Source of the DNA: Trueperaceae bacterium
GTDB taxonomy: Bacteria; Deinococcota; Deinococci; Deinococcales; Trueperaceae
DNA: 64,000 bases
Assembly: GCA_011389865.1 (NCBI GenBank)
Contig: JAABTL010000012.1
Coordinates: forward strand, 1-64,000
Reading direction: 5' to 3'
Shown: positions 1 to 64,000 of the stretch, in pieces
Position numbering within the stretch: position 1 is the first letter of the stretch
Layout of the letters: every line of letters begins with the position of its first letter
Program-made: the position numbers and the translations under genes
The notes under the pieces: model-generated
The model's input: the letters and a program-made list of their open reading frames with translations, nothing else
Database searches by the model: none
Told to the model about the DNA's origin: nothing

Positions 1-308
1 TGGGCGAGCGCACGCCGGTGCCGGTGGAGGCGCTGGCGTTCGGCGTCGAGCGGACCGCGGCACGCCTGCGCGCGCTCGGCGCGGAGCCGCGCCTGCGCCT
101 CGTGGACGGTACCCCCAAGACGACCGACAACGGTCACCTCATCGTCGACTGCCACCTGCCGGCCGGGACCTCGGCCGTGGCCGTCCGGGCGTTCGCCGCC
201 GCCGTCGACGGCGTGCCCGGCGTCGTCAGCCACGGGCTCTTCCTGGGCCTGACGCACCGCGTGTTCCTCGCGGGCCCCGACGGCATCGAGGAGCTGTCGG
301 CCGGGTGA
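1..308 (+). CDS. rpiA: ribose-5-phosphate isomerase A, C-terminal part (5' truncated by window edge)
   Basis: Open frame from base 3 (GERTPVPVEALAFGVERTAARL...TDNGHLIVDC...GVVSHGLFLGL), typical RpiA C-terminus; overlaps the acpS start. Confidence 0.85.
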   Translation, partial: GERTPVPVEALAFGVERTAARLRALGAEPRLRLVDGTPKTTDNGHLIVDCHLPAGTSAVAVRAFAAAVDGVPGVVSHGLFLGLTHRVFLAGPDGIEELSAG

Positions 309-676
309 TCGTCGCCGTCGGCATCGACCTCGTCGAGCTCGCTCGCGTGCGGCGTGTTTGGGGGGCGCACGGGGAGCGGTTCCTGCGGCGCTGCTTCACC
401 GCCGCCGAGGCGGCGGCTGCCCGGGGTCGGGCCGACCCGGTGCCGGCGCTCGCCGCCCGCTTCGCGGCCAAGGAGGCGTTCCAGAAGACCTGGCCTGAGA
501 CGCTCTCGTGGCGCGACGTCGGGGTCGTCAACGCGGCGGACGGCGCGCCCCGTCTCGCGTTCTCGGAGCGCGTGGCGCGGCGCATGGCGGCGGAGGGATG
601 GCGGGCCCACGTGTCGCTGACCCACGCGCGCGAGCACGCGGCGGCGGTGGTGGTGCTGGAGCGGGCCCCGACCTGA
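305..676 (+). CDS. acpS: holo-[acyl-carrier-protein] synthase
   Basis: IVAVGIDLVELARV...RCFTAAEAA...LAARFAAKEAFQKT...HVSLTHAREHAAAVVVLE, AcpS signature motifs. Confidence 0.92.
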   Translation: MIVAVGIDLVELARVRRVWGAHGERFLRRCFTAAEAAAARGRADPVPALAARFAAKEAFQKTWPETLSWRDVGVVNAADGAPRLAFSERVARRMAAEGWRAHVSLTHAREHAAAVVVLERAPT

Positions 677-691
677 GCGATGGTGACGGAA

Positions 692-721
692 GCGCCGCCC
701 CCGGGGAGCCGGGGGCGGCGC
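692..721. terminator. bidirectional terminator-like hairpin between convergent acpS and crp-like genes
   Basis: Perfect 13-bp stem GCGCCGCCCCCGG-GGAG-CCGGGGGCGGCGC, followed by a second small stem CGCCC..GGGCGTTT. Confidence 0.6.
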
Positions 722-770
722 GCCCTCGTCGGGCGTTTCGGGCGCTGCGGGCGCGTCGCGCGCCGTCGGT

Positions 771-1454
771 TCAGAAGCCCTCGGAGACGGCGTCCAGCTC
801 CTCGCGGTCGATCAGCGTGATGCTGCGGTAGCCCGAGGCGATCAGGCCCTCGGAGCGCAGCTCGGTGATGATCTTCGAGACGCTCTCGCGGGTGCTCGCC
901 GTGCCCTCGGCCACGAGCTCGTGGGTGGCGGAGATCACCGGGCGGCCGTGGGCGTCGAGGCGGGCGAGCGGCGTCCCCGCCAGCGTGAGCAGGTAGCGCG
1001 CGACACGCTGGCGCAGGTCGCCGGTCTGCAGGTGGTACTGGTACTCCATCGAGCGCTGCATCTGCACGGACAGCGAGCGGGTGATCGACATCAGGTCCTG
1101 CTGGTTGATCAGCGCGGGGTCGATGGCCTCGATCTGGGCGGTGGTAAGCGCCTCGGCGATCTCCTCGCGCTGGCCGTCCATGAACGCCTCCTCGCCGAAG
1201 AAGTCGCCGGGGATGAGGTGGCGGACGGTGAGGATGCGACCTTCCGGCGTCATGCGCGTGATGCGCACCAACCCGTCGCGCACGCGGAACACCGACTGCG
1301 CCGGGTCACCGGAGTGGTAGAGGGTCTGGCGGCGTTGGAAGGTCAGGGTCTGCACGGGGGCCTCCATGGCGTCGGCGTGAGCGGGGGTGGTGGGCTGAGG
1401 GGCGGCGCGAAGCGGACGGAACGTGGTCGTGCGAGATCCGGATGCGAGGCTCAT
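771..1454 (-). CDS. Crp/Fnr-family transcriptional regulator (LdrP-like by context)
   Basis: MSLASGSRTTTFRP...; cNMP-fold RRQTLYHSGDPAQSVFRVRDGLVRI and HTH TASTRESVSKIITELRSEGLI; ATG overlaps upstream stop (ATGA). Confidence 0.87.
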   Translation of the reverse strand: MSLASGSRTTTFRPLRAAPQPTTPAHADAMEAPVQTLTFQRRQTLYHSGDPAQSVFRVRDGLVRITRMTPEGRILTVRHLIPGDFFGEEAFMDGQREEIAEALTTAQIEAIDPALINQQDLMSITRSLSVQMQRSMEYQYHLQTGDLRQRVARYLLTLAGTPLARLDAHGRPVISATHELVAEGTASTRESVSKIITELRSEGLIASGYRSITLIDREELDAVSEGF

Positions 1455-3058
1455 GCGGTGACCTCCTGGGTCTCCACGGAACGGCGTCCGCGGGCGGGGA
1501 GTGCTGCGGCGCTCAGACGCCTGCCGACGCCGCTGCTCAGGCGTCGACCGGCACTGCGGGCTGCGTTGAAGCCGGAGAGGGTGACGCCCAGGGTGCCTTG
1601 CCCCGGGAACACCGTGTCGCCGGCGAGGAAGAGTCCATCGATGTCGGTGCGGTGCGACGGCGCCGCGAAGTTGGCGTTGGCGACGGTCTGCGGGAAGCCG
1701 CCGGCGGTGCCGCCGGCGCGCCGCGTGTAGCGCTCGAAGGTCCGCGGGGTGCCGGCCATGACGACGTCGAGGCCGCTGCGCAGGTCGGGGAGCAGCCGCT
1801 CCATCTGGCCCAGCAGCCGCTCGGTCATGCGCTCCTTGGCGGCGGCGTAGTCGGCGGGCCGCTCGGCGACGTCGAGCCAGGTCGCGGCGTCGACGTGGGT
1901 GGAGACCGTCACGGCGCGCTTGCCGGCCGGCGCGCGGCCCTCGTCGAACGCGGGTGAGATCGAGATCAGCAGGTTGCCGCCGTCGTGCACGGGGGTGGGG
2001 CCGCCGTTGGCTGCGACGTCGGTCACCTGCAGGAAGGGGCGGACGTCGGCCGGCAGCGCGCGCTCGTCGACGCCGAGGTAGAGCATGAAGGGGCCCCAGT
2101 GCGTCTGGTGGCTGCGCGCGCGCGGGTGGAGGCGGGTGCGGACGTCGTCGCCGACCAGCGCGGCGGTGTTCGCGAGCGGCACGGTGGAGATGACCACGGG
2201 GGCGCGCAACTCGCCACTGCGGGTGGCGACGCCGGCCACGCGCCGCCGGTCGTCGACGAGGATGGCGCGGGCCCGGGTGGCGAAGCGCACGCTGCCGCCG
2301 CTGCGCCGGACGACGTCGAGGAAGTCCTCGGCGAGCCCGCGCAGGCCGCCGTGCACGTACTGGGCACCGCGCCGGTAGACGTCGAGGGCGAGCGCGCCGT
2401 TGGGCGCCGCGCAGTCGTCCGCGGTCGTCTGCATCGCGTCGACGAGTTGGCCGTCGACGAAGGCCCGGTGCACCGGGTCGTCGACGCCGTGGGCGTCGAG
2501 CAGGTCGGCGACGCTGCGGCGCAGCTTCAGCAGCACGGGGAGCAGGGCGGGGTGGGCGGCGGCCGCGGTGTCGAGCAGGTCGCGGGGGGCGGCGAAGGGC
2601 ATCACCGGGAAGCGCTCGGCGGCGTGCGCCAGGCCGCGCGCGAGCTGCGCGACCTCGGCCCAGAACGCACGCTTGGCGCGCTCCTGGCCCGGGAAGGCGC
2701 GGGCGACCTCCGCCGACCACGCCTGCCGATCGGCGTGCAGGTCGACGACGCGATCGCCCACGAGGACGCGGATCGCCGGGTCGACCGGGGTGTAGCGCGG
2801 CGCGATCCCGAGGCGGTCGTAGACGCGGCGGACGACGCCGCCGGGCTCGAGCCCCATGCCGACCGTGGCGCCGACGGCGAAGGCGTAGCCGTCCTGCTCG
2901 AAGCTGGCGGCGCAGCCGCCGGCGTGCTGGTCGCGCTCCACGACGACGACCCGGTGCCCGCGCGCGGCCAGCAGCGCGGCGGCGGTGGCGCCGGACATGC
3001 CGGCGCCGATGATCACCGCGTCCCAGCGCTCGGTCTTGGGTCCGGGGCGCGGGCTCAT
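1451..3058 (-). CDS. FAD-dependent phytoene desaturase/carotenoid oxidoreductase family protein (CrtI/CrtD-like)
   Basis: N-terminal dinucleotide fold DAVIIGAGMSGATAAALLAARGHRVVVVERDQHAGGCAASF and C-terminal GLFLAGDTVFPGQGTLGVTLSGFNAA. Confidence 0.82.
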   Translation of the reverse strand: MSPRPGPKTERWDAVIIGAGMSGATAAALLAARGHRVVVVERDQHAGGCAASFEQDGYAFAVGATVGMGLEPGGVVRRVYDRLGIAPRYTPVDPAIRVLVGDRVVDLHADRQAWSAEVARAFPGQERAKRAFWAEVAQLARGLAHAAERFPVMPFAAPRDLLDTAAAAHPALLPVLLKLRRSVADLLDAHGVDDPVHRAFVDGQLVDAMQTTADDCAAPNGALALDVYRRGAQYVHGGLRGLAEDFLDVVRRSGGSVRFATRARAILVDDRRRVAGVATRSGELRAPVVISTVPLANTAALVGDDVRTRLHPRARSHQTHWGPFMLYLGVDERALPADVRPFLQVTDVAANGGPTPVHDGGNLLISISPAFDEGRAPAGKRAVTVSTHVDAATWLDVAERPADYAAAKERMTERLLGQMERLLPDLRSGLDVVMAGTPRTFERYTRRAGGTAGGFPQTVANANFAAPSHRTDIDGLFLAGDTVFPGQGTLGVTLSGFNAARSAGRRLSSGVGRRLSAAALPARGRRSVETQEVTA

Positions 3059-3957
3059 GCGCGCACGCCCTCCGCGGCGACGGCCTGCAGCAGTTCGGCC
3101 AGCCGCTTGAGCGCGACGGGGATGTCTTTGCCGAGGTAGACGCCGCCGGCGAGCTCGGCGCGCCGGGGGTCCTCGTCGAAGCCGTGCCCGCCGAAGGCGA
3201 CGACGGGCGCCATCCCGTCGAGGTGGGCTCGCTGATCGAGCAGGAACTGGACGGAGTCGAGCGACGAGGCCGAGACCATCACGGCCGCCGGCTGCACGTC
3301 ACGCGCCATGGCCGCCAGGTCGGCGACCGGCGTGTTCGCGCCCACGTAGAACACCAAGTAGCCCTCGCGGCGCAGCATGACGGCCAGCATCATCGCGCCG
3401 ATCTCGTGCTGATCGTGGGGCGCGCAGGCGACGATCACGCGCGGGCCGTGGCGGTTGGTGCCGGAGAGGCTCATCAGTTGGCGCAGGCGCCCCTGGACGT
3501 AGCTCGAGGCGAAGTGCTCGGTGGTGGTGTTGATCTCGCCGTCGTGCCACCTCTGGCCGAGGTCGAGCATCGTGCTGCGGAACAGCTCGAGCACGACGTC
3601 CTCCAGGGGATGGAGGGCGTGCGCCTCGCCCACGACGCGGTCGGCCTGCGCCTCGTCGAGCTCGAGCAGTGCAGCGACCAGCTCGTCGCGCAGCTTGCTC
3701 ATCGGACGCGGTCCGCGGGCGCCGGTCTCCTCGGAGCGCACCATCTCGGCGGCGCGCGAGGCGGGGACGCCGTCGTCGATGTAGCGCTTCATCGCGACGA
3801 TGTGACGCAGCTCGTCGTCGCCGTACAGGCGGTAGCCGGAGGCGGAGCGCTCCGGCAGCGGGAAGCCGTAGCGCCGCTCCCACTGTCGCAGGGTCGCGGC
3901 GGGTACACCCGTTCGCTCCTCCACCTCGTTCACCGTGTATTTTCCCGTCACCGCCAC
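3055..3957 (-). CDS. MerR-family regulator with B12-binding domain (CarH/LitR type)
   Basis: MerR HTH KYTVNEVEERTGVPAATLRQWERRYGFP; B12 domain with DQHEIG (DxHxxG) and WH-x8-EH in the helical bundle. Start chosen at GTG 3957 (GGGAG 7 nt upstream); the frame extends to a TTG at 4014. Confidence 0.88.
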   Translation of the reverse strand: MAVTGKYTVNEVEERTGVPAATLRQWERRYGFPLPERSASGYRLYGDDELRHIVAMKRYIDDGVPASRAAEMVRSEETGARGPRPMSKLRDELVAALLELDEAQADRVVGEAHALHPLEDVVLELFRSTMLDLGQRWHDGEINTTTEHFASSYVQGRLRQLMSLSGTNRHGPRVIVACAPHDQHEIGAMMLAVMLRREGYLVFYVGANTPVADLAAMARDVQPAAVMVSASSLDSVQFLLDQRAHLDGMAPVVAFGGHGFDEDPRRAELAGGVYLGKDIPVALKRLAELLQAVAAEGVRA

Positions 3958-4025
3958 GTTCTCACTCCCATCGACGCGGGCCGCCCGGCGCGCTGTCGTC
4001 AAGCGCTCGTACAACCTCTGTCGAA

Positions 4026-4054
4026 AGACTAGCGCAAACGTTGGACGAAGTCAA
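4026..4054 (-). promoter_or_regulatory. sigma-70-like promoter of the carH/litR operon
   Basis: Minus strand TTGACT-N17-TAGTCT upstream of the MerR gene. Confidence 0.6.
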
Positions 4055-4204
4055 TACACCGGTTGTGCCGCGGGCGACCCTTGGCGGGGCCGAATCCCGT
4101 CCAGAAGGGCATAGATGCCGCCTGAACAGGGTTGTACGCACTCCCCCTCCGCCTCGTGGGGCCCCACGGGCCCATCGGACCCACCCGGGGTAGCATGCCG
4201 GGCC

Positions 4205-4672
4205 ATGGCGAGCGACGACCGGAAGCACGTGCACATCACCACCGACGGTTCGTGCGAGACGCGTACGGGTGACGGCGGCTGGGCGTACCGGCTGGCGTAC
4301 GGCGACCACGTCCGCACGGCCAGCGGTTACGAGGCCGGCACCACCAACAACCGCATGGAGCTCACCGCGGCCGTCCGCGCGCTGGAGGCGCTGCGCGAAC
4401 CGTGCCGCGTCACGCTGGTCACGGACAGCCAGTACCTCCAGCGCGCCTTCACCGACGGCTGGCTGACCACCTGGCAGCGGAACGGCTGGCGTACGGCCGA
4501 CCGCCGCAGCGTCAAGAACCAGGACCTGTGGCAGCGGCTCCTCGAGCTGACCCGGATCCACGAGGTGTCGTGGTCCTGGACGCGCGGCCACGCCGGGCAC
4601 GAGCACAACGAGGAGGTCGACGGCCTGGCGCTGCGCGCCCGCCGCGAGCGGCGCGGGCAGACGGCGGGCTAG
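4205..4672 (+). CDS. rnhA: ribonuclease HI
   Basis: ITTDGSCETRTGDGGWAY...TTNNRMELTAAVRALEAL...VTDSQYLQRAFT...WTRGHAGHEHNEEVDGLA; leaderless TAGCAT-N8-ATG. Confidence 0.93.
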   Translation: MASDDRKHVHITTDGSCETRTGDGGWAYRLAYGDHVRTASGYEAGTTNNRMELTAAVRALEALREPCRVTLVTDSQYLQRAFTDGWLTTWQRNGWRTADRRSVKNQDLWQRLLELTRIHEVSWSWTRGHAGHEHNEEVDGLALRARRERRGQTAG

Positions 4673-5817
4673 CGCCGGTCGGCGTGAGCCCGCTGGACGA
4701 GTTCCTCGAGCAGGTACCCCAGCGCGCGGAAGCCGTCGAGCAGCGAACCCGGCTCGACCCATTCGCTGAGCCGGTGGGCGTCGCCGCCGCGCGCGACACC
4801 GAAGCCGATCGCCGGGATGCCCGCGGCGACCGCGGCGTTGGCGTCGGTGCTACTCGGCGCGACCCTGGCCTGGATGCCGGCGCGCTCCAAGGCCACGCGC
4901 GCCGCGCTCAGCAGCGGTTCGTCGGCGGTGCGGCCGGCGGGACGGTCGCCGACCACGTCGATCTCGAGATCGACCCGGTGGCGCCGCCCGACGGAGCGCA
5001 GTCGCTGCTCGACGCGCCCCACCAGCAGCGCCAGCGTGTCCGGATCGAGGCTCCGCACGTCGAGCGTCAGGCTGGCGGTCTCCGCGATCGCGTTGACCGA
5101 CGAGCCACCGCTCGCCAGCCCGACGTTGAGGCTCGACCGGGGCTCGACCGGGACGTCGAGCCGGATGAGCGCGTGGATCGCGTCCCCCATCGCGTGGACC
5201 GCGCTCGGCGCGCCGCGGTCGCCCCAGGCGTGACCGCCGCGCGCGCGGAAGCGCGCGACCAGGCGCCGCGAGCCGACGGCGCCCGAGACCACCTGGCCGA
5301 GGCTGCCGTCGACGGCCACGAAGACGTCGACGCGGCCCGCACGGTCCGCGACCACCCGGCGCGCCCCGCGCAGGTCGCCGAGGCCCTCCTCGCCGACCGT
5401 GGCGGCCAGCGTGACGCGCGGCCGCCGGCCGCCGCGGCCGGCGGCGACCTCCTGGGCGAGCGCCGTCAGCACCGCCAGGCCGCCGCCGTCGTCCGAGACC
5501 CCCGGCGCGGCCCAGCGGCCGCCCTCGAGCTCGCGCACGCGCACGTCGGTCCCGGCCGGGAACACGGTATCGAGGTGCGCCGCGAGCACCACGCGCGGAC
5601 CCTCGCCGCCCGGCAACTCGGCGACGACGTCGCCGAGGTCGTCGACCGCGACCTCCAGCCCGAACGACCGCCAGGCCGCGGCGACCGCCCCGCTTCGCTC
5701 GCCCTCGCCGAAGGGGGGCGAGGGCACCTCGGTGAAGGCCCGGAGGTGTCCCTGGAGACGCTCCAGCAGATCGGCATCGCCCACCGGCTCGACCCTGCCG
5801 CCCGCGGTAACCCGCAT
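4669..5817 (-). CDS. M20-family metallopeptidase/amidohydrolase
   Basis: VVLAAHLDTVFPAGT...PGVSDDGGGLAVLTALAQE...GEEGLGDLRGAR...SSTDANAAVAAGIPAIGFG, M20 metal-ligand motifs. Confidence 0.85.
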   Translation of the reverse strand: MRVTAGGRVEPVGDADLLERLQGHLRAFTEVPSPPFGEGERSGAVAAAWRSFGLEVAVDDLGDVVAELPGGEGPRVVLAAHLDTVFPAGTDVRVRELEGGRWAAPGVSDDGGGLAVLTALAQEVAAGRGGRRPRVTLAATVGEEGLGDLRGARRVVADRAGRVDVFVAVDGSLGQVVSGAVGSRRLVARFRARGGHAWGDRGAPSAVHAMGDAIHALIRLDVPVEPRSSLNVGLASGGSSVNAIAETASLTLDVRSLDPDTLALLVGRVEQRLRSVGRRHRVDLEIDVVGDRPAGRTADEPLLSAARVALERAGIQARVAPSSTDANAAVAAGIPAIGFGVARGGDAHRLSEWVEPGSLLDGFRALGYLLEELVQRAHADRR

Positions 5818-5842
5818 CAGGTCCTCGCTCCCCGTCCTCGCC

Positions 5843-6514
5843 TCAGAGTGGGTCGCCGCCGGGCTCGAGGGTGGCGATCCCCTCGCGCAGCGCGTACAGG
5901 GCCGCCTGGGTGCGGTTGTTCAGGCGCAGCTTGGAGAAGATCTCGGAGAGGCGGTTGCGGACGGTCTTCTCGGAGACGCCGAGGGCGTCGGCGATCTCGA
6001 GGTTGGAGCGTCCCTGGGCCAGCAGGCGGAGGATGTCCTCCTCGCGCTCGGTCAGCTCGGACAGCGCGTGGTCGGGGTGCCGCGGCAGCTCGCCGTAGCG
6101 CCGGAACTCGTCGAGGATCGACGCGGCCATCTCGGCGGACAGCAGCGTCTCCCCCGCGGCGACGCGCTGGATCGCGTCGATCAGGTCGTTGGCGTCGGCG
6201 TCCTTGAGGAGGTAGCCGCGGGCGCCCGCCTTGATCGCCTCGAACACGTAGCGGTCCTGGCGGTACATCGTCAGGATGATCACCTTGGTGTCGGGTTGCT
6301 CGCCGAGGATCGCCTTGGTGGCGGCAACGCCGTCGAGTTCGGGCATCTGAATGTCCATCAGGACGACGTCGGGACGCGTCTCGAGCGCGTACCGGACGGC
6401 CTCTCGCCCGTTGGCCGCCTCGCCGATGACGCGGAAGCCCTCCTCGCTCTCGAGGATGCTTCTGAGGCCTTGGCGGAACATGGCGTGGTCATCGCAGAGC
6501 AGCAGCCGGGTCAT
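5843..6514 (-). CDS. NarL/FixJ-family response regulator
   Basis: Receiver [17 protein letters not shown]...[14 protein letters not shown]...K and Lux[54 protein letters not shown]7-ATG. Confidence 0.92.
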
Positions 6515-6813
6515 GGGCACCATGCTAACCGACCGTCCGGGTGCTACCGTGACGTGGTACCCGGACGCGCCGGCCCGGGTGCGCGATGGTGGCTGCTTCC
6601 GGGCTCCGCCATCGGCGAGGGTAGCCGGGGCGGCGCCCGCGGGGCGCGTGCGTACGGCGTGCTGTGGCGGCTTCGGCCGCCCGACAGCACGGCGCGCGGG
6701 CGCTGATCGCGGGCGCCGCCCCAGAGCGCCGCCTCGGGGCCCAGCCCCGGACGGCAGCGCGCGCGGCGACCCCGTGGACGACGAGCGTCCGCCGGCGTCG
6801 GAGGTACCGATCC

Positions 6814-7374
6814 ATGATTCACCCCAAGGCCGCTCTGATCGAGCGGCTCCAGCGAGAGGGCCGCGGGCAACCCCAGTTCGTCACCCAGCGCGAGGGCCCC
6901 GACCACGAACCCACCTTCCGCTCCCAGGTCAAGATCCAGGGCAGGGCCTACGGCGATGGCGAGGGGGGCAACAAGCGCGAAGCCGAGCGCCGCGCGGCCG
7001 AGGCGGCACTGACGCGCCTCGACCGTGCCGCCGCCAAGGGCGGCGCGGCCACCGAAGGCGGCGCGGCCGCGGGCGGCGGCGGGGGCGGCAAGCGCAAACG
7101 CAAGTCCGCCGCGGGCGGCGGGCCCGCCACGCCGGCGGCGAACGCGAAGGGCGCGGAGCAGGCGGCCGACGCGGAGCCGGCACCCGCCGAGGAGCCCTTC
7201 GGCGGCCCCTGGCCGGTGTTCGAGCGCGTGCTCGCCGAGAGCCTGCGGATCGCCCACGAACGGGTCGACGCCGACCTGCGCGGCGACGTCGCGCTCGCCG
7301 GCGTCGAGGCTTTCGCGCTCAGGCTGTACAAGGACGTGCTCGAGGACCTCGGCGAGGTCGTCGACGAGGCCTGA
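6814..7374 (+). CDS. stand-alone double-stranded RNA-binding domain protein
   Basis: dsRBM-like [70 protein letters not shown] before ATG. Confidence 0.8.
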
Positions 7375-7382
7375 AACGGTCG

Positions 7383-7700
7383 TCAGGCGTCGGCGCCGCC
7401 GACGTTCAGGCGGCGCGCAGCACGCTCGATGCGCGTGAGGTCCTCGGCCGCCTTCTCCTTGACCATCATCGCCAGCATCGCCGGGCTGAGCGGCACGCCG
7501 CCGGTGCCGCGGGCCTGCACGAGGTCGACCATCTTGGCGGCGAAGGCGCGCAGCGGCGTCTCCATCGCCAGGTCGTCCGCGTCGTCGGCGGCGACCACGT
7601 CGATGAGGTCGGCGTCGAGCCCGGCCTTGTCGCCGCGCACCACGACCACCACGCGGCCGTGCTCGGTGACCACCAGGAAGCGCTCGTCGGGGCGGCTCAC
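7383..7700 (-). CDS. conserved-type hypothetical protein (105 aa), coupled to the Crp-family gene
   Basis: GTG start overlaps the upstream crp stop (GTGA); VSRPDERFLVVTEHGRVVVVVRGDKAGLDADLIDVVAADD... Confidence 0.6.
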   Translation of the reverse strand: MSRPDERFLVVTEHGRVVVVVRGDKAGLDADLIDVVAADDADDLAMETPLRAFAAKMVDLVQARGTGGVPLSPAMLAMMVKEKAAEDLTRIERAARRLNVGGADA

Positions 7701-8398
7701 TCGCTCGCTTCGTCCAGGAACTGCTGCAGCATCTCGGGGCTGACCGTGATCGGGGCCCGCCGCCGGCGGACCGCGCCGTACTCGAGCAGGCGCGCGAGAC
7801 AGTGGCTGACGGTCTCGCGGGTGGCGCCGATCATCTTGGCGAGGTCCTGCTGGGTGAGGTTGAGGTCGATCACCGTGCCGCGGTCGCCGTCCTGACCGAA
7901 GTCCTTGGCGAGGCGCAGCAGCAGGTTGGCCAGCCGGCCCGGGGCGTCGAAGGCGCCGACCTCGGCCTGCGACACCTGCGCCTGCCACAGCCGGGTCGAC
8001 ATCACCTGGATGAACTTCATCGCGATGCGCGGCTGCTGCTGCAGCAGGCGCTGGAAGTCGGCCTCCGGCATGACGATCAGGGTGGTGTCGACCACCGCCT
8101 CGGCCTGGTTCGGGCGCCGCTCGCTGGGGAGCAGGAGGAGTTCCCCGAAGATGTCGTACTGGCCCAACAGCCCGAGGATCATCTCTTTGCCGTTGGGGAA
8201 GTACATCGAGATCTTCACCATGCCCTCGCGCACGAAGTACAGCGCGTCGGCCGGGTCCTCCATGTGGTAGATGACCTCGCCCTGCGTGAAGCGGCGGTAC
8301 GGCGTGATGCGCGAGAGCTGCTCCAGTTCCTCTTCGGAGAGGTCCTGGAACAGCTGCGTGTTCTTCAGGTGCCAAACGAGGCTCGGGTAATCGGGCAT
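7697..8398 (-). CDS. Crp/Fnr-family transcriptional regulator
   Basis: MPDYPSLVWHLKNTQLFQDLSEEELEQL...GEVIYHMEDPADALYFVREGMVKI...DLAKMIGATRETVSHCLARLLEYGAV; TACACT-N9-ATG. Confidence 0.9.
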   Translation of the reverse strand: MPDYPSLVWHLKNTQLFQDLSEEELEQLSRITPYRRFTQGEVIYHMEDPADALYFVREGMVKISMYFPNGKEMILGLLGQYDIFGELLLLPSERRPNQAEAVVDTTLIVMPEADFQRLLQQQPRIAMKFIQVMSTRLWQAQVSQAEVGAFDAPGRLANLLLRLAKDFGQDGDRGTVIDLNLTQQDLAKMIGATRETVSHCLARLLEYGAVRRRRAPITVSPEMLQQFLDEASE

Positions 8399-8462
8399 CT
8401 GCACAGGAGTGTAGCGCGACCGACGCCGCAGCGTGGCCACAAGCCCTGGCGACCCACCGGCG

Positions 8463-9515
8463 TCAGTCGCCGGGGACCGCGATCGCCGCCGCCTCTTCGC
8501 TGAACGCGTCGATGCGCGCCATCGCCTCCAGGTACGACTCGATCTGGGTGAAGTCGCGCAGCTGGTAGGGCCCGACGAACACCGTCGGGGTGCCGCGCAC
8601 GCCGATCTCCCCGGCGCGCGCCGTCGAGGCCTGCACCGCCTCGAGGTGGGTCCTGGCGTCCAGGCAGGCGGCCACGCCCTCGTTGCTCAGCCCGACCTCG
8701 AGCGGGAGGCGGGCGAAGAACGGCGCCGGGTCGGGCAGCGACGACCACGCCTGCTGCCGCGCGAACAGCGCGTCGAGGTAGCTCCAGAACGCCGCGGGGT
8801 CGTCGGGGTTGGCGTCCGCCACGCACTCGGTGGCCTCGGCGGCCAGGCCCGAGTTGGCGAAGCGACCACCGAGGACCAGGTGGTGGTACTCGAAGCGGAC
8901 GTCGCCGCGCGCGAGCAGCGTCGCCTCGAGCGCAGGGAACACCTGCTCGGCGAAGCGGGCGCAGAACGGGCACTGCAGGTCGCTGAACTCGCGGATGACG
9001 TAGCGGGCGTCGTCGGGTCCGATGGCGTGCCGGGCGGGGAGGAACGCCTGCTCGGGCACCTCGGCCAGGTCGAGCGACCAGATCACGCGGTACGGCGCGG
9101 TCGTCCCGCTGACGTCGAGCGACAGGCGGAAGCCCTCGACCCCGACGGCGAAGGCGCCGGCGCCGGCGAGGTCGGGCAGGTTCTGCTGCAGGAATCCCGC
9201 CACGGGCTCCTCGATGGCGTCGAAGTAGCCGGTCGCCGCCGCGATGACGCGCGCCACGTCGGCGATCGTCTCCTCGTCGAACACGGCCTCCCCGCCCACG
9301 CGCGCAAGGGCGGACCCCCGCTCCTCGAGCCGCACCTCGGTCCCGGCCTCGGTCCGCGCGAGGGTCGGCGCCTCGTCTTCGGCGGCCTCCACTTGTAGGG
9401 CGGCCACCGCCACCATCTCGGCCAACGGCAGGCCGATCTGGGCGGCGGCCCACGTCGGTGCCAGCAGCACCGTCAGGGCGATGAGAACGGCGGGCAGTCG
9501 GCGGTCATGGGTCAT
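8463..9515 (-). CDS. secreted DsbA-family thioredoxin-fold protein
   Basis: Signal peptide MTHDRRLPAVLIALTVLLAPTWAAAQ; YVIREFSDLQCPFCARFAEQ (CxxC); IGVRGTPTVFVG. Confidence 0.83.
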   Translation of the reverse strand: MTHDRRLPAVLIALTVLLAPTWAAAQIGLPLAEMVAVAALQVEAAEDEAPTLARTEAGTEVRLEERGSALARVGGEAVFDEETIADVARVIAAATGYFDAIEEPVAGFLQQNLPDLAGAGAFAVGVEGFRLSLDVSGTTAPYRVIWSLDLAEVPEQAFLPARHAIGPDDARYVIREFSDLQCPFCARFAEQVFPALEATLLARGDVRFEYHHLVLGGRFANSGLAAEATECVADANPDDPAAFWSYLDALFARQQAWSSLPDPAPFFARLPLEVGLSNEGVAACLDARTHLEAVQASTARAGEIGVRGTPTVFVGPYQLRDFTQIESYLEAMARIDAFSEEAAAIAVPGD

Positions 9516-10069
9516 CGTTCGGTCTCCTTGTGCAATGGCTCCGGTGGGGCCGCTCGGGGCGTCACCGGAGACGCAGGTTCCGTCAGGTCGGCGGCGCGGG
9601 CGTCGGTCACCCGCAGCAGGTCGTCGGTCGTCAGTTCGAGCAGGGCATCGCGGGCGCCGCCGCCGGCGACCACGGTGAGGCCCGGCGCCACGCGGCGCCC
9701 GTCCACCCAGGTGGGCAGGCGACGGCGGTGGCCGAACGGCGGCATCGCGCCGACCACGTAGCCGGTCAACGCGAGGGCCTCGTCGGCGGTCGCGAGCCGC
9801 ACGCGCCTGCGCGAGGTGCCGAACGCGGCGGCCATGCGAGGGTACGACAGCCGGTCCTCGCCCGCCGCGACCACGAGTCGCGGCTCGCCGTCGACGAAGA
9901 GCACCAGGCTCTTCAGCACCCGCTCCGGGAGGAGGCCGACGGCGGCGGCGGCCAGCGGCACCGTGGGGGTGGGCATGCCGGGCCGCAGCAGGCGCGCGGC
10001 CACGCCGTGGTCGGCGCACCAGGCCATGAGCGCATCCGGCCCCAGGGGCGTCTCGCCGGCGCCGCTCAC
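9512..10069 (-). CDS. YbaK/EbsC-family (aminoacyl-tRNA deacylase-like) protein
   Basis: LPERVLKSLVLFVDGEPRLVVAAGEDRLSYPRMAAAFG...ALTGYVVGAMPPFGHRRRLPTWVD; GTGA/ATGA overlaps with both neighbours. Confidence 0.8.
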   Translation of the reverse strand: MSGAGETPLGPDALMAWCADHGVAARLLRPGMPTPTVPLAAAAVGLLPERVLKSLVLFVDGEPRLVVAAGEDRLSYPRMAAAFGTSRRRVRLATADEALALTGYVVGAMPPFGHRRRLPTWVDGRRVAPGLTVVAGGGARDALLELTTDDLLRVTDARAADLTEPASPVTPRAAPPEPLHKETER

Positions 10070-11571
10070 GCGAGGCGGTACAGGGCCCCGTACTTGGCGC
10101 GGACGTAGCGCAGGTAGGGCTCCGCCGAGAGCGGCCCGCCGGTGGCGCGTTCGAGCAGCTCCTCCGGCGCGAAGCGCGAGCCGTGACGGTGGACGTGCTC
10201 CACGAGCCACTCGAGGATCGGCGCGAAGCGGGCCGCGCGCACCAGCCCCTCGAGGTCGCCCAGGTCGCGCGCCATCGCCTCCCACAGCTGCACGCTGGCG
10301 AGCGTTCCGAGCGAGTACGTCGGGAAGTAGCCGAACATCCCCCACGACCAGTGCACGTCCTGCAGGCAGCCGTCGCGGTCGTCGGAGGGCTCGATGCCGA
10401 GCAGCTCGCGGCTCTTCTCGTTCCAGGCGCCGGGCAGGTCGGCCACGTCGAGCGCGCCCTCGACCAGGGCGCGCTCCAGCTCGAAGCGCAGCATGACGTG
10501 TAGGTGGTAGGTGACCTCGTCGGCCTCCACCCGGATCAGGCTCGGGCGGACGTCGTTGACGGCGGCGACGAAGGCGACCAGCGGCACGTCGTCGAGCGTG
10601 CCCGGGAAGGCCGCCTGCAGGCGCGGGTAGGCGCCCTCCCAGAAGGCGCGGCTGCGGCCGATCAGGTTCTCCCACAGGCGCGATTGCGACTCGTGGATCG
10701 CCAGGCTCACCGACGAGCCGAGCGGCGTGTCGGCGTGCTCCGCGGGCAGGTTCTGGTTGTACATGCCGTGGCCCGCCTCGTGGATCGTCCCGAACAGCGC
10801 GCTGGGCAGGAAGTTCCGCTGGTAGCGGGTGGTGATGCGCACGTCGCCCGGCCCGATGGTCGTCGCGAAGGGGTGGGCGGTGCGGTCGATGCGGCCGCGC
10901 TCGAAGTCGTAGCCCATCGCGCGCACCGTCTCGACGGCGAACGCCTCCTGGGCGGCCTCCGGGAAGTCCCGGCGCAGCACGCTCGTGTCCGGCCGTACGT
11001 CGCTCTCGCGGATGGCGCGGGCGAGGTCGACGATGTCGTCGCGCAGCGGGCCGAACACGGCCTCGACCCTGGCCGCGCTGGAGCCCCGCTCGTAGAGGTC
11101 GTGCAGGACGTCGTACGCAGGCGCCTCGTCGTTCAGCGCGGCCGCCTGCTCGCGGGTCAGGCCGATCATCGTCCGCAGCTCCGGCGCGAAGGCCGCGAAG
11201 TCGTCCTCGCGGCGCGCGCGCTCCCACACCTGCCGGCCGCGGACGCGCTGGCGCGTCATGGCGGCCACGAGGTCGGGTGGCATCTTCAGCGCGCGATCGA
11301 GCACGCGCCGCGTCTCGCGGACGAGGGCCCGCTCGTCGCCCTCCAGCCCGTCGCTCTCCAGCGCGTCCACCATCTCGACCAGGGCGGGGTCGGTGAGGTG
11401 CTGGTGTCCGAGGCGGGCCAGCGTCGCCATCTGCCGGCCGCGCGCCTCGGCGCCGCCCGGCGGCATGTGCGTGCTCTGGTCCCACGAGAGGAGCGCGGAG
11501 GCCTGAGAGAGGTGGCTGGCGACGGCGAGGCGTTCGCGCAGGGCGGTGAGGCGGTCGGCGGAGGTCGGCAT
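10066..11571 (-). CDS. M32-family metallocarboxypeptidase (carboxypeptidase Taq family)
   Basis: HExxH motif ALFGTIHEAGHGMYNQNLP; ESQSRLWENLIGRSRAFWEGAYP; TAGCAT-N5-ATG. Confidence 0.92.
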   Translation of the reverse strand: MPTSADRLTALRERLAVASHLSQASALLSWDQSTHMPPGGAEARGRQMATLARLGHQHLTDPALVEMVDALESDGLEGDERALVRETRRVLDRALKMPPDLVAAMTRQRVRGRQVWERARREDDFAAFAPELRTMIGLTREQAAALNDEAPAYDVLHDLYERGSSAARVEAVFGPLRDDIVDLARAIRESDVRPDTSVLRRDFPEAAQEAFAVETVRAMGYDFERGRIDRTAHPFATTIGPGDVRITTRYQRNFLPSALFGTIHEAGHGMYNQNLPAEHADTPLGSSVSLAIHESQSRLWENLIGRSRAFWEGAYPRLQAAFPGTLDDVPLVAFVAAVNDVRPSLIRVEADEVTYHLHVMLRFELERALVEGALDVADLPGAWNEKSRELLGIEPSDDRDGCLQDVHWSWGMFGYFPTYSLGTLASVQLWEAMARDLGDLEGLVRAARFAPILEWLVEHVHRHGSRFAPEELLERATGGPLSAEPYLRYVRAKYGALYRLA

Positions 11572-11654
11572 GCGGCATGCTACCGGATGTGGCCGGCGAA
11601 GCGCGTCCAGGAGCACGTTCGCGCGCCCTGGACGGGCATGGTAGCGTACGCCGC

Positions 11655-13514
11655 ATGGAGGCGTTCCCCGACGCTCGTCCGCTCTCCGGTGCCCGCCCGC
11701 TCGCGGGCGCCCTGCCCGAGGCTGCCCGCGACCTGCTCCAGCGCGAGCGCGCGGTCCTCGGCGACCTGCGCGCGCTCGTGGCGCGCGCGGAGCTCGGCGG
11801 CGAGGGCGAGCGCGACCTCGCGACCGCGCTCGACGACCTCGAGGGGCTGTTCCTGCTGGTGGTCGTCGGCGAGTTCAACGCCGGCAAGTCGACGCTGATC
11901 AACGCCCTGCTCGGCGCGCCGGTCATGCGCGAGGGGGTGACGCCCACCACCGACCGGGTGACGCTGATCGTCCACGGCGAGCGGGAGACGCGGACCGAGG
12001 TGTCGCCCGAGCTGGTGCGCATCACCCACCCCGCCCCGCGGCTGCGGGCGCTGGCGCTCGTCGACACGCCCGGCACGAACGCCGTGATCACGCGACACCA
12101 GGTGCTGACCGAGCGCTTCGTCCCGCGCGCCGACCTCATCCTGTTCGTCACCTCGGCCGACCGGCCGTTCACGGAGAGCGAGCGGGCGTTCCTGGAGCGC
12201 ATCGCGGAGTGGGGCAAGAAGGTCACGGTGGTGGTCAACAAGGCCGACCTGCTGGAGGACGACGCGGCCGTCGCCGAGGTGCTGGCCTACGTCCGCGCCC
12301 ACGCCCGCGACACGCTCGCTCACGAACCCGCCGTGGTCGCGCTGAGCGCGCGCGCGGCGTCGCGCGCGGCGACCGGGGCCGGCGAGCGCGGCGTCGCCGA
12401 CGAGGCGACCGCCGGGCCGGCATCGCCCGACGGCCCCGGCGGGCTCACGGAGCCCAGCGGGCTCACGGAGCCCGGCGGCCTCGCCGAGCTGGAGCGGCTG
12501 CTGGCCGACCGCGTCGACGTCGACCGCGTGCGGCTGAAGCTCGAGGCGGGCCTCGGGGTCGGCTGGCACGTCGCCGCGGACGCCAGCGCGGCGATCGAGG
12601 CGCAGCGGGAGCTGCTGCGCGACGACCGCCGCACCCTCGACGACGTCGACCGGCAGCAGGCGCAGTGGGCCAAGGACGTCGCCCGCGAGGGCCGCGCCTA
12701 CCTCGACCGCGTCAAGACCGTGCTGCTCGAGGTCGAGCGCCGCGGCGAGGTGTTCTTCGACGACACCGTGCGGCTGGGTCGACTCATCACGCTGCTGCGC
12801 GCCGAGAAGGTGCGCGCCGCCTTCGAGGAGCGCGTGCTGCGCGACGCCGCACGCGAGATCGACGAGGCCGTGGCGGGCATGAGCGACTGGTTCGTCGAAC
12901 GCACCCTGCAGCAGTGGGAGGACGTCGTGGCGTTCGTCTCCGAGCGCCGCAAGGCCGGCGACGAGCGCGTGGTCGGCGAGGTCGGCGGGCGCTTCCGCTA
13001 CGACCGCGCGGCGCTGATCGGTGCGCTGCGCCAGCGCGCCGAGGGCATCCTGGAGGGCTACGACGTCCAGGCGGAGTCGCGCCGCCTGGCGGAGGCGCTG
13101 CAGGCGAGCGTCCTCCAGACCGGCCTGCTCGAGGTCGGTGGCCTCGGCCTCGGCGCCGCGATCGTCGCGCTGGTGACCTCGACGGCGTGGGACCTCACCG
13201 GCATCGCCGCCGGCCTGACGGTGATGGGGCTCGGCCTGCTCGTCCTGCCGCGGCGGCGGGCGAAGGCGAAGCGCGAGCTGCACCGACAGATGCAGGGCCT
13301 GCGGGACGGCCTCGAGGGGAGTCTCGGGCGCCAGCTCGACGAGGAGGTCCAGCGCGCGAACGAACGCCTGACCGCGGCCGTCGCCCCCTACACGCGCTTC
13401 GTCCGCGCCGAGCTCGAGCGCCTCGACGCGCTGGCCGACGAGCTGGCCGTCGTGCGCGAGCGGCTCGCCGACCTGCGAGCCGAGGCGTCGCAGCTGACGA
13501 CCGCGGCCGACTGA
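11655..13514 (+). CDS. dynamin-like GTPase with C-terminal membrane segment
   Basis: P-loop VVGEFNAGKSTLINALLG, G3 VDTPGTNA, G4 VVNKADL; hydrophobic segment GLGAAIVALVTSTAWDLTGIAAGLTVMGLGLLVLP; TAGCGT-N7-ATG. Confidence 0.87.
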   Translation: MEAFPDARPLSGARPLAGALPEAARDLLQRERAVLGDLRALVARAELGGEGERDLATALDDLEGLFLLVVVGEFNAGKSTLINALLGAPVMREGVTPTTDRVTLIVHGERETRTEVSPELVRITHPAPRLRALALVDTPGTNAVITRHQVLTERFVPRADLILFVTSADRPFTESERAFLERIAEWGKKVTVVVNKADLLEDDAAVAEVLAYVRAHARDTLAHEPAVVALSARAASRAATGAGERGVADEATAGPASPDGPGGLTEPSGLTEPGGLAELERLLADRVDVDRVRLKLEAGLGVGWHVAADASAAIEAQRELLRDDRRTLDDVDRQQAQWAKDVAREGRAYLDRVKTVLLEVERRGEVFFDDTVRLGRLITLLRAEKVRAAFEERVLRDAAREIDEAVAGMSDWFVERTLQQWEDVVAFVSERRKAGDERVVGEVGGRFRYDRAALIGALRQRAEGILEGYDVQAESRRLAEALQASVLQTGLLEVGGLGLGAAIVALVTSTAWDLTGIAAGLTVMGLGLLVLPRRRAKAKRELHRQMQGLRDGLEGSLGRQLDEEVQRANERLTAAVAPYTRFVRAELERLDALADELAVVRERLADLRAEASQLTTAAD

Positions 13515-13637
13515 CGACGAAGCCCGCGCGACCGCGACGGGGCGGTCGTGCGGCGACCGGAAGTCCCCGCGTCCCCGTGCCTCGCTGCCCGGCGCGCCCG
13601 CGGCCCCCGAGGCGCCGGCGCCTGCTACGCTTCGTGC

Positions 13638-14507
13638 GTGACGTCGCCCTTCCCCACCCCGCCGACCCCGTCGCCCGCGCGCATCGCCTTCCAGGGCGTC
13701 CAGGGGGCGTTCTCCGAACAAGCCGCGCTGCAGTTCGCCCCCGACGCCGAGGCGATCGGCTTCGCCAGCTTCGAGGAGGCCTTCGCCGCCGCCGTCCGCG
13801 GCGACTGCACCCACGCCTGCCTGCCGGTGGAGAACTCGCTGGCGGGCTCGATCAACCAGAGTTACGACCTGCTCACCGACTCGGTGCTCCACGTGGTGGG
13901 CGAACAGGTCGTGCGCGTTCACCACAACCTGCTGGCCAAGCCGGGCACCCGCCTGGAGGACGTCCGCCGGGTCTACAGCCACCCCCAGGCGCTCGCCCAG
14001 TGCCAGGCCTACCTGCGCAAGCACGGCTTCGAGGCGGTCACCGACTTCGACACCGCCGGCGCGGCCAAGCTGCTCGCCGAGAACGGCGGCGAGGGCAAGG
14101 CCGCCCTCGCCAGCAAGCGCGCCGCGGAAGCCTACGGCCTCGAGGTCCTGGCGCAGAACGTCGAGGACCTGGCCTTCAACTACACGCGCTTCTTCGTGCT
14201 GGCCGCGGACGCCGCGCCGCGCCGCGAGGGCCCGGCCAAGACGAGCCTCGTGCTCGCCACCCGCCACCGCCCCGGCGACCTGGTCGACTGCCTGGTCGAG
14301 TTCCCGAAGCACGGCATCAACATGACCAAGCTCGAGTCGCGCCCGCGCCGCGACAAGCCGTGGAGCTACCTCTTCTACATCGACATCGAGGGGCACGTGG
14401 AGGACGCCCACGTGGCCGGCGCGCTGACCGGCCTGATGCGCAAGGCCGCGTTCGTGAAGTTCCTCGGCTCGTACCCGGCCGCCCCGGCGCTGGTCGAGCT
14501 CGACTGA
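13638..14507 (+). CDS. pheA: prephenate dehydratase
   Basis: RIAFQGVQGAFSEQAA...CLPVENSLAGSINQSYDLL...NYTRFFVL and ACT domain ...HGINMTKLESRPRRDKPWSYLFYIDIEGH; TACGCT-N6-GTG. Confidence 0.92.
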   Translation: MTSPFPTPPTPSPARIAFQGVQGAFSEQAALQFAPDAEAIGFASFEEAFAAAVRGDCTHACLPVENSLAGSINQSYDLLTDSVLHVVGEQVVRVHHNLLAKPGTRLEDVRRVYSHPQALAQCQAYLRKHGFEAVTDFDTAGAAKLLAENGGEGKAALASKRAAEAYGLEVLAQNVEDLAFNYTRFFVLAADAAPRREGPAKTSLVLATRHRPGDLVDCLVEFPKHGINMTKLESRPRRDKPWSYLFYIDIEGHVEDAHVAGALTGLMRKAAFVKFLGSYPAAPALVELD

Positions 14508-14520
14508 GAGGGAGGCCGCC

Positions 14521-15090
14521 ATGCCCGACGCGCCAGCCCGAACCCCGACCGACGACGCCGACACGCTGCGCCTCGACGACGCGCTCAAGCTCGCCGGCGT
14601 CGCCACCACCGGCGGCGAGGCGAAGGTCCTGATCCAAGGAGGCGCCGTGCGCGTCAACGGCGAGGTCGAGACGCGCCGCAAGCGCAAGCTGGTCGAGGGA
14701 GACATCGTCGAGGTGGGCGACGACAGCTTCGAGATCGCCCTCAGCGACGACGACGGGGACGACGACGACACCGACGGCGACACGCGCGACGACAGGGACG
14801 ACGACACGGACGACGACGGACGAGACGAGGACGACGACGACGAGGACGATGCGCCGCGCCTCGATGACGCCGAGTTGGCCCGTTGGGCATCGTGGGTCGA
14901 GGACCGCGTCGCCGACGACGACGTCGAGGCCGTGATCATCCGCCTGGGCGAGCTGCACCCCGACGCCCTGGAGGCCGTCTTCGCCCGCCTGCCCGCAGAC
15001 GTCGAAGAGCACGTCCTGAACGCGCTCGACGAGGTCCTCGAGCGCGCCGAGGAGGACGACGAGGACGCCGACCGGCCCATGCAGGCCTGA
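14521..15090 (+). CDS. S4-domain RNA-binding protein with hyperacidic linker
   Basis: LRLDDALKLAGVATTGGEAKVLIQGGAVRVNGEVETRRKRKLVEGDIVEVG (S4), then DDDGDDDDTDGDTRDDRDDDTDDDGRDEDDDDEDD; SD gggagg. Confidence 0.8.
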   Translation: MPDAPARTPTDDADTLRLDDALKLAGVATTGGEAKVLIQGGAVRVNGEVETRRKRKLVEGDIVEVGDDSFEIALSDDDGDDDDTDGDTRDDRDDDTDDDGRDEDDDDEDDAPRLDDAELARWASWVEDRVADDDVEAVIIRLGELHPDALEAVFARLPADVEEHVLNALDEVLERAEEDDEDADRPMQA

Positions 15091-15100
15091 GCGCCCGCCG

Positions 15101-15661
15101 TCACGTCGCGCCGGGCCGTCGCCAGGCGACGACCGGACGGTCGGGCGCGGCGTCGAGCTCGACCACCTCACCCGGCGGCAGCGCCTCGCGTGACCGGTAG
15201 CGGCCCTCCCACGGGCGTCGCCAGCGTGACGCCGTGCCCTCGCCCACCGCCACCGTCCACGCCTCCGGCACCCCTGCGCGCGCGCAGCGGTGCGCCCGCC
15301 AGCGCAGCGGCGCCTCGTGCTCGCCGACGAACACGGCCAACGCGAGCGCCGCCGCCGGGATGCCCCCGCCCGTGGCCCGCCAGGCCGGACCCGCCTCCCA
15401 CACGGGTCGCACCAGCCCGACCTCCGGCCGCAACAGGTCGCGTTCGCCCAGCGCCACCGCCTCGCGGACCATCACCCGGTGATCGGGCAGCTCGCGGTCG
15501 AGCGTCGCCGCCAGCTCGGTGACGATCGCCACCACCCCGGCCCGCGGCGGTGGCGATGCCAGCACGACGCCGGCGACCAGTTCGAGGCCGGCGCCGTTCC
15601 GCAGGTGACCGCTGGCGAAGAGGTCGCGCAGCTCATCGAGGGTGACCGGGGAGCGGAGCAT
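15101..15661 (-). CDS. Uma2-family (DUF820) putative endonuclease, divergent
   Basis: [24 protein letters not shown]...[10 protein letters not shown]...[25 protein letters not shown]6-ATG. Confidence 0.6.
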
Positions 15662-15912
15662 GCGCCCAAGCTAGCGCCCGCCCGAGGCCGCGCGCTCGAC
15701 GCCTTCTCCGCGGCCGAGCGACGCTGGGCAGCGGCCGGGGGCACGCCGCGATCGTGGCCGAGGGCGGGCGACGGCGGCGCGGCAGCGGGTGGTACACTCC
15801 GCCGGACGCCGCGCAGGCGGCGCCTCTGGCGCCCGCGAGCGGCGGCCACCGCGCCCGCGGGAGTCACACCGTGGGCTCACCGTCCGAACGAGACCGTGGG
15901 ACCTGGAGAGCG

Positions 15913-19029
<3,117 letters not shown>

Positions 19030-19037
19030 GCGCCGGT

Positions 19038-19059
19038 CGGCGCCGCCTCAGCGGCGCCG
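19038..19059. terminator. terminator-like hairpin at carB 3' end, overlapping the convergent gene's stop
   Basis: CGGCGCCGC-CTCA-GCGGCGCCG perfect 9-bp stem. Confidence 0.45.
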
Positions 19060-21369
19060 GCGGGATCGCTTCACGGCCACCAGCGACAGGTCGACCTCGT
19101 CCGCCTCCGGCTCGTCACTTCCCAGGCCGGGACCGGCGAAGGGCCGCTTTGAGGGCTGCTCCACCGGCTCGAGCAGCGGCGTCTGCCGCGCGTCGCGTCC
19201 GCGCGCGCCCACGACCACCGGCGCGGCATCGCCGGGCACCGACCTGGCGTCGCGCGCTGCCCCCGCGTCGTCAGACGCGCCCGCGTCGTGAGACGCGCCC
19301 GCGTCGTGAGACGCGCCCGCTTCGCCGGTCGCCGCGGCATCGACGGGCGCCGCTCCTTCCGCGTCGGAAGGCGTGCCGGCGACCGCGTCGATCGGCTCGT
19401 CGCCCACCACGTCGGCGGCCTCGATGGGATCGACGTCGTCTGGCAGGCCGCGGACGCGGTCGCGCTGCCGCTCGGGCAGCCGGGTGCGCAGCGAGGCGGC
19501 GTAGGCGCCGATCTGGTCGAGGGCGTCGTGCACGCGGTAGCGGAGACAGAACTCGCCCGAATCGACGCGGCTGACCAGGTGCCAGGGGGCGTCGCAGAGG
19601 CGCTCGAGCACGCGCAGCGCCTGCTCGCGGGGGACGTCGGCCGATCCGGCGACGTCCTCGAGCATGAAGACGGCGGGCGCCTTCATCAGGGCCAGCCGCT
19701 CCAGCACCGCGGAGAAGGTCCCGCGCTCCTGGACGCGCTTGGCCACGGCGCGCTCGAAGCGATCGAGGCCGTACTCGAACAGGCCATCGCGCTCGAAGTG
19801 CGGCGCTAGGTCGAACGGGCCGATCGGCATGGTCGCCGATAGCTCGATGACCCGCTGCAGGCCCGCCCACGACCACAGGGTCGCCTTGGCGAGGTCCGCC
19901 GGGGCCACCAGGCGGTGGAGGTCGCGGTGGTCGCCGACGACCGCCATGTGGGTCGCGCCCGACTCGCGCCTGCGGGCGAGCAGTGCCGCCCAGTCGAGCC
20001 GCTGCCCATCCGGCAGCACGTGCACCAGGACGCGCTCGAAGCGCCGGCCATAGTCGGCGTGCAGCATGAGCTGGCCGTGCGCCAGGCCCTCGACCCGGTA
20101 GCCCAGCGTCGTGAAGGCCTCGCGCGCGCGCTTCGTCTTGGCGGGGTCGCCGGGGGGGAGCGACGCGGAGTTCAGGCCGGCGTCGGACAGGAAGAGCCCG
20201 GCGCGCGGCGCGGGACTGACGCGCGGCGACGGCGGATCGGAGCGATCCACGGGACGCGGCTCGCCGAGCCGATCGAGCCGCAGCGGATCGTCCGACGCCT
20301 GGGGCTCCGCGACGGGTTCCTTCGGTTCCTCGCGACGACGTCCCCACGGCAGGCGCAGGCGTCGAACCAGCGGCTGGTCCCAGGAGAACGACTCGGCATC
20401 CTCGCCGCCCGCGCGCTCGCTGCGGCGGCGGGCCGCCCGCTCGTCGCGCTGACGCCGGGCCGCCGCCTGGACGTCGTCCTCGGCGTGCGTCGCCAGCCGT
20501 TCACGCGTACGGCGCCGGGCATCGTCGAGCTGCTCGGCGTCCCGGAGGTCTCCGATGTCGGCGCCCGCGGCCGCGGTCGACGAGCCGACGACCTGCGCCA
20601 GCTCGTCCGCCTCGACCATGGCCATGATCTCCGCCTCGCGGGCGGCCTGGGCCTCGAGCGCGGCCTCGACCTCGGCCCTCGCCCGCGCACCATCGTCGCG
20701 TTCTGCCCGGGCGGCGGCCTCACGCTCCGCTCGGTCTGCGGCCTCGCGCTCCGCTCGGGCGGCGGCCTCGCGCTCGCGATCGCCGCGGCGTGCCTCCGGG
20801 CCCTCGCGGCCACCTTCGGCCCGTGCCCGCTCGACGGCGCCGCGGACGGGCGGCACGGCCAGGTCGGGCGCGGCGGCCGGCGCCGCGTCCGGCGCCGCCT
20901 CGGGCAGACGCGGCTGCCAACGGCCCTCGCGGAGCACCAGGCGGGGATCGCGTTCGAGCGCCTGACGGAGCGGGAAACCGCTGGGGAGCTCACCGTGCAT
21001 CTCGCGGATCTCGGCCTCCGACATCGGCAGGCCCGCCTCGACGAGTTCGTCGAGCAGGCGGCCAACGACCTCGGGGCGGGTGAAGTCCGGCCGTCGCGGC
21101 CGCAGCACGGCGGTGATCGCGAAGCGGCCGTCCTCCTGGGGCCGAATGTGCAGCTCGTCGTTGACGGTCAGCTCGTGCGCCTCGAAGAACGGCGCGAGGC
21201 CGAGGACCCGCCGGCCATCCACCCGCAACGTGAACTCGACGTCCTTCTGCGGGTCGAGGGCGAGAACGTCGCCGCGCTCCGGAAAGACGCCGAGCAGGTT
21301 GAGCGGGAGGGTCAGGGACCCGGTCCGTAGACAGATCCGGGTGAGGGGGTAACGATATGCGTCGGCCAT
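19048..21369 (-). CDS. uncharacterized large protein with N-terminal beta-rich domain, charged coiled-coil/Ala-Arg repeat region and C-terminal domain
   Basis: Single long ORF MADAYRYPLTRICLRTGSLTLPLNLLGVFPERGDVLALDPQKDVEFTLRVDGRRVLGL...; no family recognised. Confidence 0.75.
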   Translation of the reverse strand: MADAYRYPLTRICLRTGSLTLPLNLLGVFPERGDVLALDPQKDVEFTLRVDGRRVLGLAPFFEAHELTVNDELHIRPQEDGRFAITAVLRPRRPDFTRPEVVGRLLDELVEAGLPMSEAEIREMHGELPSGFPLRQALERDPRLVLREGRWQPRLPEAAPDAAPAAAPDLAVPPVRGAVERARAEGGREGPEARRGDREREAAARAEREAADRAEREAAARAERDDGARARAEVEAALEAQAAREAEIMAMVEADELAQVVGSSTAAAGADIGDLRDAEQLDDARRRTRERLATHAEDDVQAAARRQRDERAARRRSERAGGEDAESFSWDQPLVRRLRLPWGRRREEPKEPVAEPQASDDPLRLDRLGEPRPVDRSDPPSPRVSPAPRAGLFLSDAGLNSASLPPGDPAKTKRAREAFTTLGYRVEGLAHGQLMLHADYGRRFERVLVHVLPDGQRLDWAALLARRRESGATHMAVVGDHRDLHRLVAPADLAKATLWSWAGLQRVIELSATMPIGPFDLAPHFERDGLFEYGLDRFERAVAKRVQERGTFSAVLERLALMKAPAVFMLEDVAGSADVPREQALRVLERLCDAPWHLVSRVDSGEFCLRYRVHDALDQIGAYAASLRTRLPERQRDRVRGLPDDVDPIEAADVVGDEPIDAVAGTPSDAEGAAPVDAAATGEAGASHDAGASHDAGASDDAGAARDARSVPGDAAPVVVGARGRDARQTPLLEPVEQPSKRPFAGPGLGSDEPEADEVDLSLVAVKRSRRRR

Positions 21370-21593
21370 CAACACCCTCGATTCGATGGGGTTGGTGCGG
21401 GACGGGCCGCCTCGATCCCCGAAGGTTCGGGTACCACATGCGGTACCGAGGCGTCGCCGTACGTCAACATTTGTCGGAGCGTATCACAACTAGGCGACCC
21501 ATGTGCACATCGACGACGTCAGGCACGGGTCTCCCGACACCACGGCCGCGAACCGTGGTGCCTCGGACCGTCGGCGCGAGCATGGGATCCCCG

Positions 21594-24152
21594 TCAGAGA
21601 CGGGATTCGTGTCCCGTCGGGGCGAACCGGAGGCGGCGCCGCGGCGCCTCCGTGCTGGGGCGCGGGCGGGGCGTGACCCGGTGGTCGTCGGGCAACGCCT
21701 CGATGGCGGCGCGCAGATCCTGGCCACGCGGGCTGACGCCGGCGGTCTCGGCGCCGGCCTTGCGGGCGGTCCGGGTCGGTGCGGGCGTGGGCTTCGCCGC
21801 GGGCGGCGGCGCGGGCCGGCGACGGGCGTCGCGGCGGGCCGCTGCGCGGGGCTCGGCGGAGGGCACCGACGGCCGGCCACCCGACCGGCGCGACCGCAGC
21901 GGCAGCGCGCGGGCGGTGGGGGGCGCGTCGGCGTCGGTGGCCGCCTGCTGCGGCGTCTTCAGCGTCTCCGGCTGCGGCGCGTTCAGCCCGGCCACGACCT
22001 CGGCGTCGGGCGCCACCTCGGGCATCTCCTGGTCGCCCGGGAGCAGGTCGATCTGCCGGTTGACGGGGTTGGCGTAGAGGATGCGGACGTCGACGCGGTC
22101 GCCCATCCGGTAGCGCGTGCGCGTGTGCTTCCCCATCAGCATGAGGCTGTCCTCGAGGAAGACGTAGTAGTCGTCGTCGAGCTGGGACACGTGCATCAGG
22201 CCCTCGATGCCGTTGGGCAGGGCCACGAACACGCCGAAGTTGGTCACCCCGGCGACGGTGCCGGTGAAGCGCTCGCCCACGTGCTCGCGCGCCCACACGG
22301 CGTGGAAGTACTTGCTCAGGTCGCGCTCGGCCTCCTCGGCGGTGCGCTCGCGTTCGCTGACGTGATCGGCCAGCGCTGGGAACTCGTCGACCCAGCGCCC
22401 CTGCACCGCCTTCGTCAGCTTCTTGCGCAGCCGCGCCCGCAGCACCCGGTGGACGATCAGGTCGGGGTAGCGGCGGATCGGGCTGGTGAAGTGCAGGTAG
22501 TGATCGAACGCGAGGCCGAAGTGGCCCAGGTTGTCGGCCGCGTAGCGCGCCTGCTTCAGCGAGCGCAGCAGCAGCACGCTCACCATCTGCTGCTCGGGCT
22601 TCCCGGCCGCCTGCTTGAGCACCTTCTGCAGGTCGGCGGGCGACGGGTCGTCGAGGTCGACCTCGTACCCGAGGCGCTGCAGCGCCTTCTGCAGCGTGCG
22701 CACCTTCTCCTCGCTCGGATCCTCGTGCACGCGGTAGAGCGTCGGCACGCCCGCGTCGTGCAGCTCCTTGGCGACCAGCCGGTTGGCGAGGAGCATCATC
22801 TCCTCCACCAGCCGGCGCGCGGCGTTGCTGCGGACGGGCGTGAGGTGCAGCGCGCCGCGGTCGTCGACGTCCACCTTGGCCTCGGTGAAGTCGAAGTCGA
22901 GCGCGCCCGCGCCCATGCGCTGCGCGCGCAGCACCTCGGCCAGGTCGAGCAGCACCTTGACGTCGCGCTCGAGCTTCCGCTTGCCCTCGGGGAGGCGGTC
23001 GCCCTCGGCGAAGGCCTGCACCTGTTCGTAGGTGAGGCGGGCGTCGCTGCGGATGACGGTCTCCGCGAAGCGGACGTCGTGGACGTTGCCGTCGCGGTCG
23101 ATCTCGACGAAGCACGACAGCGTCAGGCGGTCCTCGCCCTCGACCAGGGAGCAGAGGCCGTTGGAGAGCACCTCGGGGAGCATCGGCAGCACCCGGCCGG
23201 GCAGGTAGACCGACGTGGCGCGCGCCTGCGCGGCGGTGTCGAGGGCCGAACCCTCGATGACGTAGTGGCTGACGTCCGCGATGTGGACGCCGAGGCGGTA
23301 GCGCTGCGCCTTGCCGCGGCCGCCGGTGCGCTCCACCGAGAGGGCGTCGTCGAAGTCCTTGGCGTCGGCGCCGTCGATCGTGAAGGTCGGGACCTCGCGC
23401 GTGTCGCGCCGGCCCTTGAAGGCCGCCTCCGGCACGCGCTCGCCGAGCGCCTCGGCCTCCGCCACGGCGTCGGGCTCGAACTCGTCCTGCAGGCCGTACT
23501 TGACGATCACCGCGCGCGTCTCGACCACCGGGTCGTCGGCCTCGCCGAGCACCTCGTCGACCTCGGCGAACGGCTCCTTCTCACCCGACGCCTCGGGCCA
23601 CACCATGCGGCCGACGATGCGCGTCCCGGCGGCCAGGGTGCCGACCGAGTCGGGCGTCAGCAGCACGCGCTCGCGCAGGCGCACGGAATCGGGGCGCAGG
23701 ATCGCGTAGCCGCGGGCGTACTCCAGGGTGCCGACCACGCGGTCGTGGCCGCGGGCCACCACCCGCACCACCTCGCCGGCGGGCTTGCCGTTGTCGAGCG
23801 TGCCGGGATCGGGGCGCGCCATCACGCGGTCGCCGTCCCAGGCGCCGGCCAGCTTGTCGGAGGGCACGAAGAGGTCCTTCACCGCACGGTCGTCCGCGAT
23901 GACGAAGCCGTAACCCCCCGAGGTGACCTGCAGTCGGCCCGCCAGCAGGTTCATGTGCTTGGGCAACCCGTAGGTCCGCCGCCGCGTGCGGATCAGTTCG
24001 CCGGCGTCCACCAGTTCGCCGAGCACCTCCCGCAGGGCGGGCCGGTCCTCGACCTCCAGCTCCAACTTCTGCTGCACGTCGTGCACGTGCCAGGGGCGCT
24101 CGGGGTGGTGACGGAAGAACTCCAGAACGTGCTCGCGGTCAATCGTGGCCAT
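21594..24152 (-). CDS. rnr: ribonuclease R
   Basis: RNB motif TFTIDGADAKDFDDALSVER...GVHIADVSHYV; SPIRRYPDLIVHR; S1 domain FTGTVAGVTNFGVFVALPNGIEGLMHVSQL; basic tail; TATGCT-N8-ATG. Confidence 0.95.
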   Translation of the reverse strand: MATIDREHVLEFFRHHPERPWHVHDVQQKLELEVEDRPALREVLGELVDAGELIRTRRRTYGLPKHMNLLAGRLQVTSGGYGFVIADDRAVKDLFVPSDKLAGAWDGDRVMARPDPGTLDNGKPAGEVVRVVARGHDRVVGTLEYARGYAILRPDSVRLRERVLLTPDSVGTLAAGTRIVGRMVWPEASGEKEPFAEVDEVLGEADDPVVETRAVIVKYGLQDEFEPDAVAEAEALGERVPEAAFKGRRDTREVPTFTIDGADAKDFDDALSVERTGGRGKAQRYRLGVHIADVSHYVIEGSALDTAAQARATSVYLPGRVLPMLPEVLSNGLCSLVEGEDRLTLSCFVEIDRDGNVHDVRFAETVIRSDARLTYEQVQAFAEGDRLPEGKRKLERDVKVLLDLAEVLRAQRMGAGALDFDFTEAKVDVDDRGALHLTPVRSNAARRLVEEMMLLANRLVAKELHDAGVPTLYRVHEDPSEEKVRTLQKALQRLGYEVDLDDPSPADLQKVLKQAAGKPEQQMVSVLLLRSLKQARYAADNLGHFGLAFDHYLHFTSPIRRYPDLIVHRVLRARLRKKLTKAVQGRWVDEFPALADHVSERERTAEEAERDLSKYFHAVWAREHVGERFTGTVAGVTNFGVFVALPNGIEGLMHVSQLDDDYYVFLEDSLMLMGKHTRTRYRMGDRVDVRILYANPVNRQIDLLPGDQEMPEVAPDAEVVAGLNAPQPETLKTPQQAATDADAPPTARALPLRSRRSGGRPSVPSAEPRAAARRDARRRPAPPPAAKPTPAPTRTARKAGAETAGVSPRGQDLRAAIEALPDDHRVTPRPRPSTEAPRRRLRFAPTGHESRL

Positions 24153-24286
24153 CACCGGCGAGCATAGCGCGCTCGTTGCCCGTGCCGTGTCCGATGGGGG
24201 CGGAAGGGGTGCGTGCGCGCCAGCGCGTCCGCGCGCGCCCGAGGGCGCGGGGCATGCGCTTGACCGGGCGCCTGGGGCGGGCGACG

Positions 24287-24814
24287 ATGGCCGGCATGCG
24301 GGCCGGTCACGCGACACGCTCGGAGGACCCCTGGCGGCGGGCACGCGTCGTCGGCCGTCAGCTGGCGGGCTGGGCGCTGGCGAGCATGGCGGCGGGGGCC
24401 CTGCTGATCGTGGTCGCCGGCGGGACCGCGGAGGCCACGGCCGCCACGCTGCGGGCGCTGGCGGTCCAGTTCATCGTGTGGGGCGCCATCGATGGCGCCA
24501 TCGCGGCGTTCGGTGAACGCGACCGGCGGCGACGCGTCGCCCGCGGTGAGGCCGACGATGCCGGCGCCACCGCGGCCTTCGGCGCGCGCCTGCGCCGCCT
24601 ACTGCGGATCAACGCCGGTCTCGACGTCGTCTATCTGCTGGTCGGGGTCAGCCTGCTGCTCGCCTGGCGCACCCCCGAGGGCCTCGGGCACGGCCTCGGC
24701 GTGGTGATCCAGGGGGGTTTCCTGCTCGGCTTCGACGCTTGGCACGGCTGGCGCGCCTGGGACGGGCCGCCGCGCGCCGACGAACGCACCGGCGAGGGGC
24801 ACGCGCGGCACTGA
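24287..24814 (+). CDS. four-helix integral membrane protein (DUF6992-like)
   Basis: Hydrophobic segments; LRRLLRINAGLDVVYLLVGVSLLL...GHGLGVVIQGGFLLGFDAWHGW; start uncertain. Confidence 0.65.
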   Translation: MAGMRAGHATRSEDPWRRARVVGRQLAGWALASMAAGALLIVVAGGTAEATAATLRALAVQFIVWGAIDGAIAAFGERDRRRRVARGEADDAGATAAFGARLRRLLRINAGLDVVYLLVGVSLLLAWRTPEGLGHGLGVVIQGGFLLGFDAWHGWRAWDGPPRADERTGEGHARH

Positions 24815-24839
24815 GCCGCGCACGGCGAGCGGTCTGGGG

Positions 24840-25787
24840 TCAGAGGCTGCGGTCGATCTCGCGCTGGGCCATGCCGACCAGCGCGTCGCGCGACGGCGAA
24901 GGCGCGAACGCGTCGAGCGCCGCGATGGCGTCCTCCGCTTGGGCCTGGATGACCGCCGCGGCCTGGCGATCGGTGCCGTGCGCGCGCACCAGCTCGATGA
25001 CGCGCTCGACGTCGCCGTCCTCTCGCGCGTGGCGGCGCAGGATGGCCCGCGGCTCCTCCACGCCCGCCTCCAACAGCGCCAGCACCGGCAGGGTGGCCTT
25101 GCCCTCGCGCAGGTCGCCGCCGACCGGCTTGCCGAGGCGGTCCGGGTCGCCGAGCAGGTCGAGCAGGTCGTCCTGCATCTGGAACGCGCGCCCGTAGGCG
25201 AGACCGAAGCGCCGCAACGCGTCGCGCTGACCGTCCGGGGCGCCGGCGATCAGCGCCGGTGCCTCGAGCGCGGTCGCCAGCAGGGCGGCCGTCTTCCCCT
25301 CGATGACGCGCAGGTAGACGTCCATGTCGTAGGCCTCGAGCGTGGCCGCCTGGAACTGCAACACCTCGCCCTCGCAGATGAGCGCGGCGGTCTGCGACAT
25401 CAGGCGCGTGAAGTCGCTGCTGCCGCTGCCCGCCAGCAGGCCGAGGACGCGGGCGAGCATGAAGTCACCCGACATCACCGAGACGACGTTGCCATAGCGG
25501 CGAAACGCGGCGACGGCCCCGCGGCGGGTCTCGGCGTCGTCGATCAGGTCGTCGTGCAGCAGCGAGGCGGCGTGGAGCAGTTCCACGGCGAGGGCCACCC
25601 GCATGCCGGCGTCGGGATCGGCGTCGACCAGGTCGGCGGCCAGGAAGGCGAGCGTGGGACGCAGGCGCTTGCCGCCGGCGCGGACGAGGTCGTCGCCGAT
25701 CGCCTCGATGAAGGCGACGTCGGAGCGCAGCTCCGCGCGCAGGCGCGACTCGAAGGTGGTGAGGCGTTCGGCGACGATGGGCAGCAC
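24840..25787 (-). CDS. polyprenyl diphosphate synthase
   Basis: GGKRLRPTLAFLAADL, first Asp-rich motif LLHDDLIDD, second QMQDDLLDLLGD; TAGCAT-N8-GTG. Confidence 0.9.
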   Translation of the reverse strand: MLPIVAERLTTFESRLRAELRSDVAFIEAIGDDLVRAGGKRLRPTLAFLAADLVDADPDAGMRVALAVELLHAASLLHDDLIDDAETRRGAVAAFRRYGNVVSVMSGDFMLARVLGLLAGSGSSDFTRLMSQTAALICEGEVLQFQAATLEAYDMDVYLRVIEGKTAALLATALEAPALIAGAPDGQRDALRRFGLAYGRAFQMQDDLLDLLGDPDRLGKPVGGDLREGKATLPVLALLEAGVEEPRAILRRHAREDGDVERVIELVRAHGTDRQAAAVIQAQAEDAIAALDAFAPSPSRDALVGMAQREIDRSL

Positions 25788-25798
25788 GGGCTCGAATG

Positions 25799-26446
25799 CT
25801 ACCCCGTCACCTCGCCGACCGTCGCGGGCTCCGATTGCACGTAGTACGTCAGGCGCTGCAGGCCGGCGGAGAGGTCGACGGCCTCGACGCGCACGTTCTC
25901 GGGTGCGGTGACGACGACGGGGGCGAAGTTGAGGATCCCGCGAACGCCGGCCGCCACGAGCGCGTCGACCGCGCCCTGGGCCGCGCCGGCGGGGACCGTC
26001 AGGAAGACCAGATCGATGCTGCGCTCGGCCGCCACCTCGGCGAGCGAGGCGAGCGACTCGACCTGCACCGCCCCGATGCGCCGGCCGATCACCGCCGGGT
26101 CGACGTCGAACGCGGCGACGAGGCGGAACTCCTGGCGATCGAAGCTCGGGTAGTCGGCGAGCGCCTGGCCGAGTCTGCCCATCCCGACGATCGCGACGTG
26201 CCAGGGGCGGGTGAGGCCGAGGATGCGACGAAGCTCCCGCCGCAGCGTCGAGACCGTGTAGCCGGCGCCGCGGGTGCCGAAGCGACCGAAGTAGGCGAGG
26301 TCCTTGCGCACCTGGAACGCCGAGACGTGCGCCACGGCGCCGAGATCGTCGGAGGAGGCGGAGCGAACACCGTCCTGCTCCATCTCGGTCAGCACGCGGA
26401 GGTAGGTGACGAGTCGGCCGACGGTGGCAGCCGGGATCGCCGACAT
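25799..26446 (-). CDS. rex: redox-sensing transcriptional repressor Rex
   Basis: SAIPAATVGRLVTYLRVL...SAFQVRKDLAYFGRFGTRGAGYTV...VAIVGMGRLGQALADY. Confidence 0.93.
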   Translation of the reverse strand: MSAIPAATVGRLVTYLRVLTEMEQDGVRSASSDDLGAVAHVSAFQVRKDLAYFGRFGTRGAGYTVSTLRRELRRILGLTRPWHVAIVGMGRLGQALADYPSFDRQEFRLVAAFDVDPAVIGRRIGAVQVESLASLAEVAAERSIDLVFLTVPAGAAQGAVDALVAAGVRGILNFAPVVVTAPENVRVEAVDLSAGLQRLTYYVQSEPATVGEVTG

Positions 26447-27510
26447 CAGCGCGGGAAGCTCTCGATCCCCTGGGCGGACAGCTGGCTACGCACCTCGGAG
26501 AGGCGGTCGGCGTCGAACGGGCCGACGAGCAACTTGATGAGGCCGTCCTCGCGGAGCTCGAACACCACCAAGCCGAGCGCGGCGAGGCGTTCGCGCAGGG
26601 GCGCGGCGGACCCGGCATCGGCGAAGGCGCCGACCTGCAGCGATCGACCGGTCGGCGAGGTCGCGATCGGGGCCGCCGGCGCCGGCGCGGGGGCGGGGGT
26701 CGGCGCGGGCGCGGGGGTCGGCGCAGGGGTCGGCGCGGGCGTCGGCGCTGGGGTCGGCGCCGGTGCGTCGCCCGGCGCGGGCGTCGAGGCCCCCGGCGTC
26801 GTCGCGTCGGGGCGGAAGCGGTAGACGATGGGTTCGATGCCGAAGCCGCCGGCCGCGATCCGCGACGAGACCCGCTCGGCCTCGGCCTCGCTGTCGTAGG
26901 GACCGACCAGCACGATCGTCAGGTCGCCCTGCGTGCCGGTGAAGACGGGGTAGCCAGCATCACGGACGGTCTCCGCCAGCCGGGCCGCGTTGTCGGCGTT
27001 GCCGAAGGCGCCCACGGAGACGCGGTACGGCGCCTCCTCGTCGGACGACGCCACGGGAAGCGGGGTCGCCGGTGTCGCGGCGGGGGCGGGCGCCGGGGCG
27101 GCGGCGCTGGGTGCCTCGGGCGCAGGCTCCGCCGCGGGTGGCGGCGCCGCGGTGGCAGGCGCCGGCTCTGGGGCCGCCGGCTCGGGTGCCGCCGGCTCGG
27201 AGGCCGCCGGCTCGCTGGGGGCAGCGGCCGCGGGCTCGGTCGGAACGTCGGAGCCGTCCGGCGCCAGGACCGACACGGAGCCCGGCGAGGCGGGCGGCGT
27301 GTCGGCCGTGGGTTCGTCGGGAACGACGACGGGATCGGGTTCTGGCGGGACGGCGGCCGGCGCGGTGGGCGACGGCGCCGGGGCCGGCGCCGCAGGCGTG
27401 GACGGGAAGAACGTGCCCCCCGTGATCAGCGTGGCGATGATGCCGCCGATGACGGCCACCAGCGCGAGACCGATCGCCAGATCGGGCCAGTTCCGACGCA
27501 ACCAGTCCAT
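26446..27510 (-). CDS. membrane-anchored SPOR-domain protein (two SPOR-like repeats)
   Basis: N-terminal TM DLAIGLALVAVIGGIIATLI; Pro/Ala-rich linker; APYRVSVGAFGNADNAARL... and GRSLQVGAFADAGSAAPLRERL...; TAGATT-N7-ATG. Confidence 0.82.
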   Translation of the reverse strand: MDWLRRNWPDLAIGLALVAVIGGIIATLITGGTFFPSTPAAPAPAPSPTAPAAVPPEPDPVVVPDEPTADTPPASPGSVSVLAPDGSDVPTEPAAAAPSEPAASEPAAPEPAAPEPAPATAAPPPAAEPAPEAPSAAAPAPAPAATPATPLPVASSDEEAPYRVSVGAFGNADNAARLAETVRDAGYPVFTGTQGDLTIVLVGPYDSEAEAERVSSRIAAGGFGIEPIVYRFRPDATTPGASTPAPGDAPAPTPAPTPAPTPAPTPAPAPTPAPAPAPAAPIATSPTGRSLQVGAFADAGSAAPLRERLAALGLVVFELREDGLIKLLVGPFDADRLSEVRSQLSAQGIESFPR

Positions 27511-27541
27511 GGTCCCCAATCTACCCCGCGTCGGGGTCAGC

Positions 27542-29074
27542 TCAGCGCGGCGCGCCGCAGGCCGGCTGGTAGCCCAGCTGGCAGGACTGCGTCCAGGAGG
27601 CGCGGGCGTCCTCGTCCCGCTGCTGCGCGTACAGCGCCCAGCCCAGGTGGTAGAGGCTCTCGGCGTCGCGCGCGTTCTGCTCCACCAAGAAGCGGTACAC
27701 GCCCTCGGCGTCGCGGTAGCGCTCGGTCGCGAGGTAGGCCGCGCCGAGGTTCACGCGCGCCTCGATCGCGTTCGGGTCGAGCTGCACGGCGCGCTCGTAG
27801 AACAGGGTGGCGCCGGCGAAGTCACCCAACTGGTACTGGGCGAGGCCCGCCCACAGCTGCGCCATCGCGCTGCCGGGCCGCATCTGTACGACCATCGCGA
27901 ACTCGTCGGCGGCGCCGGCGTAATCGCCCTGCAGGTAGAGCGCGCGGCCGATGATGAAGCGGGCCTGCGCCTGGGCCTCGGGCGACGGTGCGCGCTCCAG
28001 CGCCTCGCGGCCGGCCACCAGGGCGTCACCGGACTGGCCGAGCTGGTCGTACGCGCTCGCCAGCGCCAGGTGCACGTCCCCCTGGTCCGGGGCCAGCTGG
28101 ATGGCCTCGCGCAGGGGCTCCAGCGCGGTGCGCGGCTGTCCGCCGGAGATGTAGGCCACCCCCAGGGCGTAGCGCGCCTCCCACGAGTTCGGGTCGACCT
28201 CGGCGGCGCGGCGGTACGAGTCGATCGCGTCGGCATCGCGCCCCAGCCCGCGCTGGATCTCGCCGAGCGAGATCAGCGAGGCGGCCTGGCCGGCAGCATC
28301 GCCGGCGTCGCGCGCCTTGCGCTCGGCGCGCTCCAGGGCCCGCAGTGCGCGGTCGACCTGGCCCTGCTCGAGGTAGACCTCGGCGATCAAGACGCTGAAG
28401 CGGTAGTCGCTGGTGCGCGCCTCGATGTCGGTCAACTCGACCAGCGCCTCGAGCCCGCGGCCGGCGGCCAACAGGGCGGAACCGCGCTGGTAGGCGAGAT
28501 CGGTGTCGTCGGGATCGAGCGCGATCGCCTCGCCGAAGGCGTCGGCGGCCGGTCCGGGCTCGCCGGCGAGCACGAGCTGGGTACCGAGACCCGTCCACGC
28601 GTTCAGCCGGTCCTCGGGCGTCGCCTCTGGCTCGGCCTCCTCCAGCGCACGCTGGAAGGCCTCAGCGGCCTCGGCCGGACGCCGCAGGCGGGCCAGCGTC
28701 ACCGCGCGGTTGAAGTGACCGTCGAAGCGGTCCTCGAAGAGGCGGGTGACCTCGCTGAAGGAGAACAGCGCGGCGGCGTAGTCGCCGCGGCCGTACTCGA
28801 CCAGGCCGAGGCCGAAGTGCGCGTCGCCGACGAGGTAGTCGATCGCGATCGCCTCGAGGTAGGCCTCCTTGGCGCCCGCCAGGTCGTCGGCGTCGTACAG
28901 CGCGTCGCCCAACGCGGTCCACGCCTCGGCGTCGGCAGGACGCTCCGTCACGACGCGGCGGAGATCGTCGAGCGACTGCGCGCCCGCCACGGACAGAACC
29001 GTCGCGAACGCCATCGCCACCACCGCCAGCGCGAGCCAACGTCGAGCGCCCCGCTTACCTTCGGTCCTCTGCAT
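27542..29074 (-). CDS. exported tetratricopeptide-repeat protein
   Basis: Signal peptide WLALAVVAMAFATVLSVAGAQ followed by many TPRs (AEAWTALGDALYDADDLAGAKEAYLEAI...). Confidence 0.88.
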   Translation of the reverse strand: MQRTEGKRGARRWLALAVVAMAFATVLSVAGAQSLDDLRRVVTERPADAEAWTALGDALYDADDLAGAKEAYLEAIAIDYLVGDAHFGLGLVEYGRGDYAAALFSFSEVTRLFEDRFDGHFNRAVTLARLRRPAEAAEAFQRALEEAEPEATPEDRLNAWTGLGTQLVLAGEPGPAADAFGEAIALDPDDTDLAYQRGSALLAAGRGLEALVELTDIEARTSDYRFSVLIAEVYLEQGQVDRALRALERAERKARDAGDAAGQAASLISLGEIQRGLGRDADAIDSYRRAAEVDPNSWEARYALGVAYISGGQPRTALEPLREAIQLAPDQGDVHLALASAYDQLGQSGDALVAGREALERAPSPEAQAQARFIIGRALYLQGDYAGAADEFAMVVQMRPGSAMAQLWAGLAQYQLGDFAGATLFYERAVQLDPNAIEARVNLGAAYLATERYRDAEGVYRFLVEQNARDAESLYHLGWALYAQQRDEDARASWTQSCQLGYQPACGAPR

Positions 29075-29237
29075 GCCTGCCTCCAGATCGCTGCGCATGC
29101 GCGCCGTTGCCGTGCTGGACGGAATCAACATCGTTCATGGTAGCCGCCCGGCAAGCGCCGATCGTGTGAATTGCCGCACGGGCCGCGTCCCGTTCGGGCT
29201 CGAACCGTCACGCCGGCACGTACGTTCCTCGCACATC

Positions 29238-30329
29238 CTACGCGAGCGAAGGGGCGTCGCGTCGTGTGCGATGCCCCACGCCGTCCGCGAGCGACCCGCC
29301 GGCGTCGCGCAGCGCGAGCTGACCGCACGCCCCGCCGGTGTCGCGCCCGCGCGAGAAGCGGACCGAGGTGGACACGCCGGCGCGGGTCAGCACCTCCTCG
29401 AAGGCGCGCACCGCCGCCCTGGGCGTCGCCGCGAAGCCCGACCCGGGCCAGGGGTTGAAGGGGATGAGGTTGACGTGCACCCGCAGGCCGGCGAGCAGGC
29501 GGACGAGCGCCTCGGCCTGCGCCGGGCGGTCGTTGACCCCGTCGAGCATCGTGTACTCGACGGTGACCCGCCGTCCGCCCTGCGCCTGCCAGTCGTGCAG
29601 CGAGGCGACGATGTCGTCGAGCGGGTGGGCGTGGGCGGTGGGGATGATCCGCCGGCGGGTCTCCTCGTCGGGCGCGTGGAGGCTGACGGCCAGGACCAGC
29701 GGCAGGCGCTCCGCCGCCAGGCGCCGGATGCGCGCGGGCAGGCCGACCGTCGAGAGCGTGATGCGCCGCGGCGACATCGCCAGGCCGAGCGGATGGATCC
29801 ACGTGCGGATCGCCCCGATCGCGGCCTCGTAGTTCAGCAGCGCCTCCCCCATGCCCATGAGCACGACGTTGCGCAGCTCGCGCGGCGCGAACCCCTCGTG
29901 CCAGGCCACGGCGAGCATCTGCGCGACGATCTCCCCGCGGGTGAGGTTGCGCCCGAACCCGAGCGCCCCCGTGGCGCAGAACGCGCAGCCCGCCGGGCAG
30001 CCGACCATCGACGACACGCACACGGTCTTGCGGCCGGCGTAGGGCATGTACACGGCCTCGGTCCGCTGGCCGTCGCGCAGGGTGAAGAGGTAGCGGACGC
30101 TGTGATCCCACGAGGGGAAGCGCCGCACCTCGACGAACGGGTCGATGTCGTAGCCGTCGGCGAGCTCGCGCCGCCAGGCGGCGGGGAGGCTGGTCATCGC
30201 CGCGAGGTCGCGGGCACCGTGGAGGTAGAGCCACTCGGCCAACTGGTGGCGCCGGTACCCCTGCCCCGGGCCGGGCACCGGCAGGGCGTCGAGGTCGAGA
30301 TCGAACAGGCTGGGTCGGGGTGCGTCCAT
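29238..30329 (-). CDS. rlmN: 23S rRNA (adenine2503-C2)-methyltransferase / tRNA m2A37 methyltransferase
   Basis: Radical SAM CPAGCAFCATG (CxxxCxxC), FGRNLTRGEIVAQ, VVLMGMGEALLNY, C-terminal FSRGRDTGGACGQLA; TAGATT-N7-ATG. Confidence 0.95.
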   Translation of the reverse strand: MDAPRPSLFDLDLDALPVPGPGQGYRRHQLAEWLYLHGARDLAAMTSLPAAWRRELADGYDIDPFVEVRRFPSWDHSVRYLFTLRDGQRTEAVYMPYAGRKTVCVSSMVGCPAGCAFCATGALGFGRNLTRGEIVAQMLAVAWHEGFAPRELRNVVLMGMGEALLNYEAAIGAIRTWIHPLGLAMSPRRITLSTVGLPARIRRLAAERLPLVLAVSLHAPDEETRRRIIPTAHAHPLDDIVASLHDWQAQGGRRVTVEYTMLDGVNDRPAQAEALVRLLAGLRVHVNLIPFNPWPGSGFAATPRAAVRAFEEVLTRAGVSTSVRFSRGRDTGGACGQLALRDAGGSLADGVGHRTRRDAPSLA

Positions 30330-30440
30330 CCGGGCCAATCTAGCCGATGCCGCCCGCTGGGTGCGCATCGCACGCGCCGACGTCGGGCGCGGGTCCCCGC
30401 GGCCGCGGTGTTAGCATGCCGTCATCTCGTCGTCCACGTC

Positions 30441-30520
30441 ACGCTGTGGGTGATGCCGTCACCCTCTGGGTGACACCGTCACGCCCCGGCTGACGCCGTT
30501 GCACGGTGGGTGACGAACGC
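30441..30520 (+). repeat. 20-bp imperfect tandem array upstream of glgC
   Basis: acgctgtgggtgatgccgtc / accctctgggtgacaccgtc / acgccccggctgacgccgtt / gcacggtgggtgacgaacgc, exactly 20-bp period. Confidence 0.8.
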
Positions 30521-30545
30521 AGCATCCACCAGAGAGGGAGGCCGT

Positions 30546-31799
30546 ATGCCCCAACGTCTCGCCAAGACCGTCGGCATGGTGCTCGCCGGGGGGAAGGGCT
30601 CGCGCCTCCACCCGCTGACCGCGATGCGCACCAAGCCCGCCGTCCCCTTCGGCGCCAAGTACCGCATCATCGACTTCGCGCTGAACAACCTGATCAACAG
30701 CGGCATCTTCGGCATGTACATCCTGACGCAGTTCAAGGCCCAGTCGCTGACCGAGCACATCCAGCGCAACTGGCGCTTCGGCACCTTCTTCCAGGACTAC
30801 TTCATCACCCTGGCCCCCGCCCAGATGTACCTCTACGAGGAGCTGGGCGCCGAGTGGTACCGCGGCACCGCCGACGCGATCTACCAGAACGTGCACCTGA
30901 TCGACAACAGCGGCGCCGACCTGGTCGCGATCTTCTCGGGCGACCACATCTACAAGCAGGACATCTCGCACATGATCCAGTACCACCTGGACCACGGGGC
31001 CGACGTCACGATCGCCGCCTACCCGACCCCGGTCGAGGACGGCAACCGTTTCGGCGTCCTGCAGATCGACCGCGACTGGCACATCACCGAGTTCCAGGAG
31101 AAGCCGGCGAACCCCAACCCGATCCCCGGGCGGCCGACGCACTGCCTCGCCTCGATGGGCAACTACATTTTCAGCCGCCCCAAGCTGATCGAACTGCTGA
31201 CGCGCGACGCCGCGCGCAAGGAGAGCGAGCACGACTTCGGGAAGAACGTCCTCCCCATGGCGCTCGACGAGGGCGCGAAGCTGCTGGCGTACGACTTCGC
31301 CCGCAACCCGATCCCCGGGCAGGCCGGACCGAACACCTACTGGCGCGACGTGGGCACGCTCGACTCCTACTGGGAGGCGAACATGGACCTCGTCGAGGTG
31401 CAGCCCGAGTTCGACCTGTACAACGAGGCCTGGCCGCTGCGGACCTCGGCCGAGTACTCGCCGCCGGCGAAGTTCGTGCACGAGGACGAGGGGCGCCGCG
31501 GGAACGCGCTGAACTCGATCCTGGCCGGGGGCGTCATCGTCTCGGGCAGCACCGTGCGCCGCTCGGTCCTCGCGCGCCGCGCCAGGCTGCACTCCTACAG
31601 CCTGGTGGAGAACAGCGTCCTCTTCGACAACGTCGAGGTCGGCCGCCACTGCACCATCCGCAACGCGATCATCGACAAGAACGTCGTGGTGCCCGACGGC
31701 ACCGAGATCGGCATCGACCTCGAGGCGGACCGAGCGCGCGGCTTCACGGTCACGCCCCGCGGCGTGGTCGCGGTACCGAAGAGCTACCGCTTCAGCTAG
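30546..31799 (+). CDS. glgC: glucose-1-phosphate adenylyltransferase
   Basis: [46 protein letters not shown]...[11 protein letters not shown]...; SD gggagg before ATG. Confidence 0.96.
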
Positions 31800-31820
31800 G
31801 CGCGGCGTCCAGCTCGCGAC

Positions 31821-31849
31821 GACGGGGCCATCCTCGAGATGGTCCCGTC
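31821..31849 (+). terminator. terminator-like hairpin after glgC
   Basis: GACGGGGCCATC-CTCGA-GATGGTCCCGTC (12-bp stem with one G-U). Confidence 0.55.
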
Positions 31850-31965
31850 GCTTACAGCCCGCTCATGGGCACCGGTGCTAGGCTGCCCCCATCGAGCGCT
31901 GCACCGCCGTGCAGGCGCATGGCCGGGCCGTCGCGAGGCGGCCGCCCGACCCCTCTGGAGGCAGC

Positions 31966-33969
<2,004 letters not shown>

Positions 33970-33999
33970 GCGGCGCGGGCGTCGTTAGGCGACCCTGCG

Positions 34000-35652
34000 G
34001 TGCCCCTACTCGACGGCAAGTACGAGATCCACGGCGAGCGCGCCGTCGGACCCGGCGTCACGGCGTTCAGCGCCACCGCCCCCGACGGCGCGCCCGTGCG
34101 TGTCGAGTGGCTGGAGCTGCCGCCTGAGGACGAGGCCGCCTTCGAGCGCTACCGGCGCCTGCTCAAGCGGCTGGCGCGCGAGGGCCGGGCCACCGTCCAA
34201 GACGTGGTCGCCCGCCCCGGCGCGCGCTACGTCGCCTGGTTCCTGCCGCCCGACGGCAGCGGCCAGGTGCACGACGCCGGCCTGGAGAGCACGCTGCGCG
34301 AGGCCGGCTACGACCCCTCCGACGCCGAGGTACGGCGGGTCGAAGGGCACGCCCGGCTGGTGGCGCTCCCCTTCAGGCCGCCGGTCGCCGCGCCGCCGGG
34401 CGCGGCGACGGACCCTGGCAGGGCCGCCGCGCCGAGGCGCTGGGCGCCGCCCACCTCGCCCGCGGCCCGACGCTGGGCCTGGAGCCTGGCGCTGCTCGCC
34501 ACCAGCGTCGCGCTGGCGTTCGTCGGCTTCGCCCGCCGCGCCAACGACGCGGTCGTCGTGCTGCCCGACGTCGTCGGAGCGGCCTACGCCGAGGCGGCCC
34601 CGCGGCTGCACGGGCTGGGGCTGCGGGTGCGCCCGAACCCGGTCGCGACCGACGAGCACCCCGTCGGCTCGGTGCTCGCCAGCGATCCCGGCGCCGGCCA
34701 GACGCTGCGGCCGGGGCGCGAGGTACGGCTCAGCGTCGCCCTCCCCACGGGGCAGCTCGCGCCCACGGACGTGCCGCGTCTGGTCGGGCTGACGTCGGCC
34801 GCCGCGGCGGCCGACGCGATCGACCGGGCGGGACTCCGTCTCGGGCGGCTGGTGCGCATCCACGTCGACGCCCCGGCGGACGTCGTGCTGGCCCAGACGC
34901 CGGCGGCCGGCAGCACCGTGGGGCGCGGCGCGGCCGTCGACCTGGTGGTATCGCTCGGGCCGCGACCCAGCCAGACGTTCGTGCCGGACCTCGTCGGGAT
35001 GACGCTCGAGGACGCGACCGCGCTCGCGGTGATCGCGGGCCTGGCCGAGTCCCAGGTGGTGGTGGAGCGCCTGCCCTCCGACGTCGCCCCGCGGGGCACG
35101 GTGTTGGCCCAGTCGTTGGCGCCCTACCGCGACGTCATCCTGGCGGAGGCGGTGCTGCGCCTGATCGTGGCCGACGGACCGGAGGCCGCTGACGATCGCG
35201 GCCTGCCGGTGCTCGGGGGCCTGGGCGAGGCCGAGGCGAGGTCGCTGGCCACCGGCTTCGCCATCGACACGGTGTACGTGTCGGCGATCAGCCTGCCCAA
35301 CGGCGTCGTGGGCCAGTCGCTGCCGCCGGGCGCGCTCCCCGGTGACGGACGGCTGGTGCTCACCGTCAACGCGCAGCCGGTCCCGGTGCCGATCCCGCGG
35401 GTCGACGTCACGGTGCGCCAGCCCACGCCCCGCGCGTTGCCCTACCTGTGGTTCATCGAGCCGGGCATCCCGCAGGTGACGGCCGAGGTGACCGCCACCA
35501 CGCTCGAGGGCGAGCGTTTCTTGGTCGGCCGCAGCCAGGTGCGCGGCGGCGGCCGCGTGGCCGGTACCTGGACCACCACCTACCCGGGCGTGGTGCGCTT
35601 CGACCTCACCTTGAACGGCGAGCCCTACGGGGGCTCGCTGCGCGTGCCGTGA
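34000..35652 (+). CDS. PASTA-domain membrane protein with degenerate/truncated Ser/Thr-kinase-like N-lobe
   Basis: N-term LLDGKYEIHGERAVGPGVTAFSATAPDGAPVRVEWL resembles STPK N-lobe; TM WAWSLALLATSVALAFVGFA; PASTA repeats VVVLPDVVGAAYAEAAPRLHGLGLRV..., DVPRLVGLTSAAAAADAIDRAGLRL..., TFVPDLVGMTLEDATALAVIAGL... Confidence 0.8.
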   Translation: MPLLDGKYEIHGERAVGPGVTAFSATAPDGAPVRVEWLELPPEDEAAFERYRRLLKRLAREGRATVQDVVARPGARYVAWFLPPDGSGQVHDAGLESTLREAGYDPSDAEVRRVEGHARLVALPFRPPVAAPPGAATDPGRAAAPRRWAPPTSPAARRWAWSLALLATSVALAFVGFARRANDAVVVLPDVVGAAYAEAAPRLHGLGLRVRPNPVATDEHPVGSVLASDPGAGQTLRPGREVRLSVALPTGQLAPTDVPRLVGLTSAAAAADAIDRAGLRLGRLVRIHVDAPADVVLAQTPAAGSTVGRGAAVDLVVSLGPRPSQTFVPDLVGMTLEDATALAVIAGLAESQVVVERLPSDVAPRGTVLAQSLAPYRDVILAEAVLRLIVADGPEAADDRGLPVLGGLGEAEARSLATGFAIDTVYVSAISLPNGVVGQSLPPGALPGDGRLVLTVNAQPVPVPIPRVDVTVRQPTPRALPYLWFIEPGIPQVTAEVTATTLEGERFLVGRSQVRGGGRVAGTWTTTYPGVVRFDLTLNGEPYGGSLRVP

Positions 35653-35768
35653 ACCGTGCCCCGGGCGTCGCTTCGGCGGCGCCCGGTCGGTGTAAAGTTG
35701 CCTTCGGCGATCTTGCATGAGACTTCATCGCCATCTGCCGATGGAGCCGCTCGTTCGCCGAACCCGCG

Positions 35769-37562
35769 ATGCGACGCCCCGAAGGGAACCCCGTGCTGCA
35801 AACCTTCCGTGACCTGAGCCGCTACGTCCGCCGCTACCCGCGCGCGTACGGCCTCAGCGTCACCATGTTGGTGGGCTTCGCCTTCCTCAGCACGCTCACG
35901 CCGATCGTGGTCGGCCGCGCCATCGACGCCTTCCTGACCGATCGCATGACCATGACGACGGTCTGGGCGTACATCGGCGCCATCCTCGCGATCGGCCTGA
36001 CCGCCGCCTCGACCATGGTGTTCGTCCGTCGTTCCCTGCTCAACGCCTCGTGGGAGATCCAGTTCGACATCCGCCACGATCTCTTCACGCACTTCACCAA
36101 CCTCGACCCCTCGTACTACGACGACCACCGCGTCGGCGACCTCATGGCCCGGCTCACCGCCGACCTCAACGCCGTGCGCATGCTGGCCGGCGTGGCCGTC
36201 ATGATGGGCGCCAACACCACCCTCGTGCTCGCCTTCACCCTCTACCGGATGTTCCAGCTGGACGCCGGGCTCAGCCTGCTCACGCTCGGCATCGTCCCCT
36301 TCATCACCGTCACCTTCTTCCTGCTGCTGCGCGTCGTGCACCGCCGCTACGAACGCGTGCAGGAGCAGTTCTCCAACGTCTCCGCGATGGCGCAGGAGAA
36401 CTTCTCCGGCATCCGCGTCGTCAAGGGCTTCGGCATCGAGGACCGCGAGCTCGACAGCTTCGAGCGCCTCAACGACGAGTTCATCCGCCGCAACCTGGCG
36501 CTGACCAAGGTCGAAGGACCGCTGTTCCCCCTGATGGAACTCATGTTCGGCATCACCATCTCGGTGCTGCTGCTCGTCGGCGGCCGGCTGGTGCTCGGCC
36601 TCGGCGGCGACCTGACGATCGGCCAGTTCTCCTCCTTCGTCTTCCTCTTCGAGGGCATCCAGTGGCCGCTCATCGCCCTCGGCTGGATCGCCAACATCCT
36701 CCAGCGCGGCACCACGTCGTGGCACCGCCTGCGGGCGATCCTCGACGTCCCGACCAGGATCAAGGACGGGCCCGACACCCGCGGCGACGTCACCACCCTG
36801 CACGGCGACATCGAGTTCCGCGACGTCAGCCTGACCCTCGGCGGCCGCAAGGTGCTCGACCGCGTCAGCTTCCGCATCCGCGCCGGCGAGGCGATCGGCA
36901 TCACGGGACGCACCGGGGCCGGCAAGACCCTCATCATCAAGCTCATCACCCGCCTGCTCGACCCCGATGAGGGCGTCGTGCTCATCGACGGCATCGACGT
37001 CCGCCGCATCCCGGTGGCCGTGCTGCGCCGACGCATCGGCCTGGTGCCGCAGGAGCCGTTCCTCTTCGGGGACACGATCGCCGACAACATCGCCTACGGC
37101 ATCCCGGAGACCGACGACCCCGAGACCCGCGAGCGCCGCGTGCGCGAGGTCGCGCGCCTCGCCCAGCTCGAGGGCGACGTCGACGGCTTCCCGCTCGGCT
37201 TCGCCACCCAGCTCGGCGAGCGCGGCGTCACCCTGTCGGGCGGCCAGCGCCAGCGCACCGCCATCGCCCGCGCGATCATCCGCGAACCCAGCGTGCTGAT
37301 CTTCGACGACGCCCTCTCGGCCGTCGACACCCAGACGGAGGCCAGCATCCTCGAGGGCCTGCAGCGCGTGCAGCAGGGGCGCACCACGATCGTGGTCGCC
37401 CACCGCGTCTCCGCCTTCCAGCACTGCGACCGCGTCCTGCTCTTCGACGACGGCAAGCTCGTCGAGAGCGGCACGCCCGACGCCCTGCTGGCCAAGGGCG
37501 GGTACTACGCCGACATCGTGCGCAGACAGCAATTGGAAGAGGACCTGGAGGCGACCCCGTGA
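35769..37562 (+). CDS. ABC exporter subunit (TMD-NBD), degenerate Walker B (LIFDD)
   Basis: Walker A GRTGAGKT, signature LSGGQRQR, Walker B VLIFDDALSAVDT; alternative GTG start at 35793. Confidence 0.92.
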   Translation: MRRPEGNPVLQTFRDLSRYVRRYPRAYGLSVTMLVGFAFLSTLTPIVVGRAIDAFLTDRMTMTTVWAYIGAILAIGLTAASTMVFVRRSLLNASWEIQFDIRHDLFTHFTNLDPSYYDDHRVGDLMARLTADLNAVRMLAGVAVMMGANTTLVLAFTLYRMFQLDAGLSLLTLGIVPFITVTFFLLLRVVHRRYERVQEQFSNVSAMAQENFSGIRVVKGFGIEDRELDSFERLNDEFIRRNLALTKVEGPLFPLMELMFGITISVLLLVGGRLVLGLGGDLTIGQFSSFVFLFEGIQWPLIALGWIANILQRGTTSWHRLRAILDVPTRIKDGPDTRGDVTTLHGDIEFRDVSLTLGGRKVLDRVSFRIRAGEAIGITGRTGAGKTLIIKLITRLLDPDEGVVLIDGIDVRRIPVAVLRRRIGLVPQEPFLFGDTIADNIAYGIPETDDPETRERRVREVARLAQLEGDVDGFPLGFATQLGERGVTLSGGQRQRTAIARAIIREPSVLIFDDALSAVDTQTEASILEGLQRVQQGRTTIVVAHRVSAFQHCDRVLLFDDGKLVESGTPDALLAKGGYYADIVRRQQLEEDLEATP

Positions 37563-39535
37563 CGGCGCCACGAGAGAGCCGCCGCCGGCCCCTCGCCGAC
37601 CCGACGATCGGCGGGATGGTCGACCCCGACTACGACGTCGAGCGGCTGAAGGCCCGGTTCCGGTCGCAGCGCAAGCGCACCCGCCGGAACATGCGCGCCG
37701 AGGGCGCCTTCGACGAGGACGGCGAGAAGATGCAGGGCTCGCTCGACCGCGGGCTCGCGCGCCGGCTCCTCGCCTACCTCGCGCCCTACCGCGGCCACGT
37801 GATCGGCGCGGTGGCGTTGCTGCTGACCTACTCGGCCATCGTGCCCGCCTTCCCGCGACTCATCGCGACCGCCGTCGACCGCTACATCGTGGCCGGAGTC
37901 GCCCCCTTCGACGCACTGACGATCGACGAGCGCTTCGCCGGCCTGCTCGGCATCGTCGGCATCTACCTCGGCCTGCGCGCGCTCAACTTCGGGCTGCGCT
38001 ACGGCTACACCTACCTGGTGTCGTGGATCGGCCAGCACGTCATCTACGACCTGCGGCGCGACACCTTCGGCAAGATCCAGCGGCTGCACCTCGGCTTCTT
38101 CGACCGCACCCCGGTCGGCCGCCTGATCACGCGCATCACCAGCGACGTCGAGGCGATCCAGACGGCCATGACCGACGGGGTCGTCGGCCTGATCGCCGAC
38201 GTCGCGCTGATCATCGGCCTGACGATCTACATGTTCACGATCGACTGGCGGCTGGCGATCGTCACGCTCACCGTGATGCCGCTGCTGTTCCTGACCCTGA
38301 ACTACCTGCGCCGCCGCATCCGGGACGCCTTCCGCGTGGTGCGCCTGCGGGTGTCGCGCTCCAACGCCTACCTCGCCGAGAACCTCGGCGGCATGACCAC
38401 GGTCCAGCTGTTCAACCGCGAGCAGCGCAACGCCAAACGCTTCGACGAGATCAACCTCAGCCTGCTGGACGCCTACGTCGAGCAGGTGCGCTGGTTCTCG
38501 CTGTTCTTCCCCTCGGTGAACATCGCCGGCGCCGTCGCGACGTCGCTCATCCTCTACTACGCCGCCTGGCAGCTCGTGGGTCCCGGCGCCGCGGAGGTGC
38601 TGACGATCGGCGTGCTGATCGCCTTCATCCAGTACGCCCAGATGTTCTTCCGCCCGCTGCAGGAGCTCTCCGACCGCTTCAACACCCTGCAGGCCGCGAT
38701 GGCCTCCGCCGAGCGCATCTTCAGCCTGCTCGACACCCCCGAGCGGGTGACCGACAAGGAGGTCCCCATGCCGCTCGAGGGCCGCTTCCGCGGCGAGGTG
38801 CGCTTCGAGGACGTCCACTTCGCGTACGACGACGAGGAGTGGGTGCTGCGCGGGCTCGACCTGACGATCAAGCCCGGCGAGTCGGTGGCCTTCGTCGGCC
38901 ACACCGGCGCCGGCAAGACCACCGTCATCAGCCTCGTGAGTCGCTTCTACGACGTCCAACGCGGCGCCGTGCGCATCGACGGCCACGACGTTCGCGACCT
39001 GGCCCAGAGCGACCTGCGGCGGCACGTGGGCATCGTGCTGCAAGACCCCTTCCTGTTCAGCGGCACGATCCGCAGCAACATCACCCTCGGCAACGACGAC
39101 ATCCCGCTCGACCGGGTCATCGAGGCCGCCCGCTTCGTCAACGCCCACACCTTCATCGAGCGGCTACCGTTGGGCTACGACACCCCGGTGCGGGAGCGCG
39201 GCGCCGGCTTCTCGACGGGCCAGAAGCAGCTGCTCGCCTTCGCGCGCGCCCTGGTGCAGAACCCCGACATCCTGCTGGTGCTCGACGAGGCCACCGCCAA
39301 CGTCGACACCGAGACCGAGGAACTGATCCAGGACGCGCTCGCCAAGCTGATGCAGGGTCGCACCAGCATCGTCATCGCGCACCGCCTGTCGACCATCCAG
39401 GACGTCGACCGCATCCTGGTGCTGCGCCAAGGCAAGCTCATCGAGCAGGGCAAGCACGCCGAGCTGCTGCGCATCCCGGACGGTTACTACCGCAAGCTGT
39501 ACGAGCTCCAGTACCAGGAGTCGCCGGTCGGTTGA
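37559..39535 (+). CDS. ABC exporter subunit (TMD-NBD), partner of the preceding gene
   Basis: Walker A GHTGAGKTT, signature FSTGQKQ, Walker B LLVLDEATANVDT; GTGA overlap with preceding gene. Confidence 0.93.
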   Translation: MTAPRESRRRPLADPTIGGMVDPDYDVERLKARFRSQRKRTRRNMRAEGAFDEDGEKMQGSLDRGLARRLLAYLAPYRGHVIGAVALLLTYSAIVPAFPRLIATAVDRYIVAGVAPFDALTIDERFAGLLGIVGIYLGLRALNFGLRYGYTYLVSWIGQHVIYDLRRDTFGKIQRLHLGFFDRTPVGRLITRITSDVEAIQTAMTDGVVGLIADVALIIGLTIYMFTIDWRLAIVTLTVMPLLFLTLNYLRRRIRDAFRVVRLRVSRSNAYLAENLGGMTTVQLFNREQRNAKRFDEINLSLLDAYVEQVRWFSLFFPSVNIAGAVATSLILYYAAWQLVGPGAAEVLTIGVLIAFIQYAQMFFRPLQELSDRFNTLQAAMASAERIFSLLDTPERVTDKEVPMPLEGRFRGEVRFEDVHFAYDDEEWVLRGLDLTIKPGESVAFVGHTGAGKTTVISLVSRFYDVQRGAVRIDGHDVRDLAQSDLRRHVGIVLQDPFLFSGTIRSNITLGNDDIPLDRVIEAARFVNAHTFIERLPLGYDTPVRERGAGFSTGQKQLLAFARALVQNPDILLVLDEATANVDTETEELIQDALAKLMQGRTSIVIAHRLSTIQDVDRILVLRQGKLIEQGKHAELLRIPDGYYRKLYELQYQESPVG

Positions 39536-39598
39536 ACCCCGCGTCGGCGCGGCTCGCGCCGCGAGCGGCCCCGCGCATCGGGCGCGACCCACGCGGTT

Positions 39599-39619
39599 GG
39601 GCCCGCGTGGCGCGGGCCC
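39599..39619. terminator. terminator-like hairpin between convergent genes
   Basis: Perfect 9-bp stem GGGCCCGCG-TGG-CGCGGGCCC. Confidence 0.5.
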
Positions 39620-39665
39620 TCGCGGCGTGCGGCCCCGCGCGGCCCGGGCCCTCGCCACCGACGCG

Positions 39666-40163
39666 TCAGCGAATGGTCACGCGGTAGACGAGGGTCAGCT
39701 CGTCCCCGGGCTCCATGTCGACCAGCACGGTCCAGCGCACGGTCGTGTAGGCCGTCGGGTCCGCGATCGTGCGATCGTCGCCCAGGCCGATGAACACGTT
39801 GTTCTCCGCGAAGGTCATGCCGTCGTCGGCCGAGAACTCGGTCAGCAGCTCGTCGCTGCTCGGCGTCGCGGAGCTCGGCACGAACTGGGTGCCCTCGAGG
39901 ATCGGCACCGAGATGACGACGATGCCCGGCGGCAGCGTCTCGTCGCTCACGTTGGTGACGATGATGCGGTACTCCACCACCTGGCCGGGGCGCGCCTGGG
40001 TGGCCGGCGAGTAGCGGTCCTCGCGGGTGCCGTCGTCGCGCGTCACCTGGCTGACGACGTAGGTCTCGAGCACGGTCTCGAGCGGGTCGGTGGCCTGCGC
40101 GAGGGCCACCGTCGACACGAGCAGCAGCAGCGACAGGGCGGGGACGATCCACGGGCGCCTCAT
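39666..40163 (-). CDS. exported protein with DUF11-like (conserved repeat) domain
   Basis: Signal peptide MRRPWIVPALSLLLLVSTVALAQ; ARPGQVVEYRIIVTNVSDETLPPGIVVISVPI; TACGGT-N7-ATG. Confidence 0.7.
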   Translation of the reverse strand: MRRPWIVPALSLLLLVSTVALAQATDPLETVLETYVVSQVTRDDGTREDRYSPATQARPGQVVEYRIIVTNVSDETLPPGIVVISVPILEGTQFVPSSATPSSDELLTEFSADDGMTFAENNVFIGLGDDRTIADPTAYTTVRWTVLVDMEPGDELTLVYRVTIR

Positions 40164-40239
40164 GCACACCACCGTAACGCTTCGGACTGTGGCGCGCCTG
40201 AGACCGGGCTTCACCCGACGCGAACGTCGGCCCGCGGCG

Positions 40240-42033
40240 TCACGGTGTCGTTCCCAGCCCCGCCGACCGCGCGGCCGCCAGGGACGCCGCGTAGGGCGCC
40301 GCCTCGTGGTAGCCCAGCGCCGACGCGCGCTCGAAGGCCTCGCTCAGCTCATCGAGCACACCGATCGGCCAGTCCTCGATCCCATCCCGTGCCCACACGA
40401 TCCCCAACTCACGCATCCACGACCGCGCCCACGCGAACGCCGCCTCGCCGTGGCCGCCATCCGAGGCCGAGCGGAACCAGCGGCGTGCCTCGGCATCGTC
40501 GGGCGCCACGCCCAGGCCCTCCTCGTACAGCCGGCCCAGGCGCCAGGCGGCCTCGGCGTGGCCGGACTCCGCGGCGGTGCGGTACCACGCCGCCGCCGCC
40601 CGCGCGCTCCACGGCGCGCCGAGGCCCGCCTCGGCGAGGTAGCCGAGCATGAACTGCGCCGTCGGGTCGCCGGCGGCGGCGAGGCGCTCCCAGTGGCGGC
40701 GCGCGGCGGCGAAGTCGCCGTCGCGGTAGGCGTGGAAGCCGCTCGCGACGTCGAACGCCGCGCCGGCCCGGCTGGCCACCCACCACTGGCTGAGGATGAA
40801 GCCCGCGACCGCCACCGCCAGCAGGACGAGCAGGATGCTGCGGCGCCGGATGCGCGCCGCGGATTCGTCCGGCAGGACGCCGCGTCCGCGATCGTCGAAG
40901 ACCATCCTCGAGGCCGTCTCCCAGGAGAGCGGCTCCGGTGCGTCCGCCTCCAGGGGCGCCGGCGCCGGGAGGTCGGGCTCCACGTCGATGGGCGGCGTAT
41001 CGCCGGGCAACTGCGTCACCTCGCCCGCATCGGCGTCCAGCCGGGGTCCCCACGGCGGCGCCGGTTGGGGGCCCAACCCGCGCCACGCGGGCGGCGCGCC
41101 CGGACCGATCGGCGTCGCTTCCGACCCTTCGCGCGGCCAGGGCCTGCGCGAGTCGCGGCCCACCAGTGGCGGGTTCGGGTCGTCCCGCGCGGCCTCCGCT
41201 ACGTGCCCACCGTCGTCCTCGAGCTCGGTGTCGTCCGCCAGCACGACGTCGTCCTCGAACTCGACGTCGTCCGCCAGCTCCACGTCATCGTCCGGTTCGA
41301 CGTCGTCTTGCCGTCCCGGCTCCGGATGGACGACCGTGGGGCGCGGCAACGGCCAGCGGCCGGGACCCGCCCAGTCGTCGCTCTCGTCCGCCCCCCAGTC
41401 GCTCGCCGAGCCGAAGGGCGATCTGGTCGGGGGCGCCGGCATCGCCACGGGGCCGGGCTCGGGTTCGGCGTCCAGCTCGGCCTCCGGGTCGGACGCGGCC
41501 TCGGGCTCCAGATCGACATCGGGTTCGGGCTCGATCTCCGGTTCGGGCTCCGGCTCCGGTTCCGGTTCGGGCTCAGGCTCCGGCTCCGGTTCGGGTTCCG
41601 GCTCGAGCTCCGGTTCTTGCTCGATCGCCGGCTCGATCTCCGGTTCGGGTTCCTGTTCCGGCTCCGCGTCGGGCTCGGGCTCAGGTTCGGGCTCCGCGTC
41701 GGGCTCGGGGCGCGGTGGGGCCTCGGCCTCGGCCCCCCGGCCCCGACCTGCTGCGGGATCCGAGAACTGGACGCCCTCGAGCTCCTCCGGCTCCGCCAGG
41801 CGGATGACCACGCGCACGCCGGCCGCCTCGAAGGTCTGGGCGATCGCGTCGGCCTTGTCGGCCCGCAGCGCCCGGGTGATCGGGCCCGTCCGGCCCTCGA
41901 TCAGCTTGCGCACCCGCTCCGCGGGCATCGACAGCCGCTCCCCGACCCGGGCGGCCACGATCGCGACCTCGGCATCTGGGACCCGTTCGACGACCTCGAC
42001 CACGCACGCTCGATGGTTCACGTTGCTCGCCAT
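40240..42033 (-). CDS. Glu-Pro-repeat membrane protein with SEL1-like repeats
   Basis: N-terminal ~75-aa domain, (EP)n tract, [24 protein letters not shown]1-like [46 protein letters not shown]. Confidence 0.8.
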
Positions 42034-42162
42034 CGTACACGGGGCGGCGAGGGCCGCGCACGCGTCCGCGTCCCGATCCGCGTCAGCGGTCGCGGGCGCG
42101 GGTGCGACCGCGATCGCCGTCGCGGTCGCAGGACCCGAGAGCGGCCGCCACCCCGCACGGGC

Positions 42163-43005
42163 CTACTTGGTCGACTGCATGGCGATGCCCTGCGCGAACT
42201 GCTTGCGCAGCAGGATCAGGACCACCAGCGGCGGCAGCATGATCATGAACAGGCCGGCCATGACGATGTTCCACTCCGCCGCCGCGCGCTCGGAGGTGTA
42301 GAGCATGCGCAGGCCGATCTGGGCCACGCGCATGTCCGCCTGGGTCGTCACGACCAGCGGCCAGAGGTACTCGTTCCAGATGTAGACGAACTCGATGACG
42401 AAGAGGGCGGCGATGTTCGTCAGCGACAGCGGGATGAGGATGTTCCACAGGTACTGCAGCGGCGTCGCCCCGTCGACGCGCGCGGCGTCGGAGAGCTCGT
42501 CGGGCACCGTGAGGAAGAACTGGCGGAAGAGGATGATGCCGGTGGTGCTCGCCAGGTAGGGGATCGTCAGCGCCCAGTAGGTGTTCAGCCAGCCGAACGA
42601 GGCCATCAGGTAGAAGGCCGGCAGGATGCGCACCGGCAGCGGCAGCATCTGCGTGATCATCGTCAGCGGGAACAGCAGCCAGGAACCGCGGAACTTGAAG
42701 TGGGTGAAGGCGAAGGCGGCCATGATCGACAGGACGATCTTCCCCACCGACACCGCGATGGCGATGAACAGGCTGTTGAAGGCGAGGCGGCCGAGGTTGA
42801 TGCGCTCCCAGGCCACGAGCATGTTCTGCCACAGCTGGTCGCCCGGGATGAGGATCGGCGGGAACGCGTACGCGTCGCGGTGGGTGTGGGTCCCCATCAC
42901 GATGGCGTAGTAGACGGGGAACGCGACCGCGATCAGGGTGACGATCAGGACGAGGTGGGTTGCAGCGTTGAGGAGCGCCTTCCGGTGCCTGCGCATCGAC
43001 GTCAC
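42163..43005 (-). CDS. ugpE: carbohydrate/glycerol-3-phosphate ABC transporter permease (UgpE/MalG-type)
   Basis: EAA motif VPDELSDAARVDGATPLQYLWNILIPLSL; multiple TMs; adjacency to UgpA/UgpB-like genes. Confidence 0.83.
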   Translation of the reverse strand: MTSMRRHRKALLNAATHLVLIVTLIAVAFPVYYAIVMGTHTHRDAYAFPPILIPGDQLWQNMLVAWERINLGRLAFNSLFIAIAVSVGKIVLSIMAAFAFTHFKFRGSWLLFPLTMITQMLPLPVRILPAFYLMASFGWLNTYWALTIPYLASTTGIILFRQFFLTVPDELSDAARVDGATPLQYLWNILIPLSLTNIAALFVIEFVYIWNEYLWPLVVTTQADMRVAQIGLRMLYTSERAAAEWNIVMAGLFMIMLPPLVVLILLRKQFAQGIAMQSTK

Positions 43006-43009
43006 CCCC

Positions 43010-43894
43010 TCACCGGCTGTAGACGGCCCGGCGCGTCGACGTCCAGATCTGGAAGCCGGCGATGGAGGCCACCATCAGGAAGAGGAACACCGACTGCGCG
43101 GCTGCCTGCCCCTCGCGCAGGCGGGCGAAGCCGTCGCGGTAGATCTTGTAGACCAGGAACTCCGTCGCCTGGCCGGGCCCGCCCTGGGTCACCACGTCGA
43201 GCATGCCGAACACCATGAAGAACGCGTAGAGCGTGTTCACGAAGATGAGGAAGGCCGTGGTCGGGCTGAGCATGGGGAAGGTGATGATCCAGAACGCCTT
43301 CCAGGGCCCGGCGCCGTCGACCAGCGCGGCCTCCTTGAGTTCGTTGGGCACGTTCTGCAGCCCCGCGATGTAGAAGCAGATGTTGTAACCGAGCATGATC
43401 CAGATCGACGCGATGGTGACGAGCAGGAAGGCGCCCACCGCGTCGGTGGTGAAGTTGAGGCGGAAGCCGGTCATCGTCTCGAGCAAGGCCGTGAAGATGC
43501 CGACCGACGGGTCGAACATCAGGGCCCAGATGACGCCCGCGATCGCCGGCGACATCGCGTAGGTCCAGATGAAGGCCACCTGGTAGAAGGCGGCCCCTCG
43601 GATCTTCTGGGTGGCGAGCACGGCGATGAAGAGCGCGATCCCCAGGCCGACGCCGATGACGATGGCGCAGAAGAGCATCGTGTTGAGGAAGCTCTGAAGA
43701 TACTCGGGCGAGCGCAGCAGCTCCGCGTAGTTGCGCAGGCCCGTGTAGACACGCACCCTCCCGAACGGCGAAACCCGGAAGAACGACATGTGGATCGCCT
43801 GCACGAAGGGGACGACGAGGAAAACGGCGATGACCGTGACGGTCGGGAAGATCAGGGCGTACGGCAGGATGTTGTGACCGGGGAACCTGTTCAT
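43010..43894 (-). CDS. ugpA: carbohydrate/glycerol-3-phosphate ABC transporter permease (UgpA/MalF-type)
   Basis: VPNELKEAALVDGAGPWKAFWIITFPMLSPTTAF EAA loop; six TMs. Confidence 0.83.
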   Translation of the reverse strand: MNRFPGHNILPYALIFPTVTVIAVFLVVPFVQAIHMSFFRVSPFGRVRVYTGLRNYAELLRSPEYLQSFLNTMLFCAIVIGVGLGIALFIAVLATQKIRGAAFYQVAFIWTYAMSPAIAGVIWALMFDPSVGIFTALLETMTGFRLNFTTDAVGAFLLVTIASIWIMLGYNICFYIAGLQNVPNELKEAALVDGAGPWKAFWIITFPMLSPTTAFLIFVNTLYAFFMVFGMLDVVTQGGPGQATEFLVYKIYRDGFARLREGQAAAQSVFLFLMVASIAGFQIWTSTRRAVYSR

Positions 43895-43924
43895 CGACCC
43901 TCACTCATCGGGATCCTGTCGCGT

Positions 43925-43993
43925 GGCGCTGGTCAGCCAGCGCCGCGCGCTCGGAGAGCGGGCCCCTGGGGTGGGCCTCGGCCCACCCCAGGG
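43925..43993 (-). other. two tandem perfect hairpins between ugpB and ugpA (intercistronic stabiliser/attenuator)
   Basis: GGCGCTGG-TCAG-CCAGCGCC (43925-43944) and CCCTGGGGTGGGC-CTCG-GCCCACCCCAGGG (43964-43993). Confidence 0.75.
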
Positions 43994-44008
43994 ACGACGG
44001 TGCGTCGA

Positions 44009-45325
44009 CTACTGCGTGTCCGCGAACTCCAGGTACTCGGTCAGGAGTTGGTTGATGCGCTCCGCTGCGCGTTCCAGCACCTCGCGCGGATCTGCGCCGC
44101 GCGACGCCTCCTCCATCGCCACGCGGATGTGGTCGCGCGCGTCGACGAACGGGCCGATCCGGCTGCCGATCACGTTGCCGTTGTCGGTCCGGCCAGAGAG
44201 GATCTGCAGGAAGGCGGTGAGGTGGTTCGGGCTCTCCTGGAACCAGCCCTCGTCCATCAACCGCTTGAGGGCGGCGTTGGTGGCCGGGAAGTAACCGGTG
44301 TTCTGGTGCCAGAAGACGTCGACGTCGGGCTCCGCCAGGTACTTGAAGAACTCGAAGATGACGCGGAGCTCTTCCTCGCTGGCGTTGTTCGACACGTAGA
44401 GGCTGTTGCCGCCGATGATCGAATTGCCGCGCGGGTAGCCGTCGACACGCGGGATGAAGGCCGTCCGCACCTCGAAGTCGTCACCCACGGTGTTCATGAT
44501 GCCGTCGAGCGACGAGGTGGACTGCAGCATCATCGTCAGCGTCCCCGAGGTGAAGCCGGAGTTCGGGGAGTACTCGGTGCCGGCGTAGAGCCACACGCCG
44601 TCCTCCGCCATCGCGCTCCACTTGGCGAACAAGGTGTCGGTGAACTCGGTGGGCCACATCACCTCGGTCGCGTGGCCGGCGCGCCCGTTGTCGTTGTCGA
44701 CGTACGGCTGGTCGTGCAGCGCGAGCTGCTGCTCGAACTGCCAGTCGGGCCAGCCGAAGCCGATGACGTCGCGCACGACGCCCGACTCCTGCAGCTGCAA
44801 CCCGTACTCGTGGACCTCGTCCCAGGTGGTGGGCGGCGCGTTCGGATCGAGCCCGGCCGCGCGGAAGTGGTCGGCGTTGTAGTACAGCATCGCCGTCGAC
44901 GACGCGAACGGCCACGACCACAGGTTGCCGTCACGCGAGTAGTAGCGAACGATCGGCCCCACGTACTGGCCGAAGTCCCAGTCCTCGCCGAGCATCTCGG
45001 GAATCTGGTAGGCCGGGATGATCATGCCGCTGTCGTGCATGGCCTGCGTGCCGACCTCGTAGATCTGGATGAGCGGGGGCTCCTCCCCCACGGGGTACGC
45101 GCCGAGGAAGCGCGCGAGGCCCTCCTCGTACGTGCCCATCAGGACGGGGTTGATCTGCATGTTGGGGTCGCGCTCGTTGAACCCGTCCACCACCTGCTCG
45201 AGGACGGCGAGGCGCGAGCCCGTCATGCCGTGCCAGAAATCGACGACCTGCTGCGCGGAGGCGAACGTGCCCAGCGCCAGCATCGTCACCAACAGCGTCA
45301 TCAGGATGAACCGCAATGACCGCAT
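44009..45325 (-). CDS. ugpB: extracellular solute-binding protein (UgpB-type)
   Basis: Signal peptide MRSLRFILMTLLVTMLALGTFASAQ; VVDFWHGMTGSRLAVLEQVVDGFNERDP; family-1 SBP layout. Confidence 0.85.
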   Translation of the reverse strand: MRSLRFILMTLLVTMLALGTFASAQQVVDFWHGMTGSRLAVLEQVVDGFNERDPNMQINPVLMGTYEEGLARFLGAYPVGEEPPLIQIYEVGTQAMHDSGMIIPAYQIPEMLGEDWDFGQYVGPIVRYYSRDGNLWSWPFASSTAMLYYNADHFRAAGLDPNAPPTTWDEVHEYGLQLQESGVVRDVIGFGWPDWQFEQQLALHDQPYVDNDNGRAGHATEVMWPTEFTDTLFAKWSAMAEDGVWLYAGTEYSPNSGFTSGTLTMMLQSTSSLDGIMNTVGDDFEVRTAFIPRVDGYPRGNSIIGGNSLYVSNNASEEELRVIFEFFKYLAEPDVDVFWHQNTGYFPATNAALKRLMDEGWFQESPNHLTAFLQILSGRTDNGNVIGSRIGPFVDARDHIRVAMEEASRGADPREVLERAAERINQLLTEYLEFADTQ

Positions 45326-45565
45326 AGACGTCCTTCCTTCCGGAGCCCGTTTCGGTAGGACCGGACGCGTGCCGCGTCCGGGGTCGATCCATCGGTAGCC
45401 GTCTCACCTCCCTCCCCGGCGCGACGCGGGATGGGGAATCGGTACGCGGCGCGCACCCGAACGGCGAACTGGTCGTACCCCTACTATAGGCCCCCGCGAC
45501 CGCGCGGGCCGCCGATGGGGCCCGCGCACGGCAACACACGGCATGCGCAAGCGCTAACGTGAGGC

Positions 45566-46495
45566 ATGGCCACGTCCATCGGGGCACCCCGAGTGGGGGC
45601 CTCACCGCGGCCCGAGCACGTCTCCGCGAGCGAGCATCGGCGCTTCGCCCTCGTCCTCGCAGGCGGCGGTGCCCGCGGCCTCGCGCACGCCGGTGTGCTG
45701 CGCGCCCTCGAGCACGAGGGGCTCGTCCCCGCCGCGATCGTCGGCGTGTCCATGGGCGCCATCGTGGGCGCGACCTACGTCCTCAACCCCAACTGGTACC
45801 GCGCGCTCCTCGCGGCCGACGTCGCCAGCATCCCCGGCATCGCGCGCGAGACCGGCGAGCAGCGGGCCACCCGGCTGCGGGCGATCCTCGCGTCGGGGCG
45901 AGCGCTTCGACATCTGCTGCTGCGCTGGGGGGCGCTCACGCCGGCTCGACCCGCCATCGAGGCGCTGCTCGAGGCGCTGACGCTCGGCAAGCGCATCGAG
46001 GACGCCCGCATCCCGTTCGCCGCGGTCGCGACCGACCTCGCCTCCGGCCGCCGCGCCGTGCTGGCCAGCGGCCCTGCCGCCGAGGCCGTCTACGCGAGCT
46101 CCGCGCTCGCCGGCGTCCTGCCCCCGGTGGCGCTCGACGGCGCCCTGCTGGCCGACGGCTGCTACGCCGACGTGGCCCCCATCGACGTCGCCCGCGCGCT
46201 CGGCGGCGGCGCCGTGATCGCCGTCAACCCGAGCGCCGGCGTCCCCTCGCCAACGCCCCGCAACGGCCTCCAGGCCGTCCTGCGCGCCATGGACATCAGC
46301 GTCCAGCACCACGCACTCGTGCGCTTCGACCAGGCCGACCTCGAGCTCCGCATCCGCCTGCCCTTCCCCATCGGCGCCATCGACTTCTCGCACCAGCGCC
46401 TGTGCGTCGCCGCCGGCGTCCGGGCCGTGCGCGCCCAGCGCGCCGAGATCGCGGCCGTGCTCGGGTCGCCGGCGTCCGAACCGGCGACCGTTTGA
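45566..46495 (+). CDS. patatin-like phospholipase family protein
   Basis: LVLAGGGARGLAHAGVLRALEHEGLVPAAIVGVSMGAIVGATY (GxGxxG, GxSxG); leaderless TAACGT-N5-ATG. Confidence 0.9.
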   Translation: MATSIGAPRVGASPRPEHVSASEHRRFALVLAGGGARGLAHAGVLRALEHEGLVPAAIVGVSMGAIVGATYVLNPNWYRALLAADVASIPGIARETGEQRATRLRAILASGRALRHLLLRWGALTPARPAIEALLEALTLGKRIEDARIPFAAVATDLASGRRAVLASGPAAEAVYASSALAGVLPPVALDGALLADGCYADVAPIDVARALGGGAVIAVNPSAGVPSPTPRNGLQAVLRAMDISVQHHALVRFDQADLELRIRLPFPIGAIDFSHQRLCVAAGVRAVRAQRAEIAAVLGSPASEPATV

Positions 46496-46531
46496 CAGCC
46501 ACCCGGCCCCCCCGTACACTTGTGAACGCTT

Positions 46532-46608
<77 letters not shown>

Positions 46609-46640
46609 GGGAAACTACGTCCTGCACGTAGGCTGGTCGT

Positions 46641-46670
46641 GAAGCGGTCTCGTTCACACGGGGCCGCTTC
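46641..46670 (+). terminator. hairpin downstream of tRNA-Ala
   Basis: GAAGCGG...CCGCTTC 7-bp stem; related hairpin follows the tRNA 3' fragment at 50342-50367. Confidence 0.5.
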
Positions 46671-46705
46671 TGCGTTGGGGCGCGGAACTGCGTCCCGGGC
46701 CCGCG

Positions 46706-49681
46706 CTAGCAGGGCGCACCGAGCAGACCGTGCACGGTGCGGCCCAGCGCGTCGGTGGACAGGTCCTCGGGGGAAGGGGGCAGGTTCCCTTCACCGAGCA
46801 GCTCGAGCGCCTGCCGGCGGCTGACGGCTTGCGCGCCGGGGTGCCGGACGACCCAGCTCAGCAGTGTGGCGTTGAGGGCGGGGTCTTCGTCGGGCAGCGT
46901 GGCCCAGGTGACGAAGAGCTTGAAGAGCTCGGGCTTCTCGTGTCTGTCCCACGCGATCGTCAGTGCCCGCCGAAGCTGCGTTCGGGCCCGGTGAGGCTCG
47001 CCTCGCGCCACCAGGATCTTGGCCATCTCCCCGAACTGGACGGCGAGGCCCATCTCGTCACCGACGGCTTCGCTGCAGCGCACAGCGGTCTCGGCTCGCT
47101 GCTGGGCCCGTTCGAGGTCGCCCCGCAGGTAACTGCACTGGGCCAGGCCCTCCCACATGAACGCGCGTTCGTACGACAGGCCGTGCCGCTCGACGAGATC
47201 GAGTCCCTCGCGGAACAGGGCTTCCGCCTCCTCGGGGCGACGCAGGTCGGCCCACACCCTCCCGACGTCGCTCAACGTGCGGACCATGCCGACCGCGCGA
47301 CCGAGACGCCGCTCGTAGCCGAGGACCTCCTCGTAGAGCCGCAAAGCCTCGTCGAGCTGCCCCTGATACCGTCTCGCCAGCGCCAGCCTCGAGGTGCAGC
47401 GGGCGAACGTGTCGGGGTCGCGCAGCGCTTCGGCGTGTGCCAGGGCGCGCTCGGCGTACGCAGCGGCGTCAGCGAAATGCCCCTTCCAGCAGTTCGTCAC
47501 GACGAGTTCGCACAGGCAGTCGATCGTCAGCGCGAGCGCGTCGGGTACGTCCCCCGCGAGACGCAGTGCTGCGTGGGCGTGCTCGCCGGCGGCCGCGTGC
47601 CGGTCCAGCCGGCGTGCGAAGTAGGCCAACTGGTGGTGGAGGCGCGCCCGGAAGCGGGTCTCCGTGCGGGTCCCGAGGCGGTTCAGCGCGAGTTCGAAGA
47701 ACGCGTTCCCCTCTTGCAGCAGGGCCCTGCCGGTGAAGAAGACGTTGAGAGCCTCGAGCGCCGCTTCGCAGAGGTCGAAGCGTCCGTGGTCGCAGGCCCA
47801 GCGCCAAGCGGCGCGGATGTTGTCGAGGTTCTCCTCGAGGGCCGTCAACGCCTCCGTCGGCGCCGCGCCCTTGAGCTCATCGCCCCGGTGTTCGACGAGC
47901 CCGAGGTAGTGGGCCGCATGCCGCTCCCGGTCGACCGCGCCCGAGGTCGACCGCTCGCGAGCGTACTGTCGGACGTCCATGTGCAGGGAGAACCGCCCCG
48001 CATCGGTCCTGCGCACCAGCGACCTGTCGATCAACGTCAGCAACGTCCTCGCGGCTGCGTGTGCGACGGCGTAGACCGCGTCCAGTTCGAAGCTGCCGTC
48101 GAACACCGCCAGGGTGCTTAGGACGCGCCGCTGCTCGTCGTCGAGGAGCTGCCAGGAGTGGTCGAAGACCGCGCGGAGGCTACGGTGGCGTTCGCTGAGC
48201 GCGTGCCCCGTCGATTCCAGCAGGTCGAGGTCGCGTTCGAGCGTGGCGACCAGGTCGGACAGGCGGTACAGCCGAACCCAGCTCGCGGCCAGCTCCAAGG
48301 CGAGCGGCATGCCGTCCAGCAGCGCGCACAGCCGAACGAGGTCGTCCCGGTCGGCCTCGTGCACGGTGAAGTCGGAGCGCGCCCGCCGGGCACTCCCCAC
48401 GAAGAGCTGCACCGCGTCGTAGGACTCGAGGTCGCGGACGTGCGACGAGGACGGCACGGTCAGCCCCGCGAGGTCGACCACGGTTTCGCCGGGCAGGCCG
48501 AGCACGGTTCTCGAGGTGCACAGGAACGTGCACCGTGGCGCAGCGTCGAGGAGCTGCTGCACGAACGCCACGCCGCCGCCGATCAGGTGTTCGACGTTGT
48601 CGAGCACGATCAGCATGGCCCTGGGTCGCAGGTGGCGGAAGACGTCGTCCGCGATGGGGCTCGAGCCCGTCAACTGCAGCCCCAGGGCGGAAGCGACCGC
48701 GCTCGGAACGTCCGCCGCCGAGTGCAGACCCTCGAGCGCCACGAACGCCGCACCGTCCTCGAACGCGTGACGGCGCGCCTCCAGCACCTCCAGGCCCAGG
48801 CGCGTCTTCCCCACGCCCCCAGGACCCAACAGGGTCACGAGACGGACATCGGGTCGAGCCAGCAGGCTGCCGAGCTCCAGCAGGTCGGTGCGGCGCCCAA
48901 CGAAGGGCGTGACCGGTCGAGGCGCGCCGGAGGCATGGACGCGAATCTCGCCCGCCGAACCGGGCGCACGCGCAGGGCCGCGCGCAGCGTCGTCGCGGAT
49001 CGCGTCGGCGAGCTGCCGCGTGGACGCCATCGGCGTCATGTCGAGCTCCTCAGCGAGGCGTGCGCTGAACGTCCGGAAGGCCTCGAGGGCTCGCGCTCGG
49101 TCGCCCGCGGTCGCATACGCCCGCATGCACGCCTGAAGCACGTCTTCGTCCAGGACGTCGACCGCGAACACGCGTTGCAGCAGGTCGGCGGCATCACGCG
49201 CGCGCCCAGCCGCGCTCAAGTCGTCGGCGACGTGCAGCCCGGCGTCGCGCCAGCTCATCTGGAGCTCAGCGCGCGTCTGCTCGAGCCAGGCTTCGAACGC
49301 CGGCGAGTCGTCTCCGGGAACGCGTTCCAGGAACGTTCCGGCGTAGACGTCCACCGCCGCCTGCCAGTCGCCCGCGGAGACGGCCCTCACGAAGGTGCGG
49401 ACGTCGGTGTCGACCACCCAGCGAACACGCAGCGGCTCCACCTCGAGGGCGTGACCGTGCGGACCGCGCTTGGCTTGGTACAGCAGTGCCCGCAGGCTCT
49501 GCTTGGCTTGGCGCTGCCCGGTTTCGGGCCAGAAGAGCGCCGTCAGTTCATCCCTGTCCACCCACGCTTGCCGGTACGCGAGGTAGCTCAGCAGCACGAC
49601 GGGACGGGTGATCGGAGGCGCCTGCCACGATCCATCGAGCCGCAGTTTCGGTCCACCGAGAAGACGTACGTCGGGGGTCAC
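46706..49681 (-). CDS. BTAD/AfsR-type STAND ATPase transcriptional regulator with TPRs
   Basis: MTPDVRLLGGPKLRLDGSWQ (winged-helix/BTAD), NB-ARC P-loop TLLGPGGVGKTRLGLEVLEA, LIVLDNVEHL, C-terminal TPRs. Confidence 0.9.
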   Translation of the reverse strand: MTPDVRLLGGPKLRLDGSWQAPPITRPVVLLSYLAYRQAWVDRDELTALFWPETGQRQAKQSLRALLYQAKRGPHGHALEVEPLRVRWVVDTDVRTFVRAVSAGDWQAAVDVYAGTFLERVPGDDSPAFEAWLEQTRAELQMSWRDAGLHVADDLSAAGRARDAADLLQRVFAVDVLDEDVLQACMRAYATAGDRARALEAFRTFSARLAEELDMTPMASTRQLADAIRDDAARGPARAPGSAGEIRVHASGAPRPVTPFVGRRTDLLELGSLLARPDVRLVTLLGPGGVGKTRLGLEVLEARRHAFEDGAAFVALEGLHSAADVPSAVASALGLQLTGSSPIADDVFRHLRPRAMLIVLDNVEHLIGGGVAFVQQLLDAAPRCTFLCTSRTVLGLPGETVVDLAGLTVPSSSHVRDLESYDAVQLFVGSARRARSDFTVHEADRDDLVRLCALLDGMPLALELAASWVRLYRLSDLVATLERDLDLLESTGHALSERHRSLRAVFDHSWQLLDDEQRRVLSTLAVFDGSFELDAVYAVAHAAARTLLTLIDRSLVRRTDAGRFSLHMDVRQYARERSTSGAVDRERHAAHYLGLVEHRGDELKGAAPTEALTALEENLDNIRAAWRWACDHGRFDLCEAALEALNVFFTGRALLQEGNAFFELALNRLGTRTETRFRARLHHQLAYFARRLDRHAAAGEHAHAALRLAGDVPDALALTIDCLCELVVTNCWKGHFADAAAYAERALAHAEALRDPDTFARCTSRLALARRYQGQLDEALRLYEEVLGYERRLGRAVGMVRTLSDVGRVWADLRRPEEAEALFREGLDLVERHGLSYERAFMWEGLAQCSYLRGDLERAQQRAETAVRCSEAVGDEMGLAVQFGEMAKILVARGEPHRARTQLRRALTIAWDRHEKPELFKLFVTWATLPDEDPALNATLLSWVVRHPGAQAVSRRQALELLGEGNLPPSPEDLSTDALGRTVHGLLGAPC

Positions 49682-49798
49682 GGTCGGCCGTCACCTTACC
49701 AGGCGGGCTCACTGGCAACGGCTCCGATAGCAGCGTCTTCTGCTTGGCTCGCTCGACTCGCTACCCGACGCGTCCGGCGCTAACGGGGTTAACGCCGT

Positions 49799-50020
49799 TC
49801 AGTCCGATCCGTACTGCGGCCGCTGCAAAGCGGCGACGCGAACGGCAGGCCGTCGCGGTTCGATCCAGGTCGCGATGCGCCGAACGACGCCCGCGATGCG
49901 CATGCGGTAGGACGTGTGGAGCGACGGCAGGCTGGACGCGACCCGGGCCTCGCGATGGAGGCGATCGATGCGCTCGTGAGCGTTCCGGTGGATGGCGCTC
50001 GTGTCATGCGGTGAGAACAT
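49799..50020 (-). CDS. small hypothetical protein (73 aa)
   Basis: MFSPHDTSAIHRNAHERIDRLHREARVASSL...; SD gagagga ~6-8 nt upstream of ATG. Confidence 0.55.
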   Translation of the reverse strand: MFSPHDTSAIHRNAHERIDRLHREARVASSLPSLHTSYRMRIAGVVRRIATWIEPRRPAVRVAALQRPQYGSD

Positions 50021-50263
50021 GAGGTGCTCCTCTCGGGTGCTCGGCTGGGCCAACGGGAAGGTGCGCCTAACCGCACGGGCAGCGTACGAACCGGGGTGTG
50101 ACCCAAGCGTCATCGAAGCGTGATCGAGCCGTCCTGGACGGCTGATCTCCGATCCCGAGCGCCGCCGTGTCCGGCGCTGGCGCTGGTCGCCGTCGGCGCC
50201 GACCGAGTCCATCACGTGCGCTTCCGCGGTGGTCGGCTCGATCGGAGCGTCCGCGGCGACCGC

Positions 50264-50306
50264 CGCACTCAAGAGGTCAGGGGTTCGAACCCCCTCGGCT
50301 CCACCA
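50264..50306 (+). repeat. tRNA-Ala 3'-half fragment (att-like repeat copy)
   Basis: cgcactcaagaggtcaggggttcgaaccccctcggctccacca; no matching 5' half upstream. Confidence 0.85.
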
Positions 50307-50440
50307 GGCAAGAAGCCGTCCCACACGGCGTTGACGTGGAGAGCGACTCCGCTGCTACGGGGTCGCTTCTCGCTTGTGGTATGTCCATGCGTTGGCCTGC
50401 GCCGCCGTGATACTGAACCGACCGTGCTAGGTTCTTCGGC

Positions 50441-50689
50441 ATGAGAGACGCCGCACTCGTGGCGAGCGTCGCCGTGCTCCTCGCCCTGGCCGCGTGCGGG
50501 GGCGGGACCGCGACGGGCACATGGTCGGGCACCGTCACCACGCCCGGCAACACGCGGGGCTCACCCATGCTCCTGACCCTGATCGAGGAAGACGGCGTCC
50601 TCAGCGGCAACGCCTTCGTCGTCTTCATGAACCTCGACGTCGCCGGGACGCGGACGGGCGCGGACGCCTCGATGACGCTGTGGCGATGA
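50441..50689 (+). CDS. short lipoprotein, possibly truncated by frameshift
   Basis: Lipobox VAVLLALAAC; TAGGTT-N7-ATG; coding-like DDLVVTAVQQSGRPVVGLGEGG continues in another frame right after the stop. Confidence 0.55.
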   Translation: MRDAALVASVAVLLALAACGGGTATGTWSGTVTTPGNTRGSPMLLTLIEEDGVLSGNAFVVFMNLDVAGTRTGADASMTLWR

Positions 50690-51116
50690 CCTTGTCGTCA
50701 CCGCCGTGCAGCAGTCGGGACGGCCTGTCGTCGGGCTCGGCGAGGGCGGCAAGCGTTCTTCGGGCAGTTGGCGTCGCCAATCGGTTGCCCCAACGGGCGC
50801 CATGGAAGCCAGCTGACCACCTTCACTGCCGCGGCCCCCATGCACCCGTCGCTCGTCGGGCCCCGCAACACCGCCGCCCCGGGTGGCCAGGTGTAGGTCA
50901 CCGCGAAGGGGATGGCGTATGTCGACGTCGACGTGCCAAATCCCGCCGCTCCGCTGGAAGTCGTCGGCCGCACCGGTACCGATCACTACATCCATCTGAT
51001 CGACGGCTCACGCGCAGGCTCCGCCCTTGGGGCTTCCACGGCGCACCGTCCTCCTACACGAGCGACGGCTGGAACGCGCTCGCCAACCTCATGGACTACC
51101 TGATCTCCGCCCGCTG
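50690..51116 (+). pseudogene. decayed/frameshifted coding remnants
   Basis: Protein-like stretches split across frames: VDVDVPNPAAPLEVVGRTGTDHYIHLIDGSR then WGFHGAPSSYTSDGWNALANLMDYLISAR*. Confidence 0.35.
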
Positions 51117-51264
51117 ACGAGCCCTCACGCGAGCGACCGCCTGGGTCATCACCCGAGCGGTCGCTCGCGGATGCCGCCCGATGCTGGCATCCCGCTCGAC
51201 GCCCGCGCCTCACCGGCGCATCGACATCGTGCCGCGATACACTGCGTGCCCTCGTTCCAGTCCA

Positions 51265-52050
51265 TCACTCCGTGAAGCGACGTAACAGGATGGTGTGCCC
51301 CGGCTGCATGCCGCGCCCCGGCGGGTACTCGCACATCTCATCGATCTGGACGAGCGACATGGCATTGAAGGAGGTGAAGACCAGCGACCACGTTCCGACG
51401 TCGCCGGGGCTGCAGATCTGGGTCGCCTCGTCGCTCACGAGCGTAAGCACGCCCCCCTCGACGGCGTAGCTGCCGCTGTCGTCCGGGGCGGTGTCGAGGT
51501 GCGAGAAGGCGTAGGCGTGCCGGTAGCTACCCTCCGGCGACAAGCGCAAGCTTCCGGCCGTGCCCGTCCAGCGCCCGACGAGCGCCTCCTGCATGAGCCC
51601 ATCGCGTTGGTCCGCGTCCAGCACGCGCAACATGCCCACGATCCGCTCGCCGTACACCACGTACACGCCGGTCGAACGCAACGGCGCCAAGCCCTCCGGC
51701 ACCAGCTCGCCCCACATGCGCTCGCGCGTGATCAGCACCGCCCCGTCGCTGGCCACCGCCTCCAACTCGACCTCGAGCCGCACCGACGAGGTGAACATCC
51801 GCCGTACCTGATCCGACATCACCACGCTGAGTTTCGGCCCGTCGACGGCGCTCCAGAACAAGTCGTACTCGGCGAGCACGACGCTGGGTGCGAGGAACTC
51901 CCGTGCGGCGAACTCGTTGCCCTCCGAGATCGTCGCCGCGTAGCGCTCCACCACCTGGAACTGCACGGGCACCGGCCCATCGGCGAGAGCGAACGCGCCC
52001 ATCACGAACGCACCCATCACCATGAGTTGACGAACGATCGACCGTGCCAT
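51265..52050 (-). CDS. exported hypothetical protein
   Basis: Signal peptide MARSIVRQLMVMGAFVMGAFALA; C-terminal lipocalin-like VGRWTGTAGSLRLSPEGSYRHAYAF. Confidence 0.65.
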   Translation of the reverse strand: MARSIVRQLMVMGAFVMGAFALADGPVPVQFQVVERYAATISEGNEFAAREFLAPSVVLAEYDLFWSAVDGPKLSVVMSDQVRRMFTSSVRLEVELEAVASDGAVLITRERMWGELVPEGLAPLRSTGVYVVYGERIVGMLRVLDADQRDGLMQEALVGRWTGTAGSLRLSPEGSYRHAYAFSHLDTAPDDSGSYAVEGGVLTLVSDEATQICSPGDVGTWSLVFTSFNAMSLVQIDEMCEYPPGRGMQPGHTILLRRFTE

Positions 52051-52534
52051 GTCACGCCCCTTCCACGAGAAGGCGACCCGGCAGCCCGTCCGATCCGTCA
52101 ACCAAGGCATGTCGTCTGTACGGCCATGCTAGCGCATCGATCGTCTCGCAGGCGTTCGATCAACGGAAGCGTCGGCCAGGGACCACGCGGCTCGCGCTGC
52201 GACCCTCGACGTCGCGGGGCCGCCGTGAACCCGCAGGGAACGTTCGCCCTGCCTAGGAGTGTGCCAACCCGCACCGGCGTGGCCCTCCCCCGCCCGCGGA
52301 GAGTCGCCGCATCGTGCGGCCAGATGTAACGATCTCGCCCGCGCACCACGGGTCGGAAGCCGCGCCCGCGCTCCGACGTGCCTTGGTCCGCCCGGCAGTA
52401 TGCTGGTTGCACGGCGGTGATCGAATCACATCGGAGCGAACCTCGATGGGCAGATGCCGGACTGCCTCCCTGGCCACGCGTCGCGGGCGCGCCCGTCCTC
52501 GGTCTCAGCACCCAAGCCAAGGGAGAGATCGGCC

Positions 52535-53467
52535 ATGGATTCGCGTCACCATGACTTCCAGCGACTTCCGCAGGGTCGTCTCGCGCTCGTGCTGCTTCTC
52601 ACCGGGCTCATCCTGACGGCCGGTGTCGCGCCGGCCCAGGGGAGCAGTTCCATGTTCCGCGTCAGCTACGCGCGGCCCGAGATCCTCACCGACGTCACGT
52701 GGCTGGCCGAGCACCTCGACGACCCCACGGTGCGCGTCGTCGACGCCCGAATCCCCTTCGAAGGGGCCCTCTACGAGGCAGCGCACATCCCCGGCGCCGT
52801 GTTCGCCGACATGTTCTTCGGCGTGCCGATCATGCCGCCGGAGGCGTTCGCCGAAGCGATGGGCCAGCTCGGCATCGGCGACGACACGACCGTCGTCATC
52901 TACGACACGGCCGGCGGCGCGTGGGGCGCGCGCCTGTGGTGGGCCCTGAAGCTCCACGGGCACGACCGCGCCATGATGCTGAACGGCGGCCTGCGCCAAT
53001 GGATCATGGCGGGGTTGCCCATCGAGACGACCGCGCCTACGGTCACGCCCACCACCTTCACGCCCGACACGAACCTCCGTTGGTTGGCGACGGCCGACGA
53101 GGTCCGGGCCGCGATCGACGACCCCGACGTCGCCATCGTCGACACGCTGCCTCTCCCCGTCTACCGGGGCGACAGCGTCCCTTACGAGCGGCCGGGGCAC
53201 ATCCCCACGGCGCTCAGCTTCCCGACGCCCGACACCATCGACGCCGTGGCGCTCACCTTGATGCCTGCCGAAGCGTTGTCGCACATGCTGGCCCGCTTGG
53301 GCCTCGATCCCACGCGCCGCGCCGTGACGTATTGCGGAGGCGGCTTCTACGGTGCCCATGGCGCCTTCGTTCTCTACCTGATGGGCTTCGACGACGTGTC
53401 CCTGTACGCCGGCTCGCTGATGGACTGGACCTCCGACCCGAGCAACCCCATGACGACCGTGCCGTGA
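52535..53467 (+). CDS. exported rhodanese/sulfurtransferase (tandem rhodanese domains)
   Basis: Signal-like N-terminus LALVLLLTGLILTAGVAPAQG; VRVVDARIPFEGALYEAAHIPGAVF; RRAVTYCGGGFYGAHGAFVLYLMGFDDVSLYAGSLMDW. Confidence 0.85.
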   Translation: MDSRHHDFQRLPQGRLALVLLLTGLILTAGVAPAQGSSSMFRVSYARPEILTDVTWLAEHLDDPTVRVVDARIPFEGALYEAAHIPGAVFADMFFGVPIMPPEAFAEAMGQLGIGDDTTVVIYDTAGGAWGARLWWALKLHGHDRAMMLNGGLRQWIMAGLPIETTAPTVTPTTFTPDTNLRWLATADEVRAAIDDPDVAIVDTLPLPVYRGDSVPYERPGHIPTALSFPTPDTIDAVALTLMPAEALSHMLARLGLDPTRRAVTYCGGGFYGAHGAFVLYLMGFDDVSLYAGSLMDWTSDPSNPMTTVP

Positions 53468-53483
53468 CCGAGGCCCGTCCCCC

Positions 53484-53849
53484 TCACGCCCCCAACGCGA
53501 AGAACATCGGGCTGAAGTAGGGCACCAGCCAGACGAACCACACGACCACGCTGAAGCGGTGAAAGCGCGTCAGCCACGCCTCGTCGCGACGCCACAGCAC
53601 CGCCGCGGCCCAGACCGCGTGCACGAACATGAGGACGATCGCCAGCAGGCCGGTGAGCCCGTGGACATCGCGGGTGAGCCCGCCGGCGAACTCGAACATC
53701 ATGCCGGTGCCCAGGGTGTCGAACGCCAGGCCGAGGACGAACATCGCCAGGTGCCAGGGCTTCAGCCGGCCCTGGAGCCGCTCGCTCCACACGCCGATCG
53801 TGTAGAACGCGAGCGCCAGGGTGATCGTGACCGTCGCGCCGACGGGCAT
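53484..53849 (-). CDS. HsmA-like small integral membrane protein
   Basis: TITLALAFYTIGVWSERLQGRLKPWHLAMFVLGLAFDTLGTGMMFEFAGG...GLLAIVLMFVHAVWAAAVLW. Confidence 0.7.
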   Translation of the reverse strand: MPVGATVTITLALAFYTIGVWSERLQGRLKPWHLAMFVLGLAFDTLGTGMMFEFAGGLTRDVHGLTGLLAIVLMFVHAVWAAAVLWRRDEAWLTRFHRFSVVVWFVWLVPYFSPMFFALGA

Positions 53850-53967
53850 GGACGCCTCCCCCGGCCCACGATACGCCCAGGCGCCACGGTCGCGGCCTTG
53901 TCCGGGCTGGCGGCATCCTCGAGCTTCAGGCGCCACAGTATCCGCGTCGGGTCGAGCAACGGCGAGT

Positions 53968-54300
53968 TCACCAGACGTCGTAGGCGCCCGGGATCGTGAG
54001 CGTGATCGACCAGCTTCCGCCGATGGGGACGATGGGCGAGGACAACGGCTCGACACCGTCCGGGACGCGGTGCGACTTCACGTGCTGGGCGTGGTACGCC
54101 GTCACGCCGTGGTGCGGGCCGGCGGCTACTAAGGTGATCGTGTCGCCGGGCTGGACGCACAGGCCCATCGGCTCGAAGAAGAAGGCGGGGATCTCCTGGC
54201 CCTCGATCGGGAGCGTCATCATCTGGACCTGGTGGTTCGTCTGCGCTGCCACGGAAGCAAAGACGAACGCGACGAGCAGCGTGGTGAGCATGCGGTGCAT
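53968..54300 (-). CDS. exported cupredoxin-like protein, apparently truncated at C-terminus
   Basis: Signal MHRMLTTLLVAFVFASVAAQ; VQPGDTITLVAAGPHHGVTAYH...GGSWSITLTIPGAYDVW*; expected C-terminal metal-ligand loop absent. Confidence 0.5.
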   Translation of the reverse strand: MHRMLTTLLVAFVFASVAAQTNHQVQMMTLPIEGQEIPAFFFEPMGLCVQPGDTITLVAAGPHHGVTAYHAQHVKSHRVPDGVEPLSSPIVPIGGSWSITLTIPGAYDVW

Positions 54301-54505
54301 GGGACACCTCCTTGGGAATCCCTCGCGGGCGCGTCACGGCGCGTCCGCGCGAGTCGGTGTTCATCTTGGGCAAGGCTCGATGACCGACGGATGACCGGGC
54401 GACGACCGGCGATCGCCCGACCGCGACGGCCGACTGGCGCATGGCACACCCGCTCGCGCGCCTCAGGCACCCAGGGCGGCGGCCGCGGATGTGAAGTTCG
54501 TGAGG

Positions 54506-54534
54506 TTGACGGCTGGCATCAACAGGCGGATACT
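54506..54534 (+). promoter_or_regulatory. sigma-70-like promoter upstream of the subtilase
   Basis: TTGACG-N17-GATACT. Confidence 0.5.
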
Positions 54535-54613
54535 CGGAGGCAAGGACAAATGTCCCTACCGCCTGGAGCGCCCGGCCACGGCCGGACCCACGTCGGTACG
54601 AGGAGGGCAACCG

Positions 54614-56374
54614 ATGCCGAGCATGCTTCGAACGCTTCTCGCAGCCGCCAGCTTGGTGCTGGTCCTGGTCGCCTGTTCGGGTGAGCCCCTGGCGGGCCCG
54701 ACCGGCCAGCCCGGGGTCGAGCCGCTCACGACCGACGCCCAGGCAGGTCAGCCCATCCCCGACCGCTACATCGTGGTGTTCCGCGACGGCGTCGCCAACG
54801 GCCGGGCACTCACCACGCAGATGGTCCGCGGCGCCGGCGGGGAGCTGCACTTCAGCTACGAGCACGCCCTGAACGGCTTCGCGGCCACGCTGCCGGCGCA
54901 GGCGATCGCCGGCATCAGCCGCAACCCGAACGTCGCGTACGTCGAGCAGGACAGCGTGGTGACGATCGTCGGTACGCAGAGCGACGCCACCTGGGGACTG
55001 GATCGGATCGATCAGCGGGACCCGGATCTCGATGGGGTCTATAGCTTCAACGCAACCGGTGCCGGCGTCACCGCCTACGTGATCGACACCGGCATTCTCG
55101 GTGACCACGTCGACTTCGGCGGTCGCGTGCGCCAGGGCTTCGACGCGATCGGCCGCCGCGGCTCGGGCAGCGACTGCAACGGTCACGGCACGCACGTCGC
55201 CGGCACGGTCGGCGGCTCGGAGTGGGGCGTCGCCAAAGAGGTCAGCCTCGTGGCGGTCCGCGTCCTCGACTGCCGCGGCTCGGGCTCCTACTCCGGCGTC
55301 ATCGCCGGCATCGACTGGGTCACGGGCGACGCGGTGGGCCCCAGCGTCGCGAACATGTCGCTCGGTGGCGGCTACAGCGAAGCGGTCAACGACGCCGTGG
55401 CCACCTCCGTGGCAGCCGGCGTGGTGTACGCGGTGGCCGCCGGCAACGACGGCGCCGACGCCTGCACCAAGTCGCCCGCCAGCACACCCACCGCGCTCAC
55501 CATCGCGGCGACCGACAGCAGCGACACGCGCACCTCTTGGTCCAACTACGGCAGCTGCGTCGACCTCTTCGCCCCCGGCGCGGCCATCACCTCGGCCTGG
55601 CACACCAGCACGACGGCGACCAACACCATCAGCGGCACCTCGATGGCCGCTCCGCACGTCGCCGGCGCCGCGGCGCTGATCCTCTCCTCGACCCCTGACG
55701 CCACCCCGGCGGAGGTGGGGGCCGCCCTCGAGGGCAGCGCCACGACGGGCATCGTCAACTCGGCGGGCAGCGGCTCGCCCAACCTCCTGCTGTACACCGG
55801 CGACGGCTCCACGACGCCCCCGCCCAACGCGTCGCCCACGGCCGACTTCGCCGTCTCCTGTACCGACCTGAGCTGCACCTTCACGGACGCAAGCAGTGAC
55901 GGCGACGGCTGGATCGCCGGCTGGAGCTGGAACTTCGGTGACGGAGGAACGTCGAACGAGCAGAACCCCGCTCACAGCTTTGAGTCCGCTGGCACGTACA
56001 CCGTGCAGCTGACGGTGACCGACGACGACGGCGCGCTCGACAGCGTCAGCAAGAACGTGAGCGTGACCTCCGGAGGCAGCGGCAGCGCCGACACCCTGGC
56101 GCCGACGATCGACGCCTGGTCGACGACCAACACCTCGGCCGGCCCCTGGACCCGCTACGACGTCAGCTGGAGCGTCTCAGACGAGACCGCCCTCGCCAGC
56201 GTCGTCGTCGAGGCCCTCGACGGGACCACCGTGGTCAACTCCGTCACCACGAGCGTCACCGGCACCTCCGCGAGCGGCGTCAGCTCCGTCCGCCACCGCG
56301 GCCCGATCACGGAGATCCGCTTGACGGTCGTCGACGCCGCGGGAAACGACGCGAGCCAGGCCACATCCTTCTAG
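54614..56374 (+). CDS. S8 subtilisin-like serine protease (aqualysin/proteinase K type) lipoprotein with PKD domain
   Basis: Lipobox VLVLVAC; I9 propeptide; triad motifs VIDTGI, NGHGTHVAGT, GTSMAAPHVAG; PKD WNFGDGGTSNEQNPAHSFESAGTYTVQLTVTD. Confidence 0.94.
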   Translation: MPSMLRTLLAAASLVLVLVACSGEPLAGPTGQPGVEPLTTDAQAGQPIPDRYIVVFRDGVANGRALTTQMVRGAGGELHFSYEHALNGFAATLPAQAIAGISRNPNVAYVEQDSVVTIVGTQSDATWGLDRIDQRDPDLDGVYSFNATGAGVTAYVIDTGILGDHVDFGGRVRQGFDAIGRRGSGSDCNGHGTHVAGTVGGSEWGVAKEVSLVAVRVLDCRGSGSYSGVIAGIDWVTGDAVGPSVANMSLGGGYSEAVNDAVATSVAAGVVYAVAAGNDGADACTKSPASTPTALTIAATDSSDTRTSWSNYGSCVDLFAPGAAITSAWHTSTTATNTISGTSMAAPHVAGAAALILSSTPDATPAEVGAALEGSATTGIVNSAGSGSPNLLLYTGDGSTTPPPNASPTADFAVSCTDLSCTFTDASSDGDGWIAGWSWNFGDGGTSNEQNPAHSFESAGTYTVQLTVTDDDGALDSVSKNVSVTSGGSGSADTLAPTIDAWSTTNTSAGPWTRYDVSWSVSDETALASVVVEALDGTTVVNSVTTSVTGTSASGVSSVRHRGPITEIRLTVVDAAGNDASQATSF

Positions 56375-56678
56375 GTACCCGTCTTGGTCATCATGCTTGG
56401 ATCGGCCGTGGCTCTCGGCCGCGGCCGATCCTCGCGATAGCGTTCGGGATGGTCGGCAGCTGACGCATGCAAGCCCGCGACGAGATCCCCAACGCCATCG
56501 ACGTACCCAACGGTCGCCGGTTCCTCACCTCTCCTGCCCGCTGGCGACACGGACGTGCGGCTGGGAGGGGGTCCGACGTCGCAGCCGCGCGGGCGGCGAC
56601 GTGGTTCGTCAGGCGCGACCTGACCGGCATCGAACGGACGCGGGTCGACGGGAACCGAGCTCGGTCACCCAGCGACGG

Positions 56679-57680
56679 CTAGCGTGGCTCGAACCCCAAC
56701 CACCGCCGAGCGTTCCCCCGCAACAGCAGGTCCACGTCGGCGTCCTGCAGCCCGGCTTGGCGCAGCATCCCGGCCACCGTCGTCGGGATGTGGGCGAAGC
56801 CGCCGGCGTCGGGAAACCCGTAGGCGGGCCAGTACGACTTGCGCGCGAGGTCGCCGCTCAACAGAACCTGCCCCAGGTGGCCCCCCGACGCCAGGTCCAC
56901 GACGAGCCGGACCCGCGCCTCGTCCGACAGGTACTTGCTCTTGGCGAACTGATCGAGCCCGATGTTGACGCCGGTGGCGGCGAGCTCGAGCAGGAAGGCC
57001 AGCTCGGGCCGGAAGTCGCAGTGGCCGATCAGCACCTGGTGCGGCGGCACGCCGCCGTCGACGAGGTGCATGGCCTGCTCGAGGGCCCAGGTCGCGCGCT
57101 CGGTGTGCGTGCCGATCGGCGCGCCCGTGGCATGGTGCGCAGCGACGGCGGCGTCGAGCACGCGCCGCTCTTGCGGTCCGGGACCGTCGCGACCGGTCGA
57201 CGCCTTGATCAACCCCGCCCGCGCCGCCGGCAGCCCCGTCTCCGCCACCGCGTCACGCGCCACCCGGGCGCCCGACGCCGACAGCGCCACCCGCTCGGGC
57301 TCCAGGTACGGCACGGCGGCCACCGTCACCTCGGCGATCATCCAGGCGACGATCTCCTCGTCGCTGTGGCGCTCCACGATCGGATCGGCGAAGCGTCCCT
57401 TGTTGAAGCCGGTGGCCGCGACCACGTGCACGCCGCCGGCCCGCGACACCCGCTGCAGGGCGGCCGTGTCGCGGCCGTAGTCGACGGTGGTCATCTCCAC
57501 CACGGCGCCGCCGCCGGCCTCCCGGAACGACGCGAGCTCGCGCACGGCGGCGTCCTCGTCGTCGAGGCGCAGGTCGGCGTCGAGCACGTCGGCCGGTGGC
57601 CGCGCGATCAGGTGTTCGTGCCCGAGCGTCAGCCCGAGTTCCTCGGGGGCGATGTCGCCCAGGACGGTCCGGATGATCAC
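56679..57680 (-). CDS. phosphotriesterase-family metal-dependent hydrolase/lactonase
   Basis: LGHEHL (HxH), LIKAST (bridging Lys), IGTHTE, IGHCD, LSGDLAR; GTGA overlap with upstream gene. Confidence 0.88.
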   Translation of the reverse strand: MIIRTVLGDIAPEELGLTLGHEHLIARPPADVLDADLRLDDEDAAVRELASFREAGGGAVVEMTTVDYGRDTAALQRVSRAGGVHVVAATGFNKGRFADPIVERHSDEEIVAWMIAEVTVAAVPYLEPERVALSASGARVARDAVAETGLPAARAGLIKASTGRDGPGPQERRVLDAAVAAHHATGAPIGTHTERATWALEQAMHLVDGGVPPHQVLIGHCDFRPELAFLLELAATGVNIGLDQFAKSKYLSDEARVRLVVDLASGGHLGQVLLSGDLARKSYWPAYGFPDAGGFAHIPTTVAGMLRQAGLQDADVDLLLRGNARRWLGFEPR

Positions 57681-58975
57681 AGCAGCGCTCCCATCGCAAC
57701 GAGCCGCTCGCGCACCATGCCCACGTCGACGCCGCGAAGGTCGCCGCCGGTCGCCAGCGCGGCGGCCACGCCGGCCGCCTGACCCATGGCCATGCACTGC
57801 GCCATGGAGCGCACCGAGGCGTGCGCGTCGTGCGACGCGGACAGGCAGCGTCCGGCCACGACGACGCCCTCGATCTCCCGCGGCAGCAGGCAGCGGTAGG
57901 GGATGTCGTAGGTCTCCCCGTCCGGTACGTACTCCCAGCGCGTGTCGCCGCCCGCGTGGTGCTCCTCGATCGGCGCCCCGCAGCGGGCGACGGCGTCGGG
58001 GAACCTCCGCGCCGCCAGGACGTCGTCGCGGGTCAGCCAGTACTCGCCGCGGACACGGCGGCTCTCGCGCACGCCGATCTGCGTGGCGAGCCCGCTGAGG
58101 TGGCCGCGCTCGTAGCCGGGGACGCGGTCGCGCAGGAAGCGGCCGTACTCGAACGCCTGGCGCCGGCCCTCGCGCTCGGCGCGCGAGAGCTGCTCGGGGT
58201 CGGTGGCGTCGACGCCGGCGACGCGCGTCATGTTCGTGTGCATGACGTGGGGGAAGGGCGTGATGTGGGCGCTCCCCTCGCGCCGGGGGAGGTCGTAGTC
58301 GCCGCCTTCGGCCGCCTCGGTCATGCGTGCCCACAGCTCGGCCTTGGGGAAGGCCCGCGCCGCGTCGACGTCGACGTCGATCATCCGGAAGGTGGTGGTG
58401 AGCGACTGGGCGGTCCCGTCGGCGCCGGCGTCCTCGAAGGGCCCCCCGGCACGGGCCACCACGTCGGCGTCCCCCGATGCGTCGACCACCGCCCGGGCCC
58501 GGATGGCGCGCAGCCCCTGCTTGGTGGCGATCACCGCGCCGGTCACGCGGTCGCCCTCCTTCAGGACGTCGACGAAGGTGACGTGGTGCAGCACCCTCAC
58601 GCCGGCCTCCCCCGTCAGCTCGTCCCACACCAGCTTGAGGGTGTCGGGGTCGTAGGTGTAGCCGGCGCCGGCGCCGTAGGTGTTCGGCCGTTTCAGCACC
58701 ATGCCGCGCCGCTCCAGGCCGGCGATGACCCGGTCGGGCACGCCGCCCACCACCTTGCGCTCGACGCTCCCGGGCGTGAAGAAGCCGTAGAAGGTGTCGA
58801 GCACCATCGCGCCGGTGCCGCCGAGGAAGCCGTAGCGCTCGATCAGCAGGACGTCGGCGCCCTGCTCGGCGGCGGCCACCGCCGCGCTGGCGCCGGCCGA
58901 TCCGCCGCCGACCACCAGGACGTCGCAGGCGTAGGCCAGCGGCGCGCTCCAGGCGAGCTCGATGCGCCCGCTCAC
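57677..58975 (-). CDS. FAD-dependent oxidoreductase
   Basis: CDVLVVGGGSAGASAAVAAAEQGADVLLIERYGFLGGTGAMV...ARAVVDASGDADVVARAG...VVVAGRCLSASHDAHASVR. Confidence 0.88.
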   Translation of the reverse strand: MSGRIELAWSAPLAYACDVLVVGGGSAGASAAVAAAEQGADVLLIERYGFLGGTGAMVLDTFYGFFTPGSVERKVVGGVPDRVIAGLERRGMVLKRPNTYGAGAGYTYDPDTLKLVWDELTGEAGVRVLHHVTFVDVLKEGDRVTGAVIATKQGLRAIRARAVVDASGDADVVARAGGPFEDAGADGTAQSLTTTFRMIDVDVDAARAFPKAELWARMTEAAEGGDYDLPRREGSAHITPFPHVMHTNMTRVAGVDATDPEQLSRAEREGRRQAFEYGRFLRDRVPGYERGHLSGLATQIGVRESRRVRGEYWLTRDDVLAARRFPDAVARCGAPIEEHHAGGDTRWEYVPDGETYDIPYRCLLPREIEGVVVAGRCLSASHDAHASVRSMAQCMAMGQAAGVAAALATGGDLRGVDVGMVRERLVAMGALL

Positions 58976-59745
58976 CCCGCCACGCTCCAGCCGCCCGCCA
59001 CCTCGAGGACCGTTCCCGTCACGAAGCGCGCCTCGTCGGAGGCGAGGTAGAGGATGGCGTCGGCCACGTCGCCCGGCTCGCCGGGCGCGCCGGTCAGGGG
59101 CTGCCGCTCGCGCAGGTACGCCACGATCGCCGGGTCGCCCTGGGCGCGGGCGCTCATCGGCGTGGCGATCAGGCCCGGCGCGACGGCGTTCACCCGCACG
59201 CCATCACGGGCGTAGAAGGCCGCCATGCTGCGCGTCAGCGCGTCGATGGCGCCCTTCGAGGCGGCGTAGGCGTGGGTGGCGAAGTGGCTCGCGTTCGGGG
59301 CGCTGGCGAGCACCGAACTGGTGTTGACGATGGCACCGCGCCGCTGCGCCAGCATCGGCGGCAGGGCGAAGTGGCACACGAGGAAGGTGGAGCGGGCGTT
59401 GTTGCGCATGACCGCGTCCCACCCCGCGGGCGTGGCCTCGTGGACGGGGCCGTCGCCGTAGCGCCGGCCCGAGAGGCCGGCCACGTTGACGAGCACGTCG
59501 AGCCCGCCGAGCGCCGCGAGCGCCCTCTGCACCACGTCCCCCGCGTCCGCCTCGTCGGCGAGGTCGCCCGCCGCGCCGACGACGTCGGGCAGCTCCGCGC
59601 GCAGGGCGTCGACGCGCCCGGCGTCGCGGTCGGCGACGAACACGCGGGCGCCCTCGTCGAGGCAGCGCCGGGCCACGGCCAAGCCGATGCCCGACGCGCC
59701 GGTCACGAGCACGCGACGGCCCGCCAGGCGGCCCTCAGCCGCCAT
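58972..59745 (-). CDS. short-chain dehydrogenase/reductase
   Basis: VLVTGASGIGLAVARRCLDEGA, NVAG, S...YAASKGAIDALTRS, C-terminal DVADAILYLASDEARFVTG. Confidence 0.92.
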   Translation of the reverse strand: MAAEGRLAGRRVLVTGASGIGLAVARRCLDEGARVFVADRDAGRVDALRAELPDVVGAAGDLADEADAGDVVQRALAALGGLDVLVNVAGLSGRRYGDGPVHEATPAGWDAVMRNNARSTFLVCHFALPPMLAQRRGAIVNTSSVLASAPNASHFATHAYAASKGAIDALTRSMAAFYARDGVRVNAVAPGLIATPMSARAQGDPAIVAYLRERQPLTGAPGEPGDVADAILYLASDEARFVTGTVLEVAGGWSVAG

Positions 59746-60568
59746 AGACCACCTTCACGCGGTCGCGGTAGTCGTCGTAGGTCGCCTCGAAGCGTTCGCG
59801 GGACGCCTCGGCGCCGATCTCGTACGCCGACGCCAGCACGAGCGGTGGCTGGCCGCGGGCCGCCAGGTCCTGCGCCACCAGCACCTTGAGCGCGTTGACC
59901 ACCGCGGTGTTGCCGATCGTGGAGCCGGGCCCCACGCGGGCATCGACGCCCGGGACGTCGACCATGCTGTCGCCGGGGAGCGCGCAGTTGTCGATGACGA
60001 GGTCGGCGATGTCGGCGAGCTTGCGCCCGGAGCTGTGCTCGGAGGGGATCAGCGCCGAGTAGCTGGCCGCGATGACGGCGATCACCGTGAGCCCGCGCGC
60101 CTTGGCGCCCAGCGCCACGTCGACGGGCACGCCCTTGTTGCCCGATGTCGAGAACACGATCATCACGTCGTAGTCGCGGAACACGAAGTTGTCGAGGATG
60201 GGCTCGCCCAGCCCCTCCATCCGCTCGATGGCCATCGCCTGGCGTTGGCCGTTCGCGCCCACCACCTGCGTGTGGTTCGTCAGCGACAACTCGACGATGG
60301 GATGGAAGCCGGGGAAGCTGCCGTAGCGCGGGAAGACCTCCTCCACCGCCATGCGCGAGTGGCCCGAGCCGAAGAGGTGGACGAGGCCACGGCGCGAGAT
60401 CGACTCGGCGCACAGCGCGGCGGCCCGCCGGATGGCGGGCAGCTGCGTGTCGCGCACGCGCTGCAGGATCCGCTCCGCCTCGGCCAGGTAGGTGAGGGCG
60501 ACGTCGGGCGTGTCGGCGGCTGGCTGCGCGTCGCGCACGGGCGCGTCGGATCGATCGGGATGGGACAT
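59735..60568 (-). CDS. SIS-domain protein (UPF0309-like phosphosugar binding)
   Basis: GLVHLFGSGHSRMAVEEVFPRYGSFPGFHPI...VMIVFSTSGNKGVPVDVALGAKARGLTVIAVI; SD gaggagg. Confidence 0.85.
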   Translation of the reverse strand: MSHPDRSDAPVRDAQPAADTPDVALTYLAEAERILQRVRDTQLPAIRRAAALCAESISRRGLVHLFGSGHSRMAVEEVFPRYGSFPGFHPIVELSLTNHTQVVGANGQRQAMAIERMEGLGEPILDNFVFRDYDVMIVFSTSGNKGVPVDVALGAKARGLTVIAVIAASYSALIPSEHSSGRKLADIADLVIDNCALPGDSMVDVPGVDARVGPGSTIGNTAVVNALKVLVAQDLAARGQPPLVLASAYEIGAEASRERFEATYDDYRDRVKVVYGG

Positions 60569-60686
60569 GCGTCCTCCTCGGGGTTCGCGGTCGGCCGGTC
60601 GTGCCCGGCGCGCGGGCGACCGCCGATCTCACCGCGCGCCGTGGAGCACGGCGAGCGCCATGGGTCGCGGCCAGTATAGTCGCCGC

Positions 60687-61676
60687 ATGCACACGCCGCA
60701 GGGCGTCACCGAGGGACCTTCCGTGATCGGCGTCGACATCGGCGGCACCAACGTCAAGCTGGGGCGGTACCGGCCGGGCGCCCGGGAGCTCGAGGGCTTC
60801 CGGAGCCTGCCCACGGGCGCCGGGCGGCCGCACGAGGCGGTCCTCGGCGACCTCGCCGCCGCGATCCGTGAGCTGGCGCTCGAGGGCGGGTCGGCGCCGG
60901 CGGGCCTCGGGGTCGGCATCCCGGCCACGCTCTCGCGCGACGGCCGCGTCGAGGTGCTGCCCAACTTCGCGCCCGGCTGGCGCGGCGTGGCCGTGGCGGA
61001 CTGGCTGACCGAGGCCACGGGCCTCCCGGCGGTGATCATCAACGACGCCCGCGCCTTCACGCTCGCGGAGGCGCGGGCCGGCGCGGCAGCGGACGTGGAT
61101 TCGGCGTTCGGCGTCACGCTCGGCACGGGGGTCGGCGGCGGCCTGGTGCTCGGCGGCCGGCTCCACCTCGGCTACTCGGGCAACGCGGGCGAGTTCGGGC
61201 ACCACGTGTTCGACCCGCACGGCCCGCGCTGCGGCTGCGGCAGCCACGGCTGCGTCGAGACGTACGCGTCGGCGCCCGCGCTGGTCGCGAGCCTCATGCG
61301 ACCCTTCGTGCAGGGCATGGTGCCGGCGCTGGTGCGCCTGGCCGACGGCCGGCTCGACGCCGTCACGCCGGCACTGATCGCGCGGGCGGCGGAGGAGGGC
61401 GACCCCATCTGCCGTGAGGCGCTCGACCGGGTGGCGCTGGTGCTCGGGGTCGCCCTCGCGAACGTCACGACGCTGGTGTCGGTCGAGCGGATCGTGATCG
61501 GCGGCGGCATGGCGGGGTTGGGCGAGACGCTGCTCACACCGCTGCGGCGCACCCTGGCGGCGCACGCGCCGACCGCGGGCGACCGCCTGCCCGAGGTGGT
61601 GCCGGCGAGCCTCGGCGCCCAGGCCGGCAGCCTGGGGGCCGCGCTGCACGCGGCCGACGCGCTCGGGCCGACCTGA
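60687..61676 (+). CDS. ROK-family sugar kinase
   Basis: IGVDIGGTNVKLGRY, GTGVGGGLVLGG, GEFGHHVFDPHGPRCGCGSHGCVETYAS (ROK Zn motif); TATAGT-N6-ATG. Confidence 0.93.
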   Translation: MHTPQGVTEGPSVIGVDIGGTNVKLGRYRPGARELEGFRSLPTGAGRPHEAVLGDLAAAIRELALEGGSAPAGLGVGIPATLSRDGRVEVLPNFAPGWRGVAVADWLTEATGLPAVIINDARAFTLAEARAGAAADVDSAFGVTLGTGVGGGLVLGGRLHLGYSGNAGEFGHHVFDPHGPRCGCGSHGCVETYASAPALVASLMRPFVQGMVPALVRLADGRLDAVTPALIARAAEEGDPICREALDRVALVLGVALANVTTLVSVERIVIGGGMAGLGETLLTPLRRTLAAHAPTAGDRLPEVVPASLGAQAGSLGAALHAADALGPT

Positions 61677-61828
61677 CCCAGCATCTGCCCCGGCCCATGC
61701 GGCCGCCCGCGCGGTAGAATCAATTCCGTTCACGAGGCTAACGACGATCGCCGTCGGAAAGGAGTGGTGTGCGAGAGGCACGGGCTACGTTTTCCCCTAC
61801 GTCCCACCCAGCACCGAGAGAGGACCTC

Positions 61829-62764
61829 ATGCTCAAGAGACTTGCCACGACCCTCACGACCGTCTTCGTGCTCAGCTTCGCCATGTCGGCGATGGCGCAG
61901 AGCACGTTCTTCTGGATCTCCCACGGCGACCCCGCCGACCCCGTCTGGACCTACTTCCTGCAGGGCGCCGAGCTCTGGGCCGAATCCACCGGCAACACGG
62001 TCAACACCTCGTTCCACAGCGGTGACGTCCCCTCGCATCAGGAGGCGTTCCGGGCCGCCATCACGTCGAACGCCGCGGGCATCGTCAGCAGCACGCCCGA
62101 CCCGGGCACGCTCAACGAGGTCATCCAAGAGGCACACGCCGTCGGCATCCCGGTCGTGATCATCAACACCGAGGACGCTCAGAGCGGCCGTGACGCCTAC
62201 GTCGGCGGCGACACCGAAGAGATCGGCCGCCGCTGGGCCCAGTACCTCGTCGACAACGACTTCGTCGGCTCCGGCGACTTCGTCTGGCTCCCCGTCGAGG
62301 TCCCCGGCGCCACCTACCAGGTCCTGGCGACGAACGGCATCTCGAGCGTGTTCGATCCGCTCGGCATCACCTACGAGGTCACCGAGGCCAAGCTCGACCA
62401 GGCCGAGATCATCACCCGCATGTCGGACTACCTGCTCGCCAACCGCGACCGCATCGACGCGATCATCGGCCTCGGCGACCTGGTCACCGGCAGCATCGCG
62501 CGCGTCTTCGACCAGGTCGGCGTCGCCCCCGGCGAGATCCCCGTGGTGGGCTGGGGCAACTCCGCCGACACCGCCCAAGAGGTCCTCGACGGCTACGTGA
62601 ACGCCGCCATGTGGCAAGACCCGCAGGCCACGAGCTTCATGGGCCTCTCGGTCGCCGCCATGGCCGCCGCCGGCATCCCGCCGGGCTTCGACATCATCGT
62701 CGGCACGCTCTACGAGGCCGACACCGCCCAGGTCTACCTCGACATCATGACGGACGGCCAGTAA
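61829..62764 (+). CDS. periplasmic sugar-binding protein (RbsB/type-1 PBP family)
   Basis: Signal peptide MLKRLATTLTTVFVLSFAMSAMAQ; FRAAITSNAAGIVSSTPDPGTLNEVIQEAHAVGIPVVIINTEDA; SD gagaggacc. Confidence 0.88.
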   Translation: MLKRLATTLTTVFVLSFAMSAMAQSTFFWISHGDPADPVWTYFLQGAELWAESTGNTVNTSFHSGDVPSHQEAFRAAITSNAAGIVSSTPDPGTLNEVIQEAHAVGIPVVIINTEDAQSGRDAYVGGDTEEIGRRWAQYLVDNDFVGSGDFVWLPVEVPGATYQVLATNGISSVFDPLGITYEVTEAKLDQAEIITRMSDYLLANRDRIDAIIGLGDLVTGSIARVFDQVGVAPGEIPVVGWGNSADTAQEVLDGYVNAAMWQDPQATSFMGLSVAAMAAAGIPPGFDIIVGTLYEADTAQVYLDIMTDGQ

Positions 62765-62894
62765 TCGCTAGCCGCCATCTCCGTTCGTCCGTGCGCGGGC
62801 CTCGCCTGCGCACGGACGAACGTCCTGGACCCCGCCGCTGCCCGAGCGACGCCGCCCCGACGGCGCGCCTTGCCCCCCTTCCCCGAAAGGGCTC

Positions 62895-63896
62895 ATGAAC
62901 ACGACGATGCGCCCCGGTTCGATCCTCGTTCGGCGGTTGGTCGCCACCCCGGAGTTCCTGCCGTTCACCCTGGTGGCGGTGCTGATCACCGTCTTCGCGG
63001 TCCTCACCCCCAACTTCTTGTCGCAGGGCAACATCAGCAACCTGCTCGCGTTCACGCCCGAGCTCGGCATGATCGCGCTCGGCATGACGGTCCTCATGAC
63101 CTCGGGCGAGTTCGACCTGTCGGTCGGCTCCGTGTTCGGCTTCACCCCGGTCCTGATGTGGACGCTGTTCAACGAGGGCGTCGCGCCCCTCGAGGTGTCG
63201 CTCGTCATCGCGCTGATCGTGGCCGTCGGCATCGGCTTCGTCAACGGCTGGTTCGTCACGCGCCTGCGGATCCCCTCGTTCCTGGTCACCCTCGGCATGA
63301 TGATGACCATCCGCGGCGTCGCGCTCTACACGACCAGCGGCTTCCCGCAGCGCACCTGGCGCGCCGAGTCCTGGATCATGGACCTCGTCGCCGGCACCTT
63401 CTACATCGGCGAGTTCCGCCTCTACGCCTCACTATTTTGGTTCATCGGCTTCGCTCTGATCCTCGGCTACCTGATGACGCAGTCCCGCATCGGCAACTGG
63501 ATCCAGGCGGCGGGCGGCAACCCCGTCTCCGCACGCGCCCGCGGCGTGCGCGTCAGCCTGACCAAGACCTGGCTCTTCATGCTGACCTCGTTCCTGGCCG
63601 CCTACGCCGGCATCACCAGCTCGATCCGCGTGTCGGCGGCGAACCCCAACAGCGGCACGGGCTACGAGCTCGAGGTGATCGCCATGGTCGTCATCGGCGG
63701 CACCGCCCTCGCCGGCGGCCGCGGCACGATCCTCGGCACCGTGCTCGGGGTCCTCATGCTGCGCATGATGCGCAACGGCATCGTGCTGATCGGCGTGCCC
63801 GGCCTGGCGTACAACATCTTCATCGGGGTGACGATCCTCGGCATGATGGCGCTGCAGTCGTACCTCGCCCGCCGGCACCCCACGGGGTCGGGCTGA
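62895..63896 (+). CDS. sugar ABC transporter permease (RbsC family)
   Basis: TPELGMIALGMTVLMTSGEFDLSVGSVFGFTP...RIPSFLVTLGMMMTIRGVALY...ALAGGRGTILGTVLGVLML. Confidence 0.92.
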   Translation: MNTTMRPGSILVRRLVATPEFLPFTLVAVLITVFAVLTPNFLSQGNISNLLAFTPELGMIALGMTVLMTSGEFDLSVGSVFGFTPVLMWTLFNEGVAPLEVSLVIALIVAVGIGFVNGWFVTRLRIPSFLVTLGMMMTIRGVALYTTSGFPQRTWRAESWIMDLVAGTFYIGEFRLYASLFWFIGFALILGYLMTQSRIGNWIQAAGGNPVSARARGVRVSLTKTWLFMLTSFLAAYAGITSSIRVSAANPNSGTGYELEVIAMVVIGGTALAGGRGTILGTVLGVLMLRMMRNGIVLIGVPGLAYNIFIGVTILGMMALQSYLARRHPTGSG

Positions 63897-63897
63897 C

Positions 63898-64000
63898 ATG
63901 GCCACCGACCTGGTACGCATGGAGGGCATCGCCAAGTCGTACGGTCCCGTGACCGCGCTCGACGGCGTCGACTTCTCCGTCCGCGAGAACGAGATCGTGG
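63898..64000 (+). CDS. sugar ABC transporter ATP-binding protein, 5' fragment (window edge)
   Basis: MATDLVRMEGIAKSYGPVTALDGVDFSVRENEIV; start 1 nt after the permease stop. Confidence 0.8.
   Translation, partial: MATDLVRMEGIAKSYGPVTALDGVDFSVRENEIV

Follow-up and report, generated by a model that had tools for sequence, protein, structure and literature searches.

The end of the window (a stretch of 64,000 nucleotides, C3:1-64000, of a 3.05-Mb draft genome whose nearest named relatives are Trueperaceae) carries a divergent gene cluster, and bacteria of at least five phyla share its enzyme core. We tentatively propose that both arms of the cluster form one catabolic module. It would break down a 6-phosphosugar, possibly that of an amino sugar, by dehydration and oxidation in the manner of the Entner-Doudoroff pathway; we infer all of the reactions, their order and the substrate.

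Layout of the divergent cluster

Profile searches found all seven window genes at the places and in the families given by a sequence-only reading, with family scores well above the Pfam cut-offs. The features are:

56679..57680, minus strand: PTE, phosphotriesterase family, probable phospho-lactonase (PF02126, 166 bits, 1.7e-48; best solved match 3pnz, 2.3e-42)
57677..58975, minus strand: FAD-dependent oxidoreductase, FAD (PF12831, FAD_oxidored, 374 bits, 2e-111)
58972..59745, minus strand: short-chain dehydrogenase, SDR (PF13561, 201 bits, 2.2e-59)
59735..60568, minus strand: SIS, NF002805/PRK02947 family, NagS relative (SIS_2 PF13580, 138 bits; NF002805, 272 bits against a cut-off of 135; best solved match NagS 9eol, 1.2e-30)
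60675..60680, plus strand: -10-like TATAGT within the AGTATAGTCG block, conserved in four genomes
60687..61676, plus strand: ROK-family sugar kinase (PF00480, 193 bits, 1.1e-56; TIGR00744, 177 bits, below its cut-off of 260)
61829..62764, plus strand: sugar-binding protein (SBP) of a CUT2-type ABC importer (PF13407 Peripla_BP_4, 139 bits, 3.4e-40)
62895..63896, plus strand: ABC importer permease (PF02653 BPD_transp_2, 143 bits, 1.4e-41)
63898..64000, plus strand: ABC ATPase, 5' part in the window (whole gene C3:63898-64650, 250 aa)
C3:64659-65795, past the window edge: Gfo/Idh/MocA dehydrogenase, after the ABC ATPase

The window edge at 64 kb cuts the cluster, so that most of the ABC ATPase gene and the Gfo/Idh/MocA gene lie beyond it; the latter is followed by an apparent GNAT acetyltransferase and then an MFS transporter, both named by eye. 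The 11-nt overlap of SIS and SDR that had been read before was confirmed on the sequence, as was the GTGA at the FAD-PTE junction, and PTE thus starts at GTG 57680. The SDR-FAD junction had been read as ATGA and is in fact GTGA. The ROK start codon is ATG 60687. Also by eye, a subtilisin-like protease with a PKD-like repeat lies convergent with PTE at 54491-56374, and an apparent alternative (N-type) F1F0 ATPase operon lies downstream on the minus strand, at about 68.7-75 kb of C3 (L009:13672-20000).

The matches of the binding protein to Peripla_BP_4 and of the permease to BPD_transp_2 are CUT2 (Rbs-type) features. An Rbs-type importer had been proposed, and these two families are indeed matched, but the ATPase is not the tandem RbsA of about 500 aa: it has a single nucleotide-binding domain in its 250 aa and aligns to only the first half of RbsA-type models. 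Against curated family profiles, the binding protein reached no specific family at its cut-off, and a rhizopine or inositol importer was rejected (65 bits to NF052284, cut-off 420).

Between the two arms, AGTATAGTCG followed by three bases and CATG (60673-60689) is invariant upstream of ROK in four genomes. The TATAGT within it stops 6 nt short of the ROK start codon, a spacing compatible with a leaderless ROK mRNA. A scan of the divergent region with the sigma-70 consensus found no full promoter. On its opposite strand the conserved element contains TATACT, and it could serve both directions.

Conservation across genomes

The eight-gene divergent core (PTE-FAD-SDR-SIS versus ROK-SBP-permease-ATPase) is kept in three related Trueperaceae genomes, G002, G015 and G032, with a protein identity of about 70-91%; in G032, the contig stops inside FAD and PTE is out of view. 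In the G015 locus, a DegT/DnrJ-type sugar aminotransferase gene absent from the window cluster follows PTE (L017:10942-12258, 160 bits to PRK11706). At E 1e-40, SIS was found in 5 of the 61 genomes searched, the window genome included and one of the five being a distant copy, and its distribution is thus patchy. The distant SIS of G011 (42%) lies beside ROK and apparent GntR and CUT1 genes; PTE, FAD and SDR are all absent there, and this SIS was left out when inferring the module.

Of 80 SIS loci, 22 have SIS, SDR, FAD and PTE together, all four always on the same strand; the 22 come from Deinococcota, Pseudomonadota, Bacillota and Actinomycetota. The 80 loci were picked by SIS similarity from named genomes and many are closely related, so that 22 of 80 does not count independent events. 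Two Bacteroidota plasmids bear the same four genes. Because the core order recurs in the three related genomes and the four-enzyme set in these loci, a chance arrangement is excluded. On the SIS tree, the FAD+PTE label changes at least four times, counting well-supported branches, and Trueperaceae group with Devosiaceae with full support, which suggests transfer between phyla. Mirror-tree correlations were 0.51-0.71, values that relatedness alone could produce.

In Trueperaceae and Devosiaceae, ROK points away from the other enzyme genes; in eight Bacilli/Actinobacteria loci it shares their strand and lies within the SIS+SDR+FAD+PTE operon. The two arms are therefore taken as one module, which supports the earlier view of one pathway over both strands. 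As a rule, gene sets that hold together over five or more phyla encode a single pathway. The module gives the four subfamilies concerned (SIS, PF12831 flavoprotein, SDR and PTE) a shared context that can be tested. Isolates with the module include Paenibacillus, Bacillus tianshenii, Sutcliffiella, Arsenicitalea and Arthrobacter.

The SIS protein, the PTE and the oxidoreductases

The closest solved relative of SIS is NagS (SCO4393) of Streptomyces, a GlcNAc-6P dehydratase with 6P-chromogen I as its product, in which alanine variants of H53, R64, E94 and D179 are fully inactive (PMC12680351). All four residues, together with S54 and S119, are invariant in 81 of 81 proteins (the window SIS and 80 relatives). 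The sugar contacts of NagS are not kept: of the two backbone contacts, A65 is replaced by Tyr in 80 of 81 proteins and no protein has Gly at G227; the S91 position lies in an alignment gap; and at the N228 position, 77 of the 81 sequences carry one of eight residues, none of them Asn. Three NagS homologues from outside Streptomycetaceae showed no GlcNAc-6P activity, one of them being a Paenibacillus selenitireducens protein 25.7% identical to NagS (PMC12680351). P. selenitireducens has three proteins above the family cut-off, with identities to the NagS fragment of 25.1%, 33.2% and 31.4%, the first of which is the module SIS there (56% identity to the window SIS). Because 25.1% is so near the published value, it was very probably the module SIS of this species that proved inactive, and GlcNAc-6P is for that reason unlikely as the module substrate.

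The module SIS shares with NagS the SIS fold, the phosphate-binding serines and the four essential residues (PMC12680351), but differs in its replaced sugar-contact residues, in the inactivity on GlcNAc-6P of the probable module homologue and in its setting, a catabolic operon, while NagS lies beside dmdR1. The window SIS was accordingly rejected as a NagS ortholog on sugar contacts, identity and the published assay. Our reading is that SIS may apply the ring-opening and elimination machinery of NagS to another sugar; its catalytic residues may, however, be common to relatives that carry out other reactions, which would weigh against dehydration. Phosphosugar isomerisation or ether cleavage, proposed for SIS from sequence, is possible, but the nearest precedent is a dehydratase. 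The open-access literature yielded no paper on UPF0309 or COG4821.

The window PTE retains all of its metal ligands (H18, H20, K156, H189, H217 and D274, a binuclear HxH, K, H, H, D set); among its relatives, where aligned, the Asp ligand is kept in 24 of 24 and the remaining ligands in 26 of 26. Its solved matches are led by 3pnz, which we take to be Lmo2620, followed by E. coli Php and 3msr. With the phospho-furanose lactonases (3msr/3ovg of Mycoplasma; 3pnz) it has in common the PTE fold, the full set of ligands and an RK motif after the last of them, and it is probably a phospho-lactonase. It differs from them in that a hexose-derived rather than pentose-derived lactone is proposed for it, and it lies far under the cut-off of the phospho-furanose lactonase equivalog NF045706 (117 bits against 630). 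Mycoplasma members of the family hydrolyse 1,4-lactone-5-phosphates, according to a passage of PMC10971088 that cites Korczynska 2014. A metallo-beta-lactamase-fold protein weakly like L-ascorbate-6-phosphate lactonase lies near SIS in two Bacillota loci and most of the Rhodothermales loci, where PTE is absent; it is possibly a replacement lactonase.

For the FAD enzyme, structure comparison of a model (pLDDT 82.6, pTM 0.87) returned only generic flavoproteins, at TM below 0.5. One C1 oxidation suffices for the proposed route, and with SDR and FAD both present, often with Gfo/Idh too, at least one enzyme is left without a part in it, which counts against the route.

A possible route and its alternatives

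In the proposed route, the ABC system would bring the sugar in and ROK would phosphorylate it. SIS would then open the ring of the sugar phosphate and eliminate the 3-hydroxyl by a NagS-type dehydration, the 3-deoxy product being a C2-C3 enamide for an N-acetylated sugar and a 2-keto aldehyde otherwise. Oxidation at C1 by SDR and/or the FAD enzyme (or Gfo/Idh) would give a phosphorylated lactone, to be opened by PTE; any acetamido group would be lost via NagA, RidA or spontaneous hydrolysis, and the resulting 2-keto-3-deoxy phosphoaldonate would be cleaved by a KDPG-type aldolase. The single such aldolase found in this genome is encoded at C5, unlinked to the module. As a general scheme, the import, phosphorylation, oxidation and lactone hydrolysis that had been suggested hold. 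The likeness to the Entner-Doudoroff pathway would lie in phosphorylation, C1 oxidation, a phospho-lactonase and a KDPG-type aldolase; the difference is that dehydration by SIS is proposed before oxidation, whereas Edd acts after lactone opening. The oxidative chitin (GlcNAc1A, ong) pathway of Pseudoalteromonas resembles the route in that amino-sugar carbon exits as KDPG, acetate and ammonia, but there C1 is oxidised extracellularly by an LPMO, phosphorylation comes last and other enzymes perform deacetylation and deamination; its abstract and section headings mention no SIS, PTE or ROK step (PMC9537276).

The recurrent neighbours offer clues to the sugar. A KDPG aldolase gene is found in 15 other loci, directly after PTE in Erysipelotrichaceae, and NagA in ten loci from two phyla (six Erysipelotrichaceae/Firmicutes and four Chloroflexi), all 5 of the 5 scored exceeding the curated cut-off. 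The window cluster contains no aldolase or NagA, which counts against the route, and no NagB, so that it does not look like a cluster for canonical GlcNAc catabolism; NagA and NagB are encoded elsewhere in this genome, and apart from an ABC ATPase match no module genes were found in its KDPG aldolase region or its two NagA regions. The presence of KDPG aldolase, NagA and NagB elsewhere in the genome permits the scheme. A RidA-like gene lies upstream of SDR-SIS in five Planctomycetes, and the Erysipelotrichaceae operon has NagA and a mannose-6-phosphate-isomerase-like cupin protein; at L047:15712-17970, NagA and a mannose-6-phosphate-isomerase-like protein share a single open frame, an apparent fusion. 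The beta-glucosidase BglX adjoins the module in Sutcliffiella and Persicobacter, as does GH1 in Paenibacillus, and genes for Gfo/Idh and a GMC oxidoreductase occur at the Haliscomenobacter locus. TIM barrels of xylose-isomerase-like type, encoded close to the module, weakly resemble ketose 3-epimerases, and a Fictibacillus GH35 protein is weakly like exo-glucosaminidase (198 of 1500 bits). A GH94-like neighbour in Paenibacillus was dropped as a clue, as it matches cellobiose phosphorylase weakly. No dedicated sugar-acid dehydratase is among the recurrent neighbours of the loci examined, and SIS therefore remains the dehydratase candidate. Taken together, the neighbours point partly to an amino sugar and partly to a beta-glucoside: of the candidates named earlier, the amino sugar is suggested by NagA in its ten loci, while nothing specific was found for an anhydrosugar or a uronate. 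The beta-glucosidase neighbours do not point to an amino sugar, and the probable inactivity of the P. selenitireducens module SIS on GlcNAc-6P counts against the scheme.

SIS proteins are commonly isomerases, deaminases or MurQ, and a serious though somewhat doubtful alternative is that this SIS too is an ordinary phosphosugar isomerase or an amino-sugar-phosphate deaminase (AgaS-like). The imported, phosphorylated sugar would be deacetylated where needed and converted to a ketose phosphate, with SDR, FAD, Gfo/Idh and PTE turning an unusual epimer, ketosugar or lactone into a form that SIS can use. NagA with the cupin in the Erysipelotrichaceae operon and the epimerase-like TIM barrels favour such a conversion, and the GlcNAc-6P inactivity is consistent with it; yet NagS, the closest relative with a known function, is a dehydratase whose four essential residues are all present in SIS, and the KDPG aldolase of the 15 other loci would be left without a role. 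Rather unlikely is a module for two linked substrates, in which a sugar would first be oxidised (by Gfo/Idh, SDR or FAD) and its lactone opened by PTE, while SIS and ROK would handle a second product, such as one freed from a beta-glucoside. FAD and PTE are indeed adjacent in 16 of the 23 loci with both, and lie away from SIS in L086, L093 and L099; the BglX and GH1 neighbours and the Haliscomenobacter oxidoreductases also fit. However, SIS and SDR are within 130 nt of each other in 20 of the 22 four-enzyme loci, tying oxidation tightly to SIS as well, and the core holds together across five phyla. That SIS is a true NagS, dehydrating GlcNAc-6P made from GlcNAc to 6P-chromogen I, is highly improbable: NagS is the best solved match and its four essential residues are kept, but A65, G227 and N228 are replaced, S91 is in a gap, the inactive P. 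selenitireducens protein (25.7% to NagS) is very probably the module SIS, and the genome already has NagA and NagB.

We found no paper describing this enzyme combination in the open-access literature, and to that extent the earlier view that it corresponds to no named pathway holds. It is possible, if doubtful, that the module represents a widespread undescribed route: a phosphorylated (amino) sugar would be dehydrated by a NagS-like SIS, the product would be oxidised to the phospho-lactone for PTE to open, and a KDPG-type aldolase would finish an Entner-Doudoroff-like pathway. If so, NagS-type chemistry, so far a Streptomyces toxicity route, would become a general catabolic reaction, and the NagS homologues outside Streptomyces that fail on GlcNAc-6P may dehydrate another sugar.

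Separately, an Agrobacterium vitis plasmid (L116, NZ_AP023270.1, 315-10278) carries a SIS homologue (38.5%) directly before an aldehyde dehydrogenase gene and preceded by genes for a nucleoside phosphorylase, a carbohydrate kinase and a BMP-type ABC importer; this homologue may act on a pentose phosphate.
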